A stretch of DNA of 39,832 bases from Actinomycetes bacterium (GTDB taxonomy: Bacteria > Actinomycetota > Actinomycetes > Jiangellales > Jiangellaceae): assembly GCA_021793295.1 (NCBI GenBank), contig JAJYTA010000020.1, positions 1 through 39,832 on the forward strand. The letters are read 5' to 3'. Every line of letters begins with the position of its first letter. The stretch's first letter is position 1. The notes below the pieces were generated by a model, which was not told where the DNA came from, ran no database searches, and worked only from the letters and a program-made list of their open reading frames with translations. The position numbers and the translations under genes were made by a program. Shown here piece by piece: positions 1 through 39,832 of the stretch.

Positions 1-295
1 CTACTCGGCTCCGGTGATCACGCAGGCGAGTACACCGTGACGAGCCCAGCCGCGTACATGTCCCTGCCGGTCCCGCGACCGTACCGACAGGTGAGCCTCC
101 TCAATGATGCCGAGCACCGGGTCGGAAGCAACCCCGGGTCGACAGACTTCTAGTCCCTAGCCTCAGGCGGCGAGGGCGAAGTCAGTGCGCTTTTCGTTGG
201 CACTTGTAACGTTGCCGCGAGCGTTTGCGAGATGACGCGACATCCTCGGCCCGCTTCCCCTGGTTCGACGATCGAAGTCGAAACCGCTCACCCCC
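1..295 (-). ncRNA. ssrA: tmRNA (transfer-messenger RNA), 3' end cut by window edge
   Basis: tmRNA rescues stalled ribosomes together with SmpB and tags the unfinished peptide for proteolysis. Read on the minus strand, the RNA begins at 295 with GGGGGUGAGC followed by GGUUUCGAC, the hallmark 5' end of tmRNA, then the conserved CAGGGGAAGCG segment. The tag reading frame lies at 201-163 and encodes ANEKRTDFALAA followed by UGA, very close to the actinobacterial tag pattern (from memory, Streptomyces ends in KRDSFALAA). Downstream is a PK2-like stem, CCCGG-GGTTGCTTCCGA-CCCGG. About 75-80 nt should be missing (T arm, acceptor stem and CCA end), lying left of position 1. smpB is on the same strand 2.2 kb upstream, with an unrelated plus-strand gene between. 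The 5' end is set by analogy to other tmRNAs, so it may be off by a few bases. The plus strand of 1-153 is open in one frame, but I reject that as a gene. Confidence 0.95.
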
Positions 296-464
296 TCTTG
301 AATTGTCAACACCCGGACCAGCGCTCAGCAAGCCCAAGGCTGACCCAGGATACCTGGTACAACGCCGCATCGGCGAGAGAGATTCCGACCGCATGCCCGC
401 CCACGTCTCCGCGCGGGTGGGCCCGGCGGCTCTCGCCCGTTCGATCATCAGGCGACGAGAAGGC

Positions 465-480
465 TACTTACGAGTAACAT
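465..480 (+). promoter_or_regulatory. Possible -10 box and overlapping operator of the acyl-CoA dehydrogenase gene
   Basis: TAACAT at 475-480 fits the actinobacterial -10 pattern TANNNT and would give a leader of about 22 nt that carries the ribosome binding site at 498-504. It is overlapped by two small nested palindromes, TACT-TACG-AGTA (465-476) and TTAC-GA-GTAA (468-477). A repressor bound there would block the promoter. TetR-type regulators commonly control acyl-CoA dehydrogenase genes, but no specific regulator is assigned. No good -35 box is visible. Confidence 0.35.
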
Positions 481-508
481 GGAGGTACGCCGACGATGGA
501 GAGGCGCC

Positions 509-2467
509 ATGACGGACCTGAAAGACAGCCCCGACCCCCGCAACATCGGCGAACGTGAGGCGCGTCAAGTCGCCGAAGCCGCCCGTGAGACCAGGTGGGA
601 CAAGCCGTCGTTCGCCAAGGAGCTCTACCTCGGGCGGTTCCGGCTCGATCTGATCCACCCGCACCCGCGCCCCGCGCCCGACGACGCCGCGCGCTCCCAG
701 GCGTTCCTCGATCGCCTGCGCGCCGTCTGCGAAACCGAACTGGACGGCACCGTCATCGAGCGCGAGGCCCGCATCCCGGACGAGTACGTCAAGGCGCTGG
801 CCCGCATCGGCGTGTTCGGCATGAAGATCCCCGAAGCCTACGGCGGCGCGGGCCTCACCCAGGTCGCCTACAACCGTGCGCTCATGCTGCTCGGCGACGT
901 GCACCCCAGCCTGGGAGCACTGGTTTCCGCGCACCAGTCCATCGGTGTGCCTGAGCCGGTCAAACAGTTCGGCAGCGAAGAACAGAAGCAGCGTTTCCTC
1001 CCCCGCTGCGCCGCGGGAGCGATCACCGCCTTCCTGCTCACCGAGCCCGACGTCGGCTCCGACCCGGCGCGGTTGGCCGCTTCGGCGATCCCCGTCGACG
1101 ACGGCGAGGCGTACGAGATCGACGGCGTCAAGCTCTGGACCACCAACGGCGTCATCGCCGAACTGCTGGTGGTCATGGCCCGCGTGCCCGCGCACGACGG
1201 CGGACGCGGCGGCGTCACGGCGTTCGTCGTCGAAGCCGACTCGCCGGGCATCACGGTCGAGAACCGCAACGCGTTCATGGGGTTGCGCGGCATCGAGAAC
1301 GGGCTGACCCGCTTCGATCGGGTCCGCGTCCCGGCGGCCAACCGCATCGGCCGTGAAGGCGACGGCCTGAAGATCGCGCTGACCACGCTCAACACCGGCC
1401 GGCTGTCCATTCCGGCCCTGTGTACCGCGGCGTCGAAATGGAGTTTGAAGATCGCCCGCGAATGGTCCGGGCACCGCGTGCAGTGGGGCCGCCCCGTCGG
1501 CCGGCATGCGGCCGTCGCGCACAAGATCTCGTTCATCGCTGCGTCGGCGTTCGCCCAGGAGGCCGTGCTCGACCTGACCGCCCACATGGCCGACCAGGGC
1601 CGCCGCGACATCCGCATCGAGGCCGCCCTGGCCAAGCTGTGGTGCAGCGAGACCGCCTGGCAGGTGGCCGACGAACTCGTCCAGATCCGCGGCGGCCGCG
1701 GCTACGAGACCGCCGAGTCGCTGCGGGCGCGCGGCGAACGCGCCGTCCCCGCCGAGCAGATCTTGCGTGACCTGCGCATCAACCGCATCTTCGAAGGCTC
1801 CACCGAGATCATGCACCTGCTGATCGCCCGCGAGGCGGTCGATGCCCACCTGCAGGCCGCCGGCGACGTCATCGACCCCGACGTCGACCTGCCCGGCAAG
1901 GCTCGTGCCGCCGCCAAAGCCACCGGCTTCTACGCCCGCTGGCTGCCACAGCTCGTCGCCGGGAGCGGACATCTGCCAGCGTCGTACGGCGACTTCGGCG
2001 AACTCGCCCCGCACGTGCGCTACGTCGAGCGCACGTCGCGCCGGCTGGCCCGCCAGACCTTCTACGGGATGGCCCGCTGGCAGGGCAAGCTGGAGCACAA
2101 GCAGGGCTTCTTGGCCAGAGTCGTCGACATCGGCGCCGAGCTGTTCGCCATCTCCGCCTGTTGTGTGCGTGCGCGCATGCTGGTCGACGACGGCGATCCC
2201 GACAGCGCCCACGCCGTCCGGCTCGCCGACGTGTTCGCGCGCCAGGCGCGCGTGCGCATCGAGCGGCTGTTCGACGCGCTGTGGCGCAACACCGATGCCG
2301 CTGACGAAGCCCTCGCCAAGGGCGTCCTCGATGGCGACTTCACGTGGGTCGAGGCCGGCGTCATCGACATCAGTGAAGGAACCGGGCCCTGGGTGGCCGA
2401 ACCTGCGCCGTCGGCGAAGACCGAGAACCTCGCGCGGCGCGTGCTTCCGCCGACGACGGCATCGTGA
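509..2467 (+). CDS. Acyl-CoA dehydrogenase, FadE10-like
   Basis: FAD-dependent enzyme that introduces the alpha-beta double bond into acyl-CoA thioesters in fatty-acid oxidation. The 652-residue protein is longer than the ~390-residue classic family because of a C-terminal extension of about 170 residues, as in mycobacterial FadE10, which its N-terminal WDKPSFAKELYLGRF segment also resembles. Visible features are the FAD/substrate region FLLTEPDVGSD, LWTTNG, and RIFEGSTEI near residue 428, whose Glu sits where the family's catalytic base is found. I chose ATG 509 because GGAGAGG lies 4 nt upstream; the in-frame ATG at 479 has no ribosome binding site and falls in the likely promoter. The gene stands alone between ssrA and smpB, both on the opposite strand, and converges on smpB. 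The FadE10 assignment is from memory of sequence similarity, and the chain-length preference of the enzyme is unknown. Confidence 0.93.
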   Translation: MTDLKDSPDPRNIGEREARQVAEAARETRWDKPSFAKELYLGRFRLDLIHPHPRPAPDDAARSQAFLDRLRAVCETELDGTVIEREARIPDEYVKALARIGVFGMKIPEAYGGAGLTQVAYNRALMLLGDVHPSLGALVSAHQSIGVPEPVKQFGSEEQKQRFLPRCAAGAITAFLLTEPDVGSDPARLAASAIPVDDGEAYEIDGVKLWTTNGVIAELLVVMARVPAHDGGRGGVTAFVVEADSPGITVENRNAFMGLRGIENGLTRFDRVRVPAANRIGREGDGLKIALTTLNTGRLSIPALCTAASKWSLKIAREWSGHRVQWGRPVGRHAAVAHKISFIAASAFAQEAVLDLTAHMADQGRRDIRIEAALAKLWCSETAWQVADELVQIRGGRGYETAESLRARGERAVPAEQILRDLRINRIFEGSTEIMHLLIAREAVDAHLQAAGDVIDPDVDLPGKARAAAKATGFYARWLPQLVAGSGHLPASYGDFGELAPHVRYVERTSRRLARQTFYGMARWQGKLEHKQGFLARVVDIGAELFAISACCVRARMLVDDGDPDSAHAVRLADVFARQARVRIERLFDALWRNTDAADEALAKGVLDGDFTWVEAGVIDISEGTGPWVAEPAPSAKTENLARRVLPPTTAS

Positions 2468-2496
2468 CCGCGGGCCTGGGTCGCCGCTGATCGCGC

Positions 2497-2512
2497 ACCG
2501 GGATCACCCGGT
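2497..2512. terminator. Short hairpin between convergent genes
   Basis: ACCGGG-ATCA-CCCGGT is a perfect 6-bp stem with a 4-nt loop in the 47-bp gap between the acyl-CoA dehydrogenase stop and the smpB stop. It could act on both strands. There is no clear T-tract, so termination is inferred from position and structure. Confidence 0.5.
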
Positions 2513-2514
2513 CC

Positions 2515-2985
2515 TCAGCGGCGGCGCGCCTGCGCCATCGCGCGCTCGGCCTCGCGCTTGGCTTCTCGCTCGGCGATGGCTTGCCGCTTGTCGTGAGTCT
2601 TCTTGCCGCGGGCGAGCGCGATCTCGACCTTGGCGTAGCCATCCTTGAAGTACAGCGACAGCGGCACCAGGGTGACGCCGGTCTCCCGGGTCTTACCGAT
2701 CAGTCGGCTGATCTCGTCGCGGCGCAACAGGAGCTTGCGCGAGCGCCGGGGCTCGTGGTTGGTCCACGTGCCCGGGTCGTACTCGGGAATGTGGACGTTA
2801 CGCAGCCACACCTCGCCGTCACGGACTTCGGCGTAGCCGTCGGCCAACGACGCCTTCCCGGCCCGCAGCGACTTGACCTCGGTGCCGGTCAGCACGATCC
2901 CGGCTTCGTAGGTGGCGTCGATGTGGTAGTCGTAGCGCGCCTTACGGTTCTGGGCGACCAGGGTCCGCCCGCGTTCTCGTGCCAT
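2515..2985 (-). CDS. smpB: SsrA-binding protein SmpB
   Basis: SmpB binds the tRNA-like domain of tmRNA and brings it to the A site of stalled ribosomes. The 156-residue protein is of normal family length. Hallmarks are the N-terminal [39 protein letters not shown], the central [18 protein letters not shown], and the basic tail [20 protein letters not shown] that inserts into the mRNA channel. It is the last gene of the minus-strand block prfB-ftsE-ftsX-M23-smpB, the order known from other actinobacteria, but it is separated from the M23 gene by a strong inverted repeat. Its partner RNA gene ssrA lies just beyond the next gene, at 1-295. The ATG start is preceded by AGGGG. Confidence 0.98.
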
Positions 2986-3031
2986 GCCCCTAGGATTTCA
3001 TGCCACCTAGGCCACTGACGACTCCGTTTCG

Positions 3032-3091
3032 TCGGTGATCGTTGGCGCCCAGTGGTGGTCAGGGAAACCAGAACCCGCCAACGATCACCGA
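3032..3091. repeat. Perfect 16-bp inverted repeat, probable terminator of the M23 gene
   Basis: TCGGTGATCGTTGGCG at 3032-3047 and its exact reverse complement at 3076-3091 flank a 28-nt spacer. The structure begins 4 nt after the M23 peptidase stop codon and lies about 45 nt upstream of the smpB start, so it probably ends the M23 transcript or stabilises its 3' end. No T-tract follows. A perfect 16-bp match with a long spacer is more than a minimal terminator needs, so it may belong to a dispersed repeat family. Confidence 0.7.
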
Positions 3092-3094
3092 ACA

Positions 3095-4546
3095 TCAGAG
3101 GTAGTTCATCGGATTCGTGAGCGAGCCGCCGACGTAGAGCATGAAATGCAAGTGGCACGCCGTCGAACTGCCGGTGGTGCCGGAGTAGCCGATGGTCTCG
3201 CCCTGCGCGACCCACTCCCCCGGGCTAGCGGCGAACCTGGACAGGTGACTGTAGGTCGTCACCATGCCACCGTGGCTGACGGCGACCTGGTTGCCGTAAC
3301 CAGTGCGGTAGTGCGCCCACTGCACCGTCCCGGCCGCCGCGGCACGAATCGGCGTGCCGCAGTACGCCCTGAAGTCGGTGCCGTCGTGCAGCTTGTACAC
3401 GCCGGTGACCGGGTGTACCCGCATCCCGTACGGCGACGTGATGTAGGGGTTGGACACCGGGTAGTTCAGCCCGCTGGAGTCGTTGCCGGAGTCGTCGGAG
3501 TCCGAATCACTGTCGGAGTCGCTGTCTCCGGAGTCGTCCCTGTCCTTCTCCTTCTCCCGTTCCTTCTCCCGTTCCTTCTCGCGCTCTTGGCGCTCGCGCT
3601 CCTCGCGTTCGCGCCGTTCGCGCTCTTCGCGCTCGCGCCGCTCGATCTCGTTGATCTCGGCTTGGATCTTGTCGCGCTCGGCGGCCCATGCTCGTGCCTG
3701 GGCGGCGTCCTCGTCTTTGGCCGCCTCGGCCGCGGCGACCGCGTTCTCGCGGGCTGCCACCAAGTTCTCGACGTCGGCCTTGGCCGCAGCCGCGGCTTGC
3801 CGGGCAGCCAGCGCTTCGGCCTTGGCGGCCTCGGCTTCGCGCTCTCGACGCTCGGTCTCGGCCAGCCGCGCCGCGGCCTCCTCGCGCAGCACCTCGGCTT
3901 CGGCTCGCAGCTCTTCGAGCACCACGCGCTGGTTCGCCAGTTCGGCGCGGTCGTGCTTGAGATCCTGCAGGACGACACTCTCGGCCTGCACGATCGACTG
4001 GCTCGCCTGAATGCCCGTGGCCAGCTCCTGCAGATTCTCCGCCTGCATCACCGCGGCGATGCTCGCGAGATCACCGCCGGCGCCGCGCTGGTAGGCCTGA
4101 ACGGCGACCTGGCTGATCGAGGCGCGCTTGCCATCGATGCGAGCGGTGACGTCGTCGATCTTCGCCTCTTGGATCTCGACCTTCTTCTCGGCCTCGGCGA
4201 GGCGGTTCGCCGCGGCCTCGTCAGCCGCGCGGGCTGCAGCCACCTGTCCCCGGACGACTTCGACCTGATGTTCTGCGGCCTGCAGCGCGTCCTGGGCACC
4301 GGCCAGCGCGGCTCGCGCCGCCGGCAGCCGGGCCGTCGCGGCTTGATACTCAGCAGTGGCGTCGGCGAGCGCTTGGCTGGACTCCTCCAGCGCCTCACGA
4401 GCCTGCCCGAGCCGGGTCTCCACGTCGTCCAACCGATCGCGTGGGTCGGCCCAGGCCTGCCCGAGGCCGGCTCCGAGAACGCCGACAGCGATGACCAGAA
4501 CGGCCACGCGGCGTACCCACGAGACCTCATTAGTCACAGCTTTCAC
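3095..4546 (-). CDS. Secreted coiled-coil LytM (M23) peptidase, EnvC-like
   Basis: Predicted peptidoglycan endopeptidase or amidase activator at the division site. From the chosen start the protein has 483 residues: a signal peptide ending ...GLGQAWA-DP, a long coiled coil (about 40-300, rich in Ala, Glu and Arg), a highly charged ERE/EKE run (about 299-335), an alternating Ser-Asp linker (about 335-358), and a C-terminal LytM domain (about 360-483). The zinc motifs are intact: HDGTD (HxxxD) and CHLHF (HxH), so the domain should be catalytic, unlike E. coli EnvC, whose LytM domain is degenerate. Its place beside ftsE and ftsX supports an EnvC-like partnership with FtsX. I chose GTG 4546 because GGGGG lies 5 nt upstream and the signal peptide then has a normal n-region; an upstream start at 4585 is possible. 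In mycobacteria the FtsX partner is an NlpC/P60 enzyme (RipC), so the EnvC-like role is inference. Confidence 0.9.
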   Translation of the reverse strand: MKAVTNEVSWVRRVAVLVIAVGVLGAGLGQAWADPRDRLDDVETRLGQAREALEESSQALADATAEYQAATARLPAARAALAGAQDALQAAEHQVEVVRGQVAAARAADEAAANRLAEAEKKVEIQEAKIDDVTARIDGKRASISQVAVQAYQRGAGGDLASIAAVMQAENLQELATGIQASQSIVQAESVVLQDLKHDRAELANQRVVLEELRAEAEVLREEAAARLAETERREREAEAAKAEALAARQAAAAAKADVENLVAARENAVAAAEAAKDEDAAQARAWAAERDKIQAEINEIERREREERERREREERERQEREKEREKEREKEKDRDDSGDSDSDSDSDSDDSGNDSSGLNYPVSNPYITSPYGMRVHPVTGVYKLHDGTDFRAYCGTPIRAAAAGTVQWAHYRTGYGNQVAVSHGGMVTTYSHLSRFAASPGEWVAQGETIGYSGTTGSSTACHLHFMLYVGGSLTNPMNYL

Positions 4547-4568
4547 AGCTGCCCCCTTTGCACCACTC

Positions 4569-4581
4569 GCCCACGACCGTA
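4569..4581 (-). promoter_or_regulatory. Possible -10 box of the M23 peptidase gene
   Basis: On the minus strand TACGGT (4581-4576) fits TANNNT and would start transcription near 4569, giving a leader of about 23 nt with the ribosome binding site. No convincing -35 box is seen. The 77-nt element at 4626-4702 lies just upstream. Confidence 0.3.
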
Positions 4582-4625
4582 ACACTGTTCACTCTGGACG
4601 CGAAGAGATCCGGGGAAATTCAAAA

Positions 4626-4702
4626 AATGATCATGTTCAGCAGGCAAATGCCTGTCACAACACCCTTGCAAGGGTGTTGACGCAGCAGAACGCCTCGTGT
4701 CG
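4626..4702 (-). repeat. 77-nt palindromic intergenic element, copy 1
   Basis: Read on the minus strand this is one of three gapless 77-nt copies in the window. It shares 61/77 positions with copy 2 (11072-11148) and 59/77 with copy 3 (32805-32881) by hand count. Its main stem is CAACACCC-TTGCAA-GGGTGTTG, extended by further pairs beyond a 3-nt internal loop. A second small hairpin, AGGCA-TT-TGCCT, follows, and the copy ends in the invariant TGAACATGATCATT, here followed by a run of six Ts in total. It lies in the 316-bp gap between the ftsX stop (4863) and the M23 start (4546), in the same orientation as both genes. The rest of the gap (4703-4816) shows no feature I can name. Confidence 0.85.
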
Positions 4703-4816
4703 ACACGCCAGAACGGCACCTATCGACACAGCTGAAGACGCTCGGATCGCCGGACGAGAACAGCCTCCACCGAGGCAACGCAGCGTCGCGTGTACGGACG
4801 CCGAAGAAGTGCCGCA

Positions 4817-4855
4817 GCCGGCGCCGCCGTGCACACCAGGCACGGCGGCACCGGC
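4817..4855 (-). terminator. Strong GC-rich hairpin downstream of ftsX
   Basis: Two 16-nt arms, 4817-4832 and 4840-4855, pair with a single mismatch around a 7-nt loop (ACACCAG on the plus strand). The hairpin starts 8 nt after the ftsX stop codon. It lacks a true T-tract, as is usual for GC-rich actinobacteria. It would separate the ftsE-ftsX transcript from the M23 gene, which has its own likely promoter. Confidence 0.7.
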
Positions 4856-4862
4856 CCGCGAC

Positions 4863-5765
4863 CTAGACGCGCAGGTAACGCCGCAAGGTGATGAAGGACG
4901 CCACCGCGGAGATCAGCACACCGGTCAGCAATAGCCAGGGCACCGCGGCCCACACGTCGGAACTGTCGACCCACGCCGTGAAGGTCAGATTCGGCGCGAT
5001 CAGCCGACTGATGATCAATTGCTCCATACCGAACAACGCCAGACATCCCACGATGGATCCGAGAAGTCCGGCTATCGCCGCTTCGAGAATGAAGGGCAAT
5101 TGAATGTAGAAGTTCGAGGCCCCGACGAGCCGCATGATGCCGGTCTCGCGCCGTCGGCTGTAGGCGGCCAGCCGAATCGTGTTCGCGATCAACAACACCG
5201 CGGCGACGACCTGCAGTGCGGCCACGCCGATGGCGCCGATCTGGAATCCACTCAGCGCACGGAACAACGGTCCGAGTAGCTCGCGCTGGTCGGAGACGTC
5301 TTGCACACCGGGTAATCCGGCGACGGCGGAAACCACGCCGTCGTACTCCTCCGGATCCTCCAGCGCCACCCGGAACGACTCCTGCAGCTGATCAGGCGTG
5401 ATGCTCTCGACGATGGAGTCGTCGAACTGCTCTTCGAACCGCTTGTAGGCCTGCTCCTGGTCCTCGTAGAAGACCTCTTGGACCTCGGGGTGCTCTTCGA
5501 GGGTCTGCTTGATCGCCTCGCGTTGCGGGTCGGTGACCTGACCGTCGGCGCAGCCGGCCCCGGTGGCGTACTCGTTGCACATGAACACCGAGATCTCGAC
5601 CTTGTCGTACCAGAAGCCCTTGGTCGTCTCGGATTGTGCTCGCACCAACAGACCGGTGCCGAACAGAGCGATCGAGATCGCCACCGTGATGACGACCGCG
5701 ATCGTCATGGTCAGGTTACGTCGTAGACCTGTCGTGATCTCCGACAGCACGTACTGGAAGCGCAT
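4863..5765 (-). CDS. ftsX: Cell division protein FtsX
   Basis: Membrane subunit of the FtsEX complex, which couples cytoplasmic ATP hydrolysis by FtsE to peptidoglycan hydrolases outside the cell. The 300-residue protein has the family topology: a short cytoplasmic N-terminus, TM1 (IAVVITVAISIALFGTGLLV), a large extracellular domain with two cysteines (MCNEY...GAGCADG) that may form a disulfide, then three more TM segments, with the cytoplasmic loop YSRRRETGIMRLVGAS between TM2 and TM3. The start has GGAAGAG upstream at good spacing. ftsE lies 51 bp upstream on the same strand, so the two are co-transcribed. A strong hairpin follows, then the secreted LytM peptidase, a likely target of the extracellular domain. 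Confidence 0.97.
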   Translation of the reverse strand: MRFQYVLSEITTGLRRNLTMTIAVVITVAISIALFGTGLLVRAQSETTKGFWYDKVEISVFMCNEYATGAGCADGQVTDPQREAIKQTLEEHPEVQEVFYEDQEQAYKRFEEQFDDSIVESITPDQLQESFRVALEDPEEYDGVVSAVAGLPGVQDVSDQRELLGPLFRALSGFQIGAIGVAALQVVAAVLLIANTIRLAAYSRRRETGIMRLVGASNFYIQLPFILEAAIAGLLGSIVGCLALFGMEQLIISRLIAPNLTFTAWVDSSDVWAAVPWLLLTGVLISAVASFITLRRYLRV

Positions 5766-5816
5766 CGCTCTCTTCCGGGTTGCGTGATGGCCTGAAAGCC
5801 GGGTCGTCGTGTACGG

Positions 5817-6506
5817 CTAGCGGGTGTAGCCGTACACCCCTCGGGACTGGTCGCGGACGAGCTTGCCGTGTTCGAGCTCGATCACGCGTTTACGCATCTG
5901 GTCGACGATGGATTGGTCGTGCGTGGCCATGACCACGGTGGTGCCCGTCCGGTTGATGCGGTCGAGCAGCTTCATGATGCCGACGCTCGTAGCTGGGTCG
6001 AGGTTCCCGGTGGGCTCGTCGGCCAGCAGGATCAGCGGCCGGTTGACGAACGCCCGGGCGACGGCGACACGCTGCTGCTCGCCGCCGGAGAGCTGGTCGG
6101 GCATCCGGTCTTCCTTGCCCTCGAGCCCGACGAGCTCGAGCACGGCCGGGACGTCGCGACTGATCTGCCGCCGCGGCTTGCCGATGACCTGCAGCGCGAA
6201 CGCGACGTTCTCGAAGACCGTCTTGTTCGGCAGCAACCGGAAGTCCTGGAACACCGTGCCGATGCGTCGCCGCAGGTGCGGGACCTTCCAGTTGGAGAGC
6301 CGATGGAGGTCCTTGCCGGCGACCCGGATCCGCCCGGCGGTGGGGCGCTCCTCCTTGAGCGCCAGCCGCAGGAACGTCGACTTGCCGGAGCCGGACGGGC
6401 CCACGAGGAACACGAACTCACCCTTCTCGACCTCCATGGAGAAGTTGTCGAGAGCGGGATGAGTCTGTGTGGGGTACTGCTTGCTGACGTTGTCGAATCG
6501 GATCAC
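5817..6506 (-). CDS. ftsE: Cell division ATP-binding protein FtsE
   Basis: ABC-type ATPase that drives conformational change in FtsX during septation. The 229-residue protein has all ABC motifs: Walker [10 protein letters not shown] (36-44), the Q-loop segment [19 protein letters not shown], the signature [15 protein letters not shown], Walker [15 protein letters not shown], and the H-loop MATHDQ. The length is typical of FtsE. The start is GTG with GAGG 4 nt upstream. The C-terminus continues with [11 protein letters not shown]. It lies 51 bp upstream of ftsX and 111 bp downstream of prfB. A possible -10 (TACACT, minus strand, plus coordinates 6577-6582) in the prfB gap could give ftsEX its own transcript. 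Confidence 0.98.
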
Positions 6507-6617
6507 GTTGCCTCGCCACCGGTATGGATGTCAGTCGCGCCCGCAGTTCCTGCCGACCGGACCGAGCACGATTGCGAGTGTACGTCCACGTGCGCAAAGA
6601 CGTCGGCAAGCGCGCCG

Positions 6618-7739
6618 TTACGCTTGGTCGCCATTGCCCTGTTCACGCTTGCGCCAGCGGATTCCCGCTTCGAGGAACTCGTCGATCTCGCCGTCGAGGA
6701 CCGCACTCGGGTTGCCGACCTCGTGCTCGGTCCGCAGGTCTTTGACCATCTGGTACGGGTGCAGCACGTAGGAGCGCATCTGGTCGCCCCAGGACGCCTT
6801 GACGTCGCCGGCCATCTCCTTCTTCTGCGCCTGCTCTTCTTCGCGCCGCAACAGCAGCAGCCGGGACTGCAGGACGCGCAACGCAGCCGCGCGGTTCTGG
6901 ATCTGGGACTTCTCGTTCTGCATCGAGACTACGATGCCTGTGGGCAGGTGGGTGATACGCACGGCGGAGTCGGTCGTGTTGACGCTCTGGCCACCGGGAC
7001 CGGACGAACGGAACACGTCGATCCGGATGTCGGACTCGGGCACCTCGATGTGGTCGGTCTGCTCGATCAGTGGGATGACCTCCACCGCGGCGAACGACGT
7101 CTGGCGCCGGCCCTGGTTGTCGAACGGCGAGATTCGGACCAGCCGGTGCGTACCGGCCTCCACCGACAGCGTTCCGTAGGCGAAGGGCGCCTTGACCTCG
7201 AACGTCGCCGACTTGATGCCGGCTTCCTCGGCGTAGGAGGTGTCGAGCACCTCGGTCTTGTAGCCGTGCCGCTCCGCCCAGCGCAGATACATCCGCATCA
7301 GCATCTCGGCGAAGTCGGCGGCGTCGACCCCGCCGGCTCCGGCGCGGATCGTCACGACGGCCTCACGCTCGTCGTACTCGCCGGACAACAGCGTACGGAT
7401 CTCGAGGTCGGCGACGAGCTTGCGCAGATCGTCGATCTCGCGCTCCACTTCGGCCAACGCGTCGGCGTCACCCTCGTCGCGGCCGAGTTCCACCATGACC
7501 GGCAGATCGTCCACCCGCCGACGCAGCTCGGTGACCTTGCGCAGTTCGGACTGCGCATGGGACAACTGGCTGGTGACCTGTTGAGCCTTGTCAACGTCGT
7601 CCCACAGGTCGGGAGCTGCTGCCTGCTCCTCGAGATCGGCGATGCGCTCAGCGAGCTTGTCCGGCTCGAGCACCTTCTCGATTCCGGTCAAGGTTTCGGA
7701 GAGCTCGGCGATCTCGGTGTCTACGTCGCGTGCTGCCAC
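6618..7739 (-). CDS. prfB: Peptide chain release factor 2
   Basis: Class I release factor that recognises UAA and UGA and triggers peptide release. From the chosen GTG (7739) the protein has 373 residues, the usual RF2 length. The anticodon-like tripeptide SPF is present in RLVRISPFD, and the catalytic GGQ in [18 protein letters not shown], near residue 246. The frame is uninterrupted: there is no in-frame UGA or +1 programmed frameshift near the N-terminus, which is normal for actinobacteria. The reading frame stays open to a GTG at 7796, but the extra 19 residues match nothing typical of RF2. GTG 7739 lies 8 nt after a TACCCT -10 box, suggesting a nearly leaderless mRNA. The order prfB then ftsE-ftsX-smpB is conserved in actinobacteria. 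Confidence 0.97.
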
Positions 7740-7747
7740 GTCGGTCA

Positions 7748-7753
7748 AGGGTA
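7748..7753 (-). promoter_or_regulatory. Possible -10 box of prfB, leaderless start
   Basis: On the minus strand TACCCT (TANNNT) ends 8 nt before GTG 7739, and no Shine-Dalgarno sequence precedes that GTG. This fits a leaderless or 1-2 nt leader transcript. The identical hexamer is placed similarly before the tryptophan dioxygenase gene (17001-17006). No -35 box is evident. Confidence 0.4.
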
Positions 7754-7862
7754 CGCGTCGAAGCGCCGGTTCCCATACGTTGCCCGTCACCTCCACGTGG
7801 AACGACGTGAGCGCCCACGGTGGACGAGCCCTGGGGCGCTCTCGAGATCGCCTCGGGCCGAC

Positions 7863-8639
7863 TCAGCTGATCGTCGTCTTCGGTGCCGGCAGGCCCGCCG
7901 AGTCGGCGATGTGGCGCATGCTGGCGATGAACAACGCGTCACGGACGTCCTCGGGCATCCAGTCCAGGTGTCCGTAGGCCTCGAGGCTGACGAAGCCGTG
8001 CAGGCTCGCCCAGCAATGCACCATGGCCTGGAACGTCACCGCCGGCAGGTCTGCCTCGTCGCCGAGCTTCATCGGATCCTCGCGCCCGTCGACGAACTGA
8101 CTCACCGGCCCCGCGTCAAGGTCGAACGTCGGCTCGTCGAGCAGCCCTTGCTCCGCCGCGTCGTAGAACAACGACTTGAGCTGCGCCATCGCTCTGCGCG
8201 CGGCCTCGGTGGTGGGCCCTTCCTCGGGTGCTGAGTACCCGGGCACCGGCATGCCGAGGATCAGGGCGAACCGCGTGGGCTCCGAACGGGCCCACCCCCG
8301 GTAGGCCTGCGCGACGAGGTGGAACCGTCCGCCGGGATCGTCGCGGGGCACCTGGTCGCGCCTGTCGGCCACGGCGGCACCGAGATCGTCGTAGGCGTCG
8401 ACGATGAGCGCGGTGAGCAGTTCGTCCCGGTCGGCGAAGTAGCGGTACAGCGCCGGGGCCGTCATGCCCATGATCCGCGCGATGTCGGAGAAGCGGAAGT
8501 CGGTCGTCCCGTGCTCGCGCATCAGAGACAACGCGGCCTGCTTGATCTCTCCGACGGTGGCCGCCCGTGCTCGCTCGCGACGGGTGAGCACTCGCTCGGT
8601 TGATCCGGGAGCAGACTCCTCGCTCGGTTCTTCCGCCAC
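7863..8639 (-). CDS. TetR/AcrR-family transcriptional regulator
   Basis: Likely repressor of the divergent MMPL exporter gene. The 258-residue protein has a TetR N-terminal domain with the helix-turn-helix around 50-69 (FRFSDIARIMGMTAPALYRYF), preceded by an acidic, possibly disordered leader. The larger C-terminal ligand domain contains RFALILGMPVPGY and the helical VTFQAMVHCWASLHGFVSLE, similar in style to the C-terminal domains of WHG-type TetR proteins. The start is GTG with GGGAGGG about 10-12 nt upstream. The 144-bp gap to the MMPL gene contains two AGTTAAC motifs 36 bp apart, possible operators. The ligand is unknown; a lipid or drug moved by the exporter is the usual case. Confidence 0.92.
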   Translation of the reverse strand: MAEEPSEESAPGSTERVLTRRERARAATVGEIKQAALSLMREHGTTDFRFSDIARIMGMTAPALYRYFADRDELLTALIVDAYDDLGAAVADRRDQVPRDDPGGRFHLVAQAYRGWARSEPTRFALILGMPVPGYSAPEEGPTTEAARRAMAQLKSLFYDAAEQGLLDEPTFDLDAGPVSQFVDGREDPMKLGDEADLPAVTFQAMVHCWASLHGFVSLEAYGHLDWMPEDVRDALFIASMRHIADSAGLPAPKTTIS

Positions 8640-8668
8640 GTCGTGGCCGCCCTCCCTCGAAGTGACTC

Positions 8669-8711
8669 AGTTAACTATCTTCACAGACGTTATACCCCTT
8701 GACAAGTTAAC
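8669..8711. promoter_or_regulatory. Divergent TetR/MMPL control region with paired AGTTAAC motifs
   Basis: The palindrome AGTTAACT (8669-8676) and AGTTAAC (8705-8711) lie 36 bp apart between the divergent tetR and MMPL genes. A good -35 box for the MMPL direction, TTGACA (8699-8704), abuts the second motif; the best -10 candidate, TACGTT (8727-8732), has a long 22-bp spacing. Bases around both motifs are unusually AT-rich for this genome. Binding of the adjacent TetR protein here is inference. Confidence 0.45.
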
Positions 8712-8783
8712 CCTACTCGTGTTGGTTACGTTGAATAACACTTATGAACCATCATCACGACCAAGGTCGAGGGGGCACCCCGC

Positions 8784-11048
8784 ATGGGCAGCACCACCAG
8801 AGCCGGCGAACAGCGACGGTCGGCTCCGCCACGTCCCGGAATCCTCGGGCGCATCGCCGGCGTCGCGTTTCGCAAGCGCGGGACGGTGGTCATCGCGTGG
8901 GTCCTGGCCATTGCCGGAGCCGCCGGGCTGTCCAGCGCCTTCGCCGGCGACTTCACCGCTGACTACTCCGTGCCGGGATCGGACTCGAGGCAAGCACAAG
9001 ACCTGATCGCCGAGCGCTTCCCAGCACAAGCCGGCGACGTCGTGGACGTCGTGGTCCAGGCTGACGAGCCGGTCACCGACGCGCCAGTACGCGCGGAGAT
9101 CACCACGCTGCTCGACGAGCTGGGCACCATGCCGCACGTGGCCACGGTCGAGGACCCCTTCGCCGCACCGGGCGGCATCTCCCAAGACGGCCGGACGCTG
9201 GTCGCCCGTCTCCACCTCGACGTCGAGCTCCCCGACGACATGCCGGTCGCGGACACCGAACGCCTGCTCGCCGCGGCCGAAGCCGCCGAACGCCCGGGCC
9301 TGGACATCGCTCTCGGCGGGCAATCGGTAGCCCTGGCCGAGCAGGGCGAGATCGGTTCCGAGGCCATCGGCATCGCAGCCGCGACGGTGATCCTGCTCGT
9401 CACGTTCGGCACCGTCGTCGCCGCGGGCCTGCCGTTGCTGGTCGCTGTCGCGGGGCTGGCGCTCAGCGGCACGCTCACCGGACTGATCGCCGCCGTCGTC
9501 GACGTCCCGGACTGGTCGACGGCTCTGGCCACGATGATGGGCATCGCGCTCGGCATCGACTACGTCCTGCTGATGGTGACCCGGTTCCGCGAGTGGCGGG
9601 CAGCCGGACTGGACAGCCAGGCGGCCACGGTCGCCACGCTCGACACCGCCGGACGCGCGGTGCTGGTGGCCGGCAGCACCGTCATGGTGAGCATGCTCGG
9701 CTTGTTCGCGATGGGCCTGTCGTTCATGCAGGGCGCTGCTCTGGTCACGATCGTCGCGGTCTTGGTGGTCGTGGCCGCAGCCATGACACTGTTCCCGGCG
9801 CTGCTGGGATACGTCGGCCACTGGGTGGATCGGCTCCGCCTGCCGCTGGGCCGCCAGCGTTCGGCGACGCTCGCACCCGGCGGACACGTCGAACCCTCCC
9901 GCGCCTGGTTGCGATGGGGCCGGCTGATCGACCGGCACCGCGTGATCGCCAGCGTCGTCGGCGTGGGTCTGCTGCTCGCGCTGGCCGTGCCCTTCCTGGA
10001 CGCTCGGTTCGGCTTCCCCGACGCCGGGAACAACACCGCCGACCGCTCGTCCCGGCAGGCCTACGACATGCTCTCCGAGGGCTTCGGCGACGGCGCGAAC
10101 GGTCCCCTGCTGCTGGTGAGCGAACTGGGCTCGCCATCGGACGTCGATGAGCTGACCGCGCTCAGCCAGACCGTCGCCGCAACCCCCGGCGTCGCCGCCG
10201 TCCAACCTCCGGCCGTCAATCCCGCCGGCGACGCCGCCATGGTCACGGTCCTGCCGGACAGCGGCCCGCAAGACGCGGCCACCGAGGACCTGGTGCACAC
10301 GCTGCGCGACGACGTGCTGGCCATCAGCGACCTGGACGTCCACGTCGGCGGCGTGACGGCTGCCGCGATCGACTCGAACGAGGACACCGCCGAACGGCTT
10401 CCGCTGCTCATCGGTGGTGTGGTCACCCTGTCGATGCTGCTGCTCCTGGTCTCCTTCCGCAGCCTGGTCATCCCGATCACCGCCGCGATGATGAACCTGC
10501 TGTCGGTCGCCGCCGCCTACGGCGTGGTCGCCCTGGTCTTGGAGGGCGGCTGGGCCGGCCAGCTGATCGGTATCGACACCGAGACGCCGATGCCGGCGTT
10601 CATTCCGGTCCTGGTGTTCGCGGTGTTGTTCGGGCTGTCGATGGACTACGAGGTGTTCTTGATCAGCCGGATCCGCGAGTCGTGGATACGTACCGGGGAC
10701 AACGGCCGGGCGATCGTCGACGGTCTCGCCGGCACCGGGCGGGTCATCACGGCTGCTGCGGCGATCATGGTGGCGGTCTTCGCGGCGTTCATCCCGAGCC
10801 CGGAGGTCTTCCTCAAGGTCATCGGGGTGGGCATGGCCGCGGCGATCCTGGTCGACGCCACGATCGTGCGGATGCTGCTCGTCCCGGCGGTGATGCATCT
10901 ACTGGGACGGGCCAACTGGTGGCTGCCGTCGTGGTTGGACCGCCGGCTGCCGCAGCTGCACGTCGAGGGACGCCCGCAGACGTACCTGCCGCCCGGTGAG
11001 CGGGCCGACGGCGATCGCGTTCCGGTCGCGACGTCACCTCCGAACTGA
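8784..11048 (+). CDS. MMPL-family (RND-type) transporter
   Basis: Integral membrane exporter of the MmpL/HAE2 branch of the RND superfamily, driven by proton motive force and usually moving lipids or hydrophobic drugs. The 754-residue protein has the expected duplicated layout: TM1 (TVVIAWVLAIAGAAGLSSAF), an extracellular loop with YSVPGSDSRQAQD, a first TM bundle with LGIDYVLLMVTRFREW, a second half opening at HRVIASVVGVGLLLALAVPF, a second large loop, and a second bundle with FGLSMDYEVFLISRIRESW. The two GxxxDY segments carry the Asp-Tyr pairs of the proton relay. The start has GAGGGGG about 8 nt upstream. The divergent TetR gene is the likely regulator. It ends convergent with the GDH gene; copy 2 of the 77-nt element lies between. 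The substrate cannot be predicted. Confidence 0.95.
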   Translation: MGSTTRAGEQRRSAPPRPGILGRIAGVAFRKRGTVVIAWVLAIAGAAGLSSAFAGDFTADYSVPGSDSRQAQDLIAERFPAQAGDVVDVVVQADEPVTDAPVRAEITTLLDELGTMPHVATVEDPFAAPGGISQDGRTLVARLHLDVELPDDMPVADTERLLAAAEAAERPGLDIALGGQSVALAEQGEIGSEAIGIAAATVILLVTFGTVVAAGLPLLVAVAGLALSGTLTGLIAAVVDVPDWSTALATMMGIALGIDYVLLMVTRFREWRAAGLDSQAATVATLDTAGRAVLVAGSTVMVSMLGLFAMGLSFMQGAALVTIVAVLVVVAAAMTLFPALLGYVGHWVDRLRLPLGRQRSATLAPGGHVEPSRAWLRWGRLIDRHRVIASVVGVGLLLALAVPFLDARFGFPDAGNNTADRSSRQAYDMLSEGFGDGANGPLLLVSELGSPSDVDELTALSQTVAATPGVAAVQPPAVNPAGDAAMVTVLPDSGPQDAATEDLVHTLRDDVLAISDLDVHVGGVTAAAIDSNEDTAERLPLLIGGVVTLSMLLLLVSFRSLVIPITAAMMNLLSVAAAYGVVALVLEGGWAGQLIGIDTETPMPAFIPVLVFAVLFGLSMDYEVFLISRIRESWIRTGDNGRAIVDGLAGTGRVITAAAAIMVAVFAAFIPSPEVFLKVIGVGMAAAILVDATIVRMLLVPAVMHLLGRANWWLPSWLDRRLPQLHVEGRPQTYLPPGERADGDRVPVATSPPN

Positions 11049-11071
11049 GCGCGTGTCGCTTTCGCCGCGGG

Positions 11072-11148
11072 CACCACGAGGCATTGTGCTGCGCCACCAC
11101 CCGTGCATGGGTGGTGACGCAGGCAATTGCCAAGTGAACATGATCATT
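11072..11148 (+). repeat. 77-nt palindromic intergenic element, copy 2
   Basis: The best preserved of the three copies. The main hairpin has 14-nt arms, CTGCGCCACCACCC and GGGTGGTGACGCAG, with one C-A mismatch and a GTGCAT loop. The palindrome GGCAATTGCC follows, and the copy ends in the shared TGAACATGATCATT. Relative to copy 1, an A-T pair in the stem is C-G here, a compensatory change. It fills most of the 116-bp gap between the convergent MMPL and GDH genes, so here it can only act at 3' ends, possibly as a bidirectional terminator or RNA stabiliser. Confidence 0.88.
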
Positions 11149-11164
11149 CCCGACCCCGGGGAGG

Positions 11165-14100
11165 TCAGGTGGCGTCGGTGCGCTGCAGGCCGCGGACGGC
11201 GCGCAGGCCGACCGACAGTCGCGCGAGGTCGAAGCTGTCACTTTCGACGATCTCGAGCAGGATCTGCTGGGCTCGCCCCACCATCACCTCGTCCTGGGCC
11301 GCCCAGGTCTCGACCCGGGTCTGGGGGTCGGCGGTCTCGTCGGTGTGCTGGATCACCTGAGCGGTCAGCGCGGCCTGCAGGGCATGCAGGTCGTCGCGCA
11401 ACGCGGCCCGGGCCATCGTGTGCCAGCGATCATGCCGCGGCAACGACACGATGCGCTCCAGCAACCGGCCCAGCTCGAGGAAGGCGCCCAGGGTGAAGTG
11501 CACCCGTGCCACCTCGACCAGGTCGGTGCCGGTGGTCAGCGACGTGTCGACCATGCCGAGCCCGGAATACGCCGGCGGCAGCACAGCCACTCGGGTCGCC
11601 AGGCCGTCGGGCACGCCGGCCTGCTGGAGCGATTCCAACCGCTGCGTGAACAGGTCGAACTCGCGCCCGACCAGCACCTCGGGCAGAGCGACCAGCAGCC
11701 GCGCGATCGGTTCCTCGAAGAACCCGATCTGCCAGGCGATGTCGATGGGTGGGCGCCGATTGACGCACAGCCAGCGCGTGGCCCGCTCGGTGATCGTCCG
11801 GCCGGCCAGGCGCATCTCGGTCTGCACGTCGAAGGCCACGGCGTTGTCCAGATCCCTGACCGCTGCGTACAACTCGGGCATCCGGAACACCACCCCGGCG
11901 ACGGTGTGCGCTCGCGCGAGGTCCTCGGTGGTGCCACCGGTCTCCATGGCCAACCGGTAGGCGAACGTCGTGCCGGCCTCGTTCACCAGGTTGTTCACCA
12001 CGACGTTGGAGATGATCTCGCGGCGCAACGGGTGTTCGTCGATCCGGTCGGCGTAGCGTTCACGCAGTGCGCTGGGGAAGTACGCATGCAAGGCGGCCGA
12101 CAGGTACGGGTCGTCGGGCATGTTCCCGTCCAACAGTTCCTCGTACATGAGGTTCTTGGTGTAGGCGAGAACCACCGCCAACTCCGGTGCGGTCAGCCCG
12201 CGGCCGTTGTTCATCCGCTCGGCCATCTGCTTGTTCGTCGGCAGCGCCTCGAGATCGCGGTCGATCTGCCCGGCGGCTTCGAGCTGAGTGAGGTAGGAGC
12301 GGTGCACGTGCGCCAGGTTTCCCGCCTGGTGCAGCTCATTGGCCATCGCGACGTTCTGGTTGTAGTTGTTCGCCAGGACCAGTTCGGCAACCTCGTCGGT
12401 CATTTCTGCGAGTAGCTCGTTGCGTTGCTTCTCGGTGAGGTCACCGGCGCGGACCACGCTGTCCATCAGGATCTTGATGTTGACTTCGTGGTCGGAGCTG
12501 TCGACACCGGCGGAGTTGTCGATGGCGTCGGTGTTGAGGTGTCCGGCGTCGCCGTTGCGCTCGGGTGCGCTCAGCGCGTACTCGATCCGGCCGCGCTGGG
12601 TCAGGCCCAGGTTGCCGCCCTCGCCCACCACCAGGCAGCGCAGCTCGTCACCGTTGACCCGGATCGCGTCGTTGGCCTTGTCGCCGACCTCGGCGTTGGT
12701 CTCGGTGCTCGCCTTGACGTACGTGCCGATGCCACCGTTCCAGAGCAAGTCGACCGGAGCCCGCAGTACGGCGCGCATCAGTTCCGTCGGCGGCATCGTC
12801 TCGACGCCCGCGTCGATGCCGAGAGCCTCCTTCACCTCCGGCGTCAGCGTGATCGACTTGGCCGACCGCGGGTGGACCCCACCGCCGGGGCTGATCAGCT
12901 CGGGGTCGTAGTCGGCCCAGGTGGAGCGCGGCAGATCGAACAGCCGGCGACGTTCGGCGTAGGACGTGGCCGCGTCCGGGTCGGGGTCGAGGAAGATGTG
13001 GCGATGGTCGAACGCGGCGATCAGCCGGATGTGTTTCGACAGCAGCATGCCGTTGCCGAAGACGTCGCCGGACATGTCGCCGATGCCGACCACGGTGAAG
13101 TCTTCGCGCTGGCAGTCCCGGCCGAGCTCGCGGAAGTGCCGCTTGACCGACTCCCACGCGCCGCGGGCGGTGATGCCCATGGCCTTGTGGTCGTAGCCGG
13201 CCGACCCACCGGAGGCGAAGGCGTCGCCGAGCCAGAACCCGTAGTCCTTCGCGACCTGGTTGGCGATGTCGGAGAAGGCGGCCGTGCCTTTGTCAGCCGC
13301 CACCACGAGGTACGGGTCGTCGCCGTCGTGGCGGACGACGTGCGGCGGCGGAACCACGCTGCGATCCGCTGCGCGGTTGTCGGTGATGTCGAGCATCGCG
13401 CGGATGAACGTCTTGTAGCACTCCGTGCCTTCGGCCAGCCATGCCGCGCGGTCGACGGCCGGGTCGGGCAGTCGCTTGCCGACGAAGCCGCCCTTGGCTC
13501 CCACCGGGACGATGACGGCGTTCTTGACCGCCTGCGCCTTGACCAGCCCGAGGATCTCGGTGCGGAAATCCTCGCGGCGGTCCGACCAGCGCAGGCCGCC
13601 GCGAGCAACAGCGCCGTAGCGCAGGTGCACGCCCTCGACCCGAGGCGAGTAGACCCAGATCTCGTAGGCCGGCCGCGGTTCGGGCAGTTCGGGCAGCGAG
13701 CGCGAGTCGAGTTTGAAGCTGGTCGCGTCCTGCGTGCCGTTGGCGCCGAGACGGTAGTAGCTGGTGCGCAAGGTGGCGTTGATCAGGCGCAGGAACGAGC
13801 GCAGGATCCGGTCCTGATCGAGGCTGGCCACCTGCTCGAGGGCTTGCTCGATCCGAGTCGAGGTCTTCTCGGCCTCGGCTTCACGAGTGATGCGCCCGGA
13901 ATCGTCGGAGGTGTAGCGCTGCGGGTCGAAGCGGATCTCGAACAGCTCGACCAGCAGCCGGGCGATGTCGACGTGCGCCGACAGCGATTCCTCCACATAG
14001 TTCTGGCTGAACGTCGAACCCGCCTGGCGCAAGTACTTCGCGTAGGCGCGCAGGATCGACGCCTGCCGCCACGACAGCCCCGCCATCGGTACCAGCGCGT

Positions 14101-16081
14101 TGAATCCGTCGCTTTCGGCCTCGCCGCGCCACACGGCGGCGAACGTGTCCTGGAACAGATCCTTGAGCTGGCCGGATTCGTCGACGTGCAGGCTGGCATA
14201 GCGCAAGCCGAAGTCGTAGATGTAGGCCGTGGAATCGCCGTCGGGGCCGCGGCGGACGATCTCGTACGGGCGCTCGTCGACGACTTCCACGCCCATCCTC
14301 GACAGGATCGGCAGCACCTGCGTCAGCGAGATCGGCGCGCCGGTGCGGTAGATCTTGAATCGCCGCTCTTCCGGCGGCCCGCCGACGGGCTGGTACAGGT
14401 GCATCCCCAGGCCGTCGGTGTCGGGCAGATCCTCCAGACGCTGCACGTCAGCGACCGCCACCCGAGCCGGGAAGTCGGCCTTGTACCCCTCGGGGAAGCT
14501 GTCGCGGTACCGGCGCAGCAGCCGCGCCGCGCCTTCCTCGCCGACCCGATCGGCCAGCGCGTCGGACAGTTCGTCGGTCCACGACCGGGTGGCCGCGACC
14601 AACTGGCGTTCGAGGCTGGTGACGTCGATGTCGGGCAAGCGCTGGTCGCGGCGCATCCGGATGACGAAGTGCAGCCGGGCCAGCATGGACTCACCGATCT
14701 GTGCGGTGAAGTCGATGGAGTCGCCGTCGGTGGCAGCGAGCAGGATGCGCTGGATGCGCTCGCGTACGTCGGTGTTGTACCGGTCGCGCGGCAGGTAGAC
14801 CAAGAACGACAGGTAGCGGCCATAGTCGTCGCGGCGGACGAACATCCGCAGGTGCCGGCGCTCCTGCAGATGCACCACCGCCAGCGCCGTCGGCAGCAGC
14901 TCGTCCACCGGCGTCTGGAACAGCTCGTCGCGGGGGTAGGTCTCGAGCACCTGCAGCAAGTCCTTGCCGGAGTGACTCGTCGGCGCGAACCCGGCGCGAT
15001 CGATGACCTCCTGGACCTTGCGCCGCAGCACGGGGATGCGCAGCACGCTCTCGGTGTAAGCCGCCGAGGTCAGCAGCCCCAGGAACCGCCGCTCGCCGAT
15101 CACCTCGCCGCTCTCGTCGAACATCTTGACGCCCACGTAGTCCAAGTACGCCGGGCGATGCACGGTAGCCCTCGAGTTCGCCTTGGTGAGCACGAGAAGG
15201 CGCTTCTCCCGGGCCTTGGCCCGCACCTCGGGCGGCAGCTTGCCGAACGAGCCCGACAAGTCTTGATCGGGGCGCAGGATGCCCAGCCCGGTCCCGGTGA
15301 CCGCACGCAGCACGTCCTCGCCATCGATCTCGTCGAGCAGGTACTCGCGGTATCCGAGGAAGGTGAAGTGGTCGTCGGCGAGCCAGCGCAGCAACTCGCG
15401 TGCTTCGTCGGCTTCGGCCTGCGGAACCGGCGGTGTGGGCTGCTCGCCAGAGTCGTCGAGCTCGGCGGCGATGTCCTCGGCACGCTGGCGCATCCGCTGC
15501 CAGTCCTCAACGGCTTCGCGGACGTCGCGCAGCACCTGCAGCAGCTGATCCTTGATGGCCCGCTGTTCGCCCGGGTCGTCGGTCCGGTCGATCTCGACAT
15601 GCATCCACGACTCGACGACGGCGTCGGAGGTCTCGGCCAACCGCGGATCGTTGTCGTTGAAGTCGCAGATCTCGACCAGTTCGCCGGTGATGTCACGGCG
15701 AACGACCATCTGCGGGTGGATCACCAGCCGAATCGCGTGGTCGTTCTCGCTGAGGGCCATGGTCACGGAGTCGACCAGGAACGGCATGTCGTCGATGACG
15801 ATCTCGACGACCGTGTGCCCGGCCGACCACCCGTGCTCGTCGACGGTCGGGGTGAACACGTTCACCACCGCCGTGCCCTGCGGGCGGTGCTGGGCCGCCC
15901 GTCGGTGGGACGCCGCGATGCCGTACACGTCGACGACATCGCGGTCGACCAGGTCTTCGGCCGCGACATGGCGGTAGTAGCGCCGGAGGAACGATTCCTC
16001 GTCGTCTCGGCGGCCGCGGTCACCGACCACAGCGGCTTTGGCGAGCAGTTCGGCCTTGGCTTCATCGAGCCGGTTGCGCAT
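11165..16081 (-). CDS. NAD-specific glutamate dehydrogenase, 180-kDa type
   Basis: Oxidatively deaminates L-glutamate to 2-oxoglutarate and ammonia with NAD+, a mainly catabolic reaction. At 1638 residues it matches the large class (about 1600 residues, GDH-180) first described in Streptomyces. The N-terminal half holds ACT-like regulatory segments (for example HTVVEIVIDDMPFLVDSVTM). The catalytic core lies near residues 825-870 with RGGLRWSDRREDFRTEILGL, then AVIVPVGAKGGFVGKRLPD, which carries the substrate-binding lysines. A Rossmann region follows with VVGIGDMSGDVFGNGMLLS. The long C-terminal helical domain contains NRRPPIDIAWQIGFFEEP. The gene is monocistronic, ending against the MMPL gene, with tryptophan dioxygenase 94 bp upstream on the same strand. 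Several kilobases of open frame on the other strand are a composition effect. Confidence 0.97.
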   Translation of the reverse strand: MRNRLDEAKAELLAKAAVVGDRGRRDDEESFLRRYYRHVAAEDLVDRDVVDVYGIAASHRRAAQHRPQGTAVVNVFTPTVDEHGWSAGHTVVEIVIDDMPFLVDSVTMALSENDHAIRLVIHPQMVVRRDITGELVEICDFNDNDPRLAETSDAVVESWMHVEIDRTDDPGEQRAIKDQLLQVLRDVREAVEDWQRMRQRAEDIAAELDDSGEQPTPPVPQAEADEARELLRWLADDHFTFLGYREYLLDEIDGEDVLRAVTGTGLGILRPDQDLSGSFGKLPPEVRAKAREKRLLVLTKANSRATVHRPAYLDYVGVKMFDESGEVIGERRFLGLLTSAAYTESVLRIPVLRRKVQEVIDRAGFAPTSHSGKDLLQVLETYPRDELFQTPVDELLPTALAVVHLQERRHLRMFVRRDDYGRYLSFLVYLPRDRYNTDVRERIQRILLAATDGDSIDFTAQIGESMLARLHFVIRMRRDQRLPDIDVTSLERQLVAATRSWTDELSDALADRVGEEGAARLLRRYRDSFPEGYKADFPARVAVADVQRLEDLPDTDGLGMHLYQPVGGPPEERRFKIYRTGAPISLTQVLPILSRMGVEVVDERPYEIVRRGPDGDSTAYIYDFGLRYASLHVDESGQLKDLFQDTFAAVWRGEAESDGFNALVPMAGLSWRQASILRAYAKYLRQAGSTFSQNYVEESLSAHVDIARLLVELFEIRFDPQRYTSDDSGRITREAEAEKTSTRIEQALEQVASLDQDRILRSFLRLINATLRTSYYRLGANGTQDATSFKLDSRSLPELPEPRPAYEIWVYSPRVEGVHLRYGAVARGGLRWSDRREDFRTEILGLVKAQAVKNAVIVPVGAKGGFVGKRLPDPAVDRAAWLAEGTECYKTFIRAMLDITDNRAADRSVVPPPHVVRHDGDDPYLVVAADKGTAAFSDIANQVAKDYGFWLGDAFASGGSAGYDHKAMGITARGAWESVKRHFRELGRDCQREDFTVVGIGDMSGDVFGNGMLLSKHIRLIAAFDHRHIFLDPDPDAATSYAERRRLFDLPRSTWADYDPELISPGGGVHPRSAKSITLTPEVKEALGIDAGVETMPPTELMRAVLRAPVDLLWNGGIGTYVKASTETNAEVGDKANDAIRVNGDELRCLVVGEGGNLGLTQRGRIEYALSAPERNGDAGHLNTDAIDNSAGVDSSDHEVNIKILMDSVVRAGDLTEKQRNELLAEMTDEVAELVLANNYNQNVAMANELHQAGNLAHVHRSYLTQLEAAGQIDRDLEALPTNKQMAERMNNGRGLTAPELAVVLAYTKNLMYEELLDGNMPDDPYLSAALHAYFPSALRERYADRIDEHPLRREIISNVVVNNLVNEAGTTFAYRLAMETGGTTEDLARAHTVAGVVFRMPELYAAVRDLDNAVAFDVQTEMRLAGRTITERATRWLCVNRRPPIDIAWQIGFFEEPIARLLVALPEVLVGREFDLFTQRLESLQQAGVPDGLATRVAVLPPAYSGLGMVDTSLTTGTDLVEVARVHFTLGAFLELGRLLERIVSLPRHDRWHTMARAALRDDLHALQAALTAQVIQHTDETADPQTRVETWAAQDEVMVGRAQQILLEIVESDSFDLARLSVGLRAVRGLQRTDAT

Positions 16082-16175
16082 GGTCTACCACCCCGGGAAA
16101 CGCTCACCCGCACCTCGTCGTGCGGAACGCCTCAGACACTAGTAGGCCGGACCCGCCCTCCGCTCGCCGAGTCGG

Positions 16176-16994
16176 CTACAACCAGGAACGAAGCTCCCAC
16201 AGATCGGGGTAGTACCTCATGTCGAGCCGGCTACGCAGGTACGCCGCCCCGGAAGACCCCCCGGTGCCGGTCTTCGTCCCGATCATCCGCTCGACCATCG
16301 TCACGTGCCGCGCGCGCCAGTTGGCGGCGAGCTCGTCGTGCACCAGCAACGCTTCAGCCAGCTCCCAGACCTCGCCGTACGTCCCTCGGTCATGGGCGAC
16401 GGCCCGCATCACCCGCCGGATGTCACCGTCGTCGGTGGCGAGACGATGATCGCGCAGGACGGCGAGGAAGGCGTCCCACAGCGTCGGCTCGGCCAGCCGT
16501 CGGCGCAGCCGAGCGGCCTCGGCCTCGGTCAGCCCGCGGAACCGCTGAACGAATGCCTCGTCCTTCGCTCCGGAGATGAACTCCAGCTCGCGGAACTGCA
16601 CCGACTGGAAGCCGCTCGCGGGGGCGAGGCGGGCGCGGAACTCGAGAAAGTCCTGCGGGGTCATGGTCTCGAGCACGCCGATCTGTTCGACCAGCACCCG
16701 CTCGATCTCGTGGACCCGTTTGAGGACGTGACGAGCCCACCACAACCGCCCGGCGAACATGGCGTCACGTGCGGACTCGACTTCGTGCAGGAGCTGTTTG
16801 AACCAGAGCTCGTACACCTGATGGATGGTGATGAACAGCAGCTCGTCGTGAGCGTCGGTCTCGAGCCGCTGCTGATCGAGCAGCTGGTCGAGACGCAGGT
16901 AGGAGCCGTAGCTGAGCTTGGCGCCGTCCTCACCGAAATGTGCGGAGGGCGGCTGCGCAGGCTTGGCCACGGATTCAGTGTGGTTGTGTGTCAC
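16176..16994 (-). CDS. kynA: Tryptophan 2,3-dioxygenase
   Basis: Heme enzyme that opens the indole ring of L-tryptophan to N-formylkynurenine, the first step of the kynurenine pathway. From GTG 16994 it has 272 residues, close to bacterial family members. Characteristic segments are LSYGSYLRLDQLL, ITIHQVYELWFKQLLHE, PQDFLEFRARLAPASGFQS and VQFRELEF, and the C-terminus RYYPDLWELRSWL. An ATG at 17027 is in frame but would overlap the start codon of the divergent DUF2505 gene. GTG 16994 lies 6 nt after a TACCCT box, fitting a leaderless mRNA. No kynU or formamidase gene is in the window, so the downstream steps must be encoded elsewhere. Confidence 0.95.
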   Translation of the reverse strand: MTHNHTESVAKPAQPPSAHFGEDGAKLSYGSYLRLDQLLDQQRLETDAHDELLFITIHQVYELWFKQLLHEVESARDAMFAGRLWWARHVLKRVHEIERVLVEQIGVLETMTPQDFLEFRARLAPASGFQSVQFRELEFISGAKDEAFVQRFRGLTEAEAARLRRRLAEPTLWDAFLAVLRDHRLATDDGDIRRVMRAVAHDRGTYGEVWELAEALLVHDELAANWRARHVTMVERMIGTKTGTGGSSGAAYLRSRLDMRYYPDLWELRSWL

Positions 16995-17025
16995 CGCACC
17001 AGGGTATGGGTCAAGATTGACCGTC
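16995..17025. promoter_or_regulatory. Compact divergent promoter between kynA and the DUF2505 gene
   Basis: Only 31 bp separate the two divergent starts. On the minus strand TACCCT (17006-17001) is a clean TANNNT -10 box with 6 nt to GTG 16994. On the plus strand AAGATT (17013-17018) is a weaker -10 candidate, 7 nt before ATG 17026. Neither gene has a Shine-Dalgarno sequence in this space, so both may be leaderless. Confidence 0.45.
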
Positions 17026-17520
17026 ATGGACCTGCATACGGAGCAACGCTACGACGCTGACCCGGCGGCCGTGTTCGCCATGCTCGTCGATGAGACGTTC
17101 ATCGCGCGCAAGACAGCCGCCGCCAAGGCGCTGCGGCACAAGGCGACGGTGACGCGCACTGACGACCGCGCCACGATCGAGCTGACCCGCGTCATGCCGC
17201 CGGACGTTCCGGACTACGTCCGCCGCTTCGTCGGCGAGACGATCGACGTCAAGCAGGTCGACGTATGGGGACCCGCGGCTCCCGACGGCTCACGTCAAGG
17301 CACCATCAAGCTCGACATGGTGGGCGCCCCAGTGACCTGCAGCGGCACGATGACGCTGGCAACCGCGGACGGGAGGACCGTCGTTCGCATCGCGGCTGCC
17401 ATCAAGGCCTCTGTGCCCCTGGTCGGCCGCAAGATCGAAAGCGCCGTACACCAGGGGCTGTCCGAAGCAGCCAAGATCGAAGAGCAAGTCGGCCGCGCGT
17501 GGCTGGCGGGCGAGCGCTAG
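17026..17520 (+). CDS. DUF2505 family protein
   Basis: A 164-residue soluble protein of the DUF2505 family, which is widespread in actinobacteria and has a START/SRPBCC-like fold in family descriptions. It is possibly a binder of a hydrophobic ligand, but no function is established. It begins MDLHTEQRYDADPAAVFAML and alternates beta-rich segments (DDRATIELTRVMPPDV, GTIKLDMVGAPVTCSGTMTL), ending with an amphipathic helix rich in Glu, Lys and Ala (VGRKIESAVHQGLSEAAKIE), the usual SRPBCC layout. No signal peptide or membrane segment is seen. ATG 17026 is chosen because the family starts here; upstream codons run into kynA on the other strand. Its stop codon shares the sequence CTAG with the stop of the convergent gene that follows, so the two genes overlap by 4 bp. 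Confidence 0.9.
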   Translation: MDLHTEQRYDADPAAVFAMLVDETFIARKTAAAKALRHKATVTRTDDRATIELTRVMPPDVPDYVRRFVGETIDVKQVDVWGPAAPDGSRQGTIKLDMVGAPVTCSGTMTLATADGRTVVRIAAAIKASVPLVGRKIESAVHQGLSEAAKIEEQVGRAWLAGER

Positions 17521-18098
17521 CGCCCCGGCACCCCGCCGTCCAGCGCTCGCAGCGACACGTTGCGCTCCGCGGCGCCGGCCCGGCGTCCAGTCGACCGGGG
17601 CGCAGGAGTCTCGGCGACCTGCTGCCCCGGCGACGTCTCCGAGCTCTCGCGCTCGAGCAGCGCCTCGGCGAGCTCAGCCGGACCGGTCACAGCCATCGCC
17701 AGCGCCCGGCCCAGGTCGTCACGGTCGAGCGGCTCCTCCGCGGTGCGCCGCAGCCGGTCGGACAGATCGATGACCTTGTCCGCCGAGCCCAGCGTCGCCC
17801 GCGCGGAGGTGAGGTGGCTGCGCTGGAGCGGACGACCGGCGATCATCAGCGCGAGAGCCTCGGCGGTGTCGTTCCAGTCCGACTCCGGCGCCTGCTCCCC
17901 GATGAGGCCGGCGACACCGGTCATCACCCGATCGGATGCGGCCACGAGGCGCTCGGCCGTCTCGCTGTCGCTGTCGAGCGCAGCGAGACGCAGAGCTACT
18001 GCGGTCACCAACGCACCGTCAGCCGGGCTGCGGCGGGGCTGCGAGAGCAGCCGCACCGCTCGAGCTACATACGGCCTGGTAGACAGCCGATCATCCAT
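17517..18098 (-). CDS. Uncharacterised helical protein downstream of pruA
   Basis: I do not recognise this 193-residue protein. It is predicted to be cytoplasmic and largely alpha-helical (for example SDSETAERLVAASDRVMTGV, SADKVIDLSDRLRRTAEEPL), with no signal peptide, TM segment or known motif. The last 40 residues are Pro-, Ser- and Arg-rich and probably disordered. It follows pruA on the same strand with a gap of about 43 bp, so it is probably co-transcribed with it. A ribosome binding site GAGG lies upstream; GTG 18101 and ATG 18098 are adjacent candidates, and a GTG at 18110 lies too close to it. Codon use matches the neighbours, and the end overlaps the DUF2505 gene tail to tail by 4 bp. 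Its position suggests a role tied to proline or glutamate metabolism, but that is inference only. Confidence 0.8.
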   Translation of the reverse strand: MDDRLSTRPYVARAVRLLSQPRRSPADGALVTAVALRLAALDSDSETAERLVAASDRVMTGVAGLIGEQAPESDWNDTAEALALMIAGRPLQRSHLTSARATLGSADKVIDLSDRLRRTAEEPLDRDDLGRALAMAVTGPAELAEALLERESSETSPGQQVAETPAPRSTGRRAGAAERNVSLRALDGGVPGR

Positions 18099-18141
18099 CA
18101 CGCTTGACACCTCGTGTTCACTTCTTCCTCGATCCGGGCAG

Positions 18142-19803
18142 TCACATCTGAGCGCGTTGCATGTGTGGGTACTCGTGTGTCACGGGGGGCACGAAGGTCT
18201 CCTTGACAGCTCGAGTACTGGTCCACCGTAGAAGATTCTGCACCGAACCGGCCTTGTCATTCGTCCCACTGGCCCGACTTCCACCGAATGGCTGCTGCCC
18301 GACGACCGAACCGGTGGGTTTGTCGTTGACGTAGAAATTGCCTGCGGCGAAGCGCAGCGCCTGGGTCGCCTGAGCGATGGCAGCACGGTCCTGAGCGATG
18401 ACAGCGCCGGTCAGCGCGTAGTCGGAGACACCTTCCAACTGCGTGGTCACCGCGTCGAAGTCGGCGTCGTCGTACACGTGGACGGCGAGGATCGGCCCGA
18501 AGTACTCCGTGACGAACACGTCGTTCTCGGGGTCGGTGCATTCCATCACGGTAGGCCGGACGAACCAGCCTTCGCTGTCGTCGAGTACGCCGCCGGCCAC
18601 GATGTCGACCGACGGGTCGGCCTTCGCGCGCTCGATGGCCGCGGAGTGCTTGGCGAAGGCGCGGTCGTCGATGACGGCACCGAGGAAGTTCGACAGATCG
18701 GTGACCGGGCCCATCGGCAACGACTCGGTCAGCGAGAGGAAGTCGTCGCGCATCCGCGCCCACACGCTGCGCGGCACATAGGCGCGCGAGGCGGCCGAGC
18801 ACTTCTGCCCCTGGTACTCGAAGGCGCCGCGGACCAGCGCGGTGCGCAGGACGTCGACGTCGGCGCTGGGGTGCGCCAAGACGAAGTCCTTGCCGCCGGT
18901 CTCGCCGACGATACGCGGGTAGTTGCGGTAAGTCTCGATGTTCTCGCCGAGGGATCGCCACAACATGCGGAAGGTCGCAGCCGAACCGGTGAAGTGCAGC
19001 CCGGCGAGGTCGCGTTGGGCCAGCACGACCTCGGAGACCGCGCGGCCGTCACCCGGCAGCATGTTGATGACGCCGGGAGGCAGCCCGGCCGCTTCGAGCA
19101 GGCGCATCGTCAGATGCGCCGACAGCTGCTGGGTGGGGCTGGGCTTCCAGATCACAGTGTTGCCCATGAGCGCCGGTGCCGTCGGGAGGTTGCCCGCGAT
19201 CGCGGTGAAGTTGAACGGCGTGATGGCGTAGACGAAGCCGTCGAGCGGACGGTGATCGAGCCGGTTCCAGATGCCCGGGGCGTGAGCAAGCGGCTGTTCG
19301 GCCAAGATGTCGCGGCCGAAGGACACGTTGAACCGCCAGAAGTCGATCAGCTCGCAGGCGGCGTCGATCTCGGCCTGGATCGCGGTCTTCGACTGTCCGA
19401 GCATGGTGGCGGCGTTGATGGTCTGGCGCCACGGGCCGGAGAGCAGTTCGGCTGCCTTGAGGAAGATCGCCGCGCGGTCGTCGAACGACAGCGCTCGCCA
19501 TCCGGGCGCTGCCTGCCGGGCCGCTTCGACCGCGGCACGCGCGTCGTCGGCCCCGGCGGTGCCGAAAGTGCCCAGGACGTGCGCCCGCGCGTGGGGCTGG
19601 ACGACGTCGACCTCAGGACCGCTGCCATACCTCTGCTCACCGCCGATGGTGCAGGTGAGCTCATGACGCTTGGCCGCGAGATCGGTCAGAGCGCGCTCGA
19701 GTTCGGCCCGTTCCGGAGACCCGGGCGCATAGGACAACACCGGCTCGTTGACCGGCGGTGGGACGTGGGTGACGGCATCGAAGGCACCAGGCGTGGGTTG
19801 CAC
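18142..19803 (-). CDS. pruA: L-glutamate gamma-semialdehyde dehydrogenase (PruA/RocA type)
   Basis: Oxidises glutamate-gamma-semialdehyde (in equilibrium with pyrroline-5-carboxylate) to L-glutamate with NAD+, the second step of proline breakdown. The protein has about 553 residues, normal for stand-alone P5C dehydrogenases. It carries the family stretches FVYAITPFNFTAIAGNLPT and GNTVIWKPSPTQQ, the general base Glu in VGETGGKDFVLAHPSAD, the nucleophile Cys in YQGQKCSAASRAYVP, and PFGGSRASGTNDKAG near the end. GTG 19803 fits the usual N-terminus (DAVTHVPPPVNEPV shortly after) and has GGAG about 10 nt upstream; ATG 19836 adds 11 residues but has no ribosome binding site. Proline dehydrogenase, often adjacent in actinobacteria, is not here. 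GGATACT (plus coordinates 19872-19878) is a possible -10. Confidence 0.95.
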   Translation of the reverse strand: MQPTPGAFDAVTHVPPPVNEPVLSYAPGSPERAELERALTDLAAKRHELTCTIGGEQRYGSGPEVDVVQPHARAHVLGTFGTAGADDARAAVEAARQAAPGWRALSFDDRAAIFLKAAELLSGPWRQTINAATMLGQSKTAIQAEIDAACELIDFWRFNVSFGRDILAEQPLAHAPGIWNRLDHRPLDGFVYAITPFNFTAIAGNLPTAPALMGNTVIWKPSPTQQLSAHLTMRLLEAAGLPPGVINMLPGDGRAVSEVVLAQRDLAGLHFTGSAATFRMLWRSLGENIETYRNYPRIVGETGGKDFVLAHPSADVDVLRTALVRGAFEYQGQKCSAASRAYVPRSVWARMRDDFLSLTESLPMGPVTDLSNFLGAVIDDRAFAKHSAAIERAKADPSVDIVAGGVLDDSEGWFVRPTVMECTDPENDVFVTEYFGPILAVHVYDDADFDAVTTQLEGVSDYALTGAVIAQDRAAIAQATQALRFAAGNFYVNDKPTGSVVGQQPFGGSRASGTNDKAGSVQNLLRWTSTRAVKETFVPPVTHEYPHMQRAQM

Positions 19804-19911
19804 GGTTCGACAGCTCCGATCATCGATCGTTGACATGTGTCGTCAGCTTGTGGCCGACTGATGCGCCCAGTATCCACTGTGCGCGGCGGTTGTTCGGACT
19901 CTGCTTCGGGC

Positions 19912-20904
19912 TCAATTGGCGTCGGCGCGACGGCGGGCGGTGTCCAGAGCCTCCGCGGAGGTCCGCATGGAGGTCTCCAGCACCTGCAGCCGGCGGCTGG
20001 TGTCCATGACGTTCGCGCCGATCGCTTCCAGATCCGCCGGGCCGGGCCCGAGGATCGTGACCTTCGTGCCCTCGGCGCGCAGCTTGCGCGCCTCGCGCAC
20101 ACAGCGTCGGGTACAGCGGACTCGCCATCGCCGTTCGAGCCGGGACAACCACGGCTTGGGCCGGTCGAGCACGAACGACACCATCGGCGCCACGACATAC
20201 ACCTCGTCGAGGCCCAGTCCGGCGAGCAGGTCGACCGACGTCGCCGAGCACGCCCCACCGTCGACGTAGCGATGCCCGTTGATCGGTACCGGCGCGAACC
20301 ACCCGGGTATCGCACAGGAGGCCATGACGGCCTCGGACAGGCCCGCCGGAGGTGCGTCCGGGCGGCCGAAAGCCACCCGGCGACCGGTGTCGTAGTTCAT
20401 CGCCACCACGGCCACACCCGGATGGGCACACCACTGACCGGCTGGCGTGACGGCCTCCACGAGCTCGCCGATGCCCTCCAACGAGCCGCGGCCGAGCGGA
20501 GTCAGCGCCGCCAGCACCGCCGTCGGCGGCATCTTGCGCAGCCGGCGAATGTTGCGGCGGATCATCGTCGGCGAGCCGAGGCCGAACCGGGGCCGCTGCG
20601 GATGCGACCCGCCGGTGGACTTGTCGTAGTCCCAGGGGTGATCGGCCAGCGGGCCCTCGACGGGGCGGCCGAGCTGATGATCACGCAACGTCGCGACGTC
20701 CACCCCGGATCCGATCAAGGCCGCGAGTACCGAGCCCGCGGACGTGCCGAGGATGTGGTCGAACGTCCGGACGTCGACGCCGGTGGCTTCCTCGACCGCG
20801 TTCAGCGCGCCGAGCATCCAGGCCGCGCCGAGGACTCCGCCGCCGCCGAGCACCAGCCCCCGTCGTGGCGTCGAGTCGTACGTCGGGTCCATACCGACCA
20901 TCAT
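19912..20904 (-). CDS. Patatin-like phospholipase family protein
   Basis: Predicted serine acyl hydrolase acting on phospholipids or other lipid esters. The 330-residue protein carries the patatin hallmarks: the oxyanion-hole GLVLGGGGVLGAAWMLG (residues 16-32), the nucleophile elbow GTSAGS (53-58, Ser55), and the DGG motif in HRYVDGGACSATSVD (Asp215). Together these form the Ser-Asp dyad. No signal peptide is visible, so it is likely cytoplasmic or membrane-associated. The start ATG has GGGGG 6 nt upstream; a second ATG four codons on is possible. It lies 47 bp downstream of the FAD oxidoreductase gene on the same strand and could be co-transcribed with it. The C-terminal 100 residues are Arg-rich (LERRWRVRCTRRCVREARKL). 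The substrate is unknown. Confidence 0.92.
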   Translation of the reverse strand: MMVGMDPTYDSTPRRGLVLGGGGVLGAAWMLGALNAVEEATGVDVRTFDHILGTSAGSVLAALIGSGVDVATLRDHQLGRPVEGPLADHPWDYDKSTGGSHPQRPRFGLGSPTMIRRNIRRLRKMPPTAVLAALTPLGRGSLEGIGELVEAVTPAGQWCAHPGVAVVAMNYDTGRRVAFGRPDAPPAGLSEAVMASCAIPGWFAPVPINGHRYVDGGACSATSVDLLAGLGLDEVYVVAPMVSFVLDRPKPWLSRLERRWRVRCTRRCVREARKLRAEGTKVTILGPGPADLEAIGANVMDTSRRLQVLETSMRTSAEALDTARRRADAN

Positions 20905-20951
20905 GAGGCACCCCCAGGACCCTACGCATCAACTCGCCGCAGCCCGGGGCT

Positions 20952-23489
20952 TCACGACTGAGTGATCTCGAGATTCTCGAACACGGCGAGGCCGAGCACG
21001 GAGTCGGCGTGCGAACAGCACAGCACTCCGACGTCCTGCTGCTCGGCAACCGTGGGCACGTCGGCGTCACCGACGTCGTGCCATTGCACGCCGTCGAGAC
21101 TGTAGGACGCGTGGAAGGTGCTCTGGCTGCGCTCCAGGCGTAGGTGTACCGGGTACGGAGTCGGGTTCAGCACCGTGCGTTCGACCGACTCCACGAGGCC
21201 GTTGCCGTCAGCGTCCCACAACAGCAACAAGCCGTTCTCAGGCTTGGCGACCAGCATCACGTAACCACCCGACCCGCCGGCGGCGGTGAGGTCGTTGCGG
21301 ACCACCAAGCCCGCTCGCGCCTGGGGATCGCTGGGTTCCTGCTCGACCAGGGTCACCTGGGCGACGACGCCCGAGGTCGCCGCAGCCGGATGAAACACGG
21401 CCCCGTACTGGTCGTTGCCGGTCCACACGTCCCTGCCGTTGCTCAGGATCGCGAGTTGTTCGCCCAGCTGGCCGAAGTAGGCCTCGGTCGAGGCGGCGAC
21501 CGACAGCGGCGGCTGGACCGGGTGGGAGACCGCGACGGGATGTTCATGCGTATACGAGCTCGGGTCCGGCTCGTCCGGCAACGTGAAGGCGACCGCGGCC
21601 GTCAGCGTCGACCGGTCGAGAGCGTTCTGCGGGGTGCCGGCCGTGACCGTCCACGTCACCTCGAACGACGCGCCGGGATCGAGCACCTCGACGCCCGTGG
21701 GCGACGCGGGCTGGACCGACCACGGTCCGGGCACGTCGATGGTGATCTCGACGTCGCGAACGGCCACGCCCTCGTCGTTGGTGTACGTCGTCGTCAGTTC
21801 GCCGCTCTCGCCGGCGGCGAACCCCGTCGGCCCGTCCACGACGAGCGGGCCGCGTCCGGGCGGCCAGGTCAGAATGGCCTGCTCGGCGCGCAGCCGACGG
21901 CGAAGCTCGGCGTAGGCGACGTCCTGCACGGCGCAGTCCTGCTCGAGCGCGACGTGGGCGGCCACGGCCGCAGCGTGGCCGATCGCCATGAAGACCGGTT
22001 CCATCCGCACCGAGCCGAAGGCGATGTGCGAAGCAGACACCGCACACGTCACCAGCAGGTTCGCGCACTCACCCCGCGCCGGTGTGATCGAACGGTACGA
22101 GACGCCGTACGGGCCGGCCGGCGGCACTTGCACGTCGCCCTCGTTGCGGGCGAACCCGTCGACGACCACACGCGCGCAATTGTGCGAGTCCATCGTGTAC
22201 GACGCGAGAGCGATCGGGTCGGCAGCCTGCCGGTCCCATCGACAATCGTGCTCGGTGATCACGTAGTCGGAGACCATGCGGCGCCCTTCGCGGACGTAGA
22301 GTTCGTGTGACCAGCCCCCGGTCTCGGGGAACTCATCCGGGGCCAGCCCCCAGCCGTTGACCTCGTCGCGGATCTCTGCCGGAACCCTGGGGTCGTTGGC
22401 CAGGAACCACAGCAGGCCCTGCTGGTAGGTCACGTGGTCCTGGAACACCGCCTCCCGGGTGGCGTAGTCACCTTCGGGCCAGGCGTAGTTGCGCCCGATG
22501 TTGTCGGTACTGACCGCGCCATGATTGTTGAGGTCGGTCTTGCCGTTCGGCATGGTCGAATTGAGTCTCATCGCGTCCCAGACACCGGCCTGGATGTAGC
22601 GCAAGAGCAGTTCGTAGCGCGCGGGGTCATAACCGGCCGGGCGCGGGAACGGCCTGCGTTCGGGTGAGCGGGTCAGGCACAGCCGGAAGTTGTAGGCCTG
22701 GATCCGGTGGTCGCCTTCGCCCGGCGTGCCGGGCTCGGCGTTGCTGATGCCCTGCAGCAGACCGCTGGCCGGATCGCCGGGCACCACGTAGGGATCGATC
22801 TGGCGGAGAAACTGATGCCCGCTGCGGAATTGGACGCCGTTGATCGTTTCGCCGTAGGTGTCGTTCGACTCTCGGCCCACGGTGAACGACACCCCTGCTG
22901 CCGCCAGCAGATCACCCTCGTACGAGGCGTCGATGAACATGTCGGCCATGAACACCTTGGCGTTCTCGGTCCGGAGCACGTGGATGCGCTCGCCCACCGT
23001 GCGCACGCTCGCCAGCCGGTGCTCGGTGAACACCTGCACCCCGGCTTCGGCGACCCACTGCTCGAACACCGCCGCTGCGACGTGCGGTTCGAAGGCGAAG
23101 GCGTCATCGCGGCCGTAGTGCTGGCCGAGGCGCCGGTAGAATTCGCGGCTGAGTCCACCGATCGCGTCGATCTTGCCGGTGTCGGTCGCGCCGAGCCCGG
23201 CTGCGGTGACTCCGCCGAGGTGCCGCCCGAACACGACCAAGGCCACGGTGAGCCCGGCTTGGGCTGCCCGGACGGCGGCCACGACGCCGGCCGAGGTTCC
23301 TCCGTACACGCAGACGTCGGTGCGCACGATGCCCGGGTCGCGAGGCACCGGGTAGTAGTACCGAAGTCCCGGGTTGGTGTCGGCCGAATGAGCGGCCCGC
23401 TCTGCCGCCGAGGCGCCGACGCCCGGCCACCAGGCGATGGCGGCGCCTCCGGCGAGCACGGTGCGCCGGGTCACGCGTCCACGAGACAT
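20952..23489 (-). CDS. Tat-exported FAD-dependent oxidoreductase with C-terminal beta domains
   Basis: Large (845-residue) flavoprotein of unknown substrate, predicted to be exported. The N-terminus MSRGRVTRRTVLAGGAAIAW is a twin-arginine signal, fitting a protein that folds with FAD before export. The FAD_oxidored-type domain (about 50-540) opens with CVYGGTSAGVVAAVRAAQAG and HLGGVTAAGLGATDTGKIDA and includes FIDASYEGDLLAAAGV. A NEW3-like beta domain (about 546-630; TTTYTNDEGVAVRDVEITID) follows, then a C-terminal domain (about 660-845) resembling DUF1349/concanavalin-like lectins (YSLDGVQWHDVGDADVP). Such domains often occur in secreted carbohydrate-active proteins, so a polysaccharide-related role is possible. 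ATG 23489 is chosen because GGAGG lies 6 nt upstream; an ATG at 23519 would spoil the signal peptide. The patatin gene follows at 47 bp. Confidence 0.9.
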   Translation of the reverse strand: MSRGRVTRRTVLAGGAAIAWWPGVGASAAERAAHSADTNPGLRYYYPVPRDPGIVRTDVCVYGGTSAGVVAAVRAAQAGLTVALVVFGRHLGGVTAAGLGATDTGKIDAIGGLSREFYRRLGQHYGRDDAFAFEPHVAAAVFEQWVAEAGVQVFTEHRLASVRTVGERIHVLRTENAKVFMADMFIDASYEGDLLAAAGVSFTVGRESNDTYGETINGVQFRSGHQFLRQIDPYVVPGDPASGLLQGISNAEPGTPGEGDHRIQAYNFRLCLTRSPERRPFPRPAGYDPARYELLLRYIQAGVWDAMRLNSTMPNGKTDLNNHGAVSTDNIGRNYAWPEGDYATREAVFQDHVTYQQGLLWFLANDPRVPAEIRDEVNGWGLAPDEFPETGGWSHELYVREGRRMVSDYVITEHDCRWDRQAADPIALASYTMDSHNCARVVVDGFARNEGDVQVPPAGPYGVSYRSITPARGECANLLVTCAVSASHIAFGSVRMEPVFMAIGHAAAVAAHVALEQDCAVQDVAYAELRRRLRAEQAILTWPPGRGPLVVDGPTGFAAGESGELTTTYTNDEGVAVRDVEITIDVPGPWSVQPASPTGVEVLDPGASFEVTWTVTAGTPQNALDRSTLTAAVAFTLPDEPDPSSYTHEHPVAVSHPVQPPLSVAASTEAYFGQLGEQLAILSNGRDVWTGNDQYGAVFHPAAATSGVVAQVTLVEQEPSDPQARAGLVVRNDLTAAGGSGGYVMLVAKPENGLLLLWDADGNGLVESVERTVLNPTPYPVHLRLERSQSTFHASYSLDGVQWHDVGDADVPTVAEQQDVGVLCCSHADSVLGLAVFENLEITQS

Positions 23490-23799
23490 ACCGAACCTCC
23501 ACGTTGTCGTGCGGGACACCGGAAACGCGCGCTGAAGGCTCGAGACGTGGTGCCCGGCATGGACGATTCGACATGTCGTTGCAGCGAAGATTACTCAGCT
23601 CGACTTGTGGAGGAAAGGTCTGATCCACCGGAAGATCGACAATTCATCACATCCATGCCGAAACACGGGCCATGGACTCGGCCGTGGGGCTTGCCCACTA
23701 CGGCGGGCAACCAGGCCCCCGCTGAGCAGCTGTTGATCGCAGCCCGTCAGCGAGCTTCGATCGGCGTCTAGCAGCGAACCGACCGACTGGAAGGCACTG
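23490..23799. other. 310-bp divergent intergenic region, no gene recognised
   Basis: Separates the minus-strand FAD oxidoreductase from the plus-strand DUF6459 gene. It must hold both promoters, but I cannot pick a convincing -10/-35 pair. A 70-codon open frame at 23559-23771 (plus) has no ribosome binding site and no recognisable product. No hairpin or repeat stands out. Confidence 0.5.
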
Positions 23800-24417
23800 A
23801 TGGCTGAAAGCGCCGAGCCCATCGGCTCATCCGAACCTGCTGCCAAGGTGCGGCGGCTGCCAGTGCCGGTCAGCTTGCCGCCGTACGACGACGAAACCGG
23901 CGCGGTCGGGCACCACGGCGTCGGGCACCGCGATGTCGGGCACCACGGCGTCGGGCACCACGGCGCGGCGCCGGCCGAGCCCGCTCGCCCGGCTCTGCGC
24001 CTGGTCGATGCCGCCGGCGAGCCCACCGCTGTCACCCCTGCCGTCACCCCTGCCATTGCCCCTGCCGTTGTCTCTGGACTGCCCGACCCGCGGCGCTGGG
24101 TGGCCAAGCTGTCGCAGGCCGCTCTCGAGTGCCTCTACGGTCAGCGACCCGTCCAGCAGCTGACCCGCTGGACCGACGAAGCCGTCTACGCGGCCTTGGC
24201 CCGCCGGGTCGGGCGTCGGCAGGCGCGCTCGGCGATTCGGCCACGGATTCGGGCCGTTCGGGTCTGCCAGGTCAGCGCCACGGTCATCGAAGCGACGTCG
24301 ATCTCGCAGCTCGGAGCGCAGACCCAAGCGCTGGCCGTGCGGTTGGAAGCCGACGGCCAGCGCTGGGTGTGTACGGCGTTCGAGCTCGTCGAGCGGCCCC
24401 GGGCCGTCAGCCGTTGA
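23800..24417 (+). CDS. DUF6459 (Rv3235-family) protein with His-rich repeats
   Basis: A 205-residue protein whose C-terminal half (about 100-205) matches the Rv3235/DUF6459 family: LSQAALECLYGQRPVQQLTR, WTDEAVYAALARRVGRR, VCQVSATVIEATSISQLG, and an ending in RWVCTAFELVERP. The family is found near secA1 in many actinobacteria, as here, and is of unknown function; a link to the Sec accessory system has been suggested only by location. The N-terminal half is low complexity: residues 36-55 are four copies of VGHHG (one is VGHRD), followed by a Pro/Ala/Thr run around 78-89 made of 12-bp repeats. There is no signal peptide. The start has GGAAGG 5 nt upstream. The gene overlaps the convergent SGNH gene by 11 bp. 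Confidence 0.9.
   Translation: MAESAEPIGSSEPAAKVRRLPVPVSLPPYDDETGAVGHHGVGHRDVGHHGVGHHGAAPAEPARPALRLVDAAGEPTAVTPAVTPAIAPAVVSGLPDPRRWVAKLSQAALECLYGQRPVQQLTRWTDEAVYAALARRVGRRQARSAIRPRIRAVRVCQVSATVIEATSISQLGAQTQALAVRLEADGQRWVCTAFELVERPRAVSR
23905..23964 (+). repeat. Tandem 15-bp repeat (4 units) inside the DUF6459 gene
   Basis: Four in-frame units of GTCGGGCACCACGGC start at 23905, 23920, 23935 and 23950; the second unit differs. They encode VGHHG-VGHRD-VGHHG-VGHHG. A second short repeat, three units of GTCACCCCTGCC or close, follows at 24031-24066. Such repeats are prone to length variation between strains. Confidence 0.9.
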
Positions 24418-25432
24418 GCCACACCTGCTCGAAGGCTGCGGCGTAGCCGGACTGTCCGGCGACGGTCGGATGGAAGGAGTTGCTCACGAAACCGGCGACG
24501 ACCTCCCATTGCTGCTCGTACGACGCCGACGGGCCGGGCCCGGCCGTCGAGCCGTCCGCAGCAGCCCACGGCCAAGAGATCTTCAAGCCGTACAGCCAGT
24601 CGTCAGCGCCATTGGCACAGGCCTCGTGGCCGTCGAACCCCTGCTCGAGCTCCGTCGCCGCCGATCGCACGCCGGCCGCGCTCGCCGCGGCGTCGATCGC
24701 GTCGTTCAGCGCGACCCCCAGCCGCCGGATCATCTGCCGTTCGGCAGTCGACAGCAGACCGGTCAGCGCAGCGCAGTCCGAGCGCACGGCCGGGTCGGGC
24801 ACCAGCATCGGATACCCGCCGACGATCACCTCGTCGCCCGGCGCTGCGGCTTGAATGGAGGTGTACACGTCCACGAGCGGATCGTGCAGGGCATCGATGC
24901 GTTGGGTGATCACCGCCTCGCGGTCCAGACACGACACGAACGGCGTCAGGCAGTTGATCAGCTCATCGGCGAATCCCACGTCGTTGCCGCCGACCGTCAG
25001 GGTGATCAGTCGTCCGCCGGACTCCCCCGGCAGTTCGGCCAGCTGCTCGATCTGGGCGCGGACCTCGGGTATCTGCGCGCCGGAACAGGCCAGCAACGTG
25101 CGGTCGGTCACCGCCTCGCCGAAGATGATGTTTCCCCAGGCGCGCGGCGTGCGGTCGCAGTCGTCCTGGTAGTCCCCGGCGCCGAGGCCGGAGGAATAGG
25201 AATCACCGAGCGCGATGACCGCGTCGGGTGCGGCGGACACGGCGGTGACCTCCTGGCCCGCCGCGGCCTGGGGTTCGGCGTCGGTCGCCGCGCTCGCCGG
25301 TGCGGCTGCGCCGGTGGCGACGACGAGGGCCGCCACGATGAACGTGACGGCCCTGGTGAAGGTACGAGTCCGGTGGCGTTGCCAGGTGCGAAGTCGGGGT
25401 GTGCGGGGATGGTGAGCTGATCGGTGTGCCAT
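24407..25432 (-). CDS. Secreted SGNH/GDSL-type esterase or lipase
   Basis: Predicted extracellular ester hydrolase of the SGNH family. The 341-residue protein starts with a long basic n-region and a hydrophobic segment ending PASA (cleavage near residue 48). Block I is IALGDSYSSGLGAGD with nucleophile Ser78, the Gly block is LLACSGAQIPEV, the Asn block is TVGGNDVGFADEL, and block V is SFHPTVAGQSGYA with the catalytic His. Six or more cysteines in the mature part suggest disulfides, as in Streptomyces secreted lipases of this type. The ATG has no strong ribosome binding site; the 14-bp palindrome GCGGCCGCGGCCGC lies just upstream (25442-25455). The gene converges with and overlaps the DUF6459 gene, and secA lies upstream on the same strand. 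The substrate is unknown. Confidence 0.93.
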   Translation of the reverse strand: MAHRSAHHPRTPRLRTWQRHRTRTFTRAVTFIVAALVVATGAAAPASAATDAEPQAAAGQEVTAVSAAPDAVIALGDSYSSGLGAGDYQDDCDRTPRAWGNIIFGEAVTDRTLLACSGAQIPEVRAQIEQLAELPGESGGRLITLTVGGNDVGFADELINCLTPFVSCLDREAVITQRIDALHDPLVDVYTSIQAAAPGDEVIVGGYPMLVPDPAVRSDCAALTGLLSTAERQMIRRLGVALNDAIDAAASAAGVRSAATELEQGFDGHEACANGADDWLYGLKISWPWAAADGSTAGPGPSASYEQQWEVVAGFVSNSFHPTVAGQSGYAAAFEQVWLNG

Positions 25433-25580
25433 GGGCGATGCGCGGCCGCGGCCGCTCCTCCGTCCGCTGTCCGAGACTCTCGTCGAGCACCAATACTTTC
25501 GGTAAACTCAACCGTCACAACGGACGATAGCGGACGGAAGCGACGTACGGACCACTTTCCAGCAACAAATGATCAGTCGC

Positions 25581-25599
25581 CCGGCCGACCCGCGGCCGG
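25581..25599 (-). terminator. Hairpin downstream of secA
   Basis: CCGGCCG-ACCCG-CGGCCGG, a perfect 7-bp stem with a 5-nt loop, lies 17 nt after the secA stop codon. The 183-bp gap that contains it also includes the upstream region of the SGNH gene. Confidence 0.55.
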
Positions 25600-25615
25600 A
25601 CGATCGATCACGTCT

Positions 25616-28459
<2,844 letters not shown>

Positions 28460-28545
28460 GCGGGTCAACTCCTAGACAGCGGGCATGGTGCGACGCAGGT
28501 TCGCGTTTCAGTGGGGCCACGTCGAGACGTCGCTCCGAGGAAACC

Positions 28546-28551
28546 ATGGTA
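28546..28551 (-). promoter_or_regulatory. Possible secA -10 box
   Basis: On the minus strand TACCAT (TANNNT) lies about 87 nt upstream of GTG 28459, preceded at 16 bp by GTGACC. For the divergent acetyltransferase gene, GATACT (28604-28609, plus) is a -10 candidate very close to its start, so that message may be leaderless. Confidence 0.3.
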
Positions 28552-28613
28552 CGTCGGTCGTGGCAAAGGTCACGGGTCGACCAATCGGGCCGGTGACCGG
28601 CAGGATACTCGTG

Positions 28614-29732
28614 ATGCAACCGTTCGAGCTCCGCGGTTCCGGAATCCTGCTCGCCGTACCGACGGCAGAAGACGTCGACCGGGTGACCGCCATCTGCCAG
28701 GACCCCGAAGTCCTGCGTTGGACCACCTTGCCCATGCCCTACCGGCGCGAGCACGCCGAAGGGTTCATCGAGGACCACGTCCCCAGCGGGTGGGCCGAGG
28801 AGCGTGAGCTCACCTGGGCGATCCGCGACCCGGCCGACCGAGCGGTGCTCGGCCTGATCGGTCTGCGCCTGCCCGGCAACGGCCGCGGCGAGGTCGGCTT
28901 CATGTTGGCTGAGGAAGCGCGTGGCCGCAACGTGATGTCACGGGCGCTGCGCCTGGTGGCCGAGTTCGGCTTCGCCGACGAAGGGCTGCAACTCTCTCAC
29001 CTCGGCTGGCAAGGTTTCGTCGGCAACTGGGCCTCACGCCGGGTCGCCTGGGCCACCGGTTTCCGGATGGAGGGTCGCATCCGCGGAGGGCTCGCACAGC
29101 GTGGCGAGCGTCGAGACGTCTGGGTCGCCACGCTCGCCGCCGGCGAACCGATGAAGCCGGCGACACCGTGGCTGGCCACGCCGACGTTGAGCAGTGATCG
29201 TGTGCTGCTTCGCCGGTTCACCCGGTCCGACGCCGACGCCGTGGTCGAAGCGTGCAACGACCCCGAGACCCAGCACTGGCTCGGCGGGCTGCCGTCGCCG
29301 TACACCCGGGAGATCGCACTGCGATACATCGACGACCGCGAGGAGGAAGCTGCGGCGGGACGAGGGGTGTCGTGGGCCGCCACCCTGCCTGACGGTGGCC
29401 CGGCCGTGGGCTCGTTCTCGCTCATGGGCCTGCACTCGCACGACGGCGGCGCCGAGGTGGGGTACTGGATGCACCCAGCCGCCCGCGGCAACGGCCTGGC
29501 CACGACCGCCGTACGCATGCTGGCCAGGCACGCCTTCACCCCCGAGGAACACGGCGGGCTCGGCTTGCGCCGACTGGTCGTCGCCCACGTGAGCGGCAAC
29601 GACGCCTCGCGCAAGGTCATCGAACGAGCCGGATTCACCCCGTGCGGCGTGGAACGCGCCGGCGATCGGATCCGCGGCGGCACCATCGTCGACCTGCACT
29701 GGTACGACTTGCTCAGCGATGACATGCGGTGA
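28614..29732 (+). CDS. Tandem GNAT-domain acetyltransferase
   Basis: Predicted N-acetyltransferase with two GNAT domains of the RimJ/RimL type in one chain (372 residues). Domain 1 (about 1-180) contains EVGFMLAEEARGRNVMSRAL; domain 2 (about 190-372) contains EVGYWMHPAARGNGLATTAV. Both have the R/Q-x-x-G-x-G/A acetyl-CoA loop (RGRNVM is weaker than RGNGLA), so the second domain is the more likely active one. The substrate, a protein N-terminus or a small molecule, is unknown. ATG 28614 matches the normal beginning of a RimJ domain (FELRGSGILLAVPTAEDVDR); upstream in-frame codons have no homology-like sequence and cover the secA promoter region. A double-repeat hairpin follows the stop codon. 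Confidence 0.9.
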   Translation: MQPFELRGSGILLAVPTAEDVDRVTAICQDPEVLRWTTLPMPYRREHAEGFIEDHVPSGWAEERELTWAIRDPADRAVLGLIGLRLPGNGRGEVGFMLAEEARGRNVMSRALRLVAEFGFADEGLQLSHLGWQGFVGNWASRRVAWATGFRMEGRIRGGLAQRGERRDVWVATLAAGEPMKPATPWLATPTLSSDRVLLRRFTRSDADAVVEACNDPETQHWLGGLPSPYTREIALRYIDDREEEAAAGRGVSWAATLPDGGPAVGSFSLMGLHSHDGGAEVGYWMHPAARGNGLATTAVRMLARHAFTPEEHGGLGLRRLVVAHVSGNDASRKVIERAGFTPCGVERAGDRIRGGTIVDLHWYDLLSDDMR

Positions 29733-29751
29733 GGGACCGATTCCGAGCGGC

Positions 29752-29857
29752 CGTGAAGATCGTCGTGGGACCAACGCCCGATCTGCGGTCGTGAAGATCG
29801 TCGTGGGACCAACAGCCGACCTACACCGCACCGAACCCCACGACGATCATCACGACC
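29752..29857. repeat. Direct and inverted intergenic repeats downstream of the GNAT gene
   Basis: A 24-nt sequence starting CGTGAAGATCGTCGTGGGA occurs at 29752-29775 and again, identical, at 29790-29813 (period 38). A near-exact inverted copy, CCCCACGACGATCATCACG and on to 29857, starts at 29836. The second direct copy and the inverted copy can form a stem of about 22 bp with two mismatches at most and a loop of about 26 nt. It lies 20 nt after the acetyltransferase stop and before the convergent glycosylase gene, so it may act as a terminator for both. Confidence 0.8.
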
Positions 29858-29958
29858 CCGATCCCAGCCGCTCCCGGCTCAGAAGCGTGCTGGCCGCTGC
29901 CCTCGCGGGGTTGTCGAAGAGGTAGTCGACGAGGTGCGCCGAGACGGCGGTGAGCCCC

Positions 29959-31173
29959 TCACACCCGCTTGCGTACGGCGGTCGTCAGCGCAGGGGCGAG
30001 ATCGCCGCGGCCGTTGACGACCACGTCGTCGAGGCTCATCCACTGCGCCATGGCGCTCAGCTCGGCAGCGAGCTCATCAGCGGTCTCAACCGGTGCGTCC
30101 GGCTCGGCCCACGCCGCCTGGACCCGCAAGATGCGCGCCTGTCGGTCGGCTTTGAGGTCGACCCGGCCCACGAGCCGGTCGCCGAGCAGGAACGGCAGCA
30201 CGTAGTAGCCGTGCACTCGCCGGGCGGCCGGGATGTAGATCTCCAGGCGGTAGCGGAAGTCGAACAACGCGTGCGCACGCGAGCGCTCCCACACCAGGGA
30301 GTCGAACGGGCTCAACAGCGCACGAGCGTTGACTCGACGTGGCACGCGTGCATCGCGGTGCAGATAGGCCTGCCGCTTCCACCCGTCGACGGTGACCGGT
30401 ACCAGTTCGCCGGCGTCGACGAGTTCGTGCACGGCGGTGCGGGCAGGCTCCACCTCGAGCCGGAAGTAGTCGCGTAAGCACGGCAGCGACGCCACGCCGT
30501 GTGCCCGCGCCGCGATCCGGATCAGCTCGCGGTGCGCCTCGGCGGGGCTGGGCGTCGGTGCGGCCACGACCTCAGGCGGCAGCACGCGTTCGGGAAGGTC
30601 GTAGGTACGCGCGAATGCGGTGTCGCGACCGGCCGAGGTGATCCGACCGGCCCAGAACAAGTACTCCAGGGCGCGCTTGACCTGCGACCAATTCCATCCC
30701 CAGCCCGACGTCGGACGCGGAGCGTCGTGTTCGATCTGCGCTGCGGTGACCGGCCCGAGACGTTTGACCTCCTCGAGCACCCAGTCCACGAACTCAGGCC
30801 GCTCGTTGGCGATTTGAACCATCCCGCCCCACGCCTCACTGGACGCACGGGCCATCCGCCAGCGCAGCAGCGGGTGGTACTGCACCGGAAGCAGAGAAGC
30901 CTCGTGCGCCCAGTATTCGAACAGCAACCGGGGCGACCGGGTGGACGCCCGGTCCAGCAGATCATGCGGGTAGGCGCCCACCCTGGAGAACAACGGCAGG
31001 TAATGCGAACGCGACAGGACATTGACCGAGTCGATCTGGATCACACCGACACGGTCGATCACCCGGCGGAGGGCTCGGCGGTCCGGCCGAGCGGGACGGG
31101 GATCCGCGAACCCTTGGGCCGCTAGCGCGACCCGGCGGGCAGCCGGGCGGGAGAGCCTTTCACGTGGCGCCAT
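29959..31173 (-). CDS. Winged-helix DNA glycosylase, YcaQ/AlkX type (HTH_42)
   Basis: Member of the HTH_42/AlkZ-like superfamily of DNA glycosylases that excise alkylated bases or unhook interstrand crosslinks. The 404-residue length is typical. The catalytic loop reads [23 protein letters not shown], with Gln46 and Asp48 giving the QxD motif described for E. coli YcaQ/AlkX rather than the QxQ of AlkZ. Other segments are [20 protein letters not shown], the central winged-helix part, and the C-terminal beta barrel ([21 protein letters not shown] and [20 protein letters not shown]). The start lacks a ribosome binding site and sits next to an imperfect hairpin (31175-31233). It lies 77 bp downstream of hpf on the same strand. 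Which lesion it repairs is unknown; antibiotic self-resistance is a known role for other members. Confidence 0.93.
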
Positions 31174-31174
31174 G

Positions 31175-31233
31175 GGCGGAAGTTACCAACCCGCACCGAC
31201 AACTTCCGGCTCCGGCCGTCGTTGGTTGCCGCC
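31175..31233 (-). terminator. Imperfect hairpin between hpf and the ycaQ-like gene
   Basis: On the minus strand GGCGG..AACCAAC pairs with GTTGGT..CCGCC around a long loop; alternatively GGAAGTT (31207-31201) can pair with AACTTCC (31184-31178). The structure lies between the hpf stop and the downstream ATG at 31173. It could terminate hpf or limit translation of the next gene. Confidence 0.4.
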
Positions 31234-31250
31234 CGCCGGCACACAGGCGG

Positions 31251-31898
31251 CTACACGTCGAGGCGGATCACGCCGTAGTCGTAGCCGCGGCGGCGATAGA
31301 CCACACTCGGCATCTTCGTCTCGGAGTCGACGAACATGTAGAAGTCGTGTCCGACCAGCTCCATCTCGTACAGGGCCTGGTCGAGCGTCATCGGGCTGGT
31401 CCGGTGGGTCTTTTCCCGTACCACCATCGGACCCCGCTCCTGCACCGCTTCGTCCGGCTTCTCCTCGGTCAGCGCTCCAACGCCTCCAGCGGAGGACGTC
31501 GACGCTGGCATTTGCGCCGGTACGGGCGACGACGTCGGCGCGCCATCGAGATGGGCTGTAGCGGCAGCCACCGACATGGGTGTGCGAGAGCCATGGTGGA
31601 CTCGGCGCCGATCGGCGGCCTTACGCATGCGGGCCAGGAGCCGGTCGGTCGCCAGATCGAGCGCGGCATACCGATCGGCTGCCGCGGCTTCTGCTCTGAT
31701 GACTGGTCCCTTGGAGTGAACCGTCAACTCGACCCGGTCGGAACGGTCAGCCAGTCGCGGGTTGGACTCGGCGGTGACCTCGACGTCGATTCGAATGACC
31801 TTGTGGTCGAGCTTCTCCAGTTTCGCGAGCTTCTCGGACACATGAGTCCGGAACCGCTCTGGCACGGACGTGTGACGTCCCTTGACGACGATATCCAC
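31251..31898 (-). CDS. hpf: Ribosome hibernation-promoting factor, long form
   Basis: Binds the decoding centre of 30S subunits and dimerises or protects 70S ribosomes in stationary phase or hypoxia. From GTG 31898 the protein has 215 residues: an N-terminal HPF/RaiA domain (VDIVVKGRHTSVPERFRTHV; HKVIRIDVEVTAESNPRLAD; AAAADRYAALDLATDRLLAR), a variable linker rich in Ser, Pro and Ala, and the C-terminal dimerisation domain (MTLDQALYEMELVGHDFYMF; VVYRRRGYDYGVIRLDV). This is the long form typical of actinobacteria. GTG 31898 has GGGAGG 6 nt upstream and starts exactly at the family's first beta strand; the open frame continues upstream to 32015, but that stretch is leader. The gene follows comF, as in mycobacteria. 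The leader can form alternative hairpins. Confidence 0.96.
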   Translation of the reverse strand: MDIVVKGRHTSVPERFRTHVSEKLAKLEKLDHKVIRIDVEVTAESNPRLADRSDRVELTVHSKGPVIRAEAAAADRYAALDLATDRLLARMRKAADRRRVHHGSRTPMSVAAATAHLDGAPTSSPVPAQMPASTSSAGGVGALTEEKPDEAVQERGPMVVREKTHRTSPMTLDQALYEMELVGHDFYMFVDSETKMPSVVYRRRGYDYGVIRLDV

Positions 31899-32010
31899 TC
31901 GGAACCTCCCGGTCAGATGGTCGAGGGCAGACACCCGGGGGACCCCCGCGACCGGGGCTTGGCACCCCGGTCTTCCTCTACGATCCGAGGGCGGGTGAGG
32001 GGTGCCATGC
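31899..32010 (-). promoter_or_regulatory. Structured hpf leader with mutually exclusive hairpins
   Basis: On the minus strand a 9-bp stem can form between TGGCACCCC (32007-31999) and GGGGTGCCA (31968-31960). An 8-bp stem can form between GACCGGGG (31972-31965) and CCCCGGTC (31957-31950). They share bases 31965-31968 and so cannot coexist. Further on, CCCCCGG (31941-31935) can pair with the Shine-Dalgarno region CCGGGAGG (31912-31905), with one mismatch. A TANNNT -10 candidate, TAACGT (32021-32016), would place the RNA start right at the first arm. All of this is inspection, with no folding energies computed. Confidence 0.45.
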
Positions 32011-32062
32011 TTCAAACGTTAGCCGTTCGTTGCGCCTCATACACGTCGATCTCGTCGAATCG

Positions 32063-32785
32063 TCACTTCGCCATGGCAATGGCGGCAACACCGCACGGCA
32101 CGGTTCCCGCCGCGCGCAAGGCTCGCGCGGCTTCGCGGACGCTGGCCCCCGTCGTGACGACGTCGTCGACCACCACGACGCAGCGGTCCTGGAGCAGCCT
32201 GAGCGCCGGACGGCGTACCGCCATGGCGTCGACCAGGTTCTGCTCCCGCGCGGCTCGCCCCAGTCCGCCCTGGTCACCGACCCGTCGTACGTGGCGCAGT
32301 CCACGCACCAGGTGAGCATCCTGGCCGGACTTGCGCAGTGTCCGGGCTGCCCGCCGTGCGGTGCGTGCGGTGGCGTCCTGGCCGCGGCGGCGTACGGCTG
32401 CTCGAGCGGATGGCACCGTGACCAGTGCCAGCTCACGGCCGAGGCCGTGCGTGCAGCCGCCGGCCTCGGCGATCAGCGCGGTGACGGCGACGGCGAGGGC
32501 GTCGCCCAGCGGCACCGCCAGTGGCAGCCGGCCGTGATCTTTGTGCCCGATCACGACGGCGCCGACGTCGCGGTAGTCCGCGGCAGCAGCCAGGGCGAGC
32601 TCTGGGGCTTCCGGCACCGTCGAGATCACCCTGGCCGGACCGGCGAGCATGTCCCGGCACGGTGAGCACAGCAGGCCCGGATGCTCGCCGCAGCCTGCGC
32701 AGGTGCTGCCGAGGGCGAGGTCGGCGGCGGAACGGGCCAACGCGGTGACGGCGGGGTGCAGGTGCATGGGTGCATGGTGACGCAC
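32063..32785 (-). CDS. ComF family protein (phosphoribosyltransferase-like)
   Basis: Homologue of ComFC, needed for DNA uptake in competent bacteria. Its role in actinobacteria is not established. The 240-residue protein has the N-terminal zinc cluster (Cys29, Cys32, Cys40, Cys43 in STCAGCGEHPGLLCSPC) and a type I PRTase fold with the PRPP loop VVVVDDVVTTGASVREAARA. The GTG start at 32785 has GAGG 5 nt upstream. It lies between lpqB and hpf, the mycobacterial order (lpqB, comF, hpf, secA1). The third 77-nt element lies just upstream, in opposite orientation, in the 106-bp gap to lpqB, where the comF promoter should also be. Confidence 0.93.
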   Translation of the reverse strand: MRHHAPMHLHPAVTALARSAADLALGSTCAGCGEHPGLLCSPCRDMLAGPARVISTVPEAPELALAAAADYRDVGAVVIGHKDHGRLPLAVPLGDALAVAVTALIAEAGGCTHGLGRELALVTVPSARAAVRRRGQDATARTARRAARTLRKSGQDAHLVRGLRHVRRVGDQGGLGRAAREQNLVDAMAVRRPALRLLQDRCVVVVDDVVTTGASVREAARALRAAGTVPCGVAAIAMAK

Positions 32786-32804
32786 TGTGGCCTCAGGATG
32801 GCGG

Positions 32805-32881
32805 CACCACTAGGTGTTGTGCTGCATCACCAGGCGTGCACGGGTGCTGGGGCAGGGAGTTGGGTGCTGAACATGATCATT
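32805..32881 (+). repeat. 77-nt palindromic intergenic element, copy 3
   Basis: Same length and ends as the other copies, matching each at 59/77 positions by hand count, including the invariant TGAACATGATCATT tail. It shares a 17-nt run at its 3' end with copy 1 (TGCTGAACATGATCATT). Its main stem is partly degraded: G-G oppositions replace G-C pairs near the loop, and the second small hairpin is lost. It lies between the lpqB stop (32892) and the comF start (32785), antisense to both. Confidence 0.83.
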
Positions 32882-32891
32882 CAAGAGACGG

Positions 32892-34610
32892 TCAGCCGGG
32901 GTAGGCGGGGGCTCGGCCGGTGGTGATCTCGCTCCAGCGGTTGCCGGGACGCTGTTCGAGCAGGACGCCGGCTGCGGTTTCGAGGATGATCCGGCGCTCG
33001 GTCGGCGGGGCCGTGGCCACTCGCGTCGCGTTCTCGACGGCCAGTCCGCGGGGCTCGGTGACCTGCCCGGACAGCCCGACGATGTACGGCAACGGCTCGT
33101 CACCACCGGTGGCCAGCAGGACGACGACGCTGTCCGCGGCGTTCCAGCCGACGTCGATCGCCTGTCCCTCGGGCCCGAGGGGCCGCAGTTCGTCCAGCCG
33201 GATCGCCGAGCGCGCGTCCACGTCCCGGATGATGGTGCCGACGTACGCTCGCCCGTCGACGATCATGGCGACCCGGGTGCCGTCCAGCGACACCGCGAGC
33301 CGGTCCACGTCGCGTCCCTGCAGGCCAGGGGCGATGAGCTCGACGCTCTCGCCGTTGGGCCGGTTGACTCGCACCCCGGGACCCTCGACGCCGTGGTCGA
33401 CGGCCCAGACGAGGCCGGCTCGATCCCAGGACGGCGAGGACAGATCGATGCCCTGAGCCAAGGTCTCGACGACCTCGTCGGCACCGAACGAAGCCACCTG
33501 CAGTTCATCGCCGGCCGCGCTCACCACGACGGCCCGGTTGCCGCCGACGTTCACGGCGAACTCGCGGATGTCGGCCATCTCACCCAGGGGCCCCTGCACG
33601 GGTCGTGGCTCCCCACCGGCCAGGGTGGCGATCCCGTCGTCGCTGATGAAGTACAGCGGGGTCTCCAGTGACAGCACCGGCGGCGCGAACTTCGCCATGG
33701 TGCCGTCCTCGGTCGACACCGCTCGCCCGCCCTGCGGCAGCGGGACGTCGCCGGACAACACCTCGACCTGATCGACCTCAGGCAGCTCGCTGAGCGTCCA
33801 CACCAGTTGGGCGGTCATCAGTTCGCGCTCCTCCGGCGTCGCCAGTCCGGCGTCGCCGCTGAGCTTGACCGTCGCGGTACCCGCACGCACCGGCACCGCA
33901 TCCACACCGAGCTCGGTCGATTCGGGGAACGACGTACGCACCGCCGCCGCCAGCCAGTCCGAGGGACCGGCCAGCAGCCGCTGGGCGAGCAGGGTGGCGG
34001 CGTTCTCGTTCTGCGGCAGGTAGACCGGATCGGGCACCAGCACGTTGAGCCCGGGGTCGAAGTAGTACACGTTGTGCGGCTCGTACTCACGGCCGAAGGT
34101 GAACTCGGCGACGATGAGGCCGTCGGGCAGGTCGCTGATGCGCCACTCACCGTTCACCCGCTCGGTGCCGAACTCGATGGTCTTCGTGGTCCCCGCCGGT
34201 GCCGCTTCGTACGTGCCGTCGACGCCCACGGTTCCGGTGACGTTCATCGTCACCCGGACGCCGCCAGGGATCTCCTTGATGTCTGGCCGAGCGCCGCCGT
34301 AGACGGTGATGCCGGCCGTGGCGTTCCACGACAGGGCGGCGTCCTCGGTCAGGAACAACCGGGCGGTCTCGAAGCCGGCTTCGTAGGACCCCATGGCCTC
34401 GATGAGCCCGTCGGCGATCTCGGCCGGTTCGGCTCCCTGCGCCGGCGGCGGCGCCTGCACCTGAATGAACGGCGGCTGCTGGTCCGCTGGCTCGATGGGC
34501 TCGCCCCCGACGACCGGGCCGGAGGTCGGGATCTGCGCGCATCCGGCCGCGAGCACACCCAGCGCCACGAACGTGGCGGCGGCCGCAGCGCCGCGTACCC
34601 GCTCACCCAT
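32892..34610 (-). CDS. lpqB: Lipoprotein LpqB, MtrAB accessory protein
   Basis: Outer-leaflet lipoprotein that modulates the MtrB sensor kinase and affects cell-wall homeostasis and division in mycobacteria. The 572-residue protein has a lipobox, LAAGC, with the lipidated Cys at 24, after a short signal (GAAAAATFVALGV). A GerMN-like domain follows (roughly 180-310; LLAQRLLAGPSDWLAAAVRT, VKLSGDAGLATPEERELMTA), then a beta-propeller-like C-terminal half with repeats such as VDRLAVSLDGTRVAMIVDGR. Its ATG lies upstream of the mtrB stop, so the two genes overlap by 8 bp and should be translationally coupled. It is the last gene of mtrA-mtrB-lpqB. The stop is followed by copy 3 of the 77-nt element. 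Confidence 0.96.
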   Translation of the reverse strand: MGERVRGAAAAATFVALGVLAAGCAQIPTSGPVVGGEPIEPADQQPPFIQVQAPPPAQGAEPAEIADGLIEAMGSYEAGFETARLFLTEDAALSWNATAGITVYGGARPDIKEIPGGVRVTMNVTGTVGVDGTYEAAPAGTTKTIEFGTERVNGEWRISDLPDGLIVAEFTFGREYEPHNVYYFDPGLNVLVPDPVYLPQNENAATLLAQRLLAGPSDWLAAAVRTSFPESTELGVDAVPVRAGTATVKLSGDAGLATPEERELMTAQLVWTLSELPEVDQVEVLSGDVPLPQGGRAVSTEDGTMAKFAPPVLSLETPLYFISDDGIATLAGGEPRPVQGPLGEMADIREFAVNVGGNRAVVVSAAGDELQVASFGADEVVETLAQGIDLSSPSWDRAGLVWAVDHGVEGPGVRVNRPNGESVELIAPGLQGRDVDRLAVSLDGTRVAMIVDGRAYVGTIIRDVDARSAIRLDELRPLGPEGQAIDVGWNAADSVVVLLATGGDEPLPYIVGLSGQVTEPRGLAVENATRVATAPPTERRIILETAAGVLLEQRPGNRWSEITTGRAPAYPG

Positions 34611-36375
34611 GCCGGGTCACCTCCGGTGAACTCGGATGCTCGGCGGTGCCGGGCTGCTCCGGCGTGTCGAGCCGGCGGTACGCACCGCCCACCCCGTTCG
34701 CCTGGGTCGCGGCGTCACCGGCGTCGTCCGGCACCAGTGCGAGCGGAGACGAGCGTAGTTCGTCGCCGGCCGAACGCGGCAGGGTGAGGCGGAACTGCGA
34801 GCCCTCCCCCGGGTCGCCCCAGGCCTGCAGCCACCCGCCGTGCAGCCGGGCGTCCTCCAGCGAGATGGACAAGCCGAGCCCGGTGCCGCCGGTCGTGCGG
34901 GCCCGTGCCGGGTCGGCCCGCCAGAAGCGGTGGAAGACCAGGGAGGACTCGCCTGGTTTCAGCCCGACGCCGTAATCACGTACGGCCACCGCCACCGCGT
35001 GCTCGTCGACGGCGATCCGCACCCGCACGTCGCGCCCTTCGCCGTGCTCGATGGCGTTGACCACGAGGTTGCGAACCACCCGCTCGACCCGGCGCGCGTC
35101 GACCTCGGCCACGCACGGCTCCACCGGCACGTCGGCGATCAGCTGCCCGCCCTTGTCCGCGGCCAGCGGCGCGGCGGAGTCGATCACCTTGTACACGATG
35201 TCGCGAACGTCGTGGCGCTCGGCGTTGAGGACCGCGGCGCCGGCGTCGAAGCGGCTGATCTCGAGCAGGTCGGTGAGCAGCGCCTCGAACCGGTCCAATT
35301 GCGCCTGCAACAGCTCCACGGAACGCTGCACCACCGGGTCGAAGTCGTCTCGCGATTCGTACAGTACGTCAGCGGCCATCCGGACCGTGGTCAGCGGCGT
35401 CCGCAGTTCGTGCGACACGTCGGAGACGAACTGCTGCTGCATCCGCGACAGTTCTTCGAGCTGGCCGATCTGATGCTGCAGGCTGGCGGCCATCTGGTTG
35501 AAGCTCAGCGCCAACCTGGCCAGGTCGTCACGGCCGCGGACCGCCATTCGCTCGGACAGTCGGCCGGCGGAGAACCGCTCGGCGATCCGAGCCGCCAGCC
35601 GGACGGGCGTGACGACCTGGCGCGCCACCAGCCACGCCAGAGCGCCCAGCAGCAACACCAGCAGCACTCCCGCGGTCGCCAGCGCGGTGAGGACGACGTC
35701 GATGGTCTGTTGCTGCTCGGTCAGCGGGAACAGGTAGTACAGCTCGTACTCGCCGCCGGTCGGGTCGATGACCTGGCCACCCACCACCAGCCCCGGCACG
35801 TTCTGCCGGTCCGGGTATTCGATCAAGGTGTAGGTACGGAAAACTCGCGGCTCGGTGACCACCTGGTCACGCAGGTCATCGGGCACGCTGGTGTAAGTCG
35901 GCCCGGACGAGAACGACGAACTGCGCACCGAACCGAGCAGAACGACTTCATAGAGCGGGTCGGTTCCGGTGGTCCCGCGAGCGGCCGCGTCCTCGGCGAC
36001 CTGGCGCAACACCTGGCTCAGCGTGCCGGGTTCCTGCTCGACGGCGGCGTCGAGCTGGCCCTGCGCCGTGTCGATGCCGGCCGCGGCATCGGCGACGGCC
36101 GCCTTGGCCTGCGCCTGCAGCAGCCCATCGGTGATCTGGCGCGCCAACGTGATCCCGAGCAGGGACACGACGACCACCGACAACGCGAGCGTCGCGGTGA
36201 TGACCCGCAGCTGGATCGAACGCCGCCAGGTGCTTCGCACCAGCCGCCAGGGCCGCATCACCGCCTGCACGAGCCGTGGCATCGCGCGCGACACGAAGTC
36301 CGCACCGGCCGGCACGGAAGTACCGGGCGCGCCGTCAGCCCGGTCGGAGCCTTCTGCACCGGCCACCGGACTCAC
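34603..36375 (-). CDS. mtrB: Sensor histidine kinase MtrB
   Basis: Membrane sensor of the MtrAB two-component system, which controls cell-wall metabolism, osmotic response and division. The 590-residue protein has TM1 at about 57-78 (VITATLALSVVVVSLLGIT), an extracellular sensor loop, TM2 near 230-250 (AGVLLVLLLGALAWLVARQV), a HAMP domain, HisKA with the phospho-acceptor His near 321 (FVSDVSHELRTPLTTVRMAA), and HATPase_c with the N box VVRNLVVNAIEHGEG, G1 VRDYGVGLKPGES and G2 GGTGLGLSIS. The GTG start overlaps the mtrA stop by 4 bp (GTGA), and the end overlaps lpqB by 8 bp, so all three form one operon. The C-terminal tail after the kinase domain is Pro/Ser/Thr-rich. Confidence 0.98.
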   Translation of the reverse strand: MSPVAGAEGSDRADGAPGTSVPAGADFVSRAMPRLVQAVMRPWRLVRSTWRRSIQLRVITATLALSVVVVSLLGITLARQITDGLLQAQAKAAVADAAAGIDTAQGQLDAAVEQEPGTLSQVLRQVAEDAAARGTTGTDPLYEVVLLGSVRSSSFSSGPTYTSVPDDLRDQVVTEPRVFRTYTLIEYPDRQNVPGLVVGGQVIDPTGGEYELYYLFPLTEQQQTIDVVLTALATAGVLLVLLLGALAWLVARQVVTPVRLAARIAERFSAGRLSERMAVRGRDDLARLALSFNQMAASLQHQIGQLEELSRMQQQFVSDVSHELRTPLTTVRMAADVLYESRDDFDPVVQRSVELLQAQLDRFEALLTDLLEISRFDAGAAVLNAERHDVRDIVYKVIDSAAPLAADKGGQLIADVPVEPCVAEVDARRVERVVRNLVVNAIEHGEGRDVRVRIAVDEHAVAVAVRDYGVGLKPGESSLVFHRFWRADPARARTTGGTGLGLSISLEDARLHGGWLQAWGDPGEGSQFRLTLPRSAGDELRSSPLALVPDDAGDAATQANGVGGAYRRLDTPEQPGTAEHPSSPEVTRHG

Positions 36376-37055
36376 CCAGGACCGGCCTTGTACCCCACAC
36401 CGCGGACGGTCACGACGATCTCGGGGTTCTCAGGATCATGCTCGATCTTGGAGCGCAGGCGCTGTACATGCACGTTGACCAGCCTGGTGTCGGTGGCGTG
36501 GCGGTAGCCCCAGACCTTTTCGAGCAGTTCCTCTCGAGTGAACACCTGCCACGGCCGGCGAGCCAGGCACGCGAGCAGGTCGAACTCCAGCGGAGTCAGC
36601 GACACGGGGTTGCCGTCACGTTTCACCGAGTGCCCGGCGACGTCGATGACGACATCGCCCACCTGCAGCGTCTCGGGCTTCGGATCGTCGGTACGACGCA
36701 ACCGGGCCCGGACTCGCGCCACCAGCTCCTTGGGCTTGAACGGCTTGACGACGTAGTCGTCCGCCCCAGATTCGAGGCCGACGACGACGTCCACGGTGTC
36801 GCTCTTGGCAGTCAGCATCACGATCGGCACACCGGACTCACTGCGGATCTCTTTGCACACGTCGATGCCGTCACGACCGGGCAGCATCAAGTCGAGCAGG
36901 ACCAGGTCCGGCTTGAACTCGCGGAACGCAGGGAGAACCTCGTCGCCCCGGGTGATGATGGCGTGCTCGTACCCCTCCCCGCGCAACACGATTCCCAGCA
37001 TCTCGGCCAGCGCGGTGTCGTCATCGACGATGAGCACACGTCCTTTCATGTCCAT
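36372..37055 (-). CDS. mtrA: Response regulator MtrA
   Basis: OmpR/PhoB-family response regulator, the DNA-binding partner of MtrB and an essential regulator in mycobacteria. From ATG 37055 it has 227 residues. The receiver domain begins MDMKGRVLIVDDDTALAEML, with phospho-acceptor Asp55 (LVLLDLMLPGRDG), the switch Thr in VPIVMLTAKSD and the Lys in VVKPFKPKELVARV. The winged helix ends with VNVHVQRLRSKIEHDPENPE. The frame is open far upstream (to 37949), but only this start gives the family N-terminus. A GGTG sequence lies 7 nt upstream; ATG 37049 is an alternative. The promoter must be in the 205-bp region shared with the divergent membrane-protein gene (37056-37260), where I see no clear box. 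Such systems often autoregulate, so MtrA sites may be there. Confidence 0.98.
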   Translation of the reverse strand: MDMKGRVLIVDDDTALAEMLGIVLRGEGYEHAIITRGDEVLPAFREFKPDLVLLDLMLPGRDGIDVCKEIRSESGVPIVMLTAKSDTVDVVVGLESGADDYVVKPFKPKELVARVRARLRRTDDPKPETLQVGDVVIDVAGHSVKRDGNPVSLTPLEFDLLACLARRPWQVFTREELLEKVWGYRHATDTRLVNVHVQRLRSKIEHDPENPEIVVTVRGVGYKAGPG

Positions 37056-37260
37056 ATCGTGACACCGAAGTGCCCCTGCGTCGAAACGCCACCGCAGATC
37101 TGCCCGTTCGATCGCATGGACAGCCTTCGCCACCACCGGAGGTGAACGTGGCACGATGTCCGAGTCGGCACCGACGTTTCCGCCCAGGAAGCAGCACCGG
37201 TCGCGACATCCACGGATCTTGAGCGTCGTACGCGGCACTGGCTGAGAAGGAGACCATCGA

Positions 37261-38568
37261 ATGCCCGGGACCGCAGGGCCGCCTCCCCCGGAGGACCGGC
37301 CCGAGACCGAGGCCGACGAGACCCCCTCGCCGCCGTATCCCGGCTGGTCCACGCAACAACCCGAACGGCGTGGCTGGGGTGACCCCGGCGGTTGGCAGCA
37401 GCCGGGCGGGGCCCAGTCGCCCGGCGCGCCACCCCCCTCCGGCGGTGCCCAGACACCGGGCGGGTCACCTCCCGCCGGCGGGTGGCAGCAGCCCGGGGGC
37501 TCGCCGTCGGGACTGCCCGGCGGTGCTCCGGCCAGCGGCGGCTGGACCGCGGCCCCCGGCCCGGCGTGGCAGGTGCCCGACGCCAAACCCGGCGTCATCC
37601 CGCTGCGCCCGTTGGGCGTGGGCGAGATCCTCGACGGCGCGGTCACGACCATTCGCCGCAACCTCGGCGCCATGCTCGGCCTGTCCGCTCTGGTCGCCGC
37701 CGTCACGCAGCTGCTGTCGACGGCCAGTCTGGTGTGGATGTTCGGCGAACAGGTGACCGAGCCCGCGTTCGGCCTGACCGACGATGTCGAACAGATCGAC
37801 AACGTCGCCACCGGCATCCCCGCGGCACTGCTGAGCTCGTTCATCACGCTCATCGCCACGGTCTTCCTGACCGGAGTGCTCACCGTCGTCGTCGGCCAAG
37901 CCGTGCTCGGCCGCCGTCTCAGCGCCGCCCAGGCCTGGCGCGAGTCCAAGGGGCGGCTGCTGCGCCTGCTCGGGTTGACCCTGCTCTACACGGTGATCTG
38001 GGTCGGTCCGCTGATCGCGTGCCTCGTCCTCGCGGTCGTGCTGGCCAGCGTCGGGGCCGGCGCCGTGGTCCTCATCGTGGTCGGAGGCATCATCGTCGCC
38101 GCCGTGGTGGGGGTCTGGCTCTATGTCCGCTTCGCGCTGGCCGTGCCCGCGTTCATGCTCGAGACCGCGCCCGGCCCGGACGGACGGGCCCGCCCCATCC
38201 GGGTGATTCCCGCGCTGCGCCGGTCGAGCGCACTGGTCCGCGGCTCGTGGTGGCGCACGTTCGCCATCCTGCTCCTGATCACCTTCATCGTCTGGCTCAT
38301 CGGCCAGGTCGTGGCGGTGCCGCTGGGCGTACCCGGACTGTTCAGCGGTGCCGACAGCGGCGGCAGCGTGGTCACCTGGTTCATCCTCAACACACTGGCG
38401 GGCATCATCGCCGCGACCATCAGCGCGCCGTTCTCCGCCGCGGCCACCGCACTGCTCTACGTCGACCGCCGGATCCGTCGTGAAGGCCTCGACATCGAGC
38501 TGGCCCGCGCGGCCGGTGTCGACCTGCCCGGCTACCGCGGCCCCGGAGGGCCGCCGCGCTCCTCGTGA
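37261..38568 (+). CDS. Membrane protein with GDPD-associated membrane domain
   Basis: A 435-residue multipass membrane protein of the type annotated as glycerophosphoryl diester phosphodiesterase membrane-domain protein; no catalytic phosphodiesterase domain is present. The first ~110 residues are cytoplasmic and low-complexity, rich in Pro, Gly and Gln with repeated GGWQQPGG. The membrane part (about 125-420) begins IPLRPLGVGEILDGAVTTIR and has around six TM segments, including VVLIVVGGIIVAAVVGVWLY and FAILLLITFIVWLIGQVVAV, with the conserved RSSALVRGSWWRTF loop. The function is unknown. The start has AAGGAG 8 nt upstream. The stop overlaps the next start by 4 bp (GTGA), so it is translationally coupled to the DUF4129 and DUF4350 genes. 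It is divergent from mtrA. Confidence 0.9.
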   Translation: MPGTAGPPPPEDRPETEADETPSPPYPGWSTQQPERRGWGDPGGWQQPGGAQSPGAPPPSGGAQTPGGSPPAGGWQQPGGSPSGLPGGAPASGGWTAAPGPAWQVPDAKPGVIPLRPLGVGEILDGAVTTIRRNLGAMLGLSALVAAVTQLLSTASLVWMFGEQVTEPAFGLTDDVEQIDNVATGIPAALLSSFITLIATVFLTGVLTVVVGQAVLGRRLSAAQAWRESKGRLLRLLGLTLLYTVIWVGPLIACLVLAVVLASVGAGAVVLIVVGGIIVAAVVGVWLYVRFALAVPAFMLETAPGPDGRARPIRVIPALRRSSALVRGSWWRTFAILLLITFIVWLIGQVVAVPLGVPGLFSGADSGGSVVTWFILNTLAGIIAATISAPFSAAATALLYVDRRIRREGLDIELARAAGVDLPGYRGPGGPPRSS

Positions 38569-39272
38569 TCGGCGCGGCGCTGCGCGGGTGGCCGGCGTCG
38601 GTGTCCATGCGCTCGACGTCAACCGGCGACCTCCCGGTCGACCTGGGCCGAGACGAGGCACGCGAGCTGGCCCGCCAGGAACTGTCCAAGCCGTCCTACG
38701 ACCGCGACACCCCCATCACCACCCGGGTGATCCAGTGGATCGCCGAACGGATCGAGGACCTGCTGGCCGCCGCCTCCGGCACCTTCTCCAGCGGCCTGGC
38801 CATCGCGGTGATCGTGGTGATCGTCGTGGCGCTCGCCGTCCTCGTGGTCCTGCGCACGGGGCCGTTGGCACGCCGCGGTGCTCGACGTGCCGCGCCGGTA
38901 CTACCCGATCAGCGACGCACCGCGTCGGACCACCGCGCCGCCGCCGACGACGCGGCCGGTGACGGCGACTGGAACACCGCCGTTCTGGAACGGTTCCGCG
39001 CGGTCATCGCCGGACTCGAAGAACGCGGTGTGCTCGACACTCGCGCCGGTCGTACCGCCGACGAAGCCGCGGTCGAGGCCGGCGCGGTGCTACCTGGCGT
39101 GGCCGAGATCCTGCGAGCGGGCGCGACACGCTTCGACGCCGTCCGCTACGGCGCCCGGCACGCCGGGCCTGCCGACGACGCCGCGCTGCGCGAACTCGAT
39201 GACGCTGTGACGACGGCCCGGCCCGGTCGGCCCACCGAGGCCGGCGCGGCGGAGTTCGCGGTGCCTCGATGA
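38565..39272 (+). CDS. DUF4129 domain-containing membrane protein
   Basis: A 235-residue protein with a short extracytoplasmic N-terminus (LGRDEARELARQELSKPSYD), one TM segment (about 74-96, GLAIAVIVVIVVALAVLVVL) and a cytoplasmic DUF4129 domain (about 130-225; WNTAVLERFRAVIAGLEERG, AGRTADEAAVEAGAVLP, FDAVRYGARHAG). DUF4129 proteins commonly sit in clusters with DUF4350, a MoxR ATPase and DUF58 proteins, and this cluster appears to begin here. The function is unknown. The start GTG overlaps the previous stop by 4 bp and the stop overlaps the next ATG by 4 bp (ATGA), so expression is tightly coupled. No signal peptide is obvious; the first 20 residues may include a weak membrane stretch. Confidence 0.92.
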   Translation: MIGAALRGWPASVSMRSTSTGDLPVDLGRDEARELARQELSKPSYDRDTPITTRVIQWIAERIEDLLAAASGTFSSGLAIAVIVVIVVALAVLVVLRTGPLARRGARRAAPVLPDQRRTASDHRAAADDAAGDGDWNTAVLERFRAVIAGLEERGVLDTRAGRTADEAAVEAGAVLPGVAEILRAGATRFDAVRYGARHAGPADDAALRELDDAVTTARPGRPTEAGAAEFAVPR

Positions 39273-39832
39273 GCCGACTGGTCACCCACGAACGGCCGCT
39301 GCCTCGACCGAGCCGCGGCGACGAACCGAGCGCGCCGGAACCATTGGCCAGCCGATGGCGACGGTGGCGGCTGCCGGCCGCCGTGATCGCGCTGGTGCTG
39401 GTCACCGCGGTGATCATCGGCATCGTGCAGAGCTCGATGAGCCGCGGAACGCTGGATCCCGAGGGCATCGACGCCCAGGGCGCCCGCGCTCTGGCCCGGT
39501 TGCTCGACGACCAGGGCGTAAAGATCACGCCGGTGCGGACGACCGAGGCCGTGCTCGAGGCGACCAGTCCCGGCGACACGGTGCTCGTCACCGTGCCCGA
39601 CCTGCTCACCGCCGGTCAGGTCAACGACGTGGTCGACACCGGAGCACGCCTGGTCCTGGTGGCACCGCAGACGTCGGTGGAGCAGTTCGCACCGGAGCTC
39701 GACCCTGTCCGGGTCGGCCCGCCGGAGGTCGTCGAACCCGCGTGTGACCTCCCCGAGGCCCGCCGGGCCGGGCCGGCCAGGCTCGGCGGGCTGGGCTACG
39801 AGGGCGAGCTCAGCCGCACCCACGGCGCTCGG
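39269..39832 (+). CDS. DUF4350 domain-containing protein, 3' end beyond the window
   Basis: Open to the window edge: 188 codons are visible with no stop. The N-terminus is basic and Pro-rich (about 1-34), followed by one TM segment (about 35-56, LPAAVIALVLVTAVIIGIVQ) and an extracytoplasmic DUF4350 domain starting DPEGIDAQGARALARLLDDQ. The domain continues with the motif DTVLVTVPDLLTAGQVNDVV and TGARLVLVAPQ. This is the usual N-terminal half of DUF4350 proteins, which resemble glutamine-amidotransferase-like folds and precede a MoxR ATPase and DUF58 genes in many actinobacteria. The ATG overlaps the DUF4129 stop by 4 bp. The function is unknown. I predict a MoxR-type AAA ATPase gene to the right, which the window cannot show. 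Confidence 0.88.
   Translation, partial: MSRLVTHERPLPRPSRGDEPSAPEPLASRWRRWRLPAAVIALVLVTAVIIGIVQSSMSRGTLDPEGIDAQGARALARLLDDQGVKITPVRTTEAVLEATSPGDTVLVTVPDLLTAGQVNDVVDTGARLVLVAPQTSVEQFAPELDPVRVGPPEVVEPACDLPEARRAGPARLGGLGYEGELSRTHGAR

Follow-up and report, generated by a model that had tools for sequence, protein, structure and literature searches.

The DNA analyzed here, the window, is a stretch of 39,832 nucleotides from an actinomycete of the family Jiangellaceae (contig JAJYTA010000020.1). Its minus strand carries a comF-like gene, a gap of about 160 nt and then hpf, whose GTG start lies 6 nt from a GGGAGG Shine-Dalgarno motif (31910–31905). The hpf gene is present in 21 of the 22 Jiangellaceae genomes (G002 has no hpf match), including the same-genus relative G001 (66064–66717 of contig C21). 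The following features of the locus are discussed:

32063..32785, minus strand: comF-like phosphoribosyltransferase gene, the ORF upstream of hpf; start codon provisional; PF00156, 2.9e-06, computed for 32063–32749
32016..32044, minus strand: promoter-like block, GTGTAT (32044–32039), 17-nt spacer and TAACGT (32021–32016), kept in 20 of 21 family leaders
32000..32010, minus strand: presumed RNA 5' end, GCATGGCACCC, in which GGCACCC (32006–32000) is the 5' arm of a raiA-like P1
31961..31967, minus strand: site A, GGGTGCC, the nearer of two sites competing for the 5' arm and core of the first stem in the first-pass annotation
31950..31972, minus strand: hairpin A, GACCGGGG/CCCCGGTC, the second stem in that annotation
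31957–31950, minus strand: 3' arm of hairpin A, a candidate anti-Shine-Dalgarno
31927..31936, minus strand: site B, GGGTGTCTGC, the farther of the two sites, paired with the 5' arm in the minimum-energy fold
31905..31914, minus strand: hpf Shine-Dalgarno region, GACCGGGAGG, with GGGAGG in 19 of 19 aligned leaders
31251..31898, minus strand: hpf (raiA), long-form hibernation promoting factor, GTG start; PF02482, 2.7e-20; PF16321, 7e-24

The gap upstream of hpf contains a conserved, promoter-like sequence. A sigma-70 consensus scan of positions 31700–32300 returned no site. The −10 candidate proposed in the first-pass annotation corresponds to TAACGT at 32021–32016, and 20 of the 21 Jiangellaceae hpf leaders carry the larger block GTGTAY-N17-TAACGTT-N5-6-ATGGCACCC. 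The ATGGCACCC element is invariant in all 19 leaders of a MAFFT alignment that excluded L008 (a near-copy of L007) and L020 (from genome G003). A search for TAACGTTN5ATGGCACCC that tolerated one mismatch found a single copy, mismatch-free and at hpf, in each of 19 of the 22 genomes of the order; the exceptions are the window (gap of N6), the variant of G003 and G002, the genome with no hpf match. Across the class, the one-mismatch pattern was found in 48 places. Thirty of these were made into loci, with hpf in five (the window and four f17 genomes) and no hpf within the 3 kb retrieved in the remaining 25; several of the 18 places outside the 30 loci are f17 hpf leaders. Transcription from this block would be expected to start at the leader's first arm, in line with the earlier annotation. 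The distance from ATGG to hpf is 101–128 nt in the 21 family leaders, and the interior of roughly 50–80 nt aligns poorly between genera. Because the alignment sets site B of the window in the wrong columns, pairs were counted sequence by sequence.

Two mutually exclusive hairpins and a third pairing that may hide the ribosome binding site had been noticed in the window, and all are present on the minus strand. The 9-bp stem joins 32007–31999 (TGGCACCCC) to its perfect complement at 31968–31960 (GGGGTGCCA), the 8-bp stem joins 31972–31965 to 31957–31950 (GACCGGGG/CCCCGGTC), and their arms overlap in the four bases 31968–31965. The third pairing joins 31956–31950 to 31914–31908 (CCCGGTC/GACCGGG), overlapping the Shine-Dalgarno motif. 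These stems are above chance: when the 112-nt region was shuffled with dinucleotides preserved, 9 of 2000 sequences contained an overlapping 9/8-bp pair, as did 5 of 1975 other segments of the window. The stability of the whole-leader fold is ordinary (z −1.08; 29 of 200 shuffles equally good). The first-pass annotation overlooked that the minimum-energy fold joins the first arm to 31936–31927 (GGGTGTCTGC, site B), not to 31968–31960, and also overlooked a P1-like helix between 32006–32000 and 31936–31930. In the window, the 5' arm has a modeled pairing probability of 0.94–0.99 at site B (state B, −56.5 kcal/mol) and forms 7 of 7 pairs at site A (state A, −53.4 kcal/mol). Exclusive pairings and a possible alternative hiding the Shine-Dalgarno are also predicted in the relatives; the exact 9-bp stem is peculiar to the window, the relatives having 6–7 of 7 pairs at that place.

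Each of the 20 leaders with a GGCACCC arm also contains a GGGTG partner for it, although in L003 this partner is at site A only. We paired the 12 nt from the first G after the AU against the rest of each leader and compared the result with shuffles. Pairing of the 5' arm exceeded shuffles (p < 0.05) in 12 of the 21 family leaders, in both f42 leaders and in none of four raiA-less controls (f30, f47, f33 and f26). The window is above shuffles (p 0.034), and its best duplex in this comparison is site A. Five leaders of genus g4 gave p values of 0.056–0.148, and arm pairing in L003, L016, L017 and L022 was not above shuffles (p 0.18–0.33). Because the 5' arm is invariant in 20 leaders, the evidence for re-pairing comes from G003 and f42. 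In G003, a changed arm has a matching partner (GGCCACCCGG/CCGGGTGGTC, p 0.001), although the full-leader fold favors another partner of the arm (0.53 vs. 0.18 for P1). The f42 genome G262 also has a changed arm with a matching partner (GGCACGACCG/CGGTCGTGC, p 0.006), and the f42 genome G215 has a re-paired arm (GGCGCC/GGCGCC) with a p value of 0.029, but of 0.21 when a 9-nt arm is used. Retention of P1 in the Jiangellaceae hpf leaders is thus fairly well supported at the level of sequence. The G003 leader (L020) is itself unusual in that the interior of its P1-like hairpin is nearly absent; it comes from a 2.3-Mb genome listed as 81% complete.

The resemblance to raiA RNA (RF03072; 'raiA motif', ModT) that the first-pass annotation had raised extends to the ends of the leader, not to membership in the family. 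The Rfam covariance model (gathering cut-off, 101.3 bits) has no match in the window. Matches over the cut-off occur in 101 of 393 genomes of the class vs. none of the 22 Jiangellaceae genomes, in which the best match (19.6 bits) is at chance level. Published work describes raiA RNA as abundant, with comFC and raiA as its commonest neighbors (PMC11706538), and presents a cryo-EM model with helices P1–P8 and two pseudoknots (PMC11751092). Unlike these RNAs, the Jiangellaceae leaders, at 101–128 nt, lack the raiA core (P2–P8, pk-1 and pk-2; about 205–210 nt) and any Rfam match. Like the leader, raiA RNA follows comF and precedes hpf, a position that is frequent but not universal, and it has a similar promoter, a 5' end of ATGGCACCC(G) and a closing helix P1 (GGCACCCG/CGGGTGCC) at its ends. 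In other families, 9 of 12 hpf loci examined have an RF03072 match (133–155 bits) upstream of the gene; the remaining three are an f19 locus with raiA-hairpin and two loci with neither RNA.

We compared the leader with 24 raiA leaders (f9, f13, f17, f23, f28 and f35), chosen for a raiA-like start out of 60 retrieved. Their RNAs start with ATGGCACC[CT]G (once ATGGCGCCCG), 6–7 nt after TARCGT (once TACCGT) and 292–692 nt before hpf. They continue with [CT][CT]CGGGTCCG (once GGCCCG), most end in ..CGGGTGC or alike, and the two ends pair as P1. Fifteen of the 24 are preceded by a comF match, compared with 21 of 21 family loci; the other nine have none within the stretch retrieved. A profile of these 5' ends (20 nt and the 45 nt before them), to which Jiangellaceae contributed no sequence, ranked 32039–32000 top of the window (E 3.9e-4; next, E 14). 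It also matched the other leaders of the family, 19 of 20 at E <= 7.5e-4 and the twentieth, G003, in the correct place at E 0.17. By itself, the 9-nt arm does not reach significance in the window (E 4.9). Part of the profile signal is a general hpf promoter, because raiA-less hpf leaders of f30 (E 8.6e-4) and f47 (E 0.002), which have the promoter and ATGG without P1, match as well. More specific to raiA than the promoter are GCACCC itself, the retained partner and the continuation GTTGTCCG in genus g5, four leaders of which read ATGGCACCCGTTGTCCG, the raiA start minus CGG. On this sequence evidence, the leader falls outside the raiA family, although it most likely descends from a raiA RNA by shortening.

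Two observations were made on the hpf leaders of the comparison families. In f17, all eight leaders L092–L094 and L096–L100 share a second block, GGTATACG, located downstream of the raiA RNA and 137–194 nt before hpf, which is perhaps a second promoter, so that hpf in this family may also be transcribed apart from raiA. The f30 leader L131 contains repeats of CCCTGAGCACCTGTAT-like units.

The second partner of the 5' arm is what could turn a closing helix into a switch. Of the 20 leaders bearing the GGCACCC arm, 16 have two partner sites (pairing CACCC), and 12 of these 16 come from the single genus g4. Site A lies about 32 nt past the arm in most leaders and site B another 19–31 nt on. Leaders L003, L019, L021 and L022 have one strict site; under this strict definition, the last three lack site A. 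The second site gave p <= 0.03 in 10 of 14 tested family leaders with the GGCACCC arm (0.030 in the window) and p values of 0.002–0.038 in 11 of 14 tested arm-bearing leaders. When state A was forced, Shine-Dalgarno bases were predicted to pair with the segment just after site A in 15 of the 16 two-site leaders (31956–31951 with 31913–31908 in the window). With state B forced, this segment covered the Shine-Dalgarno in none of the 16 models, although local sequence still paired with part of the motif. The two states differ by <=3.1 kcal/mol in 14 of the 16 leaders, and which of them (A or B) the model energies favor depends on the species. In ten of the 16 leaders, coverage of the Shine-Dalgarno was also scored after shuffling everything except the fixed sites: it recurred in 79 of 300 shuffles of the window and in 12, 27, 38, 35, 6, 1, 59, 60 and 62 per 300 of the other nine leaders. 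Because shuffles often reproduce the coverage, we grade Shine-Dalgarno gating lower than P1; as a modeled effect it is plausible and only moderately supported. The leader probably acts in cis on hpf, with translation and/or mRNA stability as the presumed point of control.

Working from conservation, pairing potential and model energies, we judge the chances to be about even that the hpf leader is a miniaturized raiA descendant acting as a P1-based two-state switch over hpf. The ancestor would be the raiA RNA that many other Actinomycetes have between comF and hpf. Its promoter, first nine or so nucleotides and closing helix P1 would have been kept, and the core of ~200 nt lost, with roughly 50–80 nt of unrelated sequence in its place. 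We propose that site B is the counterpart of the P1 3' strand of raiA (..CGGGTGC). The 5' arm GGCACCC could then pair with either of two downstream GGGTG copies. In state A the arm would take the near copy, leaving CCCGGTC free to bind the Shine-Dalgarno flank, and little hpf translation would be expected. In state B, the P1-like one, it would take the far copy; the CCCGGTC segment would then fold into hairpin A and no longer cover the Shine-Dalgarno, for which higher translation is predicted. State B also places a stem at the extreme 5' end, which may stabilize the mRNA. Co-transcriptional folding, a protein, temperature or a 70S ribosome bound to the 5' AUG might set the A/B balance.

A simpler reading, possible though rather doubtful in our view, keeps the helix and dispenses with the switch: the 5' stem would slow RNase on the hpf mRNA, and the site A and Shine-Dalgarno pairings would be by-products of G+C-rich sequence. 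G003 and f42 fit this reading, since they keep or re-pair the P1-like helix without a second site above chance in shuffle comparisons, as does the ease with which shuffled leaders yield Shine-Dalgarno partners. The presence of two partners in 16 of 20 leaders, among them g5 leaders whose interior differs, and the second-site p values in 11 of the 14 arm-bearing leaders argue against it. An unlikely reading is that TARCGT..ATGGCACCC is a conserved hpf promoter with its initially transcribed sequence and that the pairings are incidental. Families without P1 also have a similar promoter and ATGG at hpf, and the ordinary fold stability of the window agrees with this idea, but the re-pairing seen in G003 and in G215 and G262 of f42, together with the GGGTG partner in every leader with the GGCACCC arm, does not.

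Leaderless mRNAs have their AUG 6–7 nt after the −10 element. The 5' AUG of the leader has this spacing, and a peptide translated from it (M-A-P..., 31 codons in the window) might control hpf through its translation; the frame ends 14–22 nt before hpf in 7 of the 21 family leaders. We consider this improbable and rejected a conserved peptide at the 5' AUG, because length (7–35 codons or open into hpf), frame relative to hpf and sequence all vary. Eight g4 leaders show no third-position bias (2/4/4 variable columns of 18 each), and full raiA RNAs begin with the same AUG. It is highly improbable that the leader is a ligand-binding riboswitch or attenuator of a new class with no link to raiA, as its exclusive stems and one state covering the Shine-Dalgarno might suggest, given an interior of roughly 50–80 nt that is not conserved between genera and offers no aptamer candidate, the lack of an Rfam match and a 5' end common to raiA RNAs.

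The miniaturized-switch reading has a broader, more tentative extension, which we would sooner doubt than accept: raiA may have been cut to its closing helix in at least two lineages of actinobacteria, and what is left would reveal that P1 works in cis, in the full RNA as well. One promoter would serve raiA and hpf, P1 would gate hpf translation or mRNA survival, and in Jiangellaceae the P1 3' strand would have been doubled into a two-state switch. The leaders of f42 G215 and G262 (L089 and L157), raiA-less, starting with AUGG and closed by re-paired 5' stems, are a possible case of independent reduction. In an hpf protein tree, f42 lies away from Jiangellaceae and the G003 row falls outside the other Jiangellaceae; this weakly supported position of f42 is consistent with more than one reduction of raiA. 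Built from 40 rows of a single gene, with 12 of its 37 inner branches open, the tree is too weak to date the losses. In C. difficile, ModT works in trans, and the authors take this as ground for ruling out a role as a cis riboswitch (PMC11706538); the mini leader, by contrast, is proposed to act in cis. If the reading is true, Jiangellaceae are natural core-deletion mutants in which what raiA does in cis can be told apart from what it does in trans. The adjacency of this deeply conserved, abundant RNA to hpf has no explanation in the literature examined. Loss of the core in a lineage that kept the promoter and closing stem before hpf suggests a role in cis for the raiA ends at this gene, for which the leader of about 110 nt offers a compact system. 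No description of a reduced raiA or of the Jiangellaceae hpf leader was found in the open-licence literature, of which our coverage was partial.

The leader was also compared with other regulatory RNAs. The first-pass annotation had likened its design to riboswitches and attenuators; no Rfam family, and hence no known riboswitch class, matches it. Like translational attenuators and Shine-Dalgarno-sequestering riboswitches, the leader has two exclusive pairings, one of them over the Shine-Dalgarno, but unlike them it has no visible aptamer or conserved leader peptide. No intrinsic terminator was found in 31700–32300, and a match on the opposite strand to the Rfam model of a fungal sRNA (E 8.8) was dismissed as chance. 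We also considered raiA-hairpin RNA (RF03059), which, like the leader, is a small hairpin-bearing element before hpf (in 4 of 4 f19 loci tested) but differs in sequence; the window has no match to it, and none of the 22 family genomes exceeds its 43.7-bit cut-off. The f19 hpf leaders L101–L105 share further blocks, such as GGGGAGGAGGAGGT, upstream of the raiA-hairpin position, which suggests a structured leader larger than the 48-nt Rfam model.
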